From contig JANYLQ010000050.1 of NCBI GenBank assembly GCA_025363755.1, forward strand, positions 196,351 to 260,350: a stretch of DNA of 64,000 nucleotides, read 5' to 3'. Under the pieces are notes generated by a model. The model was not told the DNA's origin and searched no databases. It saw only the letters and a program-made list of their open reading frames with translations. The DNA is from Hyphomicrobiales bacterium (GTDB taxonomy: Bacteria > Pseudomonadota > Alphaproteobacteria > Rhizobiales > Aestuariivirgaceae). Both the position numbers and the translations under genes were made by a program. Position 1 is the first letter of the stretch; every line of letters starts with the position of its first letter. Positions 1 through 64,000 of this stretch are shown here, piece by piece.

Positions 1-155
1 TCGTCATGTTGCTCTGCAACGAGCCCAACATACGTGAAGTTGTATTGTTCCCGATGAATCAACAAGCAGAGGATTTGTTGATGTCAGCACCCTCATCGGC
101 AACCCCAAAACAGTTGCGAGAACTCCACATCAGGCTGAATTTACCGGAAAATTAA
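1..155 (+). CDS. aspS: Aspartyl-tRNA synthetase, C-terminal end (partial)
   Basis: The open frame enters from the left edge and ends with TAA at 153-155, giving about 50 residues. It reads through [18 protein letters not shown] and ends [17 protein letters not shown], which is the characteristic C-terminus of bacterial AspS with the motif REVVxFPMNQ. AspS charges tRNA-Asp (and tRNA-Asn in non-discriminating forms) in the cytoplasm. Only the C-terminal part of the catalytic domain is visible; the start, the anticodon-binding domain and the class II motifs lie outside the window. The identification rests on recognising the sequence and is fairly firm. Confidence 0.85.
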
Positions 156-221
156 CCGTCTTTTATTGATGAATCGGTAGCAATTGATTATTACGGCCCT
201 GTAATTTCAAGAGGTTCATCC

Positions 222-1073
222 ATGTTGAATAGATTTTTTGCGGCGGCCATTGCTGCAACGGTGGTCTTTGCCGCATTGCCATCCGCTAACAGCGCGACGC
301 CGACAGACGTTACAGACAGCGCGCTTATTCTGAAAAAGAAAAAGGCCGCCGATTTAAAAGCGCTAGAGGCAGAGCGTGTTGCACTTGAGATGAAAATCCA
401 AAAAGCGCGCAAAGCTGTAAATGCAAATTTGACAACAGGTTCAATTGCGCCCGTCCAAACCAAGAAGAAATCAATCGCGATCAAGACATCAGCGGCCCAA
501 GTGCCTCAAGCCCGCACGTGTACCAATTTCCTGCAATGCCTCTTCGGCAGTAGACATCGCAACGTCAATGTACAGCAGGCAAGCTTGGGCAAAGCGCCAG
601 GCATTGTGATGTCTGGCAAAACCAGCAGCCAAATTGTTGATTGGAACGAAACCAAATATCCAGTGGGTTCACTCATCGTCAAAACGCCTGAACGTGCTTT
701 GTATTTTGTATCAGGCAAGGGCGAAGCCATCCGTTATGCCGTTGGCGTTGGCCGCGAAGGCATGCAATGGAGCGGCAATTCTTCGATCGTCTCGAAACAA
801 GAATGGCCAAGCTGGACTCCGCCACAAGTGATGATCGAACGAGAAGCCTTGAAGGGACATATTATTCCGCCATTCATGGAAGGTGGCCCCGGCAATCCAC
901 TGGGTGCGCGCGCTATGTATATCGGAGGTCGCTTGTACCGCGTCCACGGCACCAACAATGAAGCCTCAATCGGCGGTGCTGTTTCATCCGGCTGCATCCG
1001 CATGATGAATGCCGACGTGATCGATCTTTATGATCGCGTAAAAGTAGGCGCGAAAATTTACGTCTATCAATAA
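222..1073 (+). CDS. L,D-transpeptidase (YkuD domain), secreted
   Basis: A 283-residue protein with an N-terminal signal peptide (about 1-25, ending near ANSA). A Lys/Ala-rich, probably coiled segment (about 35-70) leads to a C-terminal YkuD catalytic domain (about 150-283). The catalytic signature is HGTNNEASIGGAVSSGCIRM, with His242 and the nucleophile Cys258. Enzymes of this family form 3-3 crosslinks in peptidoglycan or attach proteins to it in the periplasm, and Hyphomicrobiales use them heavily. The start is supported by an AAGAGG ribosome-binding site about 8 bases upstream. It stands alone, 66 bases after aspS. The family is certain, but whether it crosslinks or anchors is not visible. 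Confidence 0.9.
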   Translation: MLNRFFAAAIAATVVFAALPSANSATPTDVTDSALILKKKKAADLKALEAERVALEMKIQKARKAVNANLTTGSIAPVQTKKKSIAIKTSAAQVPQARTCTNFLQCLFGSRHRNVNVQQASLGKAPGIVMSGKTSSQIVDWNETKYPVGSLIVKTPERALYFVSGKGEAIRYAVGVGREGMQWSGNSSIVSKQEWPSWTPPQVMIEREALKGHIIPPFMEGGPGNPLGARAMYIGGRLYRVHGTNNEASIGGAVSSGCIRMMNADVIDLYDRVKVGAKIYVYQ

Positions 1074-1101
1074 GATTTTTTACGCCCCGCTCAATATTTA
1101 T

Positions 1102-1190
1102 CCGTCACCCCAGCGAAGGCTGGGGTCCAGCTAGCAACAAATTGAAATTTACAAGGAAAGCTGGATGCCAGCGTCCGCTGGCATGACGAT
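1102..1190. repeat. Two-hairpin REP-like extragenic repeat, copy 1
   Basis: Two hairpins, CCCCAGC-gaag-GCTGGGG (1108-1125) and TGCCAGC-gtcc-GCTGGCA (1166-1183), are enclosed by CCGTCA and TGACG ends. The layout matches a second copy at 51651-51726 and a shorter one at 1843-1877. It lies just after the L,D-transpeptidase stop codon and may end or protect that transcript. Confidence 0.7.
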
Positions 1191-1220
1191 TAAAAAAATG
1201 AAACTAGAATCGAGAAATGA

Positions 1221-1253
1221 AAAACCCCGGAGGCGAAAGCCATCCGGGGTTTT
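1221..1253 (-). terminator. Intrinsic terminator of the small histone-like gene
   Basis: The stem CCCCGG (1225-1230) pairs with CCGGGG (1244-1249), extended by A/T flanks. Read on the minus strand it is followed by TTTTT, so it should stop transcription of the gene at 1282-1386. It also forms in the plus direction. Confidence 0.75.
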
Positions 1254-1281
1254 GACTCTTTAAAAAAGAGCGCTGGAAGAA

Positions 1282-1386
1282 TTACTTCTTCTTAGCAGCA
1301 GCCTTCTTCTTTGCAGCAGGCTTCTTAGCAGCCTTCTTTGCAGCTTTCTTAGCAGGTTTTTTCGCAGCTTTTTTCGCAGCAGCCAT
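1282..1386 (-). CDS. Small Lys/Ala/Pro-rich histone H1-like protein
   Basis: A 34-residue ORF that consists only of Met, Ala, Lys and Pro. It starts MAAAKKAAKKPAKKAAKK and ends AAAKKK before TAA. Sixteen of its 34 residues are lysine. The composition and the AAKK/PAKK repeats resemble the tails of eukaryotic histone H1 and bacterial H1-like proteins, so binding to DNA or RNA is the likely role, by inference only. That it is a real gene is supported by an AGGAG ribosome-binding site 8 bases before ATG (CTAGGAGAGAACACT) and by a strong terminator 29 bases after the stop codon. No globular domain exists. Because it is repetitive and very short, automatic gene callers may miss it. Confidence 0.75.
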   Translation of the reverse strand: MAAAKKAAKKPAKKAAKKAAKKPAAKKKAAAKKK

Positions 1387-1598
1387 AGTGTTCTCTCCTA
1401 GAGATTGATTGTTAATGCCCCACAACGCAGGCCGTACAGACTTGTAACAAACGTCAACAGAAATATATTTTTTTGTTTTCGCTCGTAACTGAAAACATAT
1501 CTGAACCCGTTTGTGTGATTCGGCAATATGCCGACTACATCTTGTGTATCGCGCTCACATGACTAACAAATGGTAAATAATTTCAGGTTCGAAAGTTG

Positions 1599-1679
1599 AT
1601 CAGTATACTGATGAATACAAAAATTCATTTTAATACCATAAAATAATGCTTTTTGCATTATCATCAGTATACGGATGAA
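1599..1679. promoter_or_regulatory. Pair of palindromic operator-like sites
   Basis: ATCAGTATACTGATGAA at 1599-1615 contains a perfect 14-base palindrome. ATCAGTATACGGATGAA at 1663-1679 differs at one base and has the same orientation. The spacing is 64 bases. They lie about 210-290 bases upstream of the small histone-like gene. No regulator can be named. Confidence 0.45.
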
Positions 1680-1842
1680 ATAAATTTTTGCAGGACAATT
1701 GCGTTCACGCATTGCTACCCAAAAACGTTTTCCACAATTTTTTTTGAAAATAGTTCCATCGAGTGCTGATTCATTGCGTTTAAAACTCTGGATCACAACT
1801 CTAAAGCTTAAATAGTCGACAGCAAATCCGCTCTCTAATATC

Positions 1843-1877
1843 CCGTCATTCCCGCGATGTCGGGGGCGGGCATGACG
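1843..1877. repeat. Short REP-like hairpin, copy 2
   Basis: CCGTCATTCCCGC and GCGGGCATGACG form one hairpin with the same CCGTCAT/ATGACG ends as the elements at 1102 and 51651. It looks like a single-hairpin or decayed version. Confidence 0.6.
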
Positions 1878-1926
1878 ATTTAAATTAATAGAGCCATCTA
1901 AAACGATCAGAGTCCAGACACAAAAA

Positions 1927-1946
1927 AGCCGGGATCACTCCCGGCT
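1927..1946 (-). terminator. Intrinsic terminator of nrdJ
   Basis: AGCCGGGA pairs with TCCCGGCT around a TCAC loop. On the minus strand it is followed by a run of T. It lies 23 bases past the nrdJ stop codon. Confidence 0.85.
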
Positions 1947-1969
1947 CCTTCAATTCACTTGAATTAATA

Positions 1970-4900
1970 TTACGAACACCCACTCGTAGAACCACACGTA
2001 TCACACTTCAAACACGTGCCGTTGCGCACCATGGTATAGTTGCCGCATTCGCCGCAATTGTCGCCTTCATAACCTTTCATGCGCGCTTGCGCACGCGGGT
2101 CCATTTGCGGAGCGGGGGCTGACACTGCTTCATAAGCGTAAGCAGGTGCAGGTGTCTCGGCCAAAGCCAAGCTGCCAACAGTTTCCGCCGCGCGCATCAA
2201 CAAGGCGTGTGATGGTGATTGTGACGGAGCAGCCGAAGCTTGCGGCATCACCACAACATTAGCGAGGTTTTGCTTGCGCACGAAGCCAGCAGACACAAAG
2301 CGCTGGGCTGGAGCAGTTTTTGGCTCTTCATCGCCAACACCCTTGCCCAAAGCGTCAAAGCCCATTTCTGAAGCTTCAACATGAGCAAGCTCATGACGAC
2401 CTAGATAAGACACGGCAAGTTCACGGAACACATAGTCAAGGATCGAGGTTGCGTTCTTGATGGACTCGTTGCCCTGAACCATGCCCGCAGGCTCAAACTT
2501 GGTGAATGTAAATGCATCCACAAATTCTTCGAGCGGCACACCATATTGCAGACCAACCGACACAGCGATGGCAAAATTATTCATCATGGCGCGAAGAGCA
2601 GCACCTTCCTTGTGCATATCGATAAAGATTTCACCAAGCTTGCCATCATCATATTCGCCAGTGCGCAAATAAACCTTATGCCCACCCACAACAGCTTTTT
2701 GTGTGTAGCCCTTACGACGGCCGGGAAGCTTGTCGCGTGATTGCGCACGTTCAACAATCTTCTCAACAATCTTTTCAACGAACACTTCAACGCGTTGTTG
2801 CGGTGCCTTGGTCATCAAGGTCTCAACAGCGTCAACATCTTCATCATCCTCGTCAGCAATCAGCTGCGAAGACAATGGCTGCGAAAGCTTTGAACCATCG
2901 CGGTACAAAGCATTCGCCTTAACGCCCAGCTTCCAAGACAGCATATAAGACGCCGCACACTCCTCAACTGAAGCATCATTCGGCATATTGATGGTCTTCG
3001 AAATCGCACCCGAGATAAATGGCTGCGATGCCGCCATCATGCGAATGTGGCTTTCAACTGAAAGAAAGCGCTTACCAATGCGGCCACAAGGGTTGGCACA
3101 ATCAAACACCGGCAAATGTTCTTCCTTTAGACCAGGCGCTTGCTCCAAAGTCATCGCACCGCAAACATGCACATTGGCCTTATCAATATCAGCGCGTGAG
3201 AAGCCCAGATGAGCCAACATATCAAACGAGAAGTCATTGAGTTGCGCATCAGTCAACTTCAAAACATTCTTACAGAAGTCCTCACCAATGGCCCATTTGT
3301 TAAACACGAACTTGATGTCGAAAGCTGAGGCCAAACCGCCCTCAATCTTGGCAATCTGCTCATCACCAAAACCCTTGGCCTTCAACTGAGCATGGTTGAG
3401 CGCTGGCGCATCCGACAATGTGCCATGACCGACAGCGTAACCGATGATTTTTTCAATCTGTTCGGCAGTGTAGCCTAACGTGCGGAGTGCTTCAGGAACC
3501 GCTTGGTTGATGATCTTGAAATAACCACCACCCGCCAGCTTCTTGAACTTCACCAATGCAAAGTCAGGTTCAATACCTGTGGTATCGCAATCCATCACCA
3601 AGCCGATTGTGCCAGTAGGTGCCACAACAGTTGACTGCGCATTGCGGTAACCATGGGCTTCCCCCATCTCAACAGCCAGATCCCAAGCGCGGCGAGCCGC
3701 AGCAATCAGAGACTTATCCTTGATGTCATTCTCGTCTAAAGGCACTGGCGCAGTGCGTACACCCTCATAACCAACAGCAGCACCATAGGTCGCACGGCGA
3801 TGATTGCGCATCACGCGCAGCATGTGCTCGCGGTTTTTGGCAAAGCCGGCAAATGGGCCAAGCTCCTTGGCCATTTCAGCTGACGTTGCATAAGAAACAC
3901 CAGTCATAATGGCAGAAATAGCAGCGCAAATGCCGCGGCCTTCATGGCTGTCATAGGGAATGCCTGCAATCATCAATAAGCCGCCGATGTTTGCAAAGCC
4001 CAAACCGAGCGTGCGATATTCATAAGACAGACGTGCAATTTCCTTGGAAGGGAACTGTGCCATCATCACCGAGATTTCCAGAACCAGCGTCCACAAACGA
4101 ACCGCATGTTCAAACGAAGCAATGTCAAACTTGTTCGAGTTAGCTTCGCGGAACTGCAACAGATTGAGTGAAGCAAGGTTACAGGCCGTATCATCCAAGA
4201 ACATATATTCCGAGCAAGGATTAGACGCGCGAATCTCGCCGGATGCAGGGCAGGTGTGCCAATCATTGATCGTTGAATGGAACTGAATGCCCGGATCAGC
4301 CGATGCCCAAGCGGCATGACCAATCTTATCCCAAAGCTCAGCAGCTTTAAGAGTCTTGAACACTTTACCATTGGTGCGGTTCAGCAGGTTCCAATCGCCG
4401 TTCTTTTCAACAGCATCCAGAAACTCATCGGTCACTCGAACCGAGTTGTTGGAATTCTGGCCTGAAACAGTCCGGTAAGCTTCGCCGTCCCAATCCGTAT
4501 CATAAGTATCAAACTCAATGTCCTTATAACCTTGCTTGGCAAACTGAATCACACGCTTGGTGTAATTATCAGGCACCATGTTCTTGCGGGCTTCTTTAAC
4601 AGCGCGCTTGAGGGCAGGGTTCTTTTCAATCTCAAAACAATCCGTGCCGGGGCCTTCGCAATTCACACAAGCCTTCATAATGGCAGTCAGGCACTTCTTG
4701 ACGATCTTGGAACCGGTAACGAGCGAGGCAACCTTCTCCTCTTCCTTCACCTTCCACATGACATAGTTTTCAACATCGGGATGATCGACATCAACCACCA
4801 CCATTTTAGCCGCGCGGCGCGTTGTGCCACCAGATTTAATGGCACCAGCAGCCCGGTCACCAATTTTAAGGAAGCTCATCAATCCCGATGATCTGCCGCC

Positions 4901-5641
4901 GCCGGAAAGCTTTTCGCCCTCGCCTCGCAGTGACGAGAAGTTTGAGCCCGTGCCAGAACCATACTTAAACAGACGCGCTTCGCGCACCCACAAGTCCATG
5001 ATCCCGCCTTCATTCACCAGATCATCAGAAACAGATTGAATAAAGCAAGCATGTGGTTGCGGATGCTCATAAGCCGTCTTGGATTTTGTCAGCTTGCCCG
5101 TTTCATGGTCAACATAATGATGCCCCTGTGATGGGCCATCAATGCCATAAGCCCAATGCAGACCAGTGTTAAACCACTGTGGCGAATTCGGCGCACATTT
5201 TTGCGTCGCCAGCATGAAACACTGCTCGTTATAAAATGCGAGAGCATCTTCCTCAGTGTTGAAATATTTGCCCTTCCAGCCCCAATAAGTCCAAGTCCCA
5301 GCAAGGCGGTTGAACACTTCTTGTGCGCTGTGCTCACCTGTCGTGCGCTCCTTCAAAGGCAAATGCGCCATTGCTTCATCATCAGCAACCGAGCGCCACA
5401 ACCAAGATGGAACAGTTTCTTCCTCAACGCGCTTGAGAATCTTGGGCACACCGGCCTTGCGGAAATACTTCTGCGCGAGAATGTCTGTTGCCACTTGGCT
5501 CCATGTGGAAGGAACTTCAATGTCATCTAATCGAAATACGATTGAGCCATCAGGGTTCTTAATTTCGCTCACGGCTTTGCGGAACTCGAGTCCTGCATAA
5601 GAGCCTTCGCCTGCCTTGGTATATTTGCGCTCAATTTTCAT
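1970..5641 (-). CDS. nrdJ: Vitamin B12-dependent (class II) ribonucleotide reductase
   Basis: A 1223-residue protein of the usual length for the long proteobacterial NrdJ. It reduces ribonucleotides to deoxyribonucleotides using adenosylcobalamin, with or without oxygen. The barrel motif [20 protein letters not shown] holds Cys476, and [19 protein letters not shown] follows later. The C-terminal TSCPD-type region leads to a Cys-rich tail ([20 protein letters not shown] then CGSTSGCS), which probably carries electrons from thioredoxin. The start is preceded by GGGG seven bases upstream. It is monocistronic, with a terminator downstream and two NrdR-box-like sites upstream. No class Ia or III genes occur in the window, so the cell needs cobalamin for this enzyme. 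Confidence 0.95.
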
Positions 5642-6101
5642 TTTTTAACCCCAGTATTCTCTAAAATTATCCCCGCAAGCACACAAATATGCTCACGGAG
5701 CCCCCGAACCCCATGTTCAACGCCAAATTCCTGATTGGTGGACATTGCCACCCCAACGCGTGCTGACTATCGTCTTGAACTTACGCAGAAAACCGACATT
5801 TCAATCTGCATTCCGCTGCACGACCTTGGATTTAGAAACTAATACAAACCGCATGATCGCGTCAATAGCTAGTGTGTTAACGAGAAGTAAACACCACCTA
5901 TTGTGTCCACAGACTTCGATGTCTTGTTGATAACATCAGCATCGCCCGATTCTGGGGCCAAGCTCAAGTGTTACATCAGTTTAATCCGCAACAAGCAGTT
6001 GGCGGTGGAGTATGAAACGATGGGGTCTTGACAACACGTCAAGCCCAAGTGAGCAGAATTGAAAAAAATATTCTTTTGCAAAGTGGAGGTCGAATGCACT
6101 C
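5642..6101. other. 460-bp intergenic region upstream of nrdJ
   Basis: No gene is supported here. It carries the candidate nrdJ promoter and NrdR boxes (5839-5906). A small hairpin, GCACTC/GAGTGC (6096-6110), spans the stop codon of the upstream MFS gene but has no T run. Confidence 0.6.
5839..5906 (-). promoter_or_regulatory. Candidate nrdJ promoter with tandem NrdR boxes
   Basis: Two 16-base sites resemble the NrdR box consensus acaCwAtATaTwGtgt: ACACCACCTATTGTGT at 5891-5906 (13 of 16) and CGTCAATAGCTAGTGT at 5860-5875 (11 of 16). Their starts are 31 bases apart, the three-helical-turn spacing typical of NrdR pairs. On the minus strand the gene-proximal box overlaps a possible -35 TTGACG (5860-5865), with TATTAG (5839-5844) as a weak -10 at short spacing. 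NrdR represses ribonucleotide reductase genes when dATP is high. Confidence 0.6.
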
Positions 6102-7685
6102 TTAGAGTGCAGAGCTCTGGCCATCTCTCAAGCTCTGCGCGAGTTTAGACAAAGGCAGCGCACTTTGTACATGGCCCATCCAGAAGAGAATCGGAAAAGC
6201 CAGCAAACACATGCCTCCCAGCAACATCCAAGCTTCATTAATGGCCCAGGCTATGCCTGCTGCCTGCAAGCTGTCGCTGATCCCCAGCATCCCGGCAAAA
6301 TCATCAATTGTCGGAAGGTCAGCCACAGGCATCCCGAGAATTTTAGCCGCGGCGTCTGGGCTGGTCTGCATCAACTCCTTAATGGCATCGACATGCTCAG
6401 GCGCCCTGCTGAAAATCACCGTATCAACCAGCGCAATGCCAATCGCACCGCCAATATTGCGTGCCACGTTAAAAATGCCGCTGGCATCACCGATTTTATC
6501 GAGTGGAACCAAAGCCAAGGCAAATCGAATGGGCGGCAATATGCACATTGAAATCGCTACCCCACGAACAACTTGCGGCCAGAACATGGCATCATAATCA
6601 GTGGCAACGTTTTGGTTGGTGCTCATAAATAAGCCAACAGCAAACATGCCAAACCCCAATGCTGAAAGCAGCCTGGCATCAACATGGCGGTCAATTTGAA
6701 TGATGATAGGCGCTGAAATCAACTGAGCAATGCCAGTCACCAGCGTCACCAAGCCGATTTCTAACGGCCCATGCCCGCGAACAAAAGCCAGAAACACTGG
6801 CATTAAAAACACTGAACTAAACAAACAAAGCCCAAGTACAAAACTCAGCGCACAGCCATAAGCCAACGCGCGGTCTTCAAGCAGGTGAAACATAATCGCT
6901 GGGTGAGGACGCTTCCACATCCAAACGGAACTAACAACCGACAAAGCAAACCAACCCAACACATAAATACTCAGCCAGCCATTCGTTGGCGCGTCTTTGA
7001 GTCCAATGAGTAAAGCTGTCAGAGCAACGGCCATCAACACCAACGAAAACCAATCGAGCGTTTTCATAAATTTCAGGCCCAATTCGCCCCTCGGCAATGT
7101 CAGATATCCGACCACCACCGCGATAATCCCAGGCACCACATTGATGAGAAACAGCCAATGCCAAGTATAGTGCTCCGTCAGCCAGCCTCCCGCCATTGGC
7201 CCCACGGTCGGTGCCAGAACGGCCAGAAAACCACCAGTCGTTGTGGCAATGCTTTGTTGAATTCCCTTTGGAAATAGGAGGAAAATTCCTGAAAACACCA
7301 AGGGAATTAGAACGCCACCACTGAACCCTTGCAAAACCCGCCAAGACAATAAATCCGCAAATCCAAAACTGAAAGCACATCCAACAGAGGCAAATGTAAA
7401 CATCAACAGCGAACCTGCAAATAGACGCCGCATCGAAAACACGCGCATCAAAAGCCCGGTCATCGGAATGGCAATCGATTCGGCAATCAAATAACTGGTT
7501 TGAACCCAGCTCATTTGTTCTGCGCCAATGTTCAATGCCTTCTCGATCACAGGCAGTGCTGTCACCACCACCTGAATGTCCAAAATGGCCATGAACATAC
7601 CGATGCAACAGGCCACAAAGCCAAGCCAGCGCGGGATGAGAGGTATTTGAAAGTGATTTACGTTCATGGGCTTGGCCTCGTTCAC
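6102..7685 (-). CDS. MFS drug:H+ antiporter, DHA2 (EmrB/QacA) family, 14 TM
   Basis: A 527-residue polytopic membrane protein. Helix 1 carries the DHA2 pattern ILDIQVVVTALPVIEKAL (about 34-51), and the length and hydrophobic spacing fit 14 transmembrane segments. Relatives expel drugs, dyes or peptides using the proton gradient. No EmrA-like membrane-fusion partner is adjacent. Its start overlaps the end of the M16 gene at 7682 by four bases, so it is translationally coupled as the last gene of a three-gene operon. That hints that its substrate is related to the two secreted peptidases, but the substrate cannot be read from sequence. Confidence 0.88.
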   Translation of the reverse strand: MNEAKPMNVNHFQIPLIPRWLGFVACCIGMFMAILDIQVVVTALPVIEKALNIGAEQMSWVQTSYLIAESIAIPMTGLLMRVFSMRRLFAGSLLMFTFASVGCAFSFGFADLLSWRVLQGFSGGVLIPLVFSGIFLLFPKGIQQSIATTTGGFLAVLAPTVGPMAGGWLTEHYTWHWLFLINVVPGIIAVVVGYLTLPRGELGLKFMKTLDWFSLVLMAVALTALLIGLKDAPTNGWLSIYVLGWFALSVVSSVWMWKRPHPAIMFHLLEDRALAYGCALSFVLGLCLFSSVFLMPVFLAFVRGHGPLEIGLVTLVTGIAQLISAPIIIQIDRHVDARLLSALGFGMFAVGLFMSTNQNVATDYDAMFWPQVVRGVAISMCILPPIRFALALVPLDKIGDASGIFNVARNIGGAIGIALVDTVIFSRAPEHVDAIKELMQTSPDAAAKILGMPVADLPTIDDFAGMLGISDSLQAAGIAWAINEAWMLLGGMCLLAFPILFWMGHVQSALPLSKLAQSLRDGQSSAL

Positions 7686-8974
7686 TGTGCCACTACCACA
7701 ATTGGTTTTTCAGAAAAATAGCGTTTTAAAACCGTAGGATCGTTCAAGTTCACAGTCCGAATCACATCAGGAAGACTGGCGATCTCAGCGACACTCCAAT
7801 GACCTGTCCTGTAGTCCCTCAGCATGCCAGCAAAATTCTCGTGATTGCGCGATAACACGTTGAGCGACTGCAGTTGTTCCACGCGCGCATTTTCAACTTC
7901 TTCAGCATTTGGCCCTTCATTGCGGAATTTATCCCATGATTTTGCAATCAGAGCCAAGGTTCCGCTTACATTGACCGTGCTGATCCGCCCGCGAATACTG
8001 TTTACGGTCAGTGCCTCGTAAAAATTTATGGAGGGCTGCAAACCATAGGTGGCCGCCGTTCCTTCACGAATATCTTTGAACAACCGAGATTTCTGATCGC
8101 CCGAAAATATGCTGCTCAACATATAGCCCGCAATCCAGTCTCTTAAAGCAATATCGCGTGGAAAAACTGAACCAACCACAAGTGAGGCCTGGCCGCTTTT
8201 ATCACCGCTCAAAAAAATCGGACCAGCAGGCGGCGTTTCAAATTGCGCAACGGGAACAGGTTTCAGTTCTGAATTCTGAGGTAACCCGTCCAGCAGCTTA
8301 TCAACCAAACTGCCAGCGTGGGCCTGGTCAACATTGCCAACCACACTGACGATCACATCTTTTAAATTCAAATGGGACTTCAACCATGGCTTTAAGTCTC
8401 CAGGCTTAACTGCAATAATGTTTTCAGGCTTTGGCGCAAAATAGTTCAAATAGGGGTGGGCCCCAATCGCGTTCTCAAAAAATGCTTTTTGAATTGCGGC
8501 CTCTGGATAGATTGATGATTCCTCTGACCGGCGTGCCATTGTATCGCGTTTCCGCATAAATCGGCTTTCGGGCAAATCTGGATGTCTTAAAATCGAATTG
8601 ATCAATTCCACGGCGCCATCAATACCTCGGGTTGGCGCCGACACAGCTCCATAGGTTTGGTCAGGCGTGGCATCAATTGAGAAATTTGCCCCCACATCCT
8701 GCAAAGATTCATAAAGCTCTGAGGATGATTTCCCGTCTGCACCTTCATACAACATGGAAAGTGCAAGTGGTCCAGTGGCCGTGCCATTTGCGCCATCGCA
8801 TGCCGTGCCGCAATCAAAAGCCAGAGCAATCGCAACCGTATCTTGCGTATCCGAATTAAAATAAATGACGGGGATGCCGTGAGGCGTTTTAAATTCAATA
8901 AGGGGAATATTGCCAGCAGCTGCCGCAAAAGCTGTTGCCCACAACGTGAAGAGAATAAAGAACGTTCTCATCAT
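7682..8974 (-). CDS. Secreted M16-family peptidase homologue, zinc motif missing
   Basis: A 430-residue protein with a signal peptide (about 1-20, MMRTFFILFTLWATAFAAAA) and two M16 domains. At the place of the zinc motif HxxEH it reads GTATGPLALSMLYEG, so it cannot bind the catalytic zinc. In bacterial M16B systems such inactive chains pair with an active one to form a heterodimer, and the non-catalytic member often supplies substrate-binding residues. The active partner is the gene just upstream, overlapping by four bases (8971-8974). The location is probably the periplasm. The pairing is inferred from gene order and family precedent. Confidence 0.88.
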   Translation of the reverse strand: MMRTFFILFTLWATAFAAAAGNIPLIEFKTPHGIPVIYFNSDTQDTVAIALAFDCGTACDGANGTATGPLALSMLYEGADGKSSSELYESLQDVGANFSIDATPDQTYGAVSAPTRGIDGAVELINSILRHPDLPESRFMRKRDTMARRSEESSIYPEAAIQKAFFENAIGAHPYLNYFAPKPENIIAVKPGDLKPWLKSHLNLKDVIVSVVGNVDQAHAGSLVDKLLDGLPQNSELKPVPVAQFETPPAGPIFLSGDKSGQASLVVGSVFPRDIALRDWIAGYMLSSIFSGDQKSRLFKDIREGTAATYGLQPSINFYEALTVNSIRGRISTVNVSGTLALIAKSWDKFRNEGPNAEEVENARVEQLQSLNVLSRNHENFAGMLRDYRTGHWSVAEIASLPDVIRTVNLNDPTVLKRYFSEKPIVVVAQ

Positions 8975-10326
8975 TGGGTAACCGCAGGTAATAATATCGC
9001 AACACCAACCCGCCCCGGATTTTGCAGAACAACCATTAAATTATTAACGTCACTCCGCTGCAATGCATGAAGTTCATCTAAATATGAACTCGCCTTCTGC
9101 AATCCGAAATCGACTATGTCCTGCCCCAAGCTTTGCACCCGCGAATCCGCATTCTCCCATTCGTTGAACAAAAAATTGCGCTTCTTGAGGCGTTCAAAAC
9201 TTTTGAGTGAAAGTCCATGCGTTGCAAAATCGCCAAGATAGCTCTCGACAATTTTGGTCATTTGTTCAGGTGTCACTTGCGGTTGCAATGAAGCTGAAAA
9301 CCTGATCTGCCAAACACCTTCATAAATCCGCGCAACACTTATATTCCAGTCCTGCACGAGGCCGGCATCATCAGCAATTTTATCGCGCAAACCTTCGGCC
9401 AATCGGCTGCGCATCGCATCTTGCAAAACTGATGAAGCCGCAACAGCGCGCCATGGCGTGGGTGCGGAAACAATTTTGGCCCATATAAATTTGCGCACGC
9501 GAACCCGGTCAGATGTTCTAGTGCGCCGAAATGAATTGGCCCCAAAAGATTTAATTGGTTCTGTTGGCAAGAGTGCAGGCAACGCCATGAGAAGTTTGTC
9601 TTCATGCTTCACCCGCATTTCTCGATTTACCAACATTTCTCCAAATACGGCATTTGGAAAAATCATGTTGATTGCTTTGCGGTTCTCGGGATTCAAATAG
9701 GGTCCTGCGACCTGTAAAAAAAATGGCGAGCCTTGATAATGCGCTGCGTCAAAAGCCAGAACATCTTTCAGCGTCACTAAAGCAACATCTTCAACGTGGC
9801 CCCCCGGATATTTTTCAAAGGGCAATCCCTTGTTCAGTTCGGAGTTAAAATCAATCATGAAACGCGTGTCGGGATCGCTTTCGGTGCGCTCCAGAAGTTC
9901 TTGGGTCACAACACTTTTCTCAGTCTTTACATCTGCCTCGGTGATGGCCAGCGGCGTTGTAATGCGGGCTAATCCTTTTAACGCTTCAATGAAACCCGCC
10001 GGCGGTACATTCAGATCATATCGTGTGTAAGTATAATTTGTGGCTGCATTTGAGTTTGAGCCAGGAATCGAATCAAAAGATGCAAAGCCCTTGCCATCAC
10101 TATTTTTAAATTTCAAATGTTCCAACACATGTGCAATTCCGGGAATGGAGTCCGATGTGGAACCAAAAGGCACCCACAAGGACAGCGAATAAGTGGTGCT
10201 ATTTTCAATCGCAATGTCGAACACCTGTGTCTTTGGTATGCCATCAATGGCAAAAGCAAACGGTGCCAATGCTCCCCATGCAACTCCGATAATTAAAATA
10301 AGGTGTTTTTTCACGCAGGCTTTCAA
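8971..10326 (-). CDS. Secreted M16-family zinc metallopeptidase (active subunit)
   Basis: A 451-residue protein with a signal peptide (about 1-27, ending APFAFA). The inverted zinc motif HVLEH gives His66, Glu69 and His70; Glu143 in EKSVVTQELLER is the likely third ligand. The typical NAATNYTYTRYDL segment (93-105) follows. These enzymes degrade or process small peptides. It heads a coupled operon with the inactive homologue and a 14-TM exporter. It starts 84 bases after the end of the GFA gene, and an 11-base perfect inverted repeat sits in that gap. Compared with cytoplasmic PqqF or mitochondrial MPP it is secreted, so maturation of imported or exported peptides is possible but unproven. 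Confidence 0.9.
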   Translation of the reverse strand: MKACVKKHLILIIGVAWGALAPFAFAIDGIPKTQVFDIAIENSTTYSLSLWVPFGSTSDSIPGIAHVLEHLKFKNSDGKGFASFDSIPGSNSNAATNYTYTRYDLNVPPAGFIEALKGLARITTPLAITEADVKTEKSVVTQELLERTESDPDTRFMIDFNSELNKGLPFEKYPGGHVEDVALVTLKDVLAFDAAHYQGSPFFLQVAGPYLNPENRKAINMIFPNAVFGEMLVNREMRVKHEDKLLMALPALLPTEPIKSFGANSFRRTRTSDRVRVRKFIWAKIVSAPTPWRAVAASSVLQDAMRSRLAEGLRDKIADDAGLVQDWNISVARIYEGVWQIRFSASLQPQVTPEQMTKIVESYLGDFATHGLSLKSFERLKKRNFLFNEWENADSRVQSLGQDIVDFGLQKASSYLDELHALQRSDVNNLMVVLQNPGRVGVAILLPAVTQ

Positions 10327-10373
10327 CTTTTCTTGTGCGCCTGCAAACTAGTCATATCCAGCAATAAATCCAA

Positions 10374-10412
10374 TGACAAATGCGCCCTGTGGGCAAAGTA
10401 ACGCATTTGTCA
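10374..10412. promoter_or_regulatory. 11-bp perfect inverted repeat (operator or terminator)
   Basis: TGACAAATGCG (10374-10384) and CGCATTTGTCA (10402-10412) flank a 17-base centre that itself contains GCCC/GGGC. The right arm includes the GFA stop codon, and the left arm ends 48 bases before the M16 start. There is no T run on the minus strand, so an operator or attenuating hairpin for the M16 operon is as likely as a terminator. Confidence 0.5.
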
Positions 10413-10793
10413 CCATTGCGGCTTTTTAAAGCCTCCACCAGTAATTTCATAGTAATCTCCGGCATTATCACAGAAAATATGGCCTTCAAGTTTTAGTCCA
10501 GATTTCCCGTCTATCCCGCCCACACAAATCGATGTGGTGTCTGAGCCATTTTGTTTCCAAAATAAATTCGATCCGCATTCTTTGCAAAACCCCCGCTTTG
10601 CGACTGCGCTGGATGCAAACCACTTCAAGCCATCTTGTTTCGTCAGTTTTAAATCACTGTCTGCTACTCCGCTCGAAATCCAATAGCTGCCCGTCTGCTT
10701 GCGGCATTGCGTGCAATGGCAAGCCAACGCATCTTTCATCGGCCCAGTGATTTCATAAGCAACAGAACCACATAAACATGATCCCGTTTTCAT
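10410..10793 (-). CDS. GFA/CENP-V family zinc protein
   Basis: A 127-residue protein with the zinc-binding pattern of the GFA (glutathione-dependent formaldehyde-activating) family. It has SCLCGSVAYEITG at the N-terminus, then CHCTQCRKQTGSYW (about 25-38), then FCKECGSNLFW (about 69-79). The family was named after an enzyme proposed to form S-hydroxymethylglutathione, although many members probably do other things. Its start overlaps the stop of the homocysteine methyltransferase gene by four bases (10790-10793). A link to one-carbon metabolism fits that context, since demethylation can release formaldehyde, but this is inference. Confidence 0.85.
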   Translation of the reverse strand: MKTGSCLCGSVAYEITGPMKDALACHCTQCRKQTGSYWISSGVADSDLKLTKQDGLKWFASSAVAKRGFCKECGSNLFWKQNGSDTTSICVGGIDGKSGLKLEGHIFCDNAGDYYEITGGGFKKPQW

Positions 10794-11701
10794 CTCATTT
10801 CCTGTGCCAATAATGAAATATGTTCAGGCCCAATGCCGCAACATCCACCAAAGGCTGATACGCCGAGTTTGCGCCAATCGCGTGATTTTGAAACCAGATC
10901 ATCAGGCGTAATCACATCCACAAAATGCCAGTTTGGCGCTTTATAAAACCCGCATTCGGGATAAGTGCCCATTGGCCCAGACCAAGATTTACGCAAAATC
11001 GCGAGAGCCTCATCAGTATCATTCGGCGAAGTATGCATAATACTCATCACTTTTGGATTGAGCGCAGCTAGGGCAGGGGCAAACTCTTCCAACATTTGAT
11101 CAGGTCGCCCAAAGCCGACTAATTTGCCATCGGCATTGCGTTCAACTGAAATCCCAATCCAAACAGGAAGTCCCGTCTTAATCGCTTCCTCGGTAGCCCA
11201 AAGCGAATAGTCAGAATCACGCATCATTTCCATCATGATGAGGTCAACACCGCACGCCTTCAAATTTTCGACCTTGCGCTTGAATAATGCGCGCGCTTGC
11301 GCCTCAGTCCAATCCGTTGATAAGTCCGTGCGGTCTGAACCCGCCACCACCGGCCGCATTGTCGAAACCGAACCCGCCACCGCCACCTTGTGTCCAACCG
11401 CCGCCGCTTTTGCCTCGCGCACCGCGGCCTCATCAACCAAAATCAAATCATCATCACGCTTGTAAAAATTAAAACTCAATGCCGACGATGCAAAAGTATT
11501 AGCCGTAATCATATCCGCTCCAACGCGGATGTATTCATCATGAACCTCGCGCACGATATGCGGATGCGTAAGATTGGCATCAGCGCACCAAACAGCGCCA
11601 CTCATTGGCGCACCACGGCGCTGAATATCTGTGCCCGTGCCACCATCCATTATAATGGTCTCGCCCCGTGCCAACTTGTCTTCGATAAATTGATAACTCA
11701 C
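10790..11701 (-). CDS. Homocysteine S-methyltransferase family protein
   Basis: A 303-residue single-domain TIM barrel of the MmuM/BHMT/MetH-N type. It opens with MDGGTGTDIQRRG (18-30) and has the zinc cysteines in GGCCGIGPEHI (Cys287, Cys288). Family members move a methyl group from a donor (S-methylmethionine, betaine or methylfolate) to homocysteine to give methionine. At the position of the usual first zinc ligand, normally in a GxNC motif, it reads IMHTSP, so His223 replaces cysteine. It is the third gene of a coupled operon with an MttB-type methyltransferase and a QueG-like protein; both junctions are four-base overlaps. It could accept methyl groups released by the MttB protein. The donor is unknown. 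Confidence 0.88.
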   Translation of the reverse strand: MSYQFIEDKLARGETIIMDGGTGTDIQRRGAPMSGAVWCADANLTHPHIVREVHDEYIRVGADMITANTFASSALSFNFYKRDDDLILVDEAAVREAKAAAVGHKVAVAGSVSTMRPVVAGSDRTDLSTDWTEAQARALFKRKVENLKACGVDLIMMEMMRDSDYSLWATEEAIKTGLPVWIGISVERNADGKLVGFGRPDQMLEEFAPALAALNPKVMSIMHTSPNDTDEALAILRKSWSGPMGTYPECGFYKAPNWHFVDVITPDDLVSKSRDWRKLGVSAFGGCCGIGPEHISLLAQEMR

Positions 11702-12327
11702 TTCATTCTCGCTTTTGCAAATGCCTGCATATGAAACTGTGCCTGCGGCTTAGCATATTGATATTGAACAGCGATAGGGCAGGCACGGCGGGCCAAGCAC
11801 CCGCCCTCCATGCATTCATTGGCACCGGCATTCACATGAGCGCCACAAGTCTCAACATCATAATTTTTCCCGTCAAATGCTGAAACAGGGCAGGCGCTTA
11901 AGCACGGTTTTGCGACACAAGTTTCGCACGGGTGAGCCCCCACCGAAACACGCGGCAAATCAAACTCCACCGGAAATAAAAGTGCTGCCCGGTAAGCATG
12001 CCAAAGCCCATATGTTGGATGGATATTCAAACCCAGCGGTGAAACATGCCCAGCCCCACCGCGTCTGGCCCAAGATAAAAACGGCTGATGCGGCACATCA
12101 AACGGAAACAAAGCGCGGGCATCCAAATCCGCCGCCAGTGGCTCTATAACAGCACGAGTCCAATCATCTAAGGAACCTCGCCCTTCACGCGCAAACCGCC
12201 GAAACATATCTGGCCCAGCATTGCCGATGAGAATCACAAACCTCGTGTCGCCCATTTCGCGCGTCGAGAACCAACCAAGCGGCGTAAAACTTTCGCGGCG
12301 AATGCGGTTGAGAATAGGGTGCTCCAC
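11698..12327 (-). CDS. QueG-like two-cluster iron-sulfur protein
   Basis: A 209-residue protein. The C-terminal part has eight cysteines able to hold two [4Fe-4S] clusters: Cys134, 137, 142 and 146 (CETCVAKPCLSACP) and Cys161, 172, 177 and 183 (ECMEGGCLARRACP). The N-terminal 120 residues, with GHVSPLGLNIHPTYGLWHAY (94-113), recall the cobalamin-binding half of QueG/CblC-type proteins (GxxGxxxLxIxPxxG). That resemblance is weak and by eye only. It starts with GTG overlapping the MttB stop codon (TAGTG) and ends overlapping the homocysteine methyltransferase start. By position it could reduce or carry the corrinoid needed by its neighbours. Fe-S binding is likely; the corrinoid link is a hypothesis. 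Confidence 0.75.
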   Translation of the reverse strand: MEHPILNRIRRESFTPLGWFSTREMGDTRFVILIGNAGPDMFRRFAREGRGSLDDWTRAVIEPLAADLDARALFPFDVPHQPFLSWARRGGAGHVSPLGLNIHPTYGLWHAYRAALLFPVEFDLPRVSVGAHPCETCVAKPCLSACPVSAFDGKNYDVETCGAHVNAGANECMEGGCLARRACPIAVQYQYAKPQAQFHMQAFAKARMK

Positions 12328-13907
12328 TATTTCGACCAGCGCGGATCACCCAACTCCATCACTTCACGCGGCAACCGAATATCATGCTTGGCGCGAATGA
12401 TCTCGTCCACATCACGCGGGATATATTCTGGATAATAAGTCGACAAAATCATCTTCTTTTTCGCAATCGCCTTTTGCAAAATATCAGGCTTGCCCGCCTC
12501 GTTCCATTCCTTAGGGCTCATGCGGTTGCCTAAAAGCGGATAAACATATTCCGTCTGCATCATACTCAATGTCTGGTCCGACCCCAGGTAATGCCCTGGC
12601 CCCTCCAAACAAACATCGGTAATCACATCAAGTGACAGTGTTTCATCAGTCACTTCAATGCCACGCACATTGCGGTTGATAGAACCCAACATGTCATTAT
12701 CGATGAGCAGGCTTTCCAAACAAAAGCCCAATAGCGAAGCATGCATGCCCGCCATTTCATACATCAGGTTCACACCAGCCATTGCTGAAATGCCAGCTGT
12801 CACACCTTTTTCATAGCCCGCCTGCACATCAGGAAACTTGGCATCGCACATGCCCGAAGCCGAGCCCACAGTGAGGTTATAAAAATGCCCCATCTGCCCG
12901 CATGCCGCTGTGATGAGTGCCTGCTCGCCAGAGCCCCCAGACATAGCACCCGTTCGCAAATCAGAAACGAATGGCCATGGCCCCCAGATCGCTATAGCGC
13001 CCGGCACCACGCAGTTAATGTAAACCAATCCGGCCAAACATTCGGCCACAGCCTGCACAACTGTCCCTGCCAGTGCCGCAGGCGAAGTCGCCCCCGCTTG
13101 AGCCGCTGAAAGCAACAACACCGGCATGCCGCCCCGCGCTGCCACTTCAAGACACCGGCAAGCATCTTCAGCAAATTTCAAAGGCGGAACCACAAAGCAA
13201 TTTGATTGCGAAACAAATGGCCGCTCGCGCCACTTCTTTTCACCACCCGCCACATAATGCAGAATTTGCAAACACTCATCCACATGTTGCGGCTCCACCA
13301 TACTTGTGCCCACATGCTTGTTGGTGCCCGCAAGCGAGGCATAGAGAGTGTTGATATCCAGATCATGCCCGTTCAGCATGTCCCGTGCTGTCAAGCAGCG
13401 CTGAAAAAAGTGAATATGCTCACACGTGTCAACAATCCGCGCCGCGTCATAAAGATCAGCCAGATAAGACTCGCGGTAAGAGTTGGTTTCAATCTCGGCC
13501 ACATGCACAGCAGCCCCCGCCGTTCCAAAATAAACTTTGTTGCCCGATGGCTCCATGTCATGCTGCGGGTCACGCGCACACAAAACAAAATTTCGCGCAC
13601 AGCTGCCCAAAATATCTTCCACCAAAGAGCGCGGGATACACAAGCGCCCGCGATCATTCAAAAACCCGCCCCGCGCGGTGACGGCCTCAACACAAGATGG
13701 AATGGGCGTGCCCAAGCCCACAGTCTCCAACAGCTTCAAAGCCGTCTCATGAATGCGCTGCATATCGCCGTCTTTCAGCGGCTTATATTGCCCGCCCGTC
13801 ATCCCCGGCCGCACCGCAGCCTCCGACATGGGAACGACGCGTGAACGCAGCGCCTTACGAGCCTCGCGTCCACCGCGCCGTTTTGAAAGATCATCAATTA
13901 AAGTCAT
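12327..13907 (-). CDS. MttB-superfamily methyltransferase (non-pyrrolysine), paralogue 1
   Basis: A 526-residue protein of the trimethylamine methyltransferase (MttB) superfamily. It has the fold signature SDLRTGAMSGGSGEQALI (about 315-332) and the C-terminal LEGPGHYLGSDQTL. Characterised members demethylate quaternary amines such as glycine betaine, carnitine or proline betaine and pass the methyl group to a corrinoid protein. The frame is uninterrupted, so it contains no pyrrolysine. It is first in a four-gene operon, coupled to the QueG-like protein by a one-base overlap. No MttC-type corrinoid protein lies nearby, which is unusual. The substrate is not known. It differs clearly from the paralogue at 15816, so the two probably have different substrates. 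Confidence 0.9.
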   Translation of the reverse strand: MTLIDDLSKRRGGREARKALRSRVVPMSEAAVRPGMTGGQYKPLKDGDMQRIHETALKLLETVGLGTPIPSCVEAVTARGGFLNDRGRLCIPRSLVEDILGSCARNFVLCARDPQHDMEPSGNKVYFGTAGAAVHVAEIETNSYRESYLADLYDAARIVDTCEHIHFFQRCLTARDMLNGHDLDINTLYASLAGTNKHVGTSMVEPQHVDECLQILHYVAGGEKKWRERPFVSQSNCFVVPPLKFAEDACRCLEVAARGGMPVLLLSAAQAGATSPAALAGTVVQAVAECLAGLVYINCVVPGAIAIWGPWPFVSDLRTGAMSGGSGEQALITAACGQMGHFYNLTVGSASGMCDAKFPDVQAGYEKGVTAGISAMAGVNLMYEMAGMHASLLGFCLESLLIDNDMLGSINRNVRGIEVTDETLSLDVITDVCLEGPGHYLGSDQTLSMMQTEYVYPLLGNRMSPKEWNEAGKPDILQKAIAKKKMILSTYYPEYIPRDVDEIIRAKHDIRLPREVMELGDPRWSK

Positions 13908-13940
13908 ATTTCGTCCTTGCTATAAATACCTTTCGCCCGT

Positions 13941-13986
13941 TTGCGCCTTCGCAGAAGGGAGAAGGTCCCGAAGTGGGATGAGGGCC
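13941..13986. repeat. Fragment of a common intergenic repeat
   Basis: GAAGGGAGAAGGTCCCGAAG followed by TGGGATGAGGGCC resembles the widespread proteobacterial intergenic repeat of the form GGAGAAGGT-CCGAAGGG-GGATGAGGG, here partly decayed. It sits just upstream of the MttB operon and may mark old rearrangement. Confidence 0.4.
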
Positions 13987-14073
13987 TCTTTTAGCACAAC
14001 ATGCTCCAATGCCACTTGTTCGAAAAGTCTCCATAATCACGCCCACACCGTGAGAAAAACTAACGTCCAAAGC

Positions 14074-14463
14074 TCACCGCAAAAGCCTAATCTTCAATCC
14101 AAGACCATCAGCAAAAGCCGCCCAAGGTCGATCCGCAGTCAACACTTCGGCTTGCTTTTGCTGTGCCAGCGCGAAACAGGCGCGGTCGCCGAGTGACAAA
14201 CCTGCCTTCTTTGTGATCGACGCCAATTTTCCTGTTGCTACCGCTTGCTCAAAATCATGCGCATAGACTTCAACACCAGTTTCAGTAAAAAATGCATCAA
14301 TCGCGGCGGTCGGAAAATTATTGACGGCAGCGTAAGTATAAACCTCAGCCACATTCACCGCACTCACAATTGAGTCCTCTATATGTTGAAACACCTCGTC
14401 ACCTCCGGGTTCCCCCAAGATGGCGGCGAGGATAACCGAGGCATCAAGAACCAATGTGCTCAA
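14074..14463 (-). CDS. vapC: PIN-domain ribonuclease toxin (VapC family)
   Basis: A 129-residue PIN domain spanning the whole protein. The acidic residues expected for metal binding are present: Asp7 in LVLDAS, Glu in NVAEVYT, and the aspartates in LSLGDRACFALA and LTADRPW. VapC toxins cut tRNA or rRNA when freed from their antitoxin. Its start overlaps the antitoxin gene by four bases (14460-14463), the normal VapBC arrangement. The pair lies between two divergent MttB operons and is not obviously related to them, so it was probably inserted there. Confidence 0.9.
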   Translation of the reverse strand: MSTLVLDASVILAAILGEPGGDEVFQHIEDSIVSAVNVAEVYTYAAVNNFPTAAIDAFFTETGVEVYAHDFEQAVATGKLASITKKAGLSLGDRACFALAQQKQAEVLTADRPWAAFADGLGLKIRLLR

Positions 14464-14741
14464 CGCTTTTTGCTCTTAAACTCAGTCTGCCTCTCATCTG
14501 CGCGCCAATCCAGAAAGTCAGCAACACTTGCCTTCTTGGTGAGGCCGGATGTTTTTGCCAAACTGCGTATACGTTCTTTCACTTCATTCATGGTGGTAAT
14601 GCGAATAGAACCATCCACAATATCAATGCGAACTGGCCCGCCCTTATCAAGCCCCACGCGCCGCCGCAGCTCCGCAGGCAAACTCAGCCTGCCTGATTCC
14701 GTCACGCGACCAGACAGAATAGATTTCGTTTCCAGTTCCAT
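14460..14741 (-). CDS. vapB: AbrB/SpoVT-type antitoxin (VapB family)
   Basis: A 93-residue protein with an N-terminal SpoVT/AbrB DNA-binding fold (about 9-50: GRVTESGRLSLPAELRRRVG and IDIVDGSIRI). A basic C-terminal tail (FLDWRADERQTEFKSKKR) probably wraps the toxin. It lies directly upstream of and overlaps the PIN-domain gene. Such antitoxins bind inverted repeats in their own promoter, and a perfect 10-base inverted repeat is found 18 bases upstream of the start. The function is well supported by domain and context. Confidence 0.88.
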   Translation of the reverse strand: MELETKSILSGRVTESGRLSLPAELRRRVGLDKGGPVRIDIVDGSIRITTMNEVKERIRSLAKTSGLTKKASVADFLDWRADERQTEFKSKKR

Positions 14742-14758
14742 AGGCCACTCCTCAATTT

Positions 14759-14784
14759 TATGGCGTAAATAATCTTACGCCATA
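14759..14784. promoter_or_regulatory. VapBC autoregulatory operator
   Basis: TATGGCGTAA (14759-14768) and TTACGCCATA (14775-14784) form a perfect 10-base inverted repeat with a 6-base spacer. It lies just upstream of vapB, where the antitoxin or complex would bind. Confidence 0.7.
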
Positions 14785-14907
14785 ATTTAGGAGTGTGCCA
14801 CATCAAAATGATGTGAGAAAAAATCACCACCATGTCGCAGTCAGACTGTCTAACCGCAACAAAACACATATGTTACAAGCACAATAACATTTATTTGGTG
14901 AACTCAC

Positions 14908-15819
14908 TTGGCCAGACGAGACCTGCCACCCCTTCGCGCTTTAACCGCTTTTGAAGCTGCCGCCCGCCTCGGTTCCTTCCGTATGGCGGCGGGTGAATTG
15001 GGCATAACCCGCTCGGCCGTCAGCCATCAAATCAAACTGCTGGAAGATAGGCTGGACATCCAACTCTTCCGCCGTGACGCGCGTAAAGCCGAGTTGACCC
15101 AACTCGGCCAAACTTATTATCCCACAGTCCGCGATGCCTTCGACCAAATCGAAGCCCAAACCAAAGCACTCCGCCCATCAAACACCGACAATGAACTCAC
15201 TATTCAGGTTTATGTCACAGTGGCGCTTAAATGGCTGATCCCGCGCCTGCATGATTTCGAACGCAAATATCCCGATGTAAAAGTGCGTCTCTCTACATCA
15301 TATTTCGATTGGGATTTTGACGAGCGCAATGTCGATGTTGGTCTCATCCTCGCCCGCAATAAATTGCCCGGTCATTACTATCGGCCATTGTTCAAATCCT
15401 ATCTCTCGCCGGTTTGTGCGCCTTCGATAAAGTTAAAATCCATGGACGACATCAAAAAGCACAAGCTGATCGATGTTTATACGGCCGAGGAAGATTGGCA
15501 AATCTGGCTGGAGGCAGCAGGCGTAAAAGCCGTGAAGCCCGCCAATCGCCTGTCGGTTGATTCATACATTCTCGCCCAAGAAGCAGCAATAGAGGGCAGA
15601 GGCCTTGCCATGACCATTGGCCCTTTTGCTTCCGAAGAAATAAAATTAGGCCGCTTGCAACAGCCTTTCCCTTTGCGCGTGCCCCATAAACATAATTGGT
15701 ATTTTGCCTGCAGTGGCGAAAACAAAAATAAAAATAAAATAAAACGGTTTGAGGATTGGTTGGTCAAACAAGTTGCTGCTGATCCCGCACTCGAGGTATT
15801 CAAGGACGATAAGAAATGA
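14908..15819 (+). CDS. LysR-type transcriptional regulator, GcvA-like
   Basis: A 303-residue LysR regulator. The winged helix-turn-helix (about 8-67) includes FEAAARLGSFRMAAGELGIT and SAVSHQIKLLEDRL. A type 2 periplasmic-binding effector domain (about 95-295) follows. It starts with TTG; no in-frame ATG fits the family N-terminus better. Its stop codon overlaps the start of the MttB gene (ATGA), so it is the first gene of the operon with MttB, psuK and psuG and probably controls that operon and possibly the divergent MttB operon. The effector is unknown. Confidence 0.9.
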   Translation: MARRDLPPLRALTAFEAAARLGSFRMAAGELGITRSAVSHQIKLLEDRLDIQLFRRDARKAELTQLGQTYYPTVRDAFDQIEAQTKALRPSNTDNELTIQVYVTVALKWLIPRLHDFERKYPDVKVRLSTSYFDWDFDERNVDVGLILARNKLPGHYYRPLFKSYLSPVCAPSIKLKSMDDIKKHKLIDVYTAEEDWQIWLEAAGVKAVKPANRLSVDSYILAQEAAIEGRGLAMTIGPFASEEIKLGRLQQPFPLRVPHKHNWYFACSGENKNKNKIKRFEDWLVKQVAADPALEVFKDDKK

Positions 15820-17384
15820 CGGAAGAACAAACTAGCTCAATCGAAACCCGCCGTGGTCGCCGTGGCGGTGCACGCGCCAATCCAGGTGCGGGTGGTGGCG
15901 CAGTGATCCCCCAACTTTCGCGTCGCCAAATCAAACGCAAATTCCCGCCAACAAATATTCTATCTGCCGATGAAATAGAATCGATCCATCAATCATCACT
16001 CGAAGTACTGAACGAAATCGGCATGGATTTTCTCTATCCTGAGGCCCTCGAACTTCTGCGCAAAACAGGTGGCGTAAAAATCGAGGGTGAACGCGTGCGC
16101 TTCGAATCCGCCTTCATTGAAGAATACTTGACCTATGCCCCATCCGAATTCACGCTCCACGCCCGCAATCCTGAAAATAGCACCCGCATCGGCGGTGATA
16201 ACATGGTGTTCGGTACAGTGGGCAGCCCGCCGAGCTGTTATGATATGGACGGGGGAAGACGCACCGGAAACCAAGTCGACTACCGTAAATTTCTGAAACT
16301 CGGCCAACATTTCAACGCCATTGGTTTCAGTGCGGGCTATCCGGTTGAACCCGTAGACATCCACGCAGGAATTCGTCACTTGGATGCTTTGCGCGATATG
16401 GCAACGCTCATGGATAAGCCAATGACGGCCTATTGCTTAGGCTCCCACCGTGTCCGTGATGCGCTCGAAATCGCCCGCATCGCGCGCGGCATCAGCCAAG
16501 AACAATTCGAAGCAGAACCCACACTCACCACAATCATCAATACCAACTCACCCTTGAAGCTTGATGCCTACATGTTGAATGGCATCATGGAAATGTCTTC
16601 GCGCGGCCAGTCTGTTTGCATAACACCTTTCACGCTAGCCGGGGCTATGGCTCCGGTCACGATGGCAGGCGCACTTGTCGAACAAAACGCCGAAGCTATG
16701 GCTGGACTTGCGTTTACCCAACTCGTCAAAAAAGGCGCACCCGTCATCTATGGCGGCTTCACATCGAATGTAGATATGAAATCAGGCGCTCCCGCCTTCG
16801 GCACACCGGAATATATGAAGGCGGTCATGGTCGGCGGCCAATTGGCTAGGCGTTATAAATTGCCCTACCGCACGTCCAATACCTGTGCTGCCAACACCAT
16901 GGACGCGCAAGCGGCTTACGAAAGCGTGTTTAGTCTCTGGGCTTTGACGATGGGCGGCGGTAACTTCATCATGCATGGTGCCGGCTGGCTTGAAGGCGGA
17001 TTGGTCGCCGGATTTGAAAAATTCATCATGGATGTCGACTTGATTCAAATGATCATGGAGTTTCTGCAACCCCTTGAAACGACTCAAGATGCGCTCGGCG
17101 TTGAAGCAATACGTGAAGTCGGCCCCGGCGGACATTTCTTTGGCGCACAACACACGCTTGCCAGATACAGCAACGCCTTCTACCAACCCATCATCTCGGA
17201 TTGGCGCAACAACCAACAATGGGCGGCCGCTGGCAAACCCGAAGCCATGCAACGCGCCAACCACGTTTACAAACAAGCGCTCGATGAATACCAACAACCC
17301 AATATGGACCTTGCCATTCTTGACGAGCTGAATGAATTTGTCGACCGCCGCAAAGCCGAGGGCGGCGTGAAAACAGATTTTTAA
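15816..17384 (+). CDS. MttB-superfamily methyltransferase (non-pyrrolysine), paralogue 2
   Basis: A 522-residue MttB-superfamily protein with a basic, Gly/Arg-rich N-terminal extension (about 10-30, TRRGRRGGARANPGAGGG). The core signature is VDMKSGAPAFGTPEYM (319-334), and the C-terminus has VGPGGHFFGAQHTL. There is no in-frame amber codon, hence no pyrrolysine. It is coupled upstream to a LysR regulator by a four-base overlap and followed one base later by the PfkB kinase. Relatives transfer methyl groups from quaternary amines to a corrinoid protein, but none is encoded here. Being in one transcript with pseudouridine catabolism genes is unexpected; the substrate is open. Confidence 0.9.
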   Translation: MTEEQTSSIETRRGRRGGARANPGAGGGAVIPQLSRRQIKRKFPPTNILSADEIESIHQSSLEVLNEIGMDFLYPEALELLRKTGGVKIEGERVRFESAFIEEYLTYAPSEFTLHARNPENSTRIGGDNMVFGTVGSPPSCYDMDGGRRTGNQVDYRKFLKLGQHFNAIGFSAGYPVEPVDIHAGIRHLDALRDMATLMDKPMTAYCLGSHRVRDALEIARIARGISQEQFEAEPTLTTIINTNSPLKLDAYMLNGIMEMSSRGQSVCITPFTLAGAMAPVTMAGALVEQNAEAMAGLAFTQLVKKGAPVIYGGFTSNVDMKSGAPAFGTPEYMKAVMVGGQLARRYKLPYRTSNTCAANTMDAQAAYESVFSLWALTMGGGNFIMHGAGWLEGGLVAGFEKFIMDVDLIQMIMEFLQPLETTQDALGVEAIREVGPGGHFFGAQHTLARYSNAFYQPIISDWRNNQQWAAAGKPEAMQRANHVYKQALDEYQQPNMDLAILDELNEFVDRRKAEGGVKTDF

Positions 17385-17385
17385 A

Positions 17386-18246
17386 ATGAGCGGAGTGCTC
17401 GTGATCGGTGGCGCAAATGTGGATGTGAAAGCCAAAACCAGTGCTGCCCATATCCCGCGCACGTCCAATCCGGGCTTGGTGTCGATCAAAGCAGGCGGAG
17501 TGGGCCGAAACATCGCCCATAATTTGGCAAGGCTTGGCGCTGATGTAAGTTTGCTCAGCGTAATTGGCATGGATGCTTTCGGCGACATGCTGATCAGCGA
17601 AACCAAGAAGGCGGGCGTCAACACCGATGCAATCATCCGCGCAAACCAAACCACAGGATCATACATTGCGGTGCTTGACGAAAAGGGGGAATTGATAACG
17701 GCAGTCTCAGACATGGGCCTTCTTTCCTTGTTAACTTCAGAAACAATAGTAAAGAATAAAGACCTAATTATGGCAAATAAACATATAATTTCTGATTGCA
17801 ATCTACCTGACGAAACACTCGACGAAATCGCCAGATATGCCGCAGATCGATTGATCATTGAGCCCGTATCCGTCGCAAAATCACAAAAACTCCGCAATCT
17901 ATTGGCCAAGCACAAAATCTATTTGGCCACCCCAAATCTCGATCAAATCGAATCCCTAGTCGGAACCCGTGATATTCCAAGCGCGATAAAGGCCCTCCAT
18001 ACATTGGGCCTGCAAAACATCGTCATCCACGCCGGAGAGCAGGGTGCTTACGTGTCCGATAGCAATGAAGTCACCCACATTCCAAGCCAAGCCAAAATCG
18101 TTGTCGATGTCACAGGTGCCGGTGATGCCGCAACAGCAGGCCTGATTTCTGGCCTCATCAAAAATCTCCCCCTCGCAAAAGCCGCGGAGATCGGGCAAAT
18201 CATGGCAGCCAAAGTAATCGCCAGCCATTCATCAACGTCAGACTGA
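17386..18246 (+). CDS. psuK: PfkB-family kinase, probable pseudouridine kinase
   Basis: A 286-residue ribokinase-like protein. The N-terminus is VIGGANVDVKAK, followed by the substrate-binding GGVGRNIAHNLARLG (37-51). The ATP and catalytic motif is DVTGAGDAA, with the likely base Asp247. PsuK phosphorylates pseudouridine to pseudouridine 5'-phosphate. The specificity is inferred from the psuG gene that starts one base after its stop codon; the kinase alone could act on another nucleoside or sugar. It is one base downstream of the MttB gene, so it belongs to the same transcript. It is somewhat shorter than many PfkB kinases. Confidence 0.85.
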   Translation: MSGVLVIGGANVDVKAKTSAAHIPRTSNPGLVSIKAGGVGRNIAHNLARLGADVSLLSVIGMDAFGDMLISETKKAGVNTDAIIRANQTTGSYIAVLDEKGELITAVSDMGLLSLLTSETIVKNKDLIMANKHIISDCNLPDETLDEIARYAADRLIIEPVSVAKSQKLRNLLAKHKIYLATPNLDQIESLVGTRDIPSAIKALHTLGLQNIVIHAGEQGAYVSDSNEVTHIPSQAKIVVDVTGAGDAATAGLISGLIKNLPLAKAAEIGQIMAAKVIASHSSTSD

Positions 18247-18247
18247 A

Positions 18248-19150
18248 ATGATCATACTCACCGAAGAACTCAAATCTGCGCTCGCCCAAAACAAACCAAT
18301 AGTGGCCCTTGAATCCACCATCATCGCCCACGGCATGCCATTCCCTCAAAATCTGGAAATGGCGCAGGAAGTTGAACAAATCATTCGAGGTAACGGTGCA
18401 ATCCCAGCGACCATAGCAGTCATAGACGGCGAACTCCGCGCTGGCCTCTCAACCGCCGAACTTGAACATTTCGCTAAAACTGGCATCTCAATCATCAAAG
18501 TCTCAACCCGTGATCTCCCTTTCGTCGTCGCCCGCAAAATCACCGGTGCCACCACAGTTGCTTCTACAATGCGATTGGCAGCCATGGCGGGAATTCATAC
18601 TTTCGCGACAGGCGGAATCGGCGGCGCTCACCGCGGTGCAGAAAAGAATTTCGACATCTCAGCCGACCTCATTGAATTTTCGCAAAGTAATGTCGCGGTC
18701 GTCACAGCAGGTGCCAAAGCCATCCTCGATTTAGCGCTCACCCTTGAAACCCTCGAAACGTTCGGTGTTCCAGTCGTTGGCTATGGCACTGACGACTTCC
18801 CCGCTTTCTATTCACGCAGCAGCAGCCACAAAGTTCCAATGCGCTGCGACACGCCAAATGAAATCGCAGCAATGATGAAAGCCAAATGGGCAATGGATTT
18901 AAAAGGCGGAATTGTTGTGGCCAATCCAATTCCAAGTGAAGCCGAAATCCCAGCTACCGAAATCGCCCCAAGAATAGAAGCGGCTATCACAGAAGCCAAA
19001 GCTCAAAACATCATCGGCAAAAACGTAACGCCATTCCTGCTCAAGCGCTTGGCTGAAATAACTCAAGGCCGATCACTCGCAGCAAATATCGCGCTCGTCA
19101 AAAATAATGCCAAACTTGCGGCAGAAATTGCTGTCGCTTACAGCCAATAG
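18248..19150 (+). CDS. psuG: Pseudouridine-5'-phosphate glycosidase
   Basis: A 300-residue protein of the usual length for PsuG/YeiN. Conserved segments include ALESTIIAHGMPFPQNLEMA near the N-terminus, then FATGGIGGAHRG and VVTAGAKAILDL. The enzyme splits pseudouridine 5'-phosphate into uracil and ribose 5-phosphate, breaking the C-C glycosidic bond with a Mn-type metal. With the kinase upstream it makes the complete two-step pseudouridine degradation route. No nucleoside transporter is adjacent, so the substrate may come from internal RNA turnover. The 3' end overlaps the convergent TauE gene by 13 bases. Confidence 0.95.
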   Translation: MIILTEELKSALAQNKPIVALESTIIAHGMPFPQNLEMAQEVEQIIRGNGAIPATIAVIDGELRAGLSTAELEHFAKTGISIIKVSTRDLPFVVARKITGATTVASTMRLAAMAGIHTFATGGIGGAHRGAEKNFDISADLIEFSQSNVAVVTAGAKAILDLALTLETLETFGVPVVGYGTDDFPAFYSRSSSHKVPMRCDTPNEIAAMMKAKWAMDLKGGIVVANPIPSEAEIPATEIAPRIEAAITEAKAQNIIGKNVTPFLLKRLAEITQGRSLAANIALVKNNAKLAAEIAVAYSQ

Positions 19151-19896
19151 CGATAAGCGTAGATAGCAGTCATCACACACCCAATCGTAATAATCGTCGC
19201 CCGCACAAAAAAAGCGGGCACGATTTTTATCAGTTGAGCACCAGCAATCCCCCCGCATGCCGTGGCCGGAAACATCGTCAGCGCCACAGGCCAATCAATC
19301 ACACCCTGCCAAACAAAAATTACAACAGCAGCGATATTTGTTAAAAACCCAAGAACATTTTTATTGGCATTGGCTTGCCGCACATCAAGTGAACTAGTCG
19401 CCCCAAACAGCGCCATAAACATAACGCCGACACCAGCACCAAAATATCCGCCATAGACGGAGGTCGGAACCAATAATATATTCCGCAGCAGCGGATTGTC
19501 CGCACCACCCAATAGACCAGCCAACCACCTCTGAATATTTTTGCCAAAAGCAAATATCAAAGTAGCAACGCCGATCAATGCTGGAACGATCATCGAGAAG
19601 AATCGATCACTTGAAACCAACAGTAAGACAGCACCAATAGTTCCCCCAATCAGCGCAATGACCAATCCGCCCCAAAACCATCCATCACGCTTTGGCAGCT
19701 TCGCGCGGTCGCCATAAGCACCCAATAAATTGGCAGGCAGCAAAGCAAAAGTGTTCGAAGCGTTTGCAGTGATCGGCGGAAGACCAATTGCCAGTAATGC
19801 CGGGAAGGTCACAAGTGATGCGCCGCCTGCGATCGAATTGGCTAGACCCCCAAAAAAACCCGCCATCAACAAAACAATTATACTGTAAAAAGTCAT
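19138..19896 (-). CDS. TauE/SafE-family sulfite or organosulfur exporter
   Basis: A membrane protein of about 252 residues with two repeats of the TauE/SafE family. The first repeat has FFGGLANSIAGGASLVTFPA and NASNTFALLPANLLG; about eight hydrophobic segments are visible. Members export sulfite, sulfoacetate or related anions across the inner membrane. An in-frame TTG at 19920 would add eight residues, but the ATG at 19896 starts closer to the family N-terminus; neither has an ideal ribosome-binding site. It converges on psuG with a 13-base overlap. The substrate is not evident. Confidence 0.82.
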   Translation of the reverse strand: MTFYSIIVLLMAGFFGGLANSIAGGASLVTFPALLAIGLPPITANASNTFALLPANLLGAYGDRAKLPKRDGWFWGGLVIALIGGTIGAVLLLVSSDRFFSMIVPALIGVATLIFAFGKNIQRWLAGLLGGADNPLLRNILLVPTSVYGGYFGAGVGVMFMALFGATSSLDVRQANANKNVLGFLTNIAAVVIFVWQGVIDWPVALTMFPATACGGIAGAQLIKIVPAFFVRATIITIGCVMTAIYAYRYWL

Positions 19897-20021
19897 GCCT
19901 TCGCCATTTTCGTTCTTCAACGATTGATTTATATGTGACTTAACAACTATTCAGCTATCGTCCTATTTTATTTCAAACAACACCACCTAAATATGGTGGG
20001 CCAAAAACCGAAACGAGCCCT

Positions 20022-22022
20022 ATGGACCAAATCCAGCCTTATCTCGATTATTTTGCTCAGCATCCCGATTGGGCCTTGATCATCATTTTCTTGATTGCCT
20101 TCGGTGAAGCCCTGTTGGTGATTGGCCTTTTTGTTCCTTCAACGGCTGTTCTGGTAGGTGCTGGCACTTTGGTGGGTGCTGGTAAACTGCATTTCTGGCC
20201 CGTGATTATAGCTACCATTCTCGGCTGCATCATTGGCGACCAAGTTTCGTATTGGGCAGGTAGGTTATTTGGCGAGCGCCTCAAAACCTTTTGGCCGCTC
20301 AGCCGCTATCCTCATCTTGTCGCTAAAGGCGAAGAGTTTTTCAAAAAGAACGGCGGCAAAAGTATCGCTTTGGGCAGGTTTGTCCCTGGTGTGAAGGCCG
20401 TAGTGCCGGGCATTGCCGGCATGTTCGGCATGAGCCAGATATTTTTTCTCTCGGTTAATGTGTCCTCCGGAATCCTCTGGGGTTTCGCACATGTCTTGCC
20501 CGGTGTGCTGCTCGGCCAAGCTCTCAGTTTGGCAGGGGAGCTCAGCGGTCGCTTACTTTTCGTTCTGCTGATACTGCTCGTGGTTCTAGCGGTAGCAGGT
20601 TGGTTGATCCGCGTTCTTGCAGCCAGTGTCACGCCATACCGATTGGCGATTCAGGGTCACTTAGCACATTGGGCTAATGGCCGTAGCAGCCCCATCATGC
20701 ATCGCTTTGCATCTGCTATCGCACCTGAAAATCCAAAATCAATGTTGGTCGTGATGCTGATCGTCGGATTTGTGTTGGCAATGATAGCGTTGATTGACAT
20801 TGTCTCAGGTCTCTTCCTGCGCCACGCAGTTGGTAATTTTGATCTCACGCTGAATAATCTTTTTAGTGAGCTCCGTTCACCGCCGGGCGATGAGTTAATG
20901 GAACGCCTCACCATGTTCGGTGACGAGATCGTACTTTGGGCGACGGCCACTGCTGTTGTTGCTTGGCTGGCTTACCAAAAGGCATGGCGACCAACCATTG
21001 CCGTGGTCGTAACATTTATTGTCGCAAGATTGATCGTTCTTCTGGCTTCGTTTTCGTTCTCTGCACCAGGCACCCTTGCTATGCCTTCAGCGTTCCGTTT
21101 CCCGAGTGAACATGCTTTGCTTGCGGGCGTTGTTTTCGGCGTCATTGCCGTTTTATGCAGCCACACGATGGCACGCTGGACTCAAGCGCTCGTCGCGGCG
21201 ACCGCAGCAATCATTGTCATCGCTATCTCCTACACAAGGCTCTATCTCGGCGTAAATTGGTTCAGCGATGTTGGCGGCGGTTTACTTATAGCCCTGATTC
21301 TTACCAGCATTTTCGGCGTGGCACTTGCCACCATGCATCACTTAAAAATTAAGCCCTTCGGAATGCTTGTCGTTTCGTCAATCGCTTTCCTGTTTGCGGG
21401 CGGATTACACATCAACACAAATTTTGCTGCGAGTGAATTGGCCTATGCTCCTCAAGACAAGATGATCACTTATCCTTTGGCCGATTGGTCAAACACCAAC
21501 TGGTCAAAACTTCCCGCGCGGCGCATCGATATCGCGGGCAAGACCAAAGAGCTTTTTATCGTTCAATGGATTGGTTCAATTGACGCTTTGAAGGCTGCAG
21601 TTGAGAAACAAAACTACAAGAGTTTTGGAATTTGGACCCTGCGGGACAGCTTACTTTACCTCGATCCACATGCGCCATTAGATACCTTGGCACCACGGCC
21701 AGCCACCCATGAGGGCCTCAAAGCAAAACTTACGGCCGTTTTGCCAATTTCAGACAAAGTGCCAGCGCGCCTGACTTTGCGTGCATTCCAATCCAATGTT
21801 GTGGCAAAGGATCCGGGTGCACAAAGAGTCTACCTTGTCAGCCTAACCCACGAAACCTTACACTCTCAATTTAATATGTTTGCACTGCCGATGGGCGAAC
21901 AGGCCAGTGTCGATGAAGCCAAACAATTTGAGGCAGCATTAAAATCAGATCCATCGATTGAAGTGCTGGGCGAAAAGCAAGTTGGCGGTTCTCCCGTCCT
22001 TATTATGAAGCCCAAATCATGA
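20022..22022 (+). CDS. DedA / PAP2-like / LssY fusion membrane protein
   Basis: A 666-residue fusion. The N-terminal DedA (SNARE-associated) domain spans about 1-215 with GDQVSYWAGRLFGERL and LGRFVPGVKAVVPGIAG. A PAP2-type membrane domain follows (about 240-440), then a soluble LssY C-terminal domain (about 470-660). DedA proteins help lipid-carrier recycling and membrane homeostasis. PAP2 enzymes remove phosphate from lipids. Here the PAP2 motifs are altered: PSEH (361-364) replaces PSGH, and in the last motif TRLYLGVNWFSD Asn412 stands where the nucleophilic histidine is expected. The phosphatase is therefore probably inactive. It lies alone between TauE and the NDUFA12 gene. Confidence 0.88.
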   Translation: MDQIQPYLDYFAQHPDWALIIIFLIAFGEALLVIGLFVPSTAVLVGAGTLVGAGKLHFWPVIIATILGCIIGDQVSYWAGRLFGERLKTFWPLSRYPHLVAKGEEFFKKNGGKSIALGRFVPGVKAVVPGIAGMFGMSQIFFLSVNVSSGILWGFAHVLPGVLLGQALSLAGELSGRLLFVLLILLVVLAVAGWLIRVLAASVTPYRLAIQGHLAHWANGRSSPIMHRFASAIAPENPKSMLVVMLIVGFVLAMIALIDIVSGLFLRHAVGNFDLTLNNLFSELRSPPGDELMERLTMFGDEIVLWATATAVVAWLAYQKAWRPTIAVVVTFIVARLIVLLASFSFSAPGTLAMPSAFRFPSEHALLAGVVFGVIAVLCSHTMARWTQALVAATAAIIVIAISYTRLYLGVNWFSDVGGGLLIALILTSIFGVALATMHHLKIKPFGMLVVSSIAFLFAGGLHINTNFAASELAYAPQDKMITYPLADWSNTNWSKLPARRIDIAGKTKELFIVQWIGSIDALKAAVEKQNYKSFGIWTLRDSLLYLDPHAPLDTLAPRPATHEGLKAKLTAVLPISDKVPARLTLRAFQSNVVAKDPGAQRVYLVSLTHETLHSQFNMFALPMGEQASVDEAKQFEAALKSDPSIEVLGEKQVGGSPVLIMKPKS

Positions 22023-22103
22023 TCAACGCGGCACTTTTGGCGCTGGACGTGTGCCGCGAGTTCCGTCATATTCCGACCAGAAATTAAGAGTCTTTAGGTT
22101 CTG

Positions 22104-22502
22104 ATGAAAATCTTGAAACAATTTTTTACGTGGTGGAATGGCGAAACTTGGGGCACGCGGTTTTACACGTGGCGCAAAGGCGAATTCGTTGGCCAAGATG
22201 ATATGGGCAACAAATATTACCGCGCCAAATCTGCACTGCCTGATTCAATTCCAGAACGTCGCTGGGTGATTTATGCGGGCTATTCAGAGGCATCGCAAAT
22301 TCCACCTGGTTGGCATGGATGGATGCACCACCGTGTGGCCACGCCGCCTTCAAAAGACGGTTATGCGTCACGCGAATGGCAAATGCCTCACCAAGAAAAT
22401 TTAACAGGATCAGCTGCCGCCTATCATCCGCCGGGCTCTATTGCCATGGGTGGGAAGCCTTTGGTTGCGGCACCCGATTACCAAGCTTGGAAACCAGAAT
22501 AG
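22104..22502 (+). CDS. NDUFA12-family complex I accessory protein
   Basis: A 132-residue homologue of the mitochondrial complex I subunit NDUFA12 (B17.2). Typical features are the N-terminal FFTWWNGETWGTRFYTWRKG, then VGQDDMGNKYYR and the WHGWMHH segment near the middle. It is found in Alphaproteobacteria and mitochondria and attaches to the peripheral arm of NADH:ubiquinone oxidoreductase. It heads a block with mlaD and DUF2155, the usual order in Hyphomicrobiales, and is one of the best taxonomic markers in the window. Confidence 0.93.
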   Translation: MKILKQFFTWWNGETWGTRFYTWRKGEFVGQDDMGNKYYRAKSALPDSIPERRWVIYAGYSEASQIPPGWHGWMHHRVATPPSKDGYASREWQMPHQENLTGSAAAYHPPGSIAMGGKPLVAAPDYQAWKPE

Positions 22503-22511
22503 GTTTTGACG

Positions 22512-23015
22512 ATGAAATCATCAGCAGTTGAAACTTTGGTGGGCGCAATTATCATAGCGCTGGCGCTCGGCTTTTTCACTTACGCTTATAAAACAGCAGG
22601 TCTCGGTGGCACGACTTCTGCCGGCTATCATGTATCGGCCGAGTTCGATAATGCCAGCGGTGTTGCTATCGGAAGTGATGTCCGCATCGCCGGAATAAAG
22701 ATCGGCACGGTGACGGGCCAAGGCCTGAATCCAAAATCGTTTCAAGCGCGCGTTGAAATGGTGATCAGCCCGAACATAAGTTTAGCGGATGATACATCGG
22801 CTAAAATTGCCAGTGAAGGACTGCTTGGCGCAAATTTTGTTTCGCTAGAGCCCGGTGGTGCAGACGAAAGACTAAAAGAGGGTAGCGTCATCAGTTACAC
22901 TCAGGGTGCTGTTGATATTTGGTCGCTGATTAGCCAGGCAATGTTCTCGAAGACTTCAAAGCCAACCTCTACCGATGGTACTCCACCAGCGGCACCAGAC
23001 GCTCCCAAGCAATGA
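22512..23015 (+). CDS. mlaD: MlaD-type lipid transport substrate-binding protein
   Basis: A 167-residue protein with one N-terminal membrane helix (about 8-27, LVGAIIIALALGFFTYAY). An MCE/MlaD domain (about 35-125) contains FDNASGVAIGSDVRIAGIKI and ASEGLLGANFVSLEPGG. It binds phospholipid in the periplasm as part of an Mla-type ABC system that keeps outer-membrane lipid asymmetry. The partner genes mlaE and mlaF are not in the window. The ATG at 22512 is preferred to the TTG two codons upstream, with AGG upstream as a weak ribosome-binding site. Its stop overlaps the DUF2155 start by four bases. Confidence 0.88.
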   Translation: MKSSAVETLVGAIIIALALGFFTYAYKTAGLGGTTSAGYHVSAEFDNASGVAIGSDVRIAGIKIGTVTGQGLNPKSFQARVEMVISPNISLADDTSAKIASEGLLGANFVSLEPGGADERLKEGSVISYTQGAVDIWSLISQAMFSKTSKPTSTDGTPPAAPDAPKQ

Positions 23016-23476
23016 ACCGACTCGTTTGGTTTTCCTTGGCTATTTCAGTTGGGACACTTTCGATTGGAGCCACGTCAGCGGCGGCCGAAGATATTAAAAA
23101 TCCTGTGGCAGTTTTTGCTGGTCTCGATAAAATTATGGGCATCACCAAAAATTTCGAGGAGAAAGTAGGCCAAGACGTAAAATTCAGCAATTTGGTGATC
23201 AAAGCCGAGGTCTGCAACACTACCCCGATTTCCGAAGACCCCAAGACTGCCGCTTTTGTCGAGATTGATGAGATTCGCAAAGACGATTCAAAGAAGCGTA
23301 TATTTTCCGGCTGGATGTTTGCAGAAAGCCCCGGCCTCAACGGTTTGGAACATCCTGTTCTTGATGTGTGGCTTGTTGGCTGCAAAGACCCCAATGCACC
23401 GCCACCGCCTGTTGAAATTGAGGTTGACCCGCTTCAAACGACGGACAAGCCAGCCGACACACCGGCACCCGATTGA
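23012..23476 (+). CDS. DUF2155 secreted protein
   Basis: A 154-residue protein with a signal peptide (about 1-25, ending TSAAAE). The DUF2155 domain has the pattern VFAGLDKIMG, then KFSNLVIKAEVCNTTP and IFSGWMFAESPGLNGLEHP. Two cysteines (CNTTP and VGCKDP) may form a disulfide. The C-terminus is Pro/Asp-rich. The domain is common in Alphaproteobacteria; its function is unknown, though its link to mlaD suggests an envelope role. It is coupled to mlaD by ATGA and ends one base from the convergent aat gene. Confidence 0.88.
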   Translation: MNRLVWFSLAISVGTLSIGATSAAAEDIKNPVAVFAGLDKIMGITKNFEEKVGQDVKFSNLVIKAEVCNTTPISEDPKTAAFVEIDEIRKDDSKKRIFSGWMFAESPGLNGLEHPVLDVWLVGCKDPNAPPPPVEIEVDPLQTTDKPADTPAPD

Positions 23477-23477
23477 A

Positions 23478-24134
23478 CTACTTGGGCGAAGACAAGTTCG
23501 CCCACCCCAAAACAGCTTCAGGATCTCTATCTAATTTAAACGCACTAAAATCACCATTCCCATCAAGCGCCTCTTCCAAAATTGGGCGGTATTGTTTTTT
23601 GGGAACCGTATAAGTTCCAAACTGCGCCAGATGTGAATTCAGAAACTGAGCGTCCAACAATTTGAACCCGCCTGCGTTCAATCTCGCGACAAGATGAACT
23701 AGAGCAACTTTGCTGGCATCTGTGACGCGCGAGAACATGCTTTCACCAAAGAACACGGCGCCGATGCGAACACCATAAAGCCCGCCAACAAGTTGCCCGT
23801 CCTGCCAACTTTCAACACTGTGACAGCAGCCCATTTTGTGAAGCTGATTATAAAGCTTTAAAATCCGGTGATTAATCCATGTCACATCACGCGTTTCTGT
23901 CTTTTCGGCACAAGCCTTAATCACTTGATCGAATGCCGTATCAACACGAACGTCAAAGGTCTTGCGCCGTACCGACTTGCGCAACGACGTGGATATGTGA
24001 AATTTATCTAGTGGAATAACACCGCGTTCATCAGGCTCAATCCAATAAAGCGAAGGATCATCTGCACTCTCGGCCATCGGAAATATGCCAGCGGTATAAG
24101 CCTTGAGCAAAACCTGTGGCGTAATCGTCGTCAT
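23478..24134 (-). CDS. aat: Leucyl/phenylalanyl-tRNA-protein transferase
   Basis: A 218-residue protein of the usual size. Conserved segments are YTAGIFPMAE, SLYWIEPDERGVIPLD, HSVESWQDGQLVGGLYG and GAVFFGESMFSR. The enzyme adds Leu or Phe from aminoacyl-tRNA to proteins with N-terminal Arg or Lys, marking them for ClpAP (the N-end rule). Its start overlaps accC by four bases, so it is the last gene of the aroQ-accB-accC-aat operon typical of Alphaproteobacteria. Confidence 0.96.
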   Translation of the reverse strand: MTTITPQVLLKAYTAGIFPMAESADDPSLYWIEPDERGVIPLDKFHISTSLRKSVRRKTFDVRVDTAFDQVIKACAEKTETRDVTWINHRILKLYNQLHKMGCCHSVESWQDGQLVGGLYGVRIGAVFFGESMFSRVTDASKVALVHLVARLNAGGFKLLDAQFLNSHLAQFGTYTVPKKQYRPILEEALDGNGDFSAFKLDRDPEAVLGWANLSSPK

Positions 24135-25477
24135 TTGGCTGTGCGGGCGAGGAATTTTTCCAGCCAGTGAATGTCATAATTGCCGTCAATAATATCAGGC
24201 TCATTCAACAAACGTTGGAACAATGGGATAGTCGTTTCCACGCCCTCAATCACAAATTCAGAAAGTGAGCGCTTAAGGCGCATCATGCATTCGGTTCTGG
24301 TTTTACCAAACACAATCAATTTGCCAATCAATGAATCATAATAAGGCGGAATGCGGTAACCGGAATACAAAGCAGAATCAATGCGCACCCCAAGCCCGCC
24401 CGGAAAATGCACAGCGTCAACTCGTCCGGGAGAGGGCGTGAAGGTCGCCGCATTTTCAGCATTGATGCGGCATTCAATTGCATGGCCAGAGAATGTGATG
24501 TCACTCTGCTTATATTGAAGCGAAGAACCTGAAGCGATGCGGATTTGCTCTTGCACCAGATCAAGCCCGGTGATCATTTCCGTGACGGGGTGTTCAACCT
24601 GAAGGCGCGTGTTCATTTCGATGAAATAAAATTCGCCGTCTTCATAAAGAAATTCAATCGTGCCAACGCCTTCATAATTAAGATCGGCCATGGCCTTGGC
24701 CACGCGATTGCCAATTGCATCACGCTGTGCGGAATTGAGAGCTGGGGAATGCGCTTCTTCCCAAACCTTCTGGTGACGGCGTTGTAGGGAACAATCGCGC
24801 TCACCTAAATGAACTGCGCGACCTTGCCCATCGCCCAAAACCTGCACTTCAATATGACGCGGCTTCTGCAAATATTTTTCAATGTAAACTTCGCCATTGC
24901 CAAAAGCCGCTTTGGCTTCCGATTGCGCAGTCGATACTGCGAGTTCCAATTCAGATTCGTTATTGGCAACTTTCATGCCGCGGCCACCGCCACCAGCCGT
25001 GGCTTTTATAATCACCGGATAGCCAATCGACTTTCCAACCTTTTTGGCCTCACTCAATTCCGAAACACCGCCTTCAGAACCGGGCACAACAGGAATGCCC
25101 AATGCCTTAGCCGTGCGCTTGGCTTCAATCTTGTCACCCATGGTGCGAATGTTTGCTGCTGATGGGCCGATGAATTTGATTTTATGCTCGGTCAAGATAT
25201 CAGCGAACTTGGCGTTCTCAGATAAAAATCCGTAACCCGGATGTACGGCTTCAGCGCCTGTAATTTCGCAAGCTGCAACAATCGACGCGATATTCAAATA
25301 GCTATCTTTTGCAGCAGGTGGCCCAATGCAAACACTTTCATCTGCCAGTTTAACGTGCATCGCATCAGCATCAGCGGTTGAATGAACGGCCACAGTCTGA
25401 ATGCCTAATTCGCGGCAAGCGCGCAAGACGCGAAGGGCAATCTCGCCACGATTGGCAATGAGAATTTTGTCAAACAT
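24131..25477 (-). CDS. accC: Biotin carboxylase subunit of acetyl-CoA carboxylase
   Basis: A 448-residue protein, the normal length. It has the N-terminal FDKILIANRGEIALRVLRAC, the ATP-grasp glycine loop KATAGGGGRGMKV, and EMNTRLQVEHPVTE with catalytic Glu and Arg. It carboxylates biotin on AccB with bicarbonate and ATP, the first step of fatty acid synthesis. It starts three bases after accB. The carboxyltransferase genes accA and accD are elsewhere. Confidence 0.98.
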   Translation of the reverse strand: MFDKILIANRGEIALRVLRACRELGIQTVAVHSTADADAMHVKLADESVCIGPPAAKDSYLNIASIVAACEITGAEAVHPGYGFLSENAKFADILTEHKIKFIGPSAANIRTMGDKIEAKRTAKALGIPVVPGSEGGVSELSEAKKVGKSIGYPVIIKATAGGGGRGMKVANNESELELAVSTAQSEAKAAFGNGEVYIEKYLQKPRHIEVQVLGDGQGRAVHLGERDCSLQRRHQKVWEEAHSPALNSAQRDAIGNRVAKAMADLNYEGVGTIEFLYEDGEFYFIEMNTRLQVEHPVTEMITGLDLVQEQIRIASGSSLQYKQSDITFSGHAIECRINAENAATFTPSPGRVDAVHFPGGLGVRIDSALYSGYRIPPYYDSLIGKLIVFGKTRTECMMRLKRSLSEFVIEGVETTIPLFQRLLNEPDIIDGNYDIHWLEKFLARTAK

Positions 25478-25480
25478 CGC

Positions 25481-25981
25481 CTATTCAATCACCATCAACA
25501 CTTCGCCAAATTCAACTGGCTGAGCGTTTTCGATATTCACTTTCACAACCTTGCCCGATTTTGGCGCAACGATTTGGTTCATTGTCTTCATCGCTTCAAT
25601 GATCAGGACTGTTTGACCTTCCTTAACCGTTGAACCCAGTGGAGCAAATTCGGCAGCGCCTGGCGCTGAAGAAAGATAAGCAGTGCCAACCATCGGAGAT
25701 TTGAGCGGCGTTCCGGAAATTTCGGCAGCAGCTGGAGAAACTGCCGCACCAGCCAATGGGGCAGGGGCGTGATGAGCAACAGCTTGAGGTACCGAACTTC
25801 CAACCATCATCGTCTGCTGCATTGATTTAGCGACACGAACGCGAGCACCCTTATGGTCGAGTTCAATCTCGGTCAGACCAGTTTCATTTAATATCTCGGC
25901 CAACTTGCGGATCAAACTGAGTTCACCAGATTCAATCTTTGTTTTTACGACAGGAGCCGCAGGCTTTTTCTTCGCGGGCAT
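25481..25981 (-). CDS. accB: Biotin carboxyl carrier protein
   Basis: A 166-residue protein. A Lys/Pro-rich start leads to an N-terminal helix region and an Ala/Pro-rich flexible linker (about 65-90). The biotinyl domain (about 90-166) follows, with biotinylation at the Lys of IEAMKTMNQIV. It carries carboxybiotin between AccC and AccAD. It starts two bases after aroQ and is followed by accC. Confidence 0.97.
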   Translation of the reverse strand: MPAKKKPAAPVVKTKIESGELSLIRKLAEILNETGLTEIELDHKGARVRVAKSMQQTMMVGSSVPQAVAHHAPAPLAGAAVSPAAAEISGTPLKSPMVGTAYLSSAPGAAEFAPLGSTVKEGQTVLIIEAMKTMNQIVAPKSGKVVKVNIENAQPVEFGEVLMVIE

Positions 25982-25983
25982 CT

Positions 25984-26433
25984 TTATCCCTTTCGCTTTG
26001 TCTTCAAAATGCCAGACATGCCGTCCAGCGCCAATTCATAACTTTGAACACCAAACCCACAAATCACGCCGCGGGCCACGGGTGAAATATAGCTGTGATG
26101 CCTAAAGCTTTCGCGCTTGTAGACATTGCTGAGATGAACTTCAATGGCAGGAAGACCAACAGCTTTAAGAGCGTCATGAAGTGCCACAGAGGTGTGCGTA
26201 TAAGCGCCGGCATTGATAATAATTCCGGAAGCCTTACCCCGCGCTTCATGTATCCAATTCACCAATTCGCCTTCCAGATTAGTTTGACGAAATTCAATGC
26301 TGAGGCCCAGCGCCAATGCTTTGGAATCGCAGCGCGTCTCCACATCTGCTAGAGTTTCAGCACCATAAATCTCAGGTTCCCGCGTGCCAAGAAGGTTGAG
26401 ATTGGGGCCGTTCAAAATAAAAACGTTTTCCAT
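25984..26433 (-). CDS. aroQ: Type II 3-dehydroquinate dehydratase
   Basis: A 149-residue protein of the dodecameric type II family. Conserved parts are [19 protein letters not shown] with the active-site Tyr, [15 protein letters not shown] and [18 protein letters not shown]. It dehydrates 3-dehydroquinate in the shikimate pathway. The ATG at 26433 is preferred because AAAGGG precedes it closely and the protein then begins with the usual [11 protein letters not shown]; a start eight codons upstream (26457) is also open. Confidence 0.95.
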
Positions 26434-26499
26434 TGCCCTTTTATACGCGCCCAACATAGATTCTAAAAGGAGGCGTTGATAGCTGTGGATTGCTGGAGT

Positions 26500-27255
26500 T
26501 TAACAAACTTTGCAACCACCATTGGCCCGGGTGGTGGCCAACATGGATTGCAAATTGGCAAGTTCTGTGTAGCCGGGGATCACCTTGTCGTCGATGATAA
26601 AGCCCGGTGTGCCGGTCAATGCCAAACTCTGCGCTAAGGCCTGATTCTTCCTGATCGTCGCATCGATATCAGCAACCTTCATATCAATTTTCATTTTGGC
26701 CACATCTAATCCAAGCTCCTGAGCAATCTGATCAACCACTTCAGGAGTGACCTTGCCTTCTGATGCAAACATGGCTTGGTGCAGCTCCCAATATTTGCCT
26801 TGCTTTACAGAAGCCAAAGCTGCGCGTGCTGCGTATTCCGATCCCTCACCAAAAATCGGAAACTCCTTCATCACCACACGAACATTTTTATCAGTGGCCA
26901 CAAGCGCTTGCATTTCTTTGACGCTTTTTTTGCACCAGCCACAATTATAATCCATGAACTCAACAACCGTGACGTCACCCTTCGGATTGCCGACAACAGC
27001 ATCAATAGGGTTATGAAAAATATCTTTGGCTTGCGAAGCAAGAGTGGATTTGCGCGCTGTACTAGCCGCAAGCTTGTCATTGACGTCGAGCTTATCGGCC
27101 ATGTCGCGCAAAATTTCTGGATGTTCGAGCAAATAGTCATGAACCAGTTGTTCAAATTCAGTTTTTTGCGCTGGCGAGATGCTATCGGCAAAAACGGGCG
27201 AAACGGGGCCAATTAAAAAACAAATAATAGCAATAAAACCAATGATACGGCGCAT
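26500..27255 (-). CDS. DsbA-family periplasmic thiol-disulfide oxidoreductase
   Basis: A 251-residue protein with a signal peptide (about 1-23, ending PVFA). A helical N-terminal stalk (about 28-60, EFEQLVHDYLLEHPEILRDM) leads to a DsbA-like thioredoxin fold. The active site is MDYNCGWCKKS (Cys105, Cys108), and the cis-Pro loop is LTGTPGFIID. The stalk resembles that of ScsC/BcfH-type oligomeric isomerases. It probably forms or rearranges disulfides in the periplasm. Two C-terminal cysteines (GGCKVC) are an extra possible redox pair. It stands 60 bases downstream of the BepA-like gene and may be co-transcribed. Confidence 0.9.
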   Translation of the reverse strand: MRRIIGFIAIICFLIGPVSPVFADSISPAQKTEFEQLVHDYLLEHPEILRDMADKLDVNDKLAASTARKSTLASQAKDIFHNPIDAVVGNPKGDVTVVEFMDYNCGWCKKSVKEMQALVATDKNVRVVMKEFPIFGEGSEYAARAALASVKQGKYWELHQAMFASEGKVTPEVVDQIAQELGLDVAKMKIDMKVADIDATIRKNQALAQSLALTGTPGFIIDDKVIPGYTELANLQSMLATTRANGGCKVC

Positions 27256-27314
27256 CGTAATTCCTTTTCAATTTCTTCTACAAATACCAAAGAACGAGCA
27301 ATTTGACAATTTGA

Positions 27315-28682
27315 TTACTTCTTACTCGTGAAGGTCAAAATATCATTGGCCTCAAGCCATTCTGGCGTTCCATGTTTAAAGTAATTTTGCACAGCAGTTG
27401 CCTTTTCAATCGCTAATTTCTTATCACCCGTCAACCAAGCAAATTTTGCTGTCGATAATTCAGCGCGTGGCAAATCCTTTTTCAATGCATAAGCTTGGCC
27501 TTGATATTTATAGATCGACGGCATATCGCGTTCAGTTTTTTTAGCCAATCTCAGAACATTCAGCGCCTCATCTGCGTGCGAAGAATTCTCTGTACCTAAT
27601 AGAATTTGCGCCTCTAAGACCATCAGCAAAGCATTGTTGGGCAGCAGCGCACGCGCTTTGCGAATAGAGGGAAGCCCTTGCTCGGCGCGACTGTTTTCAA
27701 GATAGGCCTGCGCTTTGAGTTCCCAAAAATAGGGGTCTTGCGGCAATTCCGCAGTCAATGTGTCGATGACAGGAATGGCATTTTTAATGTCGCCTCGCCG
27801 AAACATGGCAATGCCGCGCGCGTAACGGGCTGGCAAGGATTTGTCGGACGTTGGGTAGCGTTGAAAAACTGTCTGCGCAGAATCCATAAAGCCGGATAGT
27901 TTTGCTTGCGCCAGCTTATGACGCAGAACAAGTGCAGGGTCATCCAACTTGTCAACAAATGGTGACGCCTTAACCTTCGCTTCTAAAGTGCGAATGCGGT
28001 CAAGCGGCATCGGATGGGAGAAAAGATATGGGTCAGCTCTACTGGTCGACGCCAAAGATTCATTGGCTAAAATATTGAACAGTGTGAGCATGCCTTTGGC
28101 GCTCTGGCCAGAAGCCGCTAAATATTTCAAAGCTGATTCATCAGCCGTAGACTCCATACCGCGCTGATAAGACAGAAAACTGCGTTGGCCCAAACCTTGG
28201 GCACCCATAATGACGCCTTGGCCCGCTTTTGCAGCATCGCCATTACCAGCAGCAACGCCGCCGACCATAGCAGCAACGCCCACCAACATACCCACCAATT
28301 GCTCGGTGCTGGCTTGGGCCATAGCGCTATTCATCTTGGCCAGATGGCCACCAGCAATATGCCCACTCTCATGGGCTAAAACACCAATCACTTGGTTTGG
28401 CGTATCCGACCTTGTGATCAACCCCGTGTTGATAAAAATACGCTGACCACCCGCTACAAATGCATTGATGCGCGGATCGGCAATCAGATAAACTTTCACG
28501 GCATCAGGGTTGATGCCCGCGGCCTTAAATATAGGCCTTGAGTAAAGCCGCATCAGGCCTTCGATTTCGGCATCACGGATCAAGTTTGGGCCATCAGCGG
28601 CATGCACTTGCATGTTTACGCACAGGAGCAACAAGGCCGCCGAAACACTCGTACTCAAAATTTTTCTGAAACTGCGCATCAA
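27315..28682 (-). CDS. BepA-like M48 metallopeptidase with TPR repeats
   Basis: A 455-residue protein with a signal peptide (about 1-28, ending QVHA). The M48 domain has the zinc motif HESGH (His104, Glu105, His108) and the third ligand in GMESTADESALKYL. TPR-like helices make up the C-terminal half (about 260-440). E. coli BepA assists or degrades outer-membrane proteins such as LptD during assembly. The domain order and length match BepA/YfgC. The next minus-strand gene downstream is the DsbA-like gene, a sensible partner because LptD needs disulfides. Confidence 0.92.
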   Translation of the reverse strand: MMRSFRKILSTSVSAALLLLCVNMQVHAADGPNLIRDAEIEGLMRLYSRPIFKAAGINPDAVKVYLIADPRINAFVAGGQRIFINTGLITRSDTPNQVIGVLAHESGHIAGGHLAKMNSAMAQASTEQLVGMLVGVAAMVGGVAAGNGDAAKAGQGVIMGAQGLGQRSFLSYQRGMESTADESALKYLAASGQSAKGMLTLFNILANESLASTSRADPYLFSHPMPLDRIRTLEAKVKASPFVDKLDDPALVLRHKLAQAKLSGFMDSAQTVFQRYPTSDKSLPARYARGIAMFRRGDIKNAIPVIDTLTAELPQDPYFWELKAQAYLENSRAEQGLPSIRKARALLPNNALLMVLEAQILLGTENSSHADEALNVLRLAKKTERDMPSIYKYQGQAYALKKDLPRAELSTAKFAWLTGDKKLAIEKATAVQNYFKHGTPEWLEANDILTFTSKK

Positions 28683-28752
28683 ATCCTGCCGCGTGAACAG
28701 CCTAACTTTTCCAGTTAAAATACGGCGAGTTTGAGGCTCGCCGCTTCTCTTG

Positions 28753-31335
28753 TTAGCTGCGCTTACTCCACCAGCCGCCTTTGCGAGGCGCTGCTTCAGA
28801 CGTAACGGTGGGGGCAGGCGGCTGCCATTTGCGAATTTCCGGTTCTGGAATGAAATCCGGAATATTGATAACTACTGGAGCTGGAGCAGGGGCCATTTCA
28901 AACCGCGGTGCACGCTCGACTGGCGCCTCGCTATCTGCAGCAGTAGGACGCTCTGCACGTTCACCCCGGTCACGCCCGCCCCGGTCACGTCCAAACTTTC
29001 CGCGCTTACGGCCACCGCGTTCTCTGCTACGGCCATTTTTCTCGCCATTTTCTTTCGGCTCTGAGGCTACATTTTCTTCAGCATTAGCGCCAGCTTCTTC
29101 CGGTGCTTCCGCATAGGGTCTGTCATCAATTTCTTCTGGGCCGTTTTGACCAGATGAGGTTTGCTCGCCGTCAGCCAAAGCAGTGGCGTGACCGTTTACT
29201 TCGCCACGTTCATCACGTTTGCCACCCCGACGACCGCGACGACGACGCTTGCGACCATTATCGCGCTTGTCACCATCCTCAGATGTTTCAACGTTGCTGC
29301 TTGCAACTTCGACAACCTCGGAAGTTTCAACATCATCAGAGATTTCATCTTCAACAATTTCTTCTTCGATTTCGGGTTCCGTCGAGAAAGCTGAATCCAT
29401 CTGCACCGGTGCTGCACTCGGAATACGGCGCTTGATATTTTCACGGTCTTGCGCACGTTCAATGACGGCTTGCGGGCCCTTCACATCATCGCTTGGTTGA
29501 ACGAAGATTGAAATACCATAGGCCTGCTCAATGATCAGCAAACTGTCGCGCTTTTCATTGAGTAGATAGAAAGCAACTTCACGGGCGCACTTAACTGTCA
29601 AATTTTCTGCGCGACCTTTTTGTAAGAATTCTTCAATGTTGCGCAAAACGCCCAAGCCACAAGATGGTATCGAACGTGTAATGCCGCGGCCTTCACAATG
29701 TGGACAGGGGCGGAATGTGCCTTCAAGTAAACCTGGGCGTAAACGTTGACGTGACATTTCGAGCAAACCGAAATGTGAAATACGGCCAACTTGAATGCGG
29801 GCACGATCATTCTTGAGCGCGTCTTTCATGCGCCGTTCAACCGCCCGGTTATTGCGGTTTTCTTCCATGTCGATGAAATCGATAACAACGAGACCAGCTA
29901 AATCGCGCAAGCGGAGCTGACGCGCAATTTCATCGCAAGCTTCTAAGTTTGTCTTGGTCGCCGTGTCTTCAATATTATGCTCACGCGTAGCTTTGCCAGA
30001 GTTAATGTCGATCGCAACCAAAGCTTCAGTTTGATTGATCACAATATAACCGCCTGAAGGCAATGTAACGGATGGCGAGTATAAACCGTCCAAAATGCTT
30101 TCAACTTGGAAACGTTGAAATAGAGGGCGCGCTTCTTTATAAGGCTTCACATTCTTAGCATGTGAAGGCATTAACATCTTCATGAAGTCTTTGGCATCGC
30201 GGTAAGCAGCATCACCTTCGACAATCACTTCATCCACATCCTTGGTATAAAGATCGCGAATTGAACGCTTAATGATATTGCCTTCTTCATAGACGACACA
30301 AGGAGCAGTCGACTTTAGGGTAAGTTCACGTACCGATTCCCAAAGTCGCATCAGATAATCAAAGTCGCGCTTGATTTCAGGGCGGGTGCGCTGTGCACCA
30401 GCAGTACGCACAATAACGCCCATGCCTTTTGGCACTTCAACGTCTTTGGCAACTTCCTTCAAACGGCGACGATCACTCGCATCAGTAATTTTGCGTGAAA
30501 TGCCGCCGCCCTTGGCAGTGTTTGGCATCAACACGCAATAACGACCCGCGAGTGACATATAAGTTGTCAAAGCTGCGCCCTTATTTCCGCGTTCCTCTTT
30601 CACCACTTGCACCAACAAAATTTGGCGGCGCTTGATTACTTCTTGAATTTTATAGCGACGACGAGGTTGGCGGCGCGAACGCTGTGGAACTTCTTCCATC
30701 GCATCTTCTTCGCCAATAGTTTCAATTTTTTGGCTATCGGCGTCACCTTCGACCACTTCAAGCTCCCCACCAACGGGGGCGGCAGGCGGCGCTAGATCAT
30801 CATGATGTTCGTGCTCACCGTGCTCTTCTGCAACAACTTCTTCAGAAATATGCTCTTCAGTTTCCAAAACTGTTTCAGAAACATGCATTGGCTCTGGAGC
30901 TTGTTCAAGCGCCATTGGCTCAGCTTCGTGATGATGCTCATGATCATCATGATGTTCTTGGCCTTCTTCAGAATTTGAATCAGGCTGATTATCGATAATC
31001 GGTGGAAGGTTTTCTTCTTCATCGTCATCTTCGTCGAGTTCTGCTTCTTCCGCTTCCTGCTCAGCAATAAGCGCCATGCGGTCAGCGATCGGGATTTGAT
31101 AATAATCCGGGTGAATTTCAGCAAAAGCCAAAAATCCATGGCGGTTGCCACCATAATCCACAAATGCCGCCTGTAGCGATGGCTCTACGCGTGTGACCTT
31201 GGCGAGATAGATATTACCTTTGAGGGGAGTGCGGGAAGCGCTTTCGAAATCAAATTCTTCAAGACGGTTGCCGCGGGCCACCACAACACGGGTTTCTTCC
31301 GGTTGGCTGGCATCGATTAACATTTTCGAACCCAT
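28753..31335 (-). CDS. rne: Ribonuclease E
   Basis: An 860-residue endoribonuclease. The S1 domain (about 40-85) is interrupted by a long acidic, His-rich insert (about 91-225) and resumes near 225-265. The catalytic region has GLVVIDFIDMEENRNNRAVE and KNDRARIQVGRISHFGLLEM with the metal-binding aspartates. The zinc-link CPHC is Cys544 and Cys547. The C-terminal third is disordered, rich in Arg/Gly/Glu, with short basic RNA- or partner-binding stretches. RNase E governs mRNA decay and rRNA processing. The ATG at 31335 (MGSKML) is favoured, with AAGGA nine bases upstream; seven extra codons upstream are open. A 562-base gap upstream suggests a long leader. Confidence 0.95.
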   Translation of the reverse strand: MGSKMLIDASQPEETRVVVARGNRLEEFDFESASRTPLKGNIYLAKVTRVEPSLQAAFVDYGGNRHGFLAFAEIHPDYYQIPIADRMALIAEQEAEEAELDEDDDEEENLPPIIDNQPDSNSEEGQEHHDDHEHHHEAEPMALEQAPEPMHVSETVLETEEHISEEVVAEEHGEHEHHDDLAPPAAPVGGELEVVEGDADSQKIETIGEEDAMEEVPQRSRRQPRRRYKIQEVIKRRQILLVQVVKEERGNKGAALTTYMSLAGRYCVLMPNTAKGGGISRKITDASDRRRLKEVAKDVEVPKGMGVIVRTAGAQRTRPEIKRDFDYLMRLWESVRELTLKSTAPCVVYEEGNIIKRSIRDLYTKDVDEVIVEGDAAYRDAKDFMKMLMPSHAKNVKPYKEARPLFQRFQVESILDGLYSPSVTLPSGGYIVINQTEALVAIDINSGKATREHNIEDTATKTNLEACDEIARQLRLRDLAGLVVIDFIDMEENRNNRAVERRMKDALKNDRARIQVGRISHFGLLEMSRQRLRPGLLEGTFRPCPHCEGRGITRSIPSCGLGVLRNIEEFLQKGRAENLTVKCAREVAFYLLNEKRDSLLIIEQAYGISIFVQPSDDVKGPQAVIERAQDRENIKRRIPSAAPVQMDSAFSTEPEIEEEIVEDEISDDVETSEVVEVASSNVETSEDGDKRDNGRKRRRRGRRGGKRDERGEVNGHATALADGEQTSSGQNGPEEIDDRPYAEAPEEAGANAEENVASEPKENGEKNGRSRERGGRKRGKFGRDRGGRDRGERAERPTAADSEAPVERAPRFEMAPAPAPVVINIPDFIPEPEIRKWQPPAPTVTSEAAPRKGGWWSKRS

Positions 31336-31897
31336 GGTTCTTATTCCTTTTGGCAAGCATCAGCTGGGCTCGACCTAGGTTTCTGTCCGAATTTGAGAAA
31401 CCAGGTGAGCCTGAAGGGCTGCCTGCATAAACGGATATGCTATTCACGCCCTGTAAACATGCGAGATCCGCCAACAAACCTGTTTGGTTTGTAGATTGGG
31501 CAAATTGCGCGACAGGGTGGAACATATCCTAGTTGACCTTTTGCTCGGCAATTGCCGAACGGTTTAAACGCTTTGCCGATTGGTGCCTTCACCGAACCGG
31601 ACTTTTCAAACCTCACGGGAGGTTCTCTCATCAACGCATCTGGCAGGCTAGCTAACTAGCTCGGACACCTGGCCAACACGAAACTTTTGCTTATGCAGCC
31701 GCAAGTTGAGGCTTGAGTCTGCAATTAAGACAATCCCTTTGTAGGTGTCATAAGTGCACTTTGCAAGAGCAACCAACATATAGTGTCGCGGATAGTGCAA
31801 ATTGATTGATCCTAACCTTGGATTAACCACGCCGCCTTAGCGTCGATTTGAGACTCAAATTTAACATACCAATAGGTCGGAAAACATAATTATTTCA
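31336..31897. other. 562-bp region between rne and amiC: long rne leader
   Basis: No protein gene is supported here. Several hairpins can form, for example CAAACC/GGTTTG (31475-31491) and the CGGCAATTGCCG palindrome near 31544. Many RNase E genes have long, structured 5' leaders used for autoregulation. This gap also must hold the plus-strand amiC promoter. Confidence 0.5.
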
Positions 31898-33127
31898 ATG
31901 CGTAACATAACCCTCAAGATGCTTCGATTGTTTGTTGTGGCCGTGCTTACCGACGTTTTTTGCGCGTCATCGCATGCCCAAAACGTGATTGTTTCAGCAA
32001 CACGGGTCATCGGCACTATGCAATCCACAGTTTTTGAGGCTGACATTAGTTCATCTGTAGGTTTTAGCGCCACGGCGGTAAAGAGCCCTTACCGCGTGAT
32101 CATCGACATTGCTGATGTGAACTTCGATTTGCCAGCAGGTGCCGGTCGCAAGGCTGGAGGATTGATCAGCTCATTCCGTTATGGTTTGGTCGAAGAGCGT
32201 AAATCACGCATTGTGTTAGATGTGTCAGGCCCGGTTTTGATTGGAAAATCGCAAGTCGTTCCAGCTAAGGGCAAAAAGTCAGCCCATCTCATGGTTGAAA
32301 TTTTACCGACAACGTTGGAAAATTTTAAACTAACGTACGAGTTGGAGCATCCCCAAGATAGCTCTGTCGCGCAAACTGCAGCCATAACACCTGCTGCAGC
32401 ACCTCCTACCCAAACAACACGGGCTGATCAACGCAAAGTCATTGTGATAGACCCCGGCCATGGCGGAATCGACCCCGGTGCTGTCAGCCTTAGTAAAACG
32501 AAAGAAAAAGATGTCGTTCTTGCTTACGGCTTGGCGCTGCGTGACATATTGCAAAATTCGCCGAACTATAAAGTTGTGATGACCAGGGAAAGCGACATTT
32601 TCATCAGTCTCAATGAACGCGTGAAAATTGCTCGTGATAATAAGGCTGATCTGTTTATTGCTATCCACGCTGATACTGTTGACGAAAAGGACGTGCGCGG
32701 CACAACTCTGTATACTGTGTCAGATAAAGCAACAGATGCGGTGGCCGAAGCGCTCGCGCAAAAGGAAAATCGCGCCGACGTAATCGCTGGTATGGATCTT
32801 GGCAATCAAACTAAAACGGTTTCCGATATTTTGATAAACTTGGCACAGCGGGAGTCAAAAAATCAGGCGCTTTACTTTACAAAAAAAGCAGTGACCCAAC
32901 TCAAGTCCTTTGTGCGCTTTACCGGCAAACCTGTACGTTCAGCCGCATTTGTTGTTTTGAAGGCACCTGATGTTCCATCGGTGCTCGTTGAGCTTGGCTA
33001 TCTCAGCAACAAGGGAGATGAGGCTTTACTGAACTCTACTGAATGGCGCAGCAATATGGCGACAGCTATGGCACATTCAGTGGATGATTATTTTGGCCTA
33101 GAGATTGCAAAACTAACATCGAATTAG
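31898..33127 (+). CDS. amiC: N-acetylmuramoyl-L-alanine amidase, AmiC type
   Basis: A 409-residue protein with a signal peptide (about 1-28, ending SSHA). An AMIN domain (about 30-140) targets it to the septal wall or envelope. The Amidase_3 catalytic domain (about 180-400) has VIDPGHGGIDPGAVS (His188), FIAIHADTV and VPSVLVELGYLSN with zinc and catalytic residues. It cuts the bond between MurNAc and the stem peptide to separate daughter cells. It is followed by the PBP1A gene 130 bases on, a common order in Alphaproteobacteria. Confidence 0.95.
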   Translation: MRNITLKMLRLFVVAVLTDVFCASSHAQNVIVSATRVIGTMQSTVFEADISSSVGFSATAVKSPYRVIIDIADVNFDLPAGAGRKAGGLISSFRYGLVEERKSRIVLDVSGPVLIGKSQVVPAKGKKSAHLMVEILPTTLENFKLTYELEHPQDSSVAQTAAITPAAAPPTQTTRADQRKVIVIDPGHGGIDPGAVSLSKTKEKDVVLAYGLALRDILQNSPNYKVVMTRESDIFISLNERVKIARDNKADLFIAIHADTVDEKDVRGTTLYTVSDKATDAVAEALAQKENRADVIAGMDLGNQTKTVSDILINLAQRESKNQALYFTKKAVTQLKSFVRFTGKPVRSAAFVVLKAPDVPSVLVELGYLSNKGDEALLNSTEWRSNMATAMAHSVDDYFGLEIAKLTSN

Positions 33128-33257
33128 CAGCCGCGCCTTCGCCACAATCCAAGCCTAATTGATGCGCTCTTTTGAGGGTTTAGCACAGGCCTGAATCATG
33201 CTACGCCAAGCGATGAACCCGGAATTTCCGGGATAAGTTAAATTAAGATAGGGTGGC

Positions 33258-35744
33258 ATGCTTAGATTTTTTGGTTGGTTGTTTGGCGCATTGTTTATGA
33301 TCTTTGTCGGTCTCGCAGGGGCTGGCATGTACGTGATCTTTGATGTGTCGAAAGACTTACCCGATTATAAACAGCTAGCGTCATGGGAACCGCCGGTCAT
33401 GACACGCATGCATGCGGCTGATGGTTCTCTGCTAGCAGAATTTGCCGAAGAGCGCCGTCTGTTTGTCCCCATCGATTCTGTTCCTAAACGTTTGATTCAA
33501 GCTTACATGTCGGCTGAGGATAAGAATTTCTATCAGCACAACGGCCTTGATTGGAAAGGCATCACCAGCGCTGTGATCCGCTACGCGCAAGTGAAACTGA
33601 CAGGTCATGGGCAGATTGTCGGCGCGTCAACAATTACGCAACAGGTCGCCAAGAATTTTTTGCTCGGTAACGAACAGACGATGACGCGCAAATTGAAAGA
33701 AGCTTTGATTGTGCAGCGCATCGAAGGCTCGTTCACCAAGGATCAAATTCTCGAACTCTACCTGAATGATATTTTCCTTGGCCTGAACTCCTACGGAATT
33801 GCCGCAGCTTCGCTGAATTATTTTGGCAAGCCACTTGATCAACTTAGCCTTGAAGAAATGGCTTATATGGCAGCCCTTCCAAAGGGGCCAAACAATTACA
33901 ACCCATTCAAATATCCAGAGCGCGCTTTGGTTCGGCGCAATTGGGTTCTGCAGCAGATGTTTCAGAATGGATATATCACCGAACAAGAACTAACTGACGC
34001 TCAGGCCAAGCCATTCAAAGTCAACCCTCGCCCTTTTGGTGTTCAGTTATTCTCAGCTGAAGGTTTTGCAGAAGAGGCACGGCGTGACCTTGTACAGATG
34101 TATGGCAAGGACGCCTTGAATAAAGGCGGCTATTCCGTTCACACTACACTCGAACCCAAGATGCAAATTTTTGCCAGACAAGCTTTAGCGCGTGGATTGA
34201 TTGGTTTTGATCGCAAGCGTGGATTCCGTGGGGCGATCGAACATGTTGACCTGCAGGGCGGCGATTGGGCGAAATATCTTGGTACAATTCATTTGGCGGC
34301 AGACGCCGCCCCTTGGCGCGCTGCGATTGTGACTGAGGTGACTGCCGAGGCAGCCACCATCGGCTTACAACCAAAATTTTTGAGCAATGGCCAATTGGGC
34401 GGGGAACGCGAAACCGGTACGATACCCGTGAGCCTGATGGCATGGGCCCGCAAGTATGTTGATGGCACCGAACTTGGCAAGGAAATCAAAACAGCAGATC
34501 AAGTTTTAAAAGCAGGCGACATTATTTATGTTGCACCATCAGGACAGCCACAGACTTGGCATCTGGTACAATTGCCTGATGTTGAAGGTGCCATGGTTGC
34601 TATGGATCCGCACACGGGCCGTGTTTTGGCGATGGTCGGCGGATTCTCTTACGGCAGCAGCCAATTTAACCGCGCGGTTCAGGCTACTCGTCAACCCGGT
34701 TCATCATTTAAACCCATCGTCTATGCCGCTGCTTTGGAAAACGGATATTCTCCTGCATCTGTATTACTCGACGCTCCCGTCGAATATAAATTGCAAAATG
34801 GTGATGTCTGGAAACCAAAGAATTATGAAAAGAATTTCTTTGGCCCGTCCACATTGCGCCGTGGAATTGAGCAATCTCGCAATACGATGACGGTGCGCCT
34901 GGCTGATAGTTTGGGCCTCACAAAAATCGCCGATTTGGCCCAGCGCCTCGGCATCTATGACAAGATGCCCCACCAACTGGCTATGGCACTAGGTGCAGGC
35001 GAAACGACACTATTAAAGATGACCACCGCCTACAGTATTATTGCTAATGGCGGCAAGAAAGTTGATGCAACACTGATCGACCGCATTCAAGATCGTTACG
35101 GACATACAATCTATCGTCACGACGACCGGGAATGTACTGGTTGTAAACAAGAAAAATATGATGCAAACGCACCAGAACCTGAGCTGATTGACAATCGCGA
35201 GCAAGTCATGAGCCCTTACACTGCTTATCAAATCACATCGATGATGGAAGGGGTTGTTGAGCGTGGCACGGGGAAGAAAATGCAAGTCCTTGGCAAACCT
35301 GTGGCTGGTAAAACCGGAACAACCAATGACGAACGGGATGCTTGGTTTGTTGGGTTCACGCCTGATTTGACTGTCGGCGTTTATGTTGGCTATGATAATC
35401 CCAAACCGATGGGCAAAGGGCGTACTGGTGGCGAATTGGCTGCTCCTATTGTTGCAGACTTTATGAAGCTCGCTTTGAAAGATAAGGCAGCGGTTCCGTT
35501 CCGCGTGCCACGTGCAATTGAGCTCATTCCCATTCATGTGAACACTGGCAAACGAGGTATTTTCGGCGAAGACGGCGTTATTTTGGAAGCCTTTAAACCC
35601 GGCGATGAACCGCCTTCAAACACTGTGCTTATTGGCAATGTCGCATCAAATGCGCCCAAGCAGCCTGGCGCTGGAGTTGTGTTAGTGCCGCCAGCTGCTG
35701 CTGCGGATGGTGGGTTGACGCAAGCAGGCAACGGCCTCTATTGA
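33258..35744 (+). CDS. mrcA: Penicillin-binding protein 1A
   Basis: An 828-residue bifunctional peptidoglycan synthase. One N-terminal membrane helix precedes the glycosyltransferase (GT51) domain with SAEDKNFYQHNGLDWKGI and ASTITQQVAKNFLL. An OB-like insert follows, then the transpeptidase with SSFK (from RQPGSSFKPIVY), SRNTM and KTGTTNDERDAW, the SxxK, SxN and KTG motifs. It polymerises and crosslinks peptidoglycan in the periplasm. It lies between amiC and prfB, all on the plus strand. The C-terminus is Ala/Gly/Pro-rich. Confidence 0.97.
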   Translation: MLRFFGWLFGALFMIFVGLAGAGMYVIFDVSKDLPDYKQLASWEPPVMTRMHAADGSLLAEFAEERRLFVPIDSVPKRLIQAYMSAEDKNFYQHNGLDWKGITSAVIRYAQVKLTGHGQIVGASTITQQVAKNFLLGNEQTMTRKLKEALIVQRIEGSFTKDQILELYLNDIFLGLNSYGIAAASLNYFGKPLDQLSLEEMAYMAALPKGPNNYNPFKYPERALVRRNWVLQQMFQNGYITEQELTDAQAKPFKVNPRPFGVQLFSAEGFAEEARRDLVQMYGKDALNKGGYSVHTTLEPKMQIFARQALARGLIGFDRKRGFRGAIEHVDLQGGDWAKYLGTIHLAADAAPWRAAIVTEVTAEAATIGLQPKFLSNGQLGGERETGTIPVSLMAWARKYVDGTELGKEIKTADQVLKAGDIIYVAPSGQPQTWHLVQLPDVEGAMVAMDPHTGRVLAMVGGFSYGSSQFNRAVQATRQPGSSFKPIVYAAALENGYSPASVLLDAPVEYKLQNGDVWKPKNYEKNFFGPSTLRRGIEQSRNTMTVRLADSLGLTKIADLAQRLGIYDKMPHQLAMALGAGETTLLKMTTAYSIIANGGKKVDATLIDRIQDRYGHTIYRHDDRECTGCKQEKYDANAPEPELIDNREQVMSPYTAYQITSMMEGVVERGTGKKMQVLGKPVAGKTGTTNDERDAWFVGFTPDLTVGVYVGYDNPKPMGKGRTGGELAAPIVADFMKLALKDKAAVPFRVPRAIELIPIHVNTGKRGIFGEDGVILEAFKPGDEPPSNTVLIGNVASNAPKQPGAGVVLVPPAAAADGGLTQAGNGLY

Positions 35745-35780
35745 CCTCTAACAATTCAATTCTATTAGGTAAAAACAATA

Positions 35781-36912
35781 ATGCGCGCTGAAATGATCAA
35801 ACTTGTCGAAGAAATTGAGCAATCCCTTGGATTGCTCCGGAGGCATCTTTGACTGGGATAATTCAATCCGTGAATTAGCCGAACTCAATGCGAGAGCAGA
35901 AGACTCTTCGCTTTGGAATGACGCGCAAAAAGCTCAAGAGGTGATGAAAAAGCGTCAAGATTTGGATAATCGCATCAGCGGTATTCTGAAAATCCAAACG
36001 TCGATGGCTGACAACATTGAACTTATCGGTATGGGCGAGGCCGAGGGTGATCAATCTATCGTCAGTGACGCTGAAAAAGCATTATCGGCATTGCAAAAAG
36101 ATGTGGCCGCTGCAGAGCTAGATGCTCTTTTATCTGGTGAAGCTGATGGCAATGATAGCTATCTGCAAATCAATGCCGGAGCAGGGGGCACCGAAAGCCA
36201 GGATTGGGCCTCAATGCTCATGCGCATGTATGTGCGCTGGGCCAACCTTAACAAATTTAAAGTTGAAGTGCTCGACCAGCACGATGGAGAAGAAGCGGGC
36301 ATCAAATCTTGTACGCTTCAAATCAAAGGTAAGAACGCTTACGGCAAACTAAAAACCGAATCGGGCGTGCACCGCTTGGTGCGCATTTCGCCGTATGATT
36401 CGAATGCGCGCCGTCACACGTCATTCTCGTCAGCTTGGGCCTATCCAGTTATTGACGACAACATCAATATTGAAATTCTTGAAAGCGATTTAAAAGTTGA
36501 TACATATCGCGCCTCTGGCGCGGGTGGTCAGCATATCAATACGACTGATTCCGCTGTGCGCATTACCCACGTTCCCACCAACATTATCGTGGCCTGCCAA
36601 GCAGAACGCTCTCAACATAAAAACCGCGCAACCGCAATGAAGATGTTGAAGGCGCGTCTTTATGAGCGCGAACTTCAAATGAAGCAGGATAAAGTGGATG
36701 CTGCCAACGCCAAGAAGACCGATATTGGTTGGGGCCACCAAATTCGCTCATATGTTTTGCAACCCTATCAACTTGTGAAAGATTTGCGCACCGGCTTTAC
36801 CAGCACTAATCCAACGGCTGTTTTGGGCGGAGAATTGGATGATTTTATTCAAGCCTCATTGGCGCAAAAAATCCACGGCAACGCGCCGGGACAGGTCGAA
36901 GACATTGATTAA
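35781..36912 (+). CDS. prfB: Peptide chain release factor 2 (with programmed +1 frameshift)
   Basis: The ATG at 35781 opens 23 codons ending RRHL, then an in-frame TGA (35850-35852). A +1 shift at CTT-TGA-C joins the frame 35851-36912 (DWDNSIREL...), giving 376 residues, the usual length. The shift site CTTTGAC is preceded by CTCCGGAGG, an internal Shine-Dalgarno three bases before CTT, exactly as in E. coli prfB. Low RF2 lets the ribosome shift and make more RF2. The GGQ motif is in [14 protein letters not shown]; the codon-reading region reads [16 protein letters not shown], with SPY instead of the textbook SPF. RF2 ends translation at UGA and UAA. It overlaps the convergent bactofilin gene by four bases. 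Confidence 0.96.
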
Positions 36913-37379
36913 TTCTGTTTTGGCGTCAATTTAAACGGGCGAACATTTTCAGCTTGATCGGGCTTAAGGTTTTCGAGCATTTCGAGCTTGTTGAATAAGT
37001 CTGGGGATTGCCCAGGAGCGGGCACTGCATGACGAATCGAACCTAAAACATAAGCACCATTTTCAATACTGATCGTTTCATTGGTCACGTCGCCTTCAAC
37101 ATGTGCACCAGCTTCAATCTGCACATGGCCGCCGTTAATGGGACCAATCACGCGTCCTCGCACATAGACAATATCGGCAGATATTTCGCCACGCACTTCG
37201 CCCCGCCTATCAACCAAACAAGTATGAGCGCGCACCAAACCGTGCACTGAACCATCAATGTGGATTTCGCCTTCGCTGATAACATCGCCTTCTATCGTCG
37301 TGTCGCGCGCAATATAGGAAGGTTCTGCTACAATTGCAGATGGTCTGGGGGGAGCAGGCTTTGAACGTTTGAAAATCAT
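36909..37379 (-). CDS. Bactofilin (polymer-forming cytoskeletal protein)
   Basis: A 156-residue protein. A short basic, Pro-rich N-terminus is followed by a right-handed beta-helix (about 22-125) of repeating turns such as [15 protein letters not shown] and [16 protein letters not shown]. The C-terminus is a polar tail. Bactofilins form filaments at the membrane and position cell-wall enzymes. It sits next to wall-synthesis genes (PBP1A, amidase). The 3' end overlaps prfB. Confidence 0.93.
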
Positions 37380-37597
37380 ATTATCTTACCGACTCTTTAT
37401 CATTTGAGTGCCATCCAGAACACAGTCATAAAGGCTCTGAAGCAGCTTGTCATGGGGGTAAGCTTGCCATTGTTTGGCCAAGCTTTGATGGCCATAAGAG
37501 CCAAACACGCGTATAAATATGGTTGGTACTGCGTAGGCCGAATCCCTTCGAGCCTGCGATCTTACGGACGGGCAGCTAAAGTGACAGGTCAAGCAGG

Positions 37598-40500
37598 TTG
37601 AAGCGGAGAATAGCAAAAATAGCGGCTTGGACTGTCCTGGCCATCCTTGTTGTAGTTCTTCTCAGCGCGGGTATTTTTGCTTGGAAGCTGTCGCAAGGGC
37701 CTATAGCGATTTCTTTTTTGAACAGCCGCATTGAACAAGCCATCAATAGTCAGCTTAAAGATATGAAAGTGCAGCTAGGCACGGCCGTTCTGGAGCTTGA
37801 TTCACAATCGCGCGTTCCGCATATCAGGTTTCGAAACTTAATACTTTCAGATAGCGCAGGTTCTATCATTGCCAGCGCGCCGCGCGCGGCAGTGACGTTA
37901 GACAGTTCTGCTATGTGGAGCGGGAAAATTGCCGCTCGCAGTTTAGAACTTATCGGCCCAAAAATAAGTGCAAAGCGCAATATCGATGGAACTGTAGCGC
38001 TTGGCGTAGGAGGGCAAGAAGTTTCGTCCGGTGAAATGCAAACAGATCAAGCAAACGGGACCGATGCGACACAAGGCGGCAAGTCAGATCGCGGCGCCCA
38101 AGCTAATCCCGAAATAACCAGTCAGACATCGGGCGCAAAGCTGATCGCGTTGTTAGATGATCACAGCGATGGCAGTTCACTTTCTTCCCTTGAGGATATC
38201 CGCATTACCTCAGCATCGATCAACGTACATGACGATGCCAATTCTGCAAATTGGTTTGCGCCCAACGCTGATTTAACATTTCGTAAAATGCCTTATGGCT
38301 TCGTTATTCTTGCAAAAGCTGATGTCAATACAGCAAAAGACCCTTGGCATACCGAGTTTTCAGCTACTTATCGTCACGAGCAGAAAAATTTTTCAATCAG
38401 TGCGACTGTCGACAACGTTGTTCCTGCCGATGTTGCCGATAAAATATTTGCACTTTCACAGTTTGCTCAGGTGCGCATTCCGCTTGCAGGTCATATCGAA
38501 CTTGAGGCAACTGATGGTGGCAGCGTGACTGCGGCTTCTGCGGAGTTTACGGCTGGAAAGGGGCGATTGAGCTTGCCGGACTTTGTGGCTCAGCCCATCG
38601 ATATTGATACTGGCACACTGAATGTCAAATATCGACTTGATCAATCAAGTTTTGATATCGTTGATTCATCACTTGTAGTAGGCGGAACCCGCGCTGATAT
38701 TTCGGGAAATGTTGCACCTGTACGAACCGCTGACGGGAAACTTACCGCCGTCAAAATCCAACTAAAAGCACACAATGTGAGTTTGGATGCGACAGGTACA
38801 AAGACTGATCCTATCGTCGTTGATCGTGTGGAGTTTATCGGTCAAGCCGGTGTGACCGATGCAAGTCTCGAAATTGAAGATTTTGTCGTGATGTCAGGAA
38901 ACACAGGGGTGCGAATGCGCGGCTCTATAAGCAGTGGCGAACAATCACCTGCTATTCATTTGGCAGGGCGGGTACGCGATATCTCAGCGGAATTTTTAAA
39001 AACGATTTGGCCACCAATCATCGCGCCCAATTCAAGAAAATGGATTGCCGAAAATGTTATTGAGGGCCGCGTGTCAGAGGGCACTTTCCAAGTTAACTTA
39101 AACGAAAACGCATTGGCGAAAGCAAAGTTAGATAAAAGGCTGCCAGATAACTCAGTTGATTTTTCGTTCAAGATAAAAGACGTGAGTACACGCTATCTCA
39201 AAAAAATGCCGATACTCACAAAAGGCGAAGGAGAAGGCGGCCAACACGATAATAATTTTGAACTGAACATCAGCGCTGGCCAAACCAGCTTAGATTCTGG
39301 TCAGACTGTGAAGCTTAACAGCGGCAGTTTCATCGCTAAAGACGTTATGTTGAATGAAGTGCCCGGCATATTCGCATTTGATCTGTCTGCTTCTATTGAC
39401 GCGATGTTGGCATTTGCCAGCCAACCCGACCTAGATGTGATTAAAACCAAGATAAACGAGTTTGGAAATTTACAAGGCAAAGCTGAGGCTACAATTGGGT
39501 TGAAACTCCCCTTGATTGATGATGTTCCCAAAGATCGAATTGACTTTAGCACAGATGTAAAATTGTCTGATGTGTCGTTGCCAAACATTGTACCCGGCAT
39601 TGACCTGTCGGAAGGGCAATTCAATGTCGATATTTTTCCAGATTCGATTTCAATTGCTGGCCCCGCCAAAGTCAACGGGTTACCAGCTAAAATCCAATGG
39701 CAAAAGCCACGTATTGGTGGACAATCAAAAGCCGTTGTGAGTGCGATACTTGATGAAAAAACCCGTGAAAAAATGGGGCTGAAAGTTTCTGACTATATTT
39801 CGGGCCCGCTGCCAGTTCATGCAACAATTGATAAAAACGATGCGGGCGATACTGAAGTTGCAATTGATGCCGATCTTTCGCAAATAAAGATGAAACTGGC
39901 AGCTATTAGTTGGAAGCGCGATGCTGTTCCTGGAACAAAAGCATCTTTCATCGTGCGCACGACCGCTGAAGGCAGAAATATTGATGATTTTGTACTAGAT
40001 GGCGACGGCCTGCATTTGCGCGGAAATATCAAAACTTCGCTGAAGGGGAAATTAAAATCCGTTGTGATGGATCAAATCAAATTGGATGAAGATAACGTTT
40101 TCTCTGCCAGCATCGTGCCAGGCGAAGGCACGGTTGATCTCACACTGTCGGGCAAAAATTTTGATGCAAGGCCATATATTAAAACGTTGGTGGCACCTGC
40201 CGCTTCCGCTCAAGGCAAAAGCGCACCTTCGACGGCCGAAGGCCAAGATTTTACGATGCATGCTCATTTTGACCGCGTGACCGCCAATCGTGGCGAGATT
40301 ATAAGCAATGTCGATGCTGTTTTACGTGCCAGAGCAAGCAAGATTGCTGAAGCAGATATCACCGGAACGTTTTTGAGCGGACAGCCGCTCAATGTGACTG
40401 TTGTTCCCTTGGCCACGGGTCGTGAGTTTCGCGTCAGCACAAATGATGGTGGATCGGTGTTGCGGGCTGCTAATTTCTATTCGAAAATTGCCGGGGGCCA

Positions 40501-41032
40501 ATTGCGGTTTTATGCACTGTTGGGAAATGAAGAAGGATCACCGGTGCATAATGGCAGGTTGGATATTTTGAACTTCGATGTGCGTAATGAAGCCGCTCTG
40601 GCTGAACTTGACCAACGCGGGAAACCGAAGAAATCTGGCCCACGCAAGGAAGGGATTAATTTTGAAAGGCTGCATCTGCCATTTACAACTGATGAAAAAT
40701 TCATCCGTTTGGGTGATGTGGTGCTGAAGGGAAGCGACATATGCGCCACTGCCGATGGTGTGATTCGCAAATCCGATAATACAATCGATGTGACAGGCAC
40801 TGTAATTCCCGCATGCGGACTTTCCGGCGTATTCAACAATGTGCCGTTGCTGGGAGATATTTTGAGCGGTGGCAACAGCAATGAGGGCCTATTTGGCGTG
40901 ACCTATTTAGTTGGTGGCACATTTACAAAACCCGAATTCAAAGTGAATCCGATTTCCGCCATTGCGCCAGGTATTTTCCGCCGGTTCTTCGACTTCTCGC
41001 CAAAACGTGCCCCAGCCCAAGGAACCAATTGA
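37598..41032 (+). CDS. AsmA/YhdP-like (DUF3971) envelope protein
   Basis: A 1144-residue protein with one N-terminal membrane helix (about 8-32, WTVLAILVVVLLSAGIFAWK). A long beta-rich periplasmic region contains the DUF3971 domain, followed by an AsmA-like C-terminal domain (about 900-1090). Large AsmA-like proteins such as YhdP and TamB form hydrophobic grooves thought to carry phospholipids to the outer membrane. It starts with TTG; the bases GCAGG lie directly before it, which is close for a ribosome-binding site, so the start is not firm. The 5' flank (37380-37597) shows no gene. It converges on tyrS. Confidence 0.85.
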   Translation: MKRRIAKIAAWTVLAILVVVLLSAGIFAWKLSQGPIAISFLNSRIEQAINSQLKDMKVQLGTAVLELDSQSRVPHIRFRNLILSDSAGSIIASAPRAAVTLDSSAMWSGKIAARSLELIGPKISAKRNIDGTVALGVGGQEVSSGEMQTDQANGTDATQGGKSDRGAQANPEITSQTSGAKLIALLDDHSDGSSLSSLEDIRITSASINVHDDANSANWFAPNADLTFRKMPYGFVILAKADVNTAKDPWHTEFSATYRHEQKNFSISATVDNVVPADVADKIFALSQFAQVRIPLAGHIELEATDGGSVTAASAEFTAGKGRLSLPDFVAQPIDIDTGTLNVKYRLDQSSFDIVDSSLVVGGTRADISGNVAPVRTADGKLTAVKIQLKAHNVSLDATGTKTDPIVVDRVEFIGQAGVTDASLEIEDFVVMSGNTGVRMRGSISSGEQSPAIHLAGRVRDISAEFLKTIWPPIIAPNSRKWIAENVIEGRVSEGTFQVNLNENALAKAKLDKRLPDNSVDFSFKIKDVSTRYLKKMPILTKGEGEGGQHDNNFELNISAGQTSLDSGQTVKLNSGSFIAKDVMLNEVPGIFAFDLSASIDAMLAFASQPDLDVIKTKINEFGNLQGKAEATIGLKLPLIDDVPKDRIDFSTDVKLSDVSLPNIVPGIDLSEGQFNVDIFPDSISIAGPAKVNGLPAKIQWQKPRIGGQSKAVVSAILDEKTREKMGLKVSDYISGPLPVHATIDKNDAGDTEVAIDADLSQIKMKLAAISWKRDAVPGTKASFIVRTTAEGRNIDDFVLDGDGLHLRGNIKTSLKGKLKSVVMDQIKLDEDNVFSASIVPGEGTVDLTLSGKNFDARPYIKTLVAPAASAQGKSAPSTAEGQDFTMHAHFDRVTANRGEIISNVDAVLRARASKIAEADITGTFLSGQPLNVTVVPLATGREFRVSTNDGGSVLRAANFYSKIAGGQLRFYALLGNEEGSPVHNGRLDILNFDVRNEAALAELDQRGKPKKSGPRKEGINFERLHLPFTTDEKFIRLGDVVLKGSDICATADGVIRKSDNTIDVTGTVIPACGLSGVFNNVPLLGDILSGGNSNEGLFGVTYLVGGTFTKPEFKVNPISAIAPGIFRRFFDFSPKRAPAQGTN

Positions 41033-41051
41033 TCAGGCCGGCTTGATCAAT
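41028..41051. terminator. Hairpin at the convergent end of the AsmA-like gene and tyrS
   Basis: ATTGATCA (41028-41035) and TGATCAAT (41044-41051) pair around a GGCCGGCT loop. It lies across both stop codons. There is no immediate T run, so its role as a shared terminator is only probable. Confidence 0.4.
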
Positions 41052-42277
41052 ACGTGTTTCTTTTTACCCATCGAAAGCTTGATTGCGCCATCTGAGTTCA
41101 GGTCAGACTTCGATACCGTCAGTTTTTCGTCGCTAACCGCCACATCATTTACTTTGATTGCCCCACCTTGGATAGAACGCTTCGCTTCACCATTCGATGT
41201 GGCCAGTCCCGCCTGAACCAAAGCAGGCAATATTCCCACAGGTTGAGAAAGATCGATTACAACCGTGGGAAGACCAGCGGCACTCGTTCCTTCTTCAAAT
41301 GTTTTGCGAGCTGTTTCTGCAGCCTCATGGGCCGCCGCTTCACCATGCAACAAAGCTGTCGCCGCATTGGCCAAAATCTTTTTGGCTTCATTGATTTCCG
41401 CACCACCTAGAGCTTCAAGCTTGGTAATTTCAGACATCGGCAAAATCGTAAAAAGTTTTAGGAATCGGCCAACATCGGCATCTTCCGTGTTGCGCCAGAA
41501 TTGCCAATATTCATAAGGGCTGCGCATATCGGCATTCAGCCACACCGCACCCGAGGCCGTCTTGCCCATTTTGGCACCAGATGAAAGGGTGATGAGCGGT
41601 GAGGTTAATGCATAAAGCTGATGCGTGCCCATGCGGCGACCGAGATCAATACCATTGACGATATTGCCCCATTGATCAGAGCCACCCATTTGCAAATTGC
41701 AACCATAACGGCGTGCGAGTTCAGTGAAATCATAGGCCTGTAGGACCATGTAGTTGAATTCAATGAACGAAAGCTCATGTTCGCGCTCCAACCGCATCTT
41801 AACACTGTCCATCGCCAGCATGCGGTTAACGCTGAAATGCTTGCCCACGTCGCGCAGCATTTCGATATAGTTGAGCGTTGTCAGCCATTCGGCATTATCG
41901 GACATAAAGGCGTCGGTGCCGCCTTTGCCAAATTTCAAAAATTTATCAAACACAGTCTGAATGCCGCGCTTGTTTGCCTCAATATCATCAAGCGTTAAAA
42001 TCTTGCGACTTTCATCACGGCCAGATGGGTCGCCAACGCGCGTTGTGCCGCCACCCATTAATACTATCGGCTTATTGCCAGTCTTTTGCAGCCAATGCAG
42101 CAACATGATCTGCACAAGCGATCCAACATGCAAAGACGAAGCAGTGCAATCAAACCCGATATAGGCCACGGCTTTATTGGCCGCTGCCAAAGCATCAAGT
42201 CCGCCAAAATCGGAACATTGGTGGATATATCCGCGCTCAGTTAAGGTATTAAGAAATTCTGATTTATATTGGGTCAT
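41033..42277 (-). CDS. tyrS: Tyrosyl-tRNA synthetase
   Basis: A 414-residue class I synthetase of the TyrRS type. It has [20 protein letters not shown] (the HIGH-like motif), the tyrosine-binding LQAYDF and [12 protein letters not shown], and [13 protein letters not shown] (the KMSKS-like motif). A C-terminal S4 RNA-binding domain is present (about 350-414). It charges tRNA-Tyr. It diverges from anmK with a 30-base gap, so promoters must overlap. Confidence 0.97.
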
Positions 42278-42307
42278 GATGGCCGCCTCTTAACACAAGT
42301 GTGATTC

Positions 42308-43402
42308 ATGTCAAAAATCTTCACAAGTATCGGTTTAATGTCTGGCACGTCTTTGGATGGTATAGATGTTGCTTTGATCAAAACGGATGGCGAAAACTTC
42401 GTCGAACGCGGGCCATCAGCTACTTATCCATATGATCAAGAGCAGCAAGCCATTTTGCGACAGGCGCTTGTCGATTCAACTGGGATTACGGAGCGCAAGC
42501 AGAGACCCAGCAATCTGGACGAAGTGGAGGCACTTTCGACGAAATTACACGTTGAAGCTGTTCAACGGTTTCTTGATGAAAATGAATTAACCTATTCAAA
42601 TATAGAAGTAATCGGGTTTCATGGGCAAACCGTGCTTCATAGGCCTGATAAGCGATTAACCGTTCAATTGGGCGACGGACAGTCACTGTCCAATGCTACA
42701 AAAATTCCAGTCGTCTACGATATGCGCTCCGACGATGTGGCAGCGGGTGGACAGGGAGCGCCTCTCGTTCCAGTTTATCATCGTGCGTTGGCCAGCGTCA
42801 CGCCTGTTGCTTTCGTCAATATAGGCGGTGTTGGCAATGTCACACACGTAAGTGCGGATGGTTATCTCAGCGCATTTGATACCGGGCCGGGCAATGCCCT
42901 TATCAATGATTGGATGAAGAAAAATACCAGCAGTAATTTTGATGATTCTGGAAAAATCGCCGGACGCGGAAATATTTCCGTGCCTCACCTCAAAGCAGCT
43001 CTTGCGAGCGATTATTTTACCAAACGTCCTCCAAAATCTCTTGATCGTAACAGCTTCATTGATCTCGATTTTAACGGACTGAATTTGGAAGACGGCGCAG
43101 CGACGCTCACTGCATTCACCGCTCATTCAATTGCACGCTCAGCAAACTGGTTTCATGAACCACCAAATCTATGGATTATTTGTGGAGGCGGGCGGCACAA
43201 CTTAACGCTGATGCAAATGCTTCGTGAGATTTTGCCAAACGTGCAAAGTGCCGAAAAGCACGGCCTGAATGGCGATAGCCTCGAAGCAGAAGCTTGGGCT
43301 TATCTGGCAGTGAGATCATTGCGTGGTTTGCCAATCACATTTCCAGGCACGACCGGCGTGAAGCATGAAATGACGGGTGGTGTTTTAGTTAAACCAGTCT
43401 AA
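42308..43402 (+). CDS. anmK: Anhydro-N-acetylmuramic acid kinase
   Basis: A 364-residue protein. Conserved segments are GLMSGTSLDGIDVALI at the N-terminus, VIGFHGQTVLHRP, PVAFVNIGGVGNVTHV and CGGGRHN. It opens and phosphorylates 1,6-anhydro-MurNAc released in wall recycling to give MurNAc 6-phosphate. MurQ and other recycling genes are not in the window. The gene lies divergent to tyrS and overlaps the convergent ROK kinase gene by four bases. Confidence 0.96.
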   Translation: MSKIFTSIGLMSGTSLDGIDVALIKTDGENFVERGPSATYPYDQEQQAILRQALVDSTGITERKQRPSNLDEVEALSTKLHVEAVQRFLDENELTYSNIEVIGFHGQTVLHRPDKRLTVQLGDGQSLSNATKIPVVYDMRSDDVAAGGQGAPLVPVYHRALASVTPVAFVNIGGVGNVTHVSADGYLSAFDTGPGNALINDWMKKNTSSNFDDSGKIAGRGNISVPHLKAALASDYFTKRPPKSLDRNSFIDLDFNGLNLEDGAATLTAFTAHSIARSANWFHEPPNLWIICGGGRHNLTLMQMLREILPNVQSAEKHGLNGDSLEAEAWAYLAVRSLRGLPITFPGTTGVKHEMTGGVLVKPV

Positions 43403-44301
43403 CCAAATTTCATTGCCAAAGCTGCCGCACCAATTAGACCCGAATTATCACCAAGCGCTGCTGGCACAACTTGGATTTCGCGGAAAGCTGGCATTGCATA
43501 ACGATCGATCTGATTTCGAATGCCTGCCATCATCAAATCCAAGGCAGAAGACAGCCCGCCGCCGACGATCAATATTTCGGGACTGTAGAGATGGAGTAAA
43601 CTTGCAAAACCATAGCCAAGCCACTCGGCTTCTTTTGTAACCAATATTTTTGCTTTTTCGTTTCCGTCGCGCGCAAGCTGCACGGCATGCTTGCCATTGA
43701 CGAAACCGAGTTTCTGTGCCGCAATTGAGAAGTTTGTGGCCGAAGCAATTGCTTCAAAACATCCACGACCACCGCAGCCGCAAATAGGGCCAGCAGGATC
43801 AATCATCATATGGCCAACATGAGCCGCCATGCCGCGTCGCCCGTGCATCAGGTGGCCGTCCACAACAACACCTCCACCAATGCCGGTGCTGATCGTGATA
43901 TAAACGATATTGTTCAATCCACGCCCCGCGCCGAATTTCCATTCGCCGTTGGCAGCAGCCACACCATCATTTTCCAGAACCACGGGTAGTGACAGTTTCT
44001 CAGACAACGTGTCGCGTAAGGGAAAGTTTAACCAGCCGGGAAGTGTGGGCAAGTCAGAGGTTCGGCCGTTGTCTAAATCAAGAGGGCCGGGCGAAGACAC
44101 GCCTGCCGCGCTGATACGTTCGTTAAAGTCTTCGCCAACTTCGGCGGCCAGCTTCACCATTTGGCCAATCACGGCATGTGGCCCACCTGCAACATCAGTG
44201 GCCACTGCCGCGCGGCGCAGCAATTGACCTTGCCCGTCAATCACAGCCAAACGCAATTGCGTTCCACCCAAATCAATCCCGAGGGTTAAATCCTTCGTCA
44301 T
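43399..44301 (-). CDS. ROK-family sugar kinase (AlsK/NagK/Glk-like)
   Basis: A 300-residue protein of the ROK family. The N-terminal ATP-binding motif is LGIDLGGTQLRLAV. The zinc-binding ROK signature is MIDPAGPICGCGGRGCFEAIAS, with the HVGHMMIDP histidine. It phosphorylates a hexose or amino sugar; glucose, allose, N-acetylglucosamine and N-acetylmannosamine are possible. The start at 44301 is chosen because its ATGA overlaps the stop codon of the epimerase gene, as expected for coupling. It ends a five-gene carbohydrate operon. The order epimerase-ROK kinase resembles alsE-alsK of E. coli. Confidence 0.88.
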   Translation of the reverse strand: MTKDLTLGIDLGGTQLRLAVIDGQGQLLRRAAVATDVAGGPHAVIGQMVKLAAEVGEDFNERISAAGVSSPGPLDLDNGRTSDLPTLPGWLNFPLRDTLSEKLSLPVVLENDGVAAANGEWKFGAGRGLNNIVYITISTGIGGGVVVDGHLMHGRRGMAAHVGHMMIDPAGPICGCGGRGCFEAIASATNFSIAAQKLGFVNGKHAVQLARDGNEKAKILVTKEAEWLGYGFASLLHLYSPEILIVGGGLSSALDLMMAGIRNQIDRYAMPAFREIQVVPAALGDNSGLIGAAALAMKFG

Positions 44302-45002
44302 TTCTGCGCATGCACCCAAGCAAAGCGCTGGGCCAAATCCGTTGCACCAAAGGCCAGAGATCCCATCACAATCGTTTCAGCGCCAGCCGCACGCAGCACC
44401 GGAACAGTGTTTTCACGAATGCCACCATCAGCGGCCACGATAATACGTCGAGTAGCATTGGCCACCAAGGAGCGCGCCGCGCGAAGCCGGGCAGGGGCTT
44501 TATCATCAAGGCCAACACCTTTGATGCCCATGCGCGTGCCCAGCAATGTGAACATATCAATGTGCGGCACAAATTTAGCGGTGTCTGTTACTGCTGTGTG
44601 AAGCTGCAACACAACACCAGTTTTGAGGCCAGCTGCTTTGACAGCTTCAAGAGCTTCCAATGCATTGGTGTTTTCGGCATGAACGCTAATGAGATCAGCA
44701 CCTGCTTCTGCAAATTGCGCAACTTGATCCATTAAAATACGATCGGCGACCATAAGATGCACATGAATGGGCTTGGCTGTCGCCTTGCGCACACTCGCTA
44801 ATAAATCGGGAAAGAACAACATAGCGGGTGAAAAATGCCCATCTGACACGTCCACATGAAAAATATCGGTGAATGGCTCTATGCGTTTCGTATCATCAGT
44901 CAATCTGCCCAGATCAGCCGACCAAAGCGAAATCTCAGCCATCAAACGATTTTTGGGCAAAGTGTTGAACCAATCGGCAGCAGGGCGGGCGGTAACGTTC
45001 AA
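44298..45002 (-). CDS. Ribulose-phosphate 3-epimerase family protein (AlsE-like)
   Basis: A 234-residue TIM-barrel epimerase. The metal and acid-base residues are present: FHVDVSDGHFSP, the His of IHVHLMVAD, and the Asp of AADGGIREN. It starts with TTG, with GAGG seven bases upstream. Rpe interconverts ribulose 5-phosphate and xylulose 5-phosphate; AlsE acts on allulose 6-phosphate. The operon partners (ROK kinase, sugar isomerase, Gfo/Idh oxidoreductase) favour a role in a special hexose pathway rather than the housekeeping pentose pathway, but the substrate cannot be fixed. Confidence 0.85.
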   Translation of the reverse strand: MNVTARPAADWFNTLPKNRLMAEISLWSADLGRLTDDTKRIEPFTDIFHVDVSDGHFSPAMLFFPDLLASVRKATAKPIHVHLMVADRILMDQVAQFAEAGADLISVHAENTNALEALEAVKAAGLKTGVVLQLHTAVTDTAKFVPHIDMFTLLGTRMGIKGVGLDDKAPARLRAARSLVANATRRIIVAADGGIRENTVPVLRAAGAETIVMGSLAFGATDLAQRFAWVHAQK

Positions 45003-45050
45003 GATAAAACCTCTATCGTTAAAAGTTGGAGAAACATCCGTTTGAATTGA

Positions 45051-45875
45051 TCACAGCTCTAAAACTCTTTTGAGAAACTCCGCAACTTTTGGGGCTTCTG
45101 ATTCAGTCAAGCCGTGGGTGATGAGTGGGCCATTAAAGCCCGTTTGTTTCAAACAACCCACAAAATGAGAAAAGTCCATAACACCAGTTCCAGCTGCCAC
45201 AAATTCGCCTATTGGATTGCGATCCTTTGCATGAGCCATAGAAATATGGCCCGCCAAAACATCCACCGCTCGAGAGATAATCTCAAGGCGCATTTTTTTT
45301 GTTTCGATTTCAAAAAGATTTGCAGGGTCAAGCACGATACGCAAACGTTTTGAATTCATCTGATCAATCAATCGTTTGGCCTGTTGCGCCGATGAAACAA
45401 TGTTGGCCAATTCAGGTTCAATGCCTAAATCAACACCATGCGCTTCGGCAAGTTGCAAGGCCTTCGCCATTTCATCACGCATATCGCGCCAGGCGTCGGG
45501 TGAGGAATTATCCTTATGCCAGCGCCATTGATCTTCCACATCACGAGAGCCAGTACATAGTGTTACTAGATTTGTTCCCATAGTCTTGGCATTCGCAATA
45601 ATCACAGCAAGGCGGCGCAATCCATCGGCACGAACAGCTGGGTTAGGGTGCGCCATATTATAAGTGCCGGAAATGGCAGCTATTGAAACGTCTGACAATT
45701 TTGAAGCTGCATTGATTTCTGAAATTATTGAACCAGAAATTTCATCAGGCATGGATGGCAATCCAACACAAGCCATATTGAACTGTGTCGTTTCATATCC
45801 CGCAGCCCGAACCGCGTTTAAAACAGGCAGTGCGCCTTTAACTGAAAACGTCTTGGCAAAGATGCCACGCTGCAT
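45051..45875 (-). CDS. Sugar phosphate isomerase/epimerase family protein (xylose-isomerase-like TIM barrel)
   Basis: A 274-residue protein of the AP endonuclease 2/xylose isomerase-like barrel. Conserved metal-site segments are LGIEPELANIV, IVLDPANLFE, ISMAHAKDRN and the late GFNGPLITHG. Members isomerise or epimerise free or phosphorylated sugars, inosose or hydroxypyruvate. The start overlaps the Gfo/Idh stop codon by one base (TGATG). There is a 48-base gap to the next gene. Confidence 0.85.
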   Translation of the reverse strand: MQRGIFAKTFSVKGALPVLNAVRAAGYETTQFNMACVGLPSMPDEISGSIISEINAASKLSDVSIAAISGTYNMAHPNPAVRADGLRRLAVIIANAKTMGTNLVTLCTGSRDVEDQWRWHKDNSSPDAWRDMRDEMAKALQLAEAHGVDLGIEPELANIVSSAQQAKRLIDQMNSKRLRIVLDPANLFEIETKKMRLEIISRAVDVLAGHISMAHAKDRNPIGEFVAAGTGVMDFSHFVGCLKQTGFNGPLITHGLTESEAPKVAEFLKRVLEL

Positions 45876-46951
45876 CAGACGAGACCGCTCACATCGGAAA
45901 GACGCACTGATTTTCCCGACTGCACTGATTGTGCCACTGCCGCCATGGCCCGCACCGACGCAATACCATCTTGAATATCAGCACCGCGCATGGCAGCACC
46001 ATCCAATATCACATCTGCAAAACCTTCTAGTTGACGTCGATAAAAATGCCCATCAGCACCAAGAGGCCTGCGATAGGTCGCATCCTTCTCGTGAAAAATT
46101 TCAACGTCGGATGATTTGTAGTACCATGGATTGTAAGTCTTCGCAGCCACACTGCCATGCTCGCCATACAGTGTCAGCCCTTCGCTCCAATCCATACGGA
46201 TGGCCACAGTGAGATCCAAATGGCCCATACAACCATTTGTAAAATCCACATCAATGAACCAGCTGTAAGCGCCAAACTTTTCGTTGAGCCTGGCATTGAC
46301 CTCAGTTATTTCACCACAATAGTAACGTGCCAAATCCAGCAGATGGCAGCCGTGAGCCAACATGTAATAGCGTTTGAGATCAGACTTCGGATTTACGGTG
46401 GGTTTACGCGCCGAGGCGCTGAGAATGGGGAGCGGTTGAACCGCGTCTGTCATTGGATAACGATGCGTTGAATCACAATACCAAGCTTTAAATGCCAGTT
46501 GTTGACCCATTTCATCTTGAGCAAAAGCGCGACCCGCCTCAAGGCCGGGATCAAAGCGAAGCATGTGGCCGATCTGCAAAACCTTACCAGACTTTGCGAC
46601 TGCCGCCGCAAGCCCTTCAACTTCTTCAACGCCAACGCCAATGGGCTTTTCGCAAAGCACATGCTTACCCGCATTCAGCGCCATGATAGAGGCCGGAACA
46701 TGAAATGCATCGGAAGTAGCAATGATCACTGCATCAAGCGCCGGATCATCCAACATTTTCTGATAATCAAGATAACGCTTTTGTGGCAAATAAGTATTAC
46801 CCATCCGCTCCACTAAATCTTCGGCCACATCGCAAATAGCATAAAGATTAACGTTGCAGGCTTTTACCGCAGATTCAAAATGAGCAAATTGAGCAATCGG
46901 GCCGCAACCCAGAACGCCAACATTCAATCGCCGATCTTGTTTCTTCGGCAT
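45875..46951 (-). CDS. Gfo/Idh/MocA-family NAD(P)-dependent oxidoreductase
   Basis: A 358-residue protein. The N-terminal Rossmann fold has VGVLGCGPIAQFAHFES (about 11-27), and the family motif is HVLCEKPIGVGVEEVEGL with the catalytic Lys. The C-terminal domain has the DLARYYCGEI segment. Enzymes of this family oxidise or reduce sugars, inositols or sugar acids with bound NAD(P). It starts four bases after the hydrolase gene and overlaps the isomerase gene, inside the five-gene operon. The substrate is unknown; myo-inositol or a hexose is plausible. Confidence 0.9.
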   Translation of the reverse strand: MPKKQDRRLNVGVLGCGPIAQFAHFESAVKACNVNLYAICDVAEDLVERMGNTYLPQKRYLDYQKMLDDPALDAVIIATSDAFHVPASIMALNAGKHVLCEKPIGVGVEEVEGLAAAVAKSGKVLQIGHMLRFDPGLEAGRAFAQDEMGQQLAFKAWYCDSTHRYPMTDAVQPLPILSASARKPTVNPKSDLKRYYMLAHGCHLLDLARYYCGEITEVNARLNEKFGAYSWFIDVDFTNGCMGHLDLTVAIRMDWSEGLTLYGEHGSVAAKTYNPWYYKSSDVEIFHEKDATYRRPLGADGHFYRRQLEGFADVILDGAAMRGADIQDGIASVRAMAAVAQSVQSGKSVRLSDVSGLV

Positions 46952-46955
46952 CGGC

Positions 46956-47603
46956 TTAACGTTCCATTGTTAAGCGCCGATCAACGTAATCTGCGCAAAT
47001 CTTCGTCAGCTCATCTATCTTGCCTTCAAAGAAATGGTTCGCATCTGGCATTACCTTGTGTTCGATAGTGATGCCTTTTTGCGTTTTCAACTTTGACACA
47101 AGAGTGTGTACAGCCTCAGGGGCTGTCACTGTATCCTTGCCACCATTCACAAACAGGCCCGAAGCCGGGCAGGGGGCGAGGAATGAGAAGTCGTAATGCT
47201 TGGCCAAAGGCGCAATCGAAATGAAGCCCGAAATTTCTGGGCGGCGCATCAAGAGCTGCATGGAAATCCAAGCGCCAAAAGAAATACCGGCAATCCAGCA
47301 TATCTTTGACTCGCGGTTAAGCGCTTGCATCCAATCAAGAGCCGACGCCGCATCTGCCAATTCGCCTGCGCCATTGTCAAATAACCCTTGGCTGCGGCCA
47401 ACGCCCCGGAAATTAAACCGCAAAACGGAAAATCCACGCGATTGATAGAGCTGGTAAAGCGAATGAACAATCGGGTTGTTCATCGTGCCGCCAAATGTGG
47501 GGTGAGGATGCAGGATCAGGGCTATCGGGGCGGCTGCGGACTTTCCTTGATGATACCGCGCTTCAATGCGCCCTGCTGGTCCGTTAAAAATCACTTCTGG
47601 CAT
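46956..47603 (-). CDS. Alpha/beta-hydrolase (COG2945-like)
   Basis: A 215-residue alpha/beta-hydrolase. The early segment LILHPHPTFGGTMNNPIV is typical of this small-hydrolase group. The nucleophile elbow is AGISFGAW, and the catalytic His is in PDANHFFEGK. The substrate is not evident; related proteins are esterases or lipid or sugar-ester hydrolases. It is first in the operon with the Gfo/Idh oxidoreductase, four bases before it, which may mean it frees a sugar from an ester or simply shares a promoter. Confidence 0.85.
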   Translation of the reverse strand: MPEVIFNGPAGRIEARYHQGKSAAAPIALILHPHPTFGGTMNNPIVHSLYQLYQSRGFSVLRFNFRGVGRSQGLFDNGAGELADAASALDWMQALNRESKICWIAGISFGAWISMQLLMRRPEISGFISIAPLAKHYDFSFLAPCPASGLFVNGGKDTVTAPEAVHTLVSKLKTQKGITIEHKVMPDANHFFEGKIDELTKICADYVDRRLTMER

Positions 47604-47657
47604 AGCATTCCCAATTCTGTAGGTTAACGGGCGTCACTGGCACATGGCTGCCATTTG

Positions 47658-47685
47658 TTGACTCCGCTACTCGGATTTATTATAT
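47658..47685 (+). promoter_or_regulatory. Candidate promoter and Rrf2/IscR operator of the suf operon
   Basis: TTGACTCCGCTACTCGGATT joins a good -35 (TTGACT, 47658-47663) to the half-site ACTCGG. TTATAT/TATATG follows at 16-17 bases as a -10. GACT-N5-ACTCGG resembles operators bound by [Fe-S] Rrf2/IscR proteins. It lies about 120 bases before iscR, so autoregulation is likely but inferred. Confidence 0.45.
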
Positions 47686-47801
47686 GACATATGAAAGGTT
47701 GCCGTTTTCTCGGAAACCAATCGCCATCATCGTTCCGACGGGCTTTAGCACGGGGCGGGGGGCAAAAAGCAAGCTTTTCGTGATTGGATAATGGTTTAGC
47801 C

Positions 47802-48269
47802 ATGAAAATGAGCACCAAAGGGCGTTATGCCGTGATGGCGATGGTTGATATTGGCGAAAATGCCAATGGCAAACCTGTGTCTTTGGCCGAAATTGCCGAC
47901 CGCCAGGATATTAGCCAAGAATATCTCGAACAACTATTCGGTAAACTGCGCCGCGCTGGATTGGTGACGAGTGCGCGCGGGCCGGGCGGAGGCTATGTGC
48001 TGGCGCGTGACGCGGCTGATATTAACATGAGTGAAGTGATTTTGGCGGTGGATGAAGAATTGCGTATCACCCGCTGCGACGGCTCGGCCATTGATGGCTG
48101 TGTGAAAGGCACGCGCTGCTGCGCCCATGATCTGTGGTCGTCGATGGGCAGGCAGATGATGGGCTTCTTGGATTCGATTACGCTGGAAGATGTTGTCTCC
48201 AAGCGCAATTTGGCTTTGGCTGCATCAATCAAACAAACCAAAGATCGCCATATTAGGCCGCTTGCATGA
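47802..48269 (+). CDS. iscR: Rrf2-family [Fe-S] transcriptional regulator (IscR-like)
   Basis: A 155-residue protein with an Rrf2 winged helix-turn-helix (about 1-80, MSTKGRYAVMAMVDIGE). The iron-sulfur ligands are Cys92, Cys100 and Cys106, with His109 (RCDGSAIDGCVKGTRCCAHD), close to IscR with a small insertion. It senses cluster status and controls the suf operon it heads. The ATG at 47802 starts the standard N-terminus MKMSTKGRYAV; a TTG six codons upstream is less likely. Its stop overlaps the cysteine desulfurase start by four bases. Confidence 0.92.
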   Translation: MKMSTKGRYAVMAMVDIGENANGKPVSLAEIADRQDISQEYLEQLFGKLRRAGLVTSARGPGGGYVLARDAADINMSEVILAVDEELRITRCDGSAIDGCVKGTRCCAHDLWSSMGRQMMGFLDSITLEDVVSKRNLALAASIKQTKDRHIRPLA

Positions 48270-49348
48270 GAGCCTACCTCGACCATAACGCCACCAGCCC
48301 GCTTCGCCCATCTGTGAAAGCGGCGATGATTGCGGCTATGGATGTGGGCGGCAACGCGTCATCTGTGCACGGTGAGGGCAGGGCGGCGCGAAAGCTGCTC
48401 GGTGATGCACGCGAAAAGTTAGGGTTCTGGTTCGGCTGCTTGCCACAGATGATTATTTTTACCAGCGGTGGCACAGAAGCCAACAATATGGCGCTTCGCG
48501 GTGTTTCGGTGGAGCGGATTTTGGTTTCGGCGGTGGAGCATCATTCGGTTCTGGCAGCAGCGAAAGCCAGTGGCAAAAGAGTAGAGATTATCCCCGTAGA
48601 TAAATTTGGCCGCGTGGAAATATCATTGCTTGAGAAAATGCTGGCGGGCCCAAAGGCTTTGGTGTCGGTGATGATCGCCAACAATGAAACCGGTGTTATC
48701 CAACCGATTGATAAAATTGCAGCACTCGTTCACACTGCGGGTTCATTGCTGCATGTCGATGCCGTTCAAGCCGTGGGCAAGCGGCAAGTGAATTTTGGGT
48801 TGCTTGGCGTTGATATGATGACGGCGGCTGCACACAAGGTGGGCGGGCCAACAGGCATTGGCGCATTGATCATTCGTGATGGTCTGGTTGTTGAACCGCT
48901 GCTGCAGGGCGGTGGCCAGGAATTGCGCCGCCGGGCAGGCACTGAGAACTTAGTGAACATCGCAGGCTTTGCGGCGCTGGCAGATGAGCCACAGCTTGAT
49001 ACTTATGAACTCACTGATAGGTTGGGAGCGGCGTTGGAAGACGTGACGATTTTCAGCGACGGTGTTGAACGGCTGTGCAACACAACCAATTTCGCAACGC
49101 CAGGCATGAACGCTGAAACGCTGCTGATGAACTTTGATCTTGAAGGTGTCGCCTTATCATCTGGTTCCGCATGTTCATCTGGAAAAGTGGCTGCGTCACA
49201 TGTGCTTTCTGCCATGGGCGTTTCAGCTGAACTATCGAAAGCTGCCATCCGTATTAGCTTGGGATGGAACACATCCGACGAAGACATCAACCATTTTATT
49301 TCCGCATGGCGCAAGATTTCCAAGCGCCATCAATCGAAAGCAGCTTAA
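48266..49348 (+). CDS. iscS: Cysteine desulfurase, IscS/NifS type
   Basis: A 360-residue PLP-dependent enzyme. Conserved parts are YLDHNATSPLRPSVK, FTSGGTEANNMALRG, the PLP-lysine segment AHKVGGPTGIGAL and the loop LSSGSACSSGKVAASHVL with the catalytic Cys. It takes sulfur from cysteine for Fe-S assembly. This is the first of two desulfurases in the operon; the other is SufS. It is coupled to iscR by a four-base overlap. Confidence 0.93.
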   Translation: MRAYLDHNATSPLRPSVKAAMIAAMDVGGNASSVHGEGRAARKLLGDAREKLGFWFGCLPQMIIFTSGGTEANNMALRGVSVERILVSAVEHHSVLAAAKASGKRVEIIPVDKFGRVEISLLEKMLAGPKALVSVMIANNETGVIQPIDKIAALVHTAGSLLHVDAVQAVGKRQVNFGLLGVDMMTAAAHKVGGPTGIGALIIRDGLVVEPLLQGGGQELRRRAGTENLVNIAGFAALADEPQLDTYELTDRLGAALEDVTIFSDGVERLCNTTNFATPGMNAETLLMNFDLEGVALSSGSACSSGKVAASHVLSAMGVSAELSKAAIRISLGWNTSDEDINHFISAWRKISKRHQSKAA

Positions 49349-49351
49349 TTT

Positions 49352-50866
49352 ATGGCCGACCAAGATACCATTGATCTCGTTAAAACCATTGAAGTCGATA
49401 AATATAAATACGGCTTCGAAACCGATATCGAGTCGGACTACGCGCCAAAGGGCTTGAATGAAGACATTGTGCGCTTCATCTCCAACAAAAAGGGTGAGCC
49501 ACAATGGATGCTGGATTGGCGCTTGGAAGCGTATCGCGCTTGGTTGCACATGGAAGAGCCGACTTGGGCCAAAGTTCATTATCCCAAAATTGATTTTCAG
49601 GATTTGTATTATTATGCCGCGCCAAAATCCATGGCCGCGCCAAAAAGCTTGGATGAGATTGATCCGAAGCTTTTGGAAACCTACGCCAAGCTTGGCATTC
49701 CGTTAAAAGAGCAGGAAATCCTCGCGGGCATTCGCAAGCAAGGCGAACCCAGCCACTTAGATGACGAAGGCAACGAAATCATCGCAGGCCGCGTGGCCAT
49801 CGATGCGGTCTTTGATTCCGTGTCGGTTGTCACGACATTCAAGGCCGAACTCGCCAAGGCGGGTGTGATTTTCTGTTCGATCTCGGAAGCACTGCGTGAA
49901 CACCCTGAATTGGTGAAGCAATATCTAGGTTCAGTTGTGCCGCAAAATGATAATTACTATGCAGGGCTTAACAGCGCTGTGTTTTCGGATGGCTCATTTG
50001 TTTATGTGCCACCCGGCGTGCGCTGCCCTATGGAACTTTCAACTTATTTCCGTATGAACGCCAAAAACACGGGCCAGTTTGAGCGCACCTTGATCATCGC
50101 CGATAAGGGTTCTTATGTTTCATACTTGGAAGGCTGCACCGCGCCAACCCGTGAAGAAAGCCAACTCCATGCTGCTGTGGTGGAACTCATCGCCCATGAA
50201 GATGCTGAGATAAAATATTCCACCGTGCAAAACTGGTATCCCGGTGATGCTGAAGGAAAAGGCGGTGTCTATAATTTTGTGACCAAGCGCGGCGATTGCC
50301 GTGGCGCTCGGTCTAAAATTTCATGGACGCAAGTTGAAACCGGCAGCGCCATCACTTGGAAATATCCAAGCGTGATCTTGCGCGGCGAAAGTTCGCGCGG
50401 TGAATTTTATTCCATCGCTATCAGCAATGGTCGTCAGCAAGTTGACTCAGGCACCAAGATGATTCACTTGGGCAAGAACAGCTCCAGCCGCATCATCAGC
50501 AAAGGTATCGCCGCGGGCCGTTCGGATAATACCTATCGTGGGTTAGTATCTGCGCATCGCAAGGCGACGAATGCCAGAAATTTCACGCAGTGTGATTCAC
50601 TTTTGATCGGAGATCAATGCGGCGCACACACGGTGCCCTACATTGAGTCAAAAACCTCAACTGCCCAATTTGAACACGAAGCCACGACGAGCAAGATCAG
50701 CGATGATCAAATGTTCTACTGCATGTCACGCGGGCTTTCGCAAGAAGAAGCGGTAGCCCTGATCGTCAACGGCTTCGTCCGCGACGTACTGCAACAACTC
50801 CCTATGGAATTCATGGCCGAAACGCAGAAGCTGATCGGCATCTCACTCGAAGGATCAGTCGGCTAA
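49352..50866 (+). CDS. sufB: Fe-S cluster assembly scaffold SufB
   Basis: A 504-residue protein with the SufB beta-helix core. Conserved are [73 protein letters not shown] and [20 protein letters not shown]. The last of these carries Cys residues used for sulfur and cluster building. It works with SufC and SufD as the SufBCD scaffold. It starts three bases after iscS and is followed by sufC one base later. Confidence 0.97.
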
Positions 50867-50867
50867 T

Positions 50868-51620
50868 ATGCTCACCATCAATAACCTCCACGTCAAACTC
50901 GAAGACGAACCGCGCGAAATTCTCAAAGGTCTTTCACTCTCCGTGAAGGCAGGCGAAGTTCATGCCATTATGGGGCCGAATGGTTCGGGCAAGTCTACGC
51001 TGTCCTATGTGCTTTCGGGCCGCGATGGTTATGAAGTAACTGAAGGGAGTGTAGCCTTCAAAGGCGAAGACTTGCTGGCCATGGATGCTAATACGCGCGC
51101 TGCCAAGGGCGTGTTTCTGGCCTTTCAATATCCCATCGAAATCCCCGGCGTGGCCACTATGCAGTTCCTCAAAGTGGCGCTCAATGCGCAACGTAAAGCC
51201 CGTGGCGAAAAGGAATTGTCTATTCCTGATTTCATGCGCTTTGTGAAAGAGCGGGCGGCCAAACTGAACATTAGCCAAGAAATGTTAAAGCGCCCGGTGA
51301 ATGTGGGATTCTCTGGCGGAGAAAAAAAGCGCGCCGAGATTTTGCAAATGGCTGTGCTGGAGCCTTCGCTTTGCGTATTGGATGAAACCGATTCAGGCCT
51401 CGACATTGATGCCCTTAAAGTGGTGGCCGATGGCGTGAATGCGCTGCGCTCACCTGACCGCGCCATGATCGTCATTACCCATTACCAGCGCTTGCTCGAT
51501 TACATTGTGCCTGATTTTGTGCACGTTCTATCGGCTGGTAAAATTGTGAAATCTGGCGGCAAAGAATTGGCGCATGAGTTGGAAGCCAATGGCTATGCAG
51601 AGTTTGTGGAGAAGGTTTGA
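50868..51620 (+). CDS. sufC: Fe-S cluster assembly ATPase SufC
   Basis: A 250-residue ABC-type ATPase with Walker A GPNGSGKST, the signature FSGGEKKRAEILQM, Walker B CVLDETDSGLDID and the switch His of VITHYQRLL. It powers the SufBCD complex and is not a transporter. It lies one base after sufB. It is separated from sufD by 125 bases holding a REP-like element. Confidence 0.97.
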   Translation: MLTINNLHVKLEDEPREILKGLSLSVKAGEVHAIMGPNGSGKSTLSYVLSGRDGYEVTEGSVAFKGEDLLAMDANTRAAKGVFLAFQYPIEIPGVATMQFLKVALNAQRKARGEKELSIPDFMRFVKERAAKLNISQEMLKRPVNVGFSGGEKKRAEILQMAVLEPSLCVLDETDSGLDIDALKVVADGVNALRSPDRAMIVITHYQRLLDYIVPDFVHVLSAGKIVKSGGKELAHELEANGYAEFVEKV

Positions 51621-51650
51621 GTGAGAAAAATGCTTTTCAATTTACTTCTA

Positions 51651-51726
51651 CCGTCATCCCCGCGCATGCGGGAATCTCTGTTTTCTTTGATTGAAACGCA
51701 GATGCCCGCTTTCGCGGGCATGACGG
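51651..51726. repeat. Two-hairpin REP-like repeat inside the suf operon, copy 3
   Basis: CCGTCAT (51651-51657) and ATGACGG (51720-51726) bound two GC-rich hairpins: CCCCGC-gcat-GCGGG and TGCCCGC-tttc-GCGGGCA. It has the same design as the elements at 1102 and 1843. It sits between sufC and sufD, where it could change mRNA stability and the SufC:SufD ratio. Confidence 0.75.
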
Positions 51727-51745
51727 CCGTTTCTGAGGTGTTGGT

Positions 51746-52933
51746 GTGACTGCTGTTTCTGCCTTTCAACAAACTGCTGCAGAGCAAGCCTTTGGAATTG
51801 ATCTGCCGAACCGCCGCATGGAAGAATGGCGCTGGACAGATTTGCGCGCTCGCATAGATCGTCCATATCCTCCGCATCAAAATACGGTTGCTGCAAAAAC
51901 CGATGTTGACCGTCTCATCGCCTCATCACCTTTCTCCAAAATCAAAACGCACCGGATCGTTTTTGTAAACGGCAGCTTGGATCAGGCGCGGTCGAATTTT
52001 ATGGGCCTCACCTTTGAAATGGGCGTTCCCACCTCATCAGCCATTGATGATCCCGTGATCCATTTAAATAGCGCCATTGAACCCGCGGGCCTCACCCTGC
52101 GGTTTGAATCGAACATGGATGTGTTGGTCGAGATTATGCATATCACAACCAAAGGGGCTGAGCGTTCCATGGCGCTGCGCAATTGCATAGAAGTGGCCGA
52201 TGGCGCTTCGGCCACCATCATCGAAACCTATCTGGGCGAGGGTGATTATGTTTTGAGTTCCGTGATGGAATTCGAAATCGGCGTGGGCGCAAGACTTGAC
52301 CGCGTGAAGGTGGAACATGAATCGACCACGGCCACACATCTTTCTCACGTGGTCACTTCAATGGCCAAGGATGCCAATCTGAATGAATTTACGCTCACAT
52401 CTGGCGGGGCGCTGAACCGTCAAAATGGCACTTACACATTTGTGGGCGAAAACGCCGATGCAAAAATTGCAGGCGCATATTTGTTGAATAACAAACAACA
52501 TGCTGATACGCGACTGGTCGTTGACCACGCTGTTCCACATTGCACCAGCCGCGAGACGTTTAAATGTGTGATGGATGATCATGCGCGCGGCATTTTCCAA
52601 GGCAAGGTTATGGTGCGCAAGCATGCCCAGAAAACTGACGGCAAGCAATCCAGCCACGCTTTACTGCTATCTGAGTTTGCCGAATTTGATGCCAAACCTG
52701 AGCTTGAAATCTACGCCGACGACGTGGTCTGCGGCCATGGTGCTACGGCTGGCGATATTAATATGGATCATCTTTTTTATCTGCGCTCGCGCGGCATTCC
52801 CGAAGCCGAAGCAAAATCATTATTAATTGCTGCCTTTGTAGGCGAGGCATTTGATAATATCGTGCACGATGGCTTGCGCGAGGCAATGGTGGATTATGCA
52901 GCCAATTGGTTACAGGTACGCAAGAGTGTTTGA
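51746..52933 (+). CDS. sufD: Fe-S cluster assembly protein SufD
   Basis: A 395-residue SufD protein. The early MEEWRWTDLRARID, the core NQKxD-type beta-helix and the C-terminal VVCGHGATAGDINMDHLFYL with RSRGIPEAEAKSLLI are typical. It forms the scaffold with SufB and SufC. It starts with GTG after the REP-like element; the weak start may lower its translation. Its stop overlaps the sufS start by eight bases. Confidence 0.95.
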   Translation: MTAVSAFQQTAAEQAFGIDLPNRRMEEWRWTDLRARIDRPYPPHQNTVAAKTDVDRLIASSPFSKIKTHRIVFVNGSLDQARSNFMGLTFEMGVPTSSAIDDPVIHLNSAIEPAGLTLRFESNMDVLVEIMHITTKGAERSMALRNCIEVADGASATIIETYLGEGDYVLSSVMEFEIGVGARLDRVKVEHESTTATHLSHVVTSMAKDANLNEFTLTSGGALNRQNGTYTFVGENADAKIAGAYLLNNKQHADTRLVVDHAVPHCTSRETFKCVMDDHARGIFQGKVMVRKHAQKTDGKQSSHALLLSEFAEFDAKPELEIYADDVVCGHGATAGDINMDHLFYLRSRGIPEAEAKSLLIAAFVGEAFDNIVHDGLREAMVDYAANWLQVRKSV

Positions 52934-54143
52934 TGTAAATAAAATCCGCGCTGACTTCCCCATCCTCGCACGTGAGGTTTATGGCAAGCCTTTGGTATAT
53001 CTTGATAACGCTTCGTCCGCACAAAAGCCCAAAGTGGTCATCGATGCCATGATGAAATCGATGACTGAAGAATACGCCAATGTTCATCGCGGCTTACATT
53101 ATCTTTCAAATGCCGCCACGCAGAGTTTTGAAGATGCGCGTGAATCGGTGCGTCGTTTTCTGAACGCCCCATCAAAAGACCAAATCATTTTCACCCGCAA
53201 TGCCACTGACGCAATTAATCTTGTGGCGCAAAGTTTTGGCGGCATGGTGATTGGGCAGGGCGATGAGATTATTCTTTCCATCCTCGAACATCATTCCAAT
53301 ATTGTGCCGTGGCATTTTCACCGCGAGCGGAACGGCGCAGTCATTAAATGGGCACCGATTGATGATGAAGGCAATTTCCTTCTCGACGAATTTGAAAAAC
53401 TGATTAGTCCTCGAACCAAGATGATCGCTGTGACCATGATGAGCAATGCGCTCGGCACTGTTGTTCCCGTGGCTGAAATAATTAGAATCGCCCATGCCCG
53501 CGGCATTCCCGTTCTGGTCGATGCAAGTCAACAAGCCGTTCACGGTCAGGTTGATGTGCAAGCACTGGATGCTGATTTCCTCGTTTTCACTGGCCATAAA
53601 ACCTATGGACCCACGGGCATTGGTGTTCTCTATGCCAAGATGGAACACCTGAAAAAAATGCCGCCTTATCAAGGTGGTGGTGAGATGATCAATGAGGTGA
53701 CGATGGAAAACGTGACTTACAATGATCCACCGCATCGCTTTGAAGCGGGCACGCCAGCCATTGTGGAAGCCATCGGTTTGGGGGCTGCTCTAGATTATAT
53801 GACGGCTGTCGGTGTTGATAGGATTGCTGCCCATGAGAAAGATTTGCATGACTACGCCATGCAAAGATTGAAAGAAATCAATAGCTTGCGTATATTTGGT
53901 CAAGCAAAACATAAAGGCCCGATCATCTCGTTTACGATGAATGGCGCACATGCCCATGATGTGGCAACGGTGATCGACAGACAGGGCGTGGCCGTGCGCG
54001 CAGGCACCCATTGCACCCAGCCGCTGCTGCAACGCTTCGGCGTGACTGCCACGTGCCGTGCCTCATTTGCGATGTACAATACCATGCAAGAGGTTGATAA
54101 ATTGGCGGAAGCGCTTATCTCTGCTCAGAGGATATTTTTATGA
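52926..54143 (+). CDS. sufS: Cysteine desulfurase SufS (group II)
   Basis: A 405-residue PLP enzyme. The GTG at 52926 is chosen because it begins MFDVNKIRADFPILA, the family N-terminus; a longer ATG-initiated frame lies inside sufD. The PLP-lysine is in FTGHKTYGPTGIGVL and the catalytic Cys in RAGTHCTQPLLQRFGV. It supplies sulfur to SufB, often through SufE or SufU, which are not visible here. It overlaps sufD by eight bases and sufT by four. Confidence 0.95.
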   Translation: MFDVNKIRADFPILAREVYGKPLVYLDNASSAQKPKVVIDAMMKSMTEEYANVHRGLHYLSNAATQSFEDARESVRRFLNAPSKDQIIFTRNATDAINLVAQSFGGMVIGQGDEIILSILEHHSNIVPWHFHRERNGAVIKWAPIDDEGNFLLDEFEKLISPRTKMIAVTMMSNALGTVVPVAEIIRIAHARGIPVLVDASQQAVHGQVDVQALDADFLVFTGHKTYGPTGIGVLYAKMEHLKKMPPYQGGGEMINEVTMENVTYNDPPHRFEAGTPAIVEAIGLGAALDYMTAVGVDRIAAHEKDLHDYAMQRLKEINSLRIFGQAKHKGPIISFTMNGAHAHDVATVIDRQGVAVRAGTHCTQPLLQRFGVTATCRASFAMYNTMQEVDKLAEALISAQRIFL

Positions 54144-54505
54144 GTGACGTCGCAACAATTGAGAACGCCCCCGATCCCAGCGCCATCCCTGCGGATGAGT
54201 TAGCGCGGATGACCGATGACATCGTCGCTGCCTTGAAAACAGTTTACGACCCTGAAATTCCCGTAGATATTTACGAACTGGGATTGATCTACAAAGTCGA
54301 TATTGATGATGACCGCAACGTCGCCATCGACATGACTTTGACAGCGCCCGGCTGCCCAGTGGCAGGCGACATGCCGGGCTGGGTGGAAAATGCGGTCTCC
54401 ACCGTGGGTGGTGTGGCCAGCGTCAAAGCCAAAATAACATTCGACCCGCCATGGGATCACAGCCGGATGAGCGAAGAGGCCCGCATGGCCATGAATATGT
54501 GGTAA
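54140..54505 (+). CDS. sufT: SufT-type (DUF59/MIP18) Fe-S assembly factor
   Basis: A 121-residue DUF59 protein. The conserved stretch is VYDPEIPVDIYELGLIYKVD, with the cysteine in TAPGCPVAGDM. Such proteins help deliver clusters to target enzymes. It is coupled to sufS by a four-base overlap and precedes sufA by 24 bases. Confidence 0.93.
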   Translation: MSDVATIENAPDPSAIPADELARMTDDIVAALKTVYDPEIPVDIYELGLIYKVDIDDDRNVAIDMTLTAPGCPVAGDMPGWVENAVSTVGGVASVKAKITFDPPWDHSRMSEEARMAMNMW

Positions 54506-54529
54506 ACACTTAGAGAGTAGGATTCGAAA

Positions 54530-54901
54530 ATGGCCCAAGCATCTCCAAGACCTCGCCCACAAGTTATGAAAGTGACTGACGCCGCAGCTACGCGCATTGC
54601 TCAACTTATGGCACGTGGTGAAGGTGTGGGCCTGCGCGTGGGCGTGAAGAATGGCGGCTGTGCAGGCATGGAATATACCATGGAATGGGCAGCAGAGCAG
54701 GGCAAGTTTGACGAAGTGGTGGAAGATAAGGGCGCGAAAATTTTGATCGATCCCAAGGCCATTATGTTCCTGATTGGAACAGAAATGGACTACCAAGAAT
54801 CCACTTTGAAGTCAGGCTTTGTGTTCAACAACCCCAACCAAATTTCCGCCTGTGGCTGCGGCGAGAGCGTTGAGATCAAACCTGCTGCCGCCTTTACATG
54901 A
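54530..54901 (+). CDS. sufA: A-type Fe-S carrier protein (SufA/ErpA-like)
   Basis: A 123-residue HesB/IscA-family protein with the three conserved cysteines in GGCAGMEYTMEW and the C-terminal SACGCGESVEI. It carries and transfers Fe-S clusters. It is the last classical suf gene. AGAGTAGGA before its ATG gives a ribosome-binding site. Its stop overlaps the TfoX-like start by four bases. Confidence 0.94.
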   Translation: MAQASPRPRPQVMKVTDAAATRIAQLMARGEGVGLRVGVKNGGCAGMEYTMEWAAEQGKFDEVVEDKGAKILIDPKAIMFLIGTEMDYQESTLKSGFVFNNPNQISACGCGESVEIKPAAAFT

Positions 54902-55269
54902 GCGTCAAAGCGGAATTTGAAGACTTTGTTGCAGAGCAAATTTCCGCTTTTGGCCACATTACTCAAAAGCGCATGTTCGGCGCTTTGGCTTTTTATCATC
55001 AGGGACTGATCATCGGAATGGCCATTGATGATGCGCTTTATCTCAAGGCAGACGATCAATCTAAATCCGGTTTTGAAGCCGAAGGACTTCCGCAGTTCAC
55101 TTACGGACATAAAAGTGGCAAGCAGATTGGCATGTCCTATTGGCGTGCACCTGAACGCTGCTTGGATGATCCTGACGAAATGAAGGCCTGGTGCAGCTTG
55201 GCTTATCAGGCCGCTTTACGGGCCAAGAAGCCCGAGAAAAAAACAACCAAAAAAATTAAAACTTCCTGA
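54898..55269 (+). CDS. TfoX N-terminal-domain protein
   Basis: A 123-residue protein of the TfoX/Sxy N-terminal family. It has KRMFGALAFYHQGLIIGMA and LYLKADDQSK, which match the family pattern RxMFGxxxxYxxGxxFA. The C-terminus is Lys-rich. Full-length TfoX regulates competence genes in other bacteria, but single-domain members are mostly uncharacterised. It is translationally coupled to sufA (ATGA), so it is made with the Fe-S machinery. It converges on the PilZ gene with a 14-base overlap. Confidence 0.85.
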   Translation: MSVKAEFEDFVAEQISAFGHITQKRMFGALAFYHQGLIIGMAIDDALYLKADDQSKSGFEAEGLPQFTYGHKSGKQIGMSYWRAPERCLDDPDEMKAWCSLAYQAALRAKKPEKKTTKKIKTS

Positions 55270-55582
55270 CAGGTGCGCGCGTTTTTTCGCCTGTGAAAAT
55301 GATGCCAATCATATTGTTTTTGCGCCACACAACTTTAGCTGGTTGGATTGTGTTTTCGCTTGGGATCAAAAAACGAAATTCATCTGGCACTGAATATTGA
55401 TCACCGCAAACCAATTTTGCCCCCGTGAGCGAAATGTCCTTAATCGTGCAATCGACCAATGACCAACTCTTCATGTTAACGAGCTTTGCACCCTTTAACA
55501 CGCGCGATCGTCTTGAAACCCGATTATTTTCGTCAGCTTCTTTCATAGGTGAGTGCACATCCATTGTGCGTTGTTTTAGCAC
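55256..55582 (-). CDS. PilZ-domain protein
   Basis: A 108-residue protein that is nearly all PilZ domain. The RxxxR-like motif is NRVSRRSRVLKGAKL and the second motif DISLTGAKLV, matching (D/N)xSxxG. PilZ domains bind cyclic di-GMP and control motility or surface polymers, though some short alphaproteobacterial ones have lost the ligand. The start is unclear: GTG at 55582 is the furthest, and ATG at 55564 or 55546 would shorten it. Confidence 0.8.
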   Translation of the reverse strand: MLKQRTMDVHSPMKEADENNRVSRRSRVLKGAKLVNMKSWSLVDCTIKDISLTGAKLVCGDQYSVPDEFRFLIPSENTIQPAKVVWRKNNMIGIIFTGEKTRAPVRKF

Positions 55583-55612
55583 CCAATGATTAGCAGACTC
55601 TGAAACTTCTGG

Positions 55613-57016
55613 TTAACGGCGCGTTAAGAAAGCGGGCATGTTTCCCGTGTGGAAACTGTCATCATCTGGCGCATCGTCAGTCTTTCGGTTGCGATTTTCG
55701 GGCCGTTGCTCAAAACGTGCGGGCCTTTCTTTTTTTGGTGAACGCTCTGCTTCGATCTGTTTCGGTGGCGGCGCGTTTTCTGATTTAGAAACTGCTTTCA
55801 CTTCACTTTCTGCCACGCGCCTTTCAGTTTTTCTGGGTCTGCGCGAAGATGATGTCCTTACATCAACTAAGCCAGGTGTATCCTCCACAGCGGCACCCGA
55901 CTCAAACCACGGAATCTCTTTGGAGATTAGCGTTTCGATAGCTTTCAGGTATTTGGTTTCTTCCTTGGTCACCATCGTAAAGGCGTGGCCTTCGCGGCCT
56001 GCGCGCCCAGTGCGTCCTATGCGGTGCACATAATCTTCAGCATGGATGGGCACGTCAAAATTAAACACATGGCTTACTTCTGGAATATCTAGTCCACGTG
56101 CTGCAACGTCTGAAGCAATAAGATAAGTCACTTCATTATTGCGAAACGCAGTGAGCATTTTCAGCCGCGCCGATTGGTCCATATCGCCGTGCAAAGCACC
56201 AGCGTTAAAACCATGAGTCTTGAGTGATTTTTCAAGCAGGGCCACAGTGGTTTTACGATTGGCAAACACAATAGCGTTTTTGACGTTTGTCTGTGTGCGC
56301 AAGAGTTGACGTAATGCTTCACGTTTCATCTTAGCATCATGTGGGGTTTTGACCAGCTGTTGAATAATAGTATCGACAGTTGAGCCTCTGGCTGTCGTTT
56401 CAACACGCACAGGATTATGCAGAAACTGTGCAGTTATACGTTGAATTTCCGGCGGCATGGTGGCCGAGAAAAACATGGTCTGACGCGTGAACGGCAATAA
56501 TTTGCAGATGCGTTCAATATCGGGAACAAAGCCCATATCAAGCATACGGTCGGCTTCGTCGATCACCAGCATCTCGATGCCCGTCATCAACAAACGGCCA
56601 CGTTCAAAAAAATCAAGCAATCGCCCGGGTGTTGCAATGACAACGTCTGCACCACGATCAATCTTTGCAGCTTGAGGTTCAAACGAAACACCACCAATGA
56701 GCAGCGCCACATTAAGTTTGTGATTCTTGCCAAGTGACTCGAATGCTTCTTGAACTTGTGCTGCCAGCTCACGGGTCGGCTCTAAAATAAGTGTCCGAGG
56801 CATCCGCGCGCGCGCACGACCGCTTTCGAGCATGGAAAGCATAGGCAGAACGAAGGCGGCTGTTTTGCCGGATCCTGTTTGCGCAAGCCCAAGTACGTCC
56901 TTTCGCTGGAGCGCATGTGGAATTGCACCGGCCTGAATGGCGGTGGGAGTAGTGTAACCAGCCGCTGTAATGGCTTCGAGCACTTTTGGGCTTAAGCCCA
57001 GGTCAGAAAAATTCAT
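55613..57016 (-). CDS. DEAD-box RNA helicase (RhlE-like)
   Basis: A 467-residue helicase with the Q-motif (FSDLGLSPKVLEAI), motif I AQTGSGKT, Ia PTRELA, II VIDEADRMLDMGF, III FSATMPPEIQ, V ASDVAARGLDIPEV and VI YVHRIGRTGRAGREG. The C-terminal tail (about 385-467) is Lys/Arg/Glu-rich and disordered, ending in HTGNMPAFLTRR. Such helicases unwind RNA during ribosome assembly, cold growth or mRNA decay, sometimes bound to RNase E. It is monocistronic. Confidence 0.92.
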   Translation of the reverse strand: MNFSDLGLSPKVLEAITAAGYTTPTAIQAGAIPHALQRKDVLGLAQTGSGKTAAFVLPMLSMLESGRARARMPRTLILEPTRELAAQVQEAFESLGKNHKLNVALLIGGVSFEPQAAKIDRGADVVIATPGRLLDFFERGRLLMTGIEMLVIDEADRMLDMGFVPDIERICKLLPFTRQTMFFSATMPPEIQRITAQFLHNPVRVETTARGSTVDTIIQQLVKTPHDAKMKREALRQLLRTQTNVKNAIVFANRKTTVALLEKSLKTHGFNAGALHGDMDQSARLKMLTAFRNNEVTYLIASDVAARGLDIPEVSHVFNFDVPIHAEDYVHRIGRTGRAGREGHAFTMVTKEETKYLKAIETLISKEIPWFESGAAVEDTPGLVDVRTSSSRRPRKTERRVAESEVKAVSKSENAPPPKQIEAERSPKKERPARFEQRPENRNRKTDDAPDDDSFHTGNMPAFLTRR

Positions 57017-57120
57017 TAACTTTGAAAAACCGTTATGGCGATTCGAACATCTGAGGGCACCCGAGGCAATCTCGCCAAGTCCGAGGGCACACCAATTGAT
57101 CGCGGAATTAGGCTGTTAAT

Positions 57121-57141
57121 CGTAACAAGTCAAATGTTACG
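57121..57141. promoter_or_regulatory. Inverted repeat in the helicase-aquaporin intergenic region
   Basis: CGTAAC (57121-57126) and GTTACG (57136-57141) are separated by nine bases. They lie between the divergent DEAD-box helicase and aquaporin genes and could be an operator for either. The support is weak. Confidence 0.3.
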
Positions 57142-57255
57142 CATCTATAGGGTTGAAAAAACCTAACATAAAGGACTGCACTTGTCGAAATCCAAAACCG
57201 CTGGTTAACTATGAGTAGTCCGCAAATCGGAGCGGTCAACAGATAGGGGGCTACT

Positions 57256-57945
57256 ATGAATAAACTTTCTGCCGAATTTTTCGGTACCTTTTGGTTGGTT
57301 TTAGGCGGTTGCGGCAGCGCCGTTTTGGCTGCGACGTTCCCAGGCGTTGGTGTTGGTTTTGTAGGTGTTTCACTGGCTTTCGGCCTGACGGTGCTGACGA
57401 TGGCTTATGCCGTTGGTGGTATTTCAGGTGGGCATTTTAATCCAGCTGTGACCGTTGGTTTGGCGACTGCAGGGCGCTTTTCCTGGAGCGAGGTTCCTAA
57501 ATACATCGTCGCCCAAGTGTTGGGCGGTTTTGTTGGTGCTTTGGTGCTTTACCTAATTGCTTCAGGTAAGGCAGACTTCTCAACAGCAGGCGGCTTTGCT
57601 TCCAACGGTTATGGTGAACATTCGCCAGGAGGCTACTCGATGTTGGCGGCTTTGATTGCTGAAGTAGTAATGACGGCGTTTTTCTTGATCATCATCTTGG
57701 GCGCAACAGGCAAAGGCGTTCCTGCTGGCTTTGCACCAGTCGCAATTGGGTTGGCTTTGACGCTTATCCATTTGATCTCAATCCCAGTGACTAACACTTC
57801 GGTTAACCCGGCGCGTTCAACTGCAGTGGCGGTGTTTGTGGGCGGTTGGGCCCTGCAGCAACTTTGGCTGTTCTGGGTTGCACCAATTGTTGGCGGCATT
57901 TTGGGTGCGTTGGTGCACAAATCATTGCTCAACAACGAAGCCTAA
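57256..57945 (+). CDS. aqpZ: Aquaporin Z
   Basis: A 229-residue MIP-family channel with six transmembrane helices. The two half-helices carry [11 protein letters not shown] and [13 protein letters not shown], the NPA motifs. The region around the second motif fits the water-selective AqpZ type rather than glycerol facilitators. It lets water cross the inner membrane. ATAGGGGGC before the ATG gives a strong ribosome-binding site. It is followed by a bidirectional terminator shared with katG. Confidence 0.93.
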
Positions 57946-57959
57946 TTCGAACAATAAAA

Positions 57960-57985
57960 AGGGCGACCCCGCAAAGAGCCGCCCT
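57960..57985. terminator. Bidirectional terminator between aqpZ and katG
   Basis: AGGGCG (57960-57965) and CGCCCT (57980-57985) form the stem. The minus strand has a T run directly after it, and the plus strand a T-rich stretch, so it can end both convergent transcripts. Confidence 0.75.
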
Positions 57986-58002
57986 AATATTTTGATTTTT
58001 GA

Positions 58003-60240
<2,238 letters not shown>

Positions 60241-60336
60241 CTAACCGTCACAGGCCCATGCACACCCGACAGATTTCTTAACTTTGACGTGAGCAAAGTA
60301 TTTTACTTGCGTGACGAAATCGCTAGATTAGTCGCC

Positions 60337-60897
60337 ATGAAGACTCTCTCGACTATACCATCTATAGAAACGCCAAACTTGATCTTGCGCGAAATTGAAA
60401 CGCCCGATAGCACGGACTTGGCTTGTTTTATGACGCAGAGCCGCTATCAGCGTCATATTGCTCATAAGTTGAAAGATATGGATGAGGTCAAAGAGTTTGT
60501 ACGCCGCCAAGTGGCCGTGCAGAATGACAGCCACCGCCGTGTTTATCATTTGGCAGCTGAAGAACGACTTTCAACTGAAGTTGTAGGTGATGGATTTTTG
60601 ATCAGCCACCAAGATAGTAGTTTGGAAATGGGCTGGGGCCTGCATCCAGCTTTGTGGTCGATGGGGTTTGGCACTGAGATAGGCCGTGGGTTGCTTGGGA
60701 TTGGCTTCGAAAAACTACGCGCCAAAACCATGTGGTGTAAAATTATGTCGGCCAATGGGGCTTCCAAGAAGTTGGCCAAACGCATTGGCATGGCTCATTC
60801 AAAAACCCACGTGGATTATCCCGTGGGGCAGGGCCGTTTCGAACCGGTTGACATATACACAATGTCAGCCGATCAGTATTTTGATTTGCCCTATTAA
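60337..60897 (+). CDS. GNAT-family N-acetyltransferase
   Basis: A 186-residue acetyltransferase of the RimJ/RimL-like GNAT type. It begins with TPNLILREIETPDSTDL; the acetyl-CoA loop is near MGFGTEIGRGLLGIGF, and WCKIMSANGASKKLAKRIG is the usual late helix. The substrate is unknown. The ATG at 60337 is preferred; a longer frame back to 60133 would run into katG. It precedes the flavoprotein gene by 11 bases and may be co-transcribed. Confidence 0.85.
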   Translation: MKTLSTIPSIETPNLILREIETPDSTDLACFMTQSRYQRHIAHKLKDMDEVKEFVRRQVAVQNDSHRRVYHLAAEERLSTEVVGDGFLISHQDSSLEMGWGLHPALWSMGFGTEIGRGLLGIGFEKLRAKTMWCKIMSANGASKKLAKRIGMAHSKTHVDYPVGQGRFEPVDIYTMSADQYFDLPY

Positions 60898-60908
60898 GGT
60901 CTGTTTAG

Positions 60909-62033
60909 TTGCAAAATTTTGAAGTTACCATTGTGGGCGCAGGCCCCGCAGGCTTGATGGCCGCCGAAGTGCTGGCCAATGGTGGAGCCAAAGTTACCAT
61001 CATCGACCATATGGCAAAACCAGCGCGCAAGTTTCTGCTCGCGGGTCGGGGCGGGTTGAACCTCACGCACTCCGAACCTTTAGAAGCAATGCTTGAACGC
61101 TATGGCGATGCGAAGGATTTCATCTCTCCCGCCATTCATGCCTTTCCACCCTCTGTTTTGATTGAGTGGGTCAATGGTCTTGGAATTGAAACTTTTGTTG
61201 GTTCATCGGGCCGGGTGTTTCCAAAGCAAATGAAAGCCTCGCCATTGCTGCGCGTTTGGTTGCGTAGGCTAGAATCGCTGGGCGTTGTTTTAAAGGCCAA
61301 TACGGAATGGCAAGGGTTGGATGGAACTCCGACAATTTTGGCAATGGGCGGTGCAAGCTGGCCACAACTTGGTTCTGACGCAACTTGGGTGCCAACACTT
61401 CGTGCAGCCAATATCCGCGTGAATGGCTTTAAGCCCGCCAACAGTCGCTTTCTTGTGAACTGGACAAAACTGTTCCGCGATAAATATGCTGGCTCTCCTG
61501 TAAAAAACGTGGCCCTTACCTATGCCGGACAAAAAGTGCGCGGCGAGATTATGATTTCCTCCGAAGGTATAGAAGGCGGCGCGATCTATGCCCTGTCGCG
61601 CTTTATGCGCGAAATGCCAGGCGAGGAATTGCAAGTAGACTTGCGTCCTGATCTTTCAGTCGAACAGTTGGCCGAACGGCTTGCCAAGCCTCGCGGCAAA
61701 CAAAGCCAAACGAATTTCTTGCGTAAAGTAGCGGGGCTCTCGTCTGTTGGCATTTCTCTGATTTATGAATCCAAAGTTGCGATCACTGCTGAAAACATCA
61801 AAACTGTGCCAATCAAAATTTTACGCCCCGCGAGTTTGGCGCGCGCAATTTCATCTGCTGGCGGCGTGGCACTCAGCGAACTCGACGAGAACTTCAGATT
61901 GAAGGCGATAAAGAACGTCTATTGCATTGGCGAAATGGTGGATTGGGAAGCGCCAACTGGTGGTTACTTGCTTCAAGCTTGTTTCTCATCGGCTGTGGCA
62001 GCCGCCAAAGATTGCCTTAATAAAACCACCTGA
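60909..62033 (+). CDS. TIGR03862/HI0933-like flavoprotein
   Basis: A 374-residue FAD-binding protein. The dinucleotide fold is VTIVGAGPAGLMAAEVLANG, followed by the HI0933-type motif KFLLAGRGGLNLTHSE. The end has NVYCIGEMVDWEAPTGGYLL, the second FAD contact. Proteins of this group are putative NAD(P)/FAD oxidoreductases of unknown substrate. It starts with TTG, with no good ATG in the conserved position. It lies close behind the GNAT gene. Confidence 0.88.
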   Translation: MQNFEVTIVGAGPAGLMAAEVLANGGAKVTIIDHMAKPARKFLLAGRGGLNLTHSEPLEAMLERYGDAKDFISPAIHAFPPSVLIEWVNGLGIETFVGSSGRVFPKQMKASPLLRVWLRRLESLGVVLKANTEWQGLDGTPTILAMGGASWPQLGSDATWVPTLRAANIRVNGFKPANSRFLVNWTKLFRDKYAGSPVKNVALTYAGQKVRGEIMISSEGIEGGAIYALSRFMREMPGEELQVDLRPDLSVEQLAERLAKPRGKQSQTNFLRKVAGLSSVGISLIYESKVAITAENIKTVPIKILRPASLARAISSAGGVALSELDENFRLKAIKNVYCIGEMVDWEAPTGGYLLQACFSSAVAAAKDCLNKTT

Positions 62034-62097
62034 TTAGCCGCCGCTTCGCCACATTTACGGTTTTTAGTTCCACCAGAATTCGTCGAAGGAAACGATA

Positions 62098-62526
62098 ATG
62101 AAACGATATCTGCTAGGCTTATCAATTTTTGCTGTAGCGACCTATGCTAATCCGGCACTTGCAACCAAGACCGATTATTGTGCAGCCTATGCGCGCGATT
62201 TTGCCGATGCCCAGTCGGTGGATAAAACGCTTTGGCAACACAAATACGACATTGCTAGTGAGGCTTGTCTGGCTGAACCGAAAGCAATTGTTCAGCCAAT
62301 CAAAACCAAACCAAAGTCCAAAAAAACAGTAACAGAACCACAAATCACAGTACCTGCAGAACCACAAACGACGTCAACTTCAGCATCCGCCAAACTAAAA
62401 CTCGAAACTGGATCAGATAACTGGAACACCTATTGCGCTAACAAATATACGTCTTTCAATGTCAAGAAAGGAACTTACACCTCTCATAAGGGTGTGGAGC
62501 GTAAATGCATCGTGTCCTATCCTTAG
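62098..62526 (+). CDS. BA14K-family secreted protein
   Basis: A 142-residue protein with a signal peptide (about 1-22, ending NPALA). A Cys-containing helix comes first (DYCAAYARDFADAQ), then a Lys/Pro/Thr linker (about 60-100). A C-terminal BA14K-like domain reads YCANKYTSFNVKKGTYTSHK followed by GVERKC. The family name comes from a Brucella immunoreactive protein; members are typical of Hyphomicrobiales. The function is unclear, perhaps lectin-like or envelope-bound. AAGGAAACGATA precedes the ATG. It overlaps the convergent GMC gene by four bases. Confidence 0.8.
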   Translation: MKRYLLGLSIFAVATYANPALATKTDYCAAYARDFADAQSVDKTLWQHKYDIASEACLAEPKAIVQPIKTKPKSKKTVTEPQITVPAEPQTTSTSASAKLKLETGSDNWNTYCANKYTSFNVKKGTYTSHKGVERKCIVSYP

Positions 62527-64000
62527 GCCTTCAAAATTATTTCAGCTGCCTTCCACGCCAACATCATGATTGGCGCATTTAAATTTCCGCTGATGATCGA
62601 TGGGAATGCTGAAGCGTCGACGACGCGAAGCCCTTCAACGCCGTGTAAACGAAGCTGGGGATCAACGACTGCATCTGAAGCGGATGGCCCCATACGGCAG
62701 GTGCAAGATGGGTGATAGACCGTGCCGCTGCGCAAACGGATATCTTGTATTAGCTCTTCATCACTTTGAACGAGTAGCCCTGGGCGCAGTTCTTCCGCAA
62801 TGAATTCAGCAAGTTGCGGTTGCTTTGCAATAGTCCGAATGAACTTAACAGCCTCCAACATTTCTTGAACATCATGATCCGTCCCATACGCATTGGCCAC
62901 GATGCGCGGCTTTGCTAACGGATCAGCCGACCTTATCATAATCTCACCACGGCTTGTCGGACGGCAATTGGAAAGGCCAATTGATGCACCCGGAAATGGA
63001 TCAGGCGTAAGCAATGGACGCTCGCCAGCTTTAGGTAATAATGTAGAAAATGCCTGAAAATAGAGCTGCATATTAGGTCGTGTACGCGTTGGGTTAGTGC
63101 GAAAAAAACCACCGCCTTGATTAATGCTCAGGCTCAATGGCCCGCGCCGCATCAATAAATACTGAATGCCATGTCGAACCTTACCCCACCAAGGCCTTAA
63201 ACCATCATTCAGTGTGGGCACTTTCATACGGAAAGTATAATTGATGCCTAAGTGGTCTTGCAGATGGCGGCCAACATTGGCATTATTCACCACCACATCA
63301 ATGCCATGAGATTTTAGAACTTCGGCAGGGCCGATGCCTGAAAGCTGAAGCAGTTGAGGTGAGTTCACCGCACCACCAGACAAGATTACTTCGCGTGTGG
63401 CTTGTGCAATTTCGCTTTTGCCATTGCGCACATATTCAACACCAATAGCGCGCTTTCCCGCCATCACGATGCGCGTGACCTGCGCTTTCGTTATGACTTC
63501 TAAATTTTTGCGCTTCATTGCAGGACGCAAAAAGGCACGCGCGGCAGAATTCCGCCTGCCGTTTTTAACCGAAAGTTGAAGATGCCCAACGCCTTCTTGG
63601 GTAGCACCGTTAAAATCTGGATTGTATGGCAGGCCTGCTGCTTGCGCCGCAGCCTCATAATGTTTGCCCAACCAATGCCGATCCTTCAGGTTAGCTGAAA
63701 TGTAAAATGGCCCGCCAGCGCCGCGATACTGATTTGCACCGCCTTCAAAATCTTCTAACTGCTTAAAGGCCGGAAGCACATTATCCCAACCCCAACCCGT
63801 GTTACCCGCGGCCTTCCAATCTTCAAAGTCGGAAGCATCACCACGAATATACACCATGGCGTTGATCGAACTTGAACCACCCAAAACTTTGCCGCGTGGC
63901 CAATAGTCTTTCTGACCAGCAAGGCCCGGATCGGCCTCGGCTTCGTAACCCCAATTCACTTTTGGATCATAAAATGTCTTGCCATAACCCAGCGGCATTT
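62523..64000 (-). CDS. GMC-family FAD oxidoreductase (choline/alcohol dehydrogenase type), N-terminus outside window
   Basis: At least 491 residues of a glucose-methanol-choline oxidoreductase. The frame stays open to the right edge. The N-terminal FAD dinucleotide fold lies outside the window, so the first ATG seen (63998) is internal. Visible are WPRGKVLGGSSSINAMVYIR, the mid signature SGGAVNSPQLLQLSGIGPAE and the catalytic end YHPSCTCRMGP with GNLNAPIMMLAWKAAE (His and Asn). It oxidises choline or another alcohol. The substrate cannot be told without the rest and without neighbours. Confidence 0.92.
   Translation of the reverse strand, partial: MPLGYGKTFYDPKVNWGYEAEADPGLAGQKDYWPRGKVLGGSSSINAMVYIRGDASDFEDWKAAGNTGWGWDNVLPAFKQLEDFEGGANQYRGAGGPFYISANLKDRHWLGKHYEAAAQAAGLPYNPDFNGATQEGVGHLQLSVKNGRRNSAARAFLRPAMKRKNLEVITKAQVTRIVMAGKRAIGVEYVRNGKSEIAQATREVILSGGAVNSPQLLQLSGIGPAEVLKSHGIDVVVNNANVGRHLQDHLGINYTFRMKVPTLNDGLRPWWGKVRHGIQYLLMRRGPLSLSINQGGGFFRTNPTRTRPNMQLYFQAFSTLLPKAGERPLLTPDPFPGASIGLSNCRPTSRGEIMIRSADPLAKPRIVANAYGTDHDVQEMLEAVKFIRTIAKQPQLAEFIAEELRPGLLVQSDEELIQDIRLRSGTVYHPSCTCRMGPSASDAVVDPQLRLHGVEGLRVVDASAFPSIISGNLNAPIMMLAWKAAEIILKA

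Follow-up and report, generated by a model that had tools for sequence, protein, structure and literature searches.

A four-gene operon with a divergent MttB and a predicted QueG-like Fe-S protein as a possible accessory module of the MtgC corrinoid system

Four ORFs on the minus strand (13907-12327, 12327-11698, 11701-10790 and 10793-10410) of the 64,000-nucleotide stretch of DNA analysed here (the window) raise the question of how a methyl group might be passed on by an operon that encodes two methyltransferase-like proteins and no corrinoid protein. The ORF coordinates bore out the head-to-tail overlaps by 1 or 4 bases that had been reported for these genes (1, 4 and 4 bases). In gene order, the products are MttB4, a divergent MTTB-superfamily methyltransferase of 526 aa (12327..13907, minus strand; PF06253, 349.8 bits, above the cut-off); an Fe-S protein of 209 aa (11698..12327, minus strand); HMT, a homocysteine S-methyltransferase-like protein (10790..11701, minus strand; PF02574, 155.2 bits vs a cut-off of 22); and a GFA-family (Pfam) protein of 127 aa (10410..10793, minus strand; PF04828, 77.9 bits, above the cut-off), which failed the S-(hydroxymethyl)glutathione synthase model TIGR02820 (28.2 bits vs an equivalog cut-off of 234.55). 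Divergent from the operon is the gene of a GcvA-like LysR regulator, a conserved neighbour (14908..15819, plus strand; GcvA model, 282.1 bits vs a cut-off of 288). The divergent operon encodes a second MTTB protein, MttB3 (15816..17384, plus strand; PF06253, 651.2 bits), and with it are found a PfkB kinase (17386..18246, plus strand), whose top NCBIfam match was pseudouridine kinase (168.8 bits vs a cut-off of 540), and an Indigoidine_A/PsuG-like protein (18248..19150, plus strand; PF04227, 426.7 bits), which we take to be a pseudouridine glycosidase.

Eighty relatives of the Fe-S protein were studied out of at least 544 found in a genome scan, and the genes in their 80 loci were located with tblastn. 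Among 69 genomes of the family, the Fe-S gene was present in 49, MttB in 45 and the PF02574 gene in 45, never without the Fe-S gene (0/69); the first three genes of the operon occurred together in 44 genomes and were all adjacent in 41. The gene order, whose conservation the original prediction had put forward as a check, is kept far beyond chance in the family. In the fetched relatives, where some loci are one genome taken twice, the gap between the PF02574 and GFA genes was -4 bases in 43 of 45 loci, that between the Fe-S and PF02574 genes ranged from -26 to 33 (-4 in 22 of 47 loci), and that between MttB and Fe-S from -8 to 763 (13 loci measured). One relative, G043 (L059/L081), has the MtgC, Fe-S, HMT and GFA genes in a row, and MttB4 was not found anywhere in its genome.

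The operon had been described as having neither a corrinoid protein nor a folate methyltransferase at its disposal, which is right for the operon alone and wrong for the genome. By Pfam domain, the latter encodes MtgC (PF02310 and PF02607), MtgD (PF00809), MtgE (PF02574), a RACo/RamA activase (PF14574) and DUF1638; since MtgC is encoded, a lack of any corrinoid protein was rejected. The MtgC gene (8969-9670 of locus L040, which is C47:82000-101500; PF02310, 97.2 bits; PF02607, 58.8 bits) lies 117 kb from the operon. Three PF02310 frames were found in the genome, of 248, 715 and 301 codons, none of them MetH-sized. Another candidate carrier, the protein encoded at C37:57034 (L007, 292 aa), was set aside because its B12-binding matches were barely over the cut-off; it is presumably an AerR/PpaA-type regulator.

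Searches of Pfam and NCBIfam at E 0.001 gave no match for the Fe-S protein. Its AlphaFold2 model (pLDDT 93.2, pTM 0.88) was compared to the PDB with Foldseek, and the best 50 of 134 matches (E ≤ 10) were all to QueG, MMACHC/CblC or reductive dehalogenases, with moderate TM-scores reaching a maximum of 0.59 among the matches listed. The predicted fold is thus of the QueG/MMACHC/reductive-dehalogenase type, with a ferredoxin-like part. Eight cysteines (C134, C137, C142, C146, C161, C172, C177 and C183; 11779..11928, minus strand) were invariant in an alignment of 32 sequences and, together with the predicted fold, uphold the description of the protein as QueG-like and two-cluster. It would carry two predicted [4Fe-4S] clusters and, by predicted fold only, would fit the class of QueG and the reductive dehalogenases, which combines a nitroreductase-type cobalamin module with two [4Fe-4S] clusters. 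Sequence matches to QueG and MMACHC were weak (PDB E 0.03-0.35): one PDB sequence search put two ferredoxin-type proteins and a ribosomal protein ahead of QueG, MMACHC was absent among the matches listed in two such searches, and NapG-type ferredoxin models matched better than the QueG model. That the protein is QueG itself was rejected (TIGR00276, 12.3 bits vs a cut-off of 200), the genome having a separate QueG (434.7 bits). It shares with QueG the predicted fold and the two-cluster ferredoxin part, but at 209 aa has no room for the HEAT-repeat domain of QueG, whose chains are of about 370 residues; the QueG alignment took in 12 of 20 loci. With MMACHC/CblC, the B12-processing protein of human and C. 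elegans, it has in common the predicted fold and an HPxYG..A.R segment, and sequence comparison showed its conserved residues 96-118 (11974..12042, minus strand) to be like a segment of the C. elegans MMACHC-like protein. It differs in its ferredoxin-like part, MMACHC being without a ferredoxin domain according to the available part of PMC4646009. The MMACHC model PF16690 scored under its cut-off (13.5 vs 27 bits) and was weakly matched by 20 of 22 members of the protein family (best E 0.0042). There were further matches to TagF_N in three members (best E 0.0028), which were taken as chance. Many remote members adjoin housekeeping genes. The S. meliloti homologue is annotated only as 'ferredoxin', and in both S. 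meliloti and Paracoccus, MtgC (on the opposite strand), MttB and the Fe-S gene lie in a row.

Within the family, MtgC (match threshold E 1e-60) was found in 43 of the 49 genomes with the Fe-S gene, within 12 kb of it in 23 of those 43, and in 40 of the 45 with HMT; it occurred without the Fe-S gene in 12 of the 69 genomes. The six Fe-S genomes without an MtgC match are 66 to 96% complete and the five such HMT genomes (G007, G011, G020, G042 and G047) 96, 74, 92, 78 and 82% complete, so assembly gaps may explain these misses. Among 397 genomes of the order, 107 had the Fe-S gene (E < 1e-20; 109 had a match at E ≤ 0.001) and 127 had MtgC (E ≤ 1e-100 plus one partial gene, in G266, at E 3.2e-49, weaker matches being excluded); both were present in 91, only Fe-S in 16, only MtgC in 36 and neither in 254. 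Counted by genus (n = 141), the only way in which phylogeny was allowed for, the respective figures were 43 with both, 5, 18 and 75. Of the 91 order genomes with both genes, 52 had them on the same contig and 43 within 15 kb; genus labels and positions behind these counts and the family ones were entered by hand. All 29 order genomes with HMT had MtgC and, counted by hand, 26 had the Fe-S gene and 3 did not. The MttB and Mtg queries matched nothing near the Fe-S gene, among the matches listed, in seven loci from Fe-S genomes without MtgC (L142-L148) and in 9 of 13 further Fe-S loci.

That a dedicated corrinoid protein encoded elsewhere should always co-occur, the outcome that the original prediction had named as speaking against it, is therefore largely what was observed. 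Since 43 of 49 Fe-S genomes of the family and all 29 HMT genomes of the order encode MtgC, often near the Fe-S gene, we regard it as very unlikely that the Fe-S protein carries cobalamin as QueG does and replaces the corrinoid protein, receiving the methyl group from MttB4 and handing it to HMT. The predicted QueG/CblC-type fold, the place of the gene between two methyltransferase genes in an operon without a corrinoid gene, and the 5 of 45 HMT genomes without an MtgC match would suit such a role; those proteins of this fold whose structures are solved, however, either act as reductases or process B12 (PMC4646009, in the part available). The other half of the prediction, that the Fe-S protein reactivates or services a corrinoid protein, may hold, the protein being a fair candidate to act on the corrinoid because its predicted fold is QueG-like. 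It might instead be a general CblC-like cobalamin chaperone or reductase for several B12 enzymes, placed in the operon through shared regulation only. The fold match to MMACHC, the 16 of 107 Fe-S genomes of the order without MtgC, the large number of relatives in the genome scan and the cobalamin-synthesis genes next to a Methylibium relative all point that way; still, we consider it unlikely, given the strong proximity of the Fe-S gene to MtgC and MttB. Moreover, the B12-binding MtgC query found a match of some kind in 384 of 397 order genomes, yet 254 of the 397 lack both the Fe-S gene and MtgC; B12 proteins in general can thus do without the Fe-S protein.

MttB4 scored under the equivalog cut-off of the trimethylamine methyltransferase model TIGR02369 (354.6 vs 525 bits) and shares 23-26% identity with the three further MTTB proteins that the genome encodes and with S. 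meliloti MttB. It is homologous to M. barkeri MttB (7xcl) over most of its length and keeps the Tyr364 equivalent, but has Met (M353) where the M. barkeri protein has pyrrolysine; in the 7xcl and PYLIS_3 alignments the codon (12849..12851, minus strand) is ATG, not TAG. Pyrrolysine in MttB4 was hence rejected, the Rfam PYLIS_3 match marking coding homology. Met at this position and Y383 were found in 35 of 35 aligned sequences, window included. At 24-25% identity, MttB4 lies outside the lineage of the S. meliloti MttB that adjoins MtgC, the genome copy 66% identical to the latter being L001 on C37. In the lineage comparison (limited to stop-free MttB ORFs of 440-700 aa, identical copies merged in the distinct counts), the Fe-S gene adjoined 26 of 30 distinct MttB4-type loci and 9 of 10 of the S. 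meliloti type, two lineages about 25% identical to each other, and none of the MttB3 lineage (0/56 loci, 0/47 distinct). A place next to such different MttBs would hardly be expected of a B12-dependent reductase acting, by QueG-like catalysis, on a small pathway molecule rather than on MtgC. QueG and the reductive dehalogenases, with the same fold, do reduce substrates, but the shortness of the Fe-S protein relative to QueG adds to our view that this role is quite improbable.

The closest solved relative of HMT is BHMT (E 5e-19). HMT D19 and E158, which align with BHMT D26 and E159, and the pair C287-C288 show no variation across 32 distinct sequences, that of the window among them. Members of PF02574 have three Zn cysteines; HMT keeps two (C287 and C288), and the third was not found in the BHMT or MtgE alignment, BHMT C217 falling opposite a gap and the MtgE Asn-Cys opposite HMT D228-T229. 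As a guess, the invariant H223, six residues away, could stand in for it. Because the residues aligned with D26 and E159 and the CC pair are kept, the predicted methyl path to homocysteine is plausible. Alternatively, HMT may need no corrinoid and, like BHMT or MmuM, take the methyl group straight from a methylated compound. This reading, which concerns HMT only and is compatible with the others, seems doubtful to us: HMT has Ala at the position of BHMT Y77, presumably a betaine contact, and MtgC accompanies HMT throughout the order. In its favour are the kinship with BHMT, the five HMT genomes of the family lacking an MtgC match, and P. inhibens Bmt, whose in vitro synthesis of methionine from betaine and DMSP needs no cobalamin (PMC12366255, in the part available).

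A frame for these results is offered by MtgBCDE of Ruegeria pomeroyi, a split methionine synthase and glycine betaine demethylase. In Ruegeria, MtgC is required for making methionine as well as for demethylating betaine, and its genes are common among marine bacteria (PMC12478193, available part). The available part of PMC5764234 describes a three-part MetH in Phaeobacter inhibens and names RamA and DUF1638 as reactivation factors for MtgC, the latter with no proposed mechanism. The window genome likewise encodes an MTTB protein, MtgC, MtgD, MtgE, RamA and DUF1638, and what the operon contributes beyond these is a strongly diverged MttB, an Fe-S protein of predicted QueG/CblC fold, another PF02574 enzyme and GFA. 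The main text of PMC12478193 nowhere uses the words iron-sulfur, Fe-S, ferredoxin or QueG. RamA/RACo activases resemble the Fe-S protein in the proposed task, electrons to the corrinoid protein, but belong to another protein family, also present in the window genome.

We therefore favour, with a probability of roughly 0.6, the reading that the operon serves the aerobic MtgC corrinoid system as an accessory module whose carrier is encoded elsewhere. The data themselves establish the conserved gene arrangement, the joint occurrence with MtgC, the fold prediction and the invariant residues. In the interactions, cobalamin binding, reactions and substrate that we infer for it, MttB4 would move a methyl group from some methylated amine or betaine to the Co(I) of MtgC, and HMT would transfer the methyl of methyl-MtgC to homocysteine (or another amino-acid thiol). 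The Fe-S protein, beside RamA and DUF1638, would service the MtgC corrinoid, most likely by giving electrons to oxidised cobalamin or by cofactor handling. Counting against the accessory module are an Fe-S protein family wider than MtgC, the genomes that have MtgC or HMT and no Fe-S gene, a RamA already present, the distance of MtgC, its misses in the family, the weak QueG/MMACHC sequence matches, the moderate TM-scores and the missing Zn cysteine of HMT. More tentatively, at somewhat less than even odds, the Fe-S protein may be a further cobalamin protein of the QueG/CblC fold, a stand-alone reductase or loader of MtgC, distinct from RamA, that keeps MtgC active in air in many proteobacteria, and the HMT variant with MttB4 a direct branch from methylated amines to methionine via MtgC.

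The genes, their order and the QueG-like nature of the Fe-S protein thus stand as originally described, and the organism-wide lack of a corrinoid protein and a folate methyltransferase does not. We found no description of the Fe-S protein in an MtgC or B12 role in the open-access PMC literature, as far as this was accessible. The operon seems to extend a known B12 system that moves methyl groups onto homocysteine and, if its role beside MtgC is true, the widespread Fe-S protein, predicted to fold like B12 reductases and human CblC, would be a missing part of that system.

The four genes are read from the minus strand and encode MttB4, an MTTB-superfamily methyltransferase (526 aa, 13907-12327), a 209-aa Fe-S protein (12327-11698), the PF02574 variant HMT (303 aa, 11701-10790) and the PF04828 protein GFA (127 aa, 10793-10410). 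All were recognised as ORFs, with Pfam matches for MttB4, HMT and GFA, and with no Pfam or NCBIfam match at E 0.001 for the Fe-S protein. The ORF coordinates bore out the head-to-tail overlap described in the original prediction, the genes sharing 1, 4 and 4 bases. The divergent genes upstream are a GcvA-like LysR regulator gene and, at 15816-19150 on the plus strand, another operon, in which the MTTB gene MttB3 precedes genes for a PfkB kinase and a PsuG-like protein, an order kept in many relatives. A MazE/AbrB-type antitoxin and PIN-domain pair recognised by Pfam (14074-14741, minus strand) separates MttB4 from the divergently read LysR gene; the spacing of MttB4 and LysR was about 185 bases in a near relative (L043) but, as here, about 1 kb in L045.

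When the gene order was sought in other genomes, as had been proposed, Fe-S, MttB4 and HMT genes were found together in 44 of the 69 Aestuariivirgaceae genomes and were adjacent in 41 of these (cut-offs of E<=1e-150 for MttB4 and E<=1e-60 for HMT). Individually, they were present in 49 (Fe-S), 45 (MttB4) and 45 (HMT) genomes. Partial sets comprised MttB4 without Fe-S (G021), Fe-S and HMT without MttB4 (G043) and Fe-S alone (4 genomes), and HMT without Fe-S occurred in none of the 69. The divergent LysR-MttB3 genes were present in 15 of 17 fetched neighbourhoods, PfkB and PsuG in fewer. Among fetched loci, some of which represent one genome twice, HMT and GFA overlapped by 4 bases in 43/45, and the Fe-S-HMT gap ranged from -26 to 33 (-4 in 22/47), whereas the MttB4-Fe-S gap ranged from -8 to 763 (13 loci measured). 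Because of these tight and wide spacings, respectively, Fe-S/HMT/GFA looks like the core of the operon. In two loci (L088 and L091) the trio comes after a different MttB, that of L088 grouping with the Sinorhizobium meliloti type.

The original prediction had also noted that neither a corrinoid protein nor a methyltransferase to folate or CoM was present, which holds for the operon but, as regards the corrinoid protein and the folate methyltransferase, not for the whole genome (3.23 Mb, completeness score 100%). Profile searches located PF02310 at three places, in frames of 248 (contig C47), 715 (C19) and 301 (C37) codons, and PF02607 at two. The C47 region (82000-101500) encodes an MtgE-like PF02574 enzyme, an MtgC-like corrinoid carrier (PF02607+PF02310), a DUF1638 protein, a RACo/RamA activase and a pterin-binding MtgD-like protein; its MtgC gene lies 117 kb from the Fe-S gene. 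A B12-binding protein on C37 (57034; locus L007, 1006-1884) presumably resembles the AerR/PpaA photosynthesis regulators. The genome has four MTTB genes, and the C37 copy shares 66% identity with the MttB that adjoins MtgC in S. meliloti. The C47 gene set is that described in Phaeobacter inhibens (PMC5764234) and Ruegeria pomeroyi (PMC12478193), in which MtgC takes part in making methionine as well as in demethylating betaine, and in which several MTTB proteins are proposed to supply one common route.

Across 397 Rhizobiales genomes, Fe-S (E<1e-20) was present in 107 and MtgC in 127, with 91 genomes having both, 16 Fe-S only, 36 MtgC only and 254 neither (odds ratio 40, Fisher 1e-42); kinship is taken into account only through the count by genus (n=141), which gave 43, 5, 18 and 75, respectively (odds ratio 36, 4e-16). 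Both genes lay on one contig in 52 of the 91 genomes and within 15 kb in 43, the latter holding for 22 of the 43 genera with both. The HMT variant (E<=1e-50) was found in 29 of the 397 genomes, all with MtgC and 26 with Fe-S (absent from G077, G144 and G384). Within the family, Fe-S and MtgC shared a contig in 28 of the 43 genomes with both and lay within 12 kb in 23; MtgC occurred without Fe-S in 12 genomes, and neither in 8. Counting against the co-occurrence, no MtgC match at E 1e-60 was obtained in 6/49 Fe-S genomes and 5/45 HMT genomes of the family, the former being 66 (G005), 96 (G007), 74 (G011), 92 (G020), 78 (G042) and 82% (G047) complete.

The surroundings of the Fe-S gene were compared using the 104 MttB ORFs that were retained from the loci fetched. 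Fe-S adjoined 30/35 MttB4-type ORFs (26/30 after merging identical copies), 9/10 of the S. meliloti type, 0/56 of the MttB3 type (0/47 distinct) and 1/3 of other types; MttB4 was 23-26% identical to the other MttBs compared. In both S. meliloti (L182) and Paracoccus aminovorans (L183), MttB followed by Fe-S adjoins an MtgC gene that is read from the opposite strand. Two observations count against such a linkage: many remote Fe-S relatives adjoin housekeeping genes, and MttB or Mtg queries gave no match near Fe-S in 16/20 fetched loci, including 7/7 from genomes without MtgC. A relative on a Methylibium plasmid (L184, 4878-5536), the last part of which is in another frame, follows a run of cobalamin-synthesis genes. 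In four loci of other proteobacteria (L118, L132, L139 and L141), Fe-S relatives have an MTTB gene and the gene of a GlxA-type regulator close by, with further neighbours that, judged by eye, resemble sarcosine oxidase subunits.

Eight cysteines of the Fe-S protein are invariant in 32 aligned relatives. Compared singly with PDB, the sequence matched best an MMACHC-like protein, at E 0.12, followed by QueG at E 0.17. QueG ranked first in two profile searches of PDB and fourth in one, weakly each time; in two of the three it stood among ferredoxin-type proteins, and MMACHC was not among the matches listed. Weak matches were also given by Pfam MMACHC (20/22 members, best E 0.0042) and QueG TIGR00276 (16/18, best E 6e-4). 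With NapG-type ferredoxin models, 17/18 members matched (best E 2e-5); an hhalign comparison with QueG from relatives gave a probability of 85% and E 5.9e-6 over 64 columns. For each of two AlphaFold2 models (pLDDT 83 and 93), the best 50 of the 123 and 134 Foldseek matches (E<=10) were all QueG, MMACHC/CblC or reductive dehalogenases (best E 6e-6; TM-score against MMACHC up to 0.59). As described in PMC4646009, QueG and reductive dehalogenases hold cobalamin in a nitroreductase-type module beside two [4Fe-4S] clusters, and CblC binds it similarly without the ferredoxin part. Judging from the modelled fold and this known layout, the protein looks like a minimal member of the QueG/reductive dehalogenase class, predicted to consist of module and ferredoxin without the HEAT domain. 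That it is QueG itself was rejected, the genome holding a separate QueG.

In MttB4, methionine occupies the pyrrolysine position of Methanosarcina barkeri MttB in 35/35 sequences, and the equivalent of Tyr364, whose role in the M. barkeri enzyme is taken from PMC9842639, is kept in all 35. In that paper, the MttB-MttC reaction was followed through methyl-Co(III) at 534 nm. The Rfam pyrrolysine insertion element PYLIS_3 scored over its gathering threshold at 12752-12851 (minus strand), where there is no TAG; since MttB4 has methionine at that position, the match reflects coding homology, and the family seems to pick up mttB coding sequence. HMT aligned with BHMT (E 5e-19), its D19, E158 and C287-C288 standing opposite D26, E159 and the CC pair and being invariant in 32 distinct sequences. 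The alignments revealed no third Zn cysteine in HMT, BHMT C217 falling in a gap and the Asn-Cys of MtgE opposite D228-T229. H223 is likewise invariant and, at a guess, might replace it.

We consider it somewhat probable (about 0.6) that the operon, taken whole, is a methyl-branch module acting through MtgC, with less confidence in each enzyme step. MttB4 would put a methyl group on MtgC, the Fe-S protein, a predicted corrinoid partner, would maintain or restore the MtgC corrinoid, and HMT would move the methyl group from MtgC to homocysteine. As RamA is also encoded in the genome, the Fe-S protein would supplement RamA rather than replace it. We found no description of the parts that this operon adds among the open-access PMC papers searched; the MtgC system is already known, and these added parts would be what is new.
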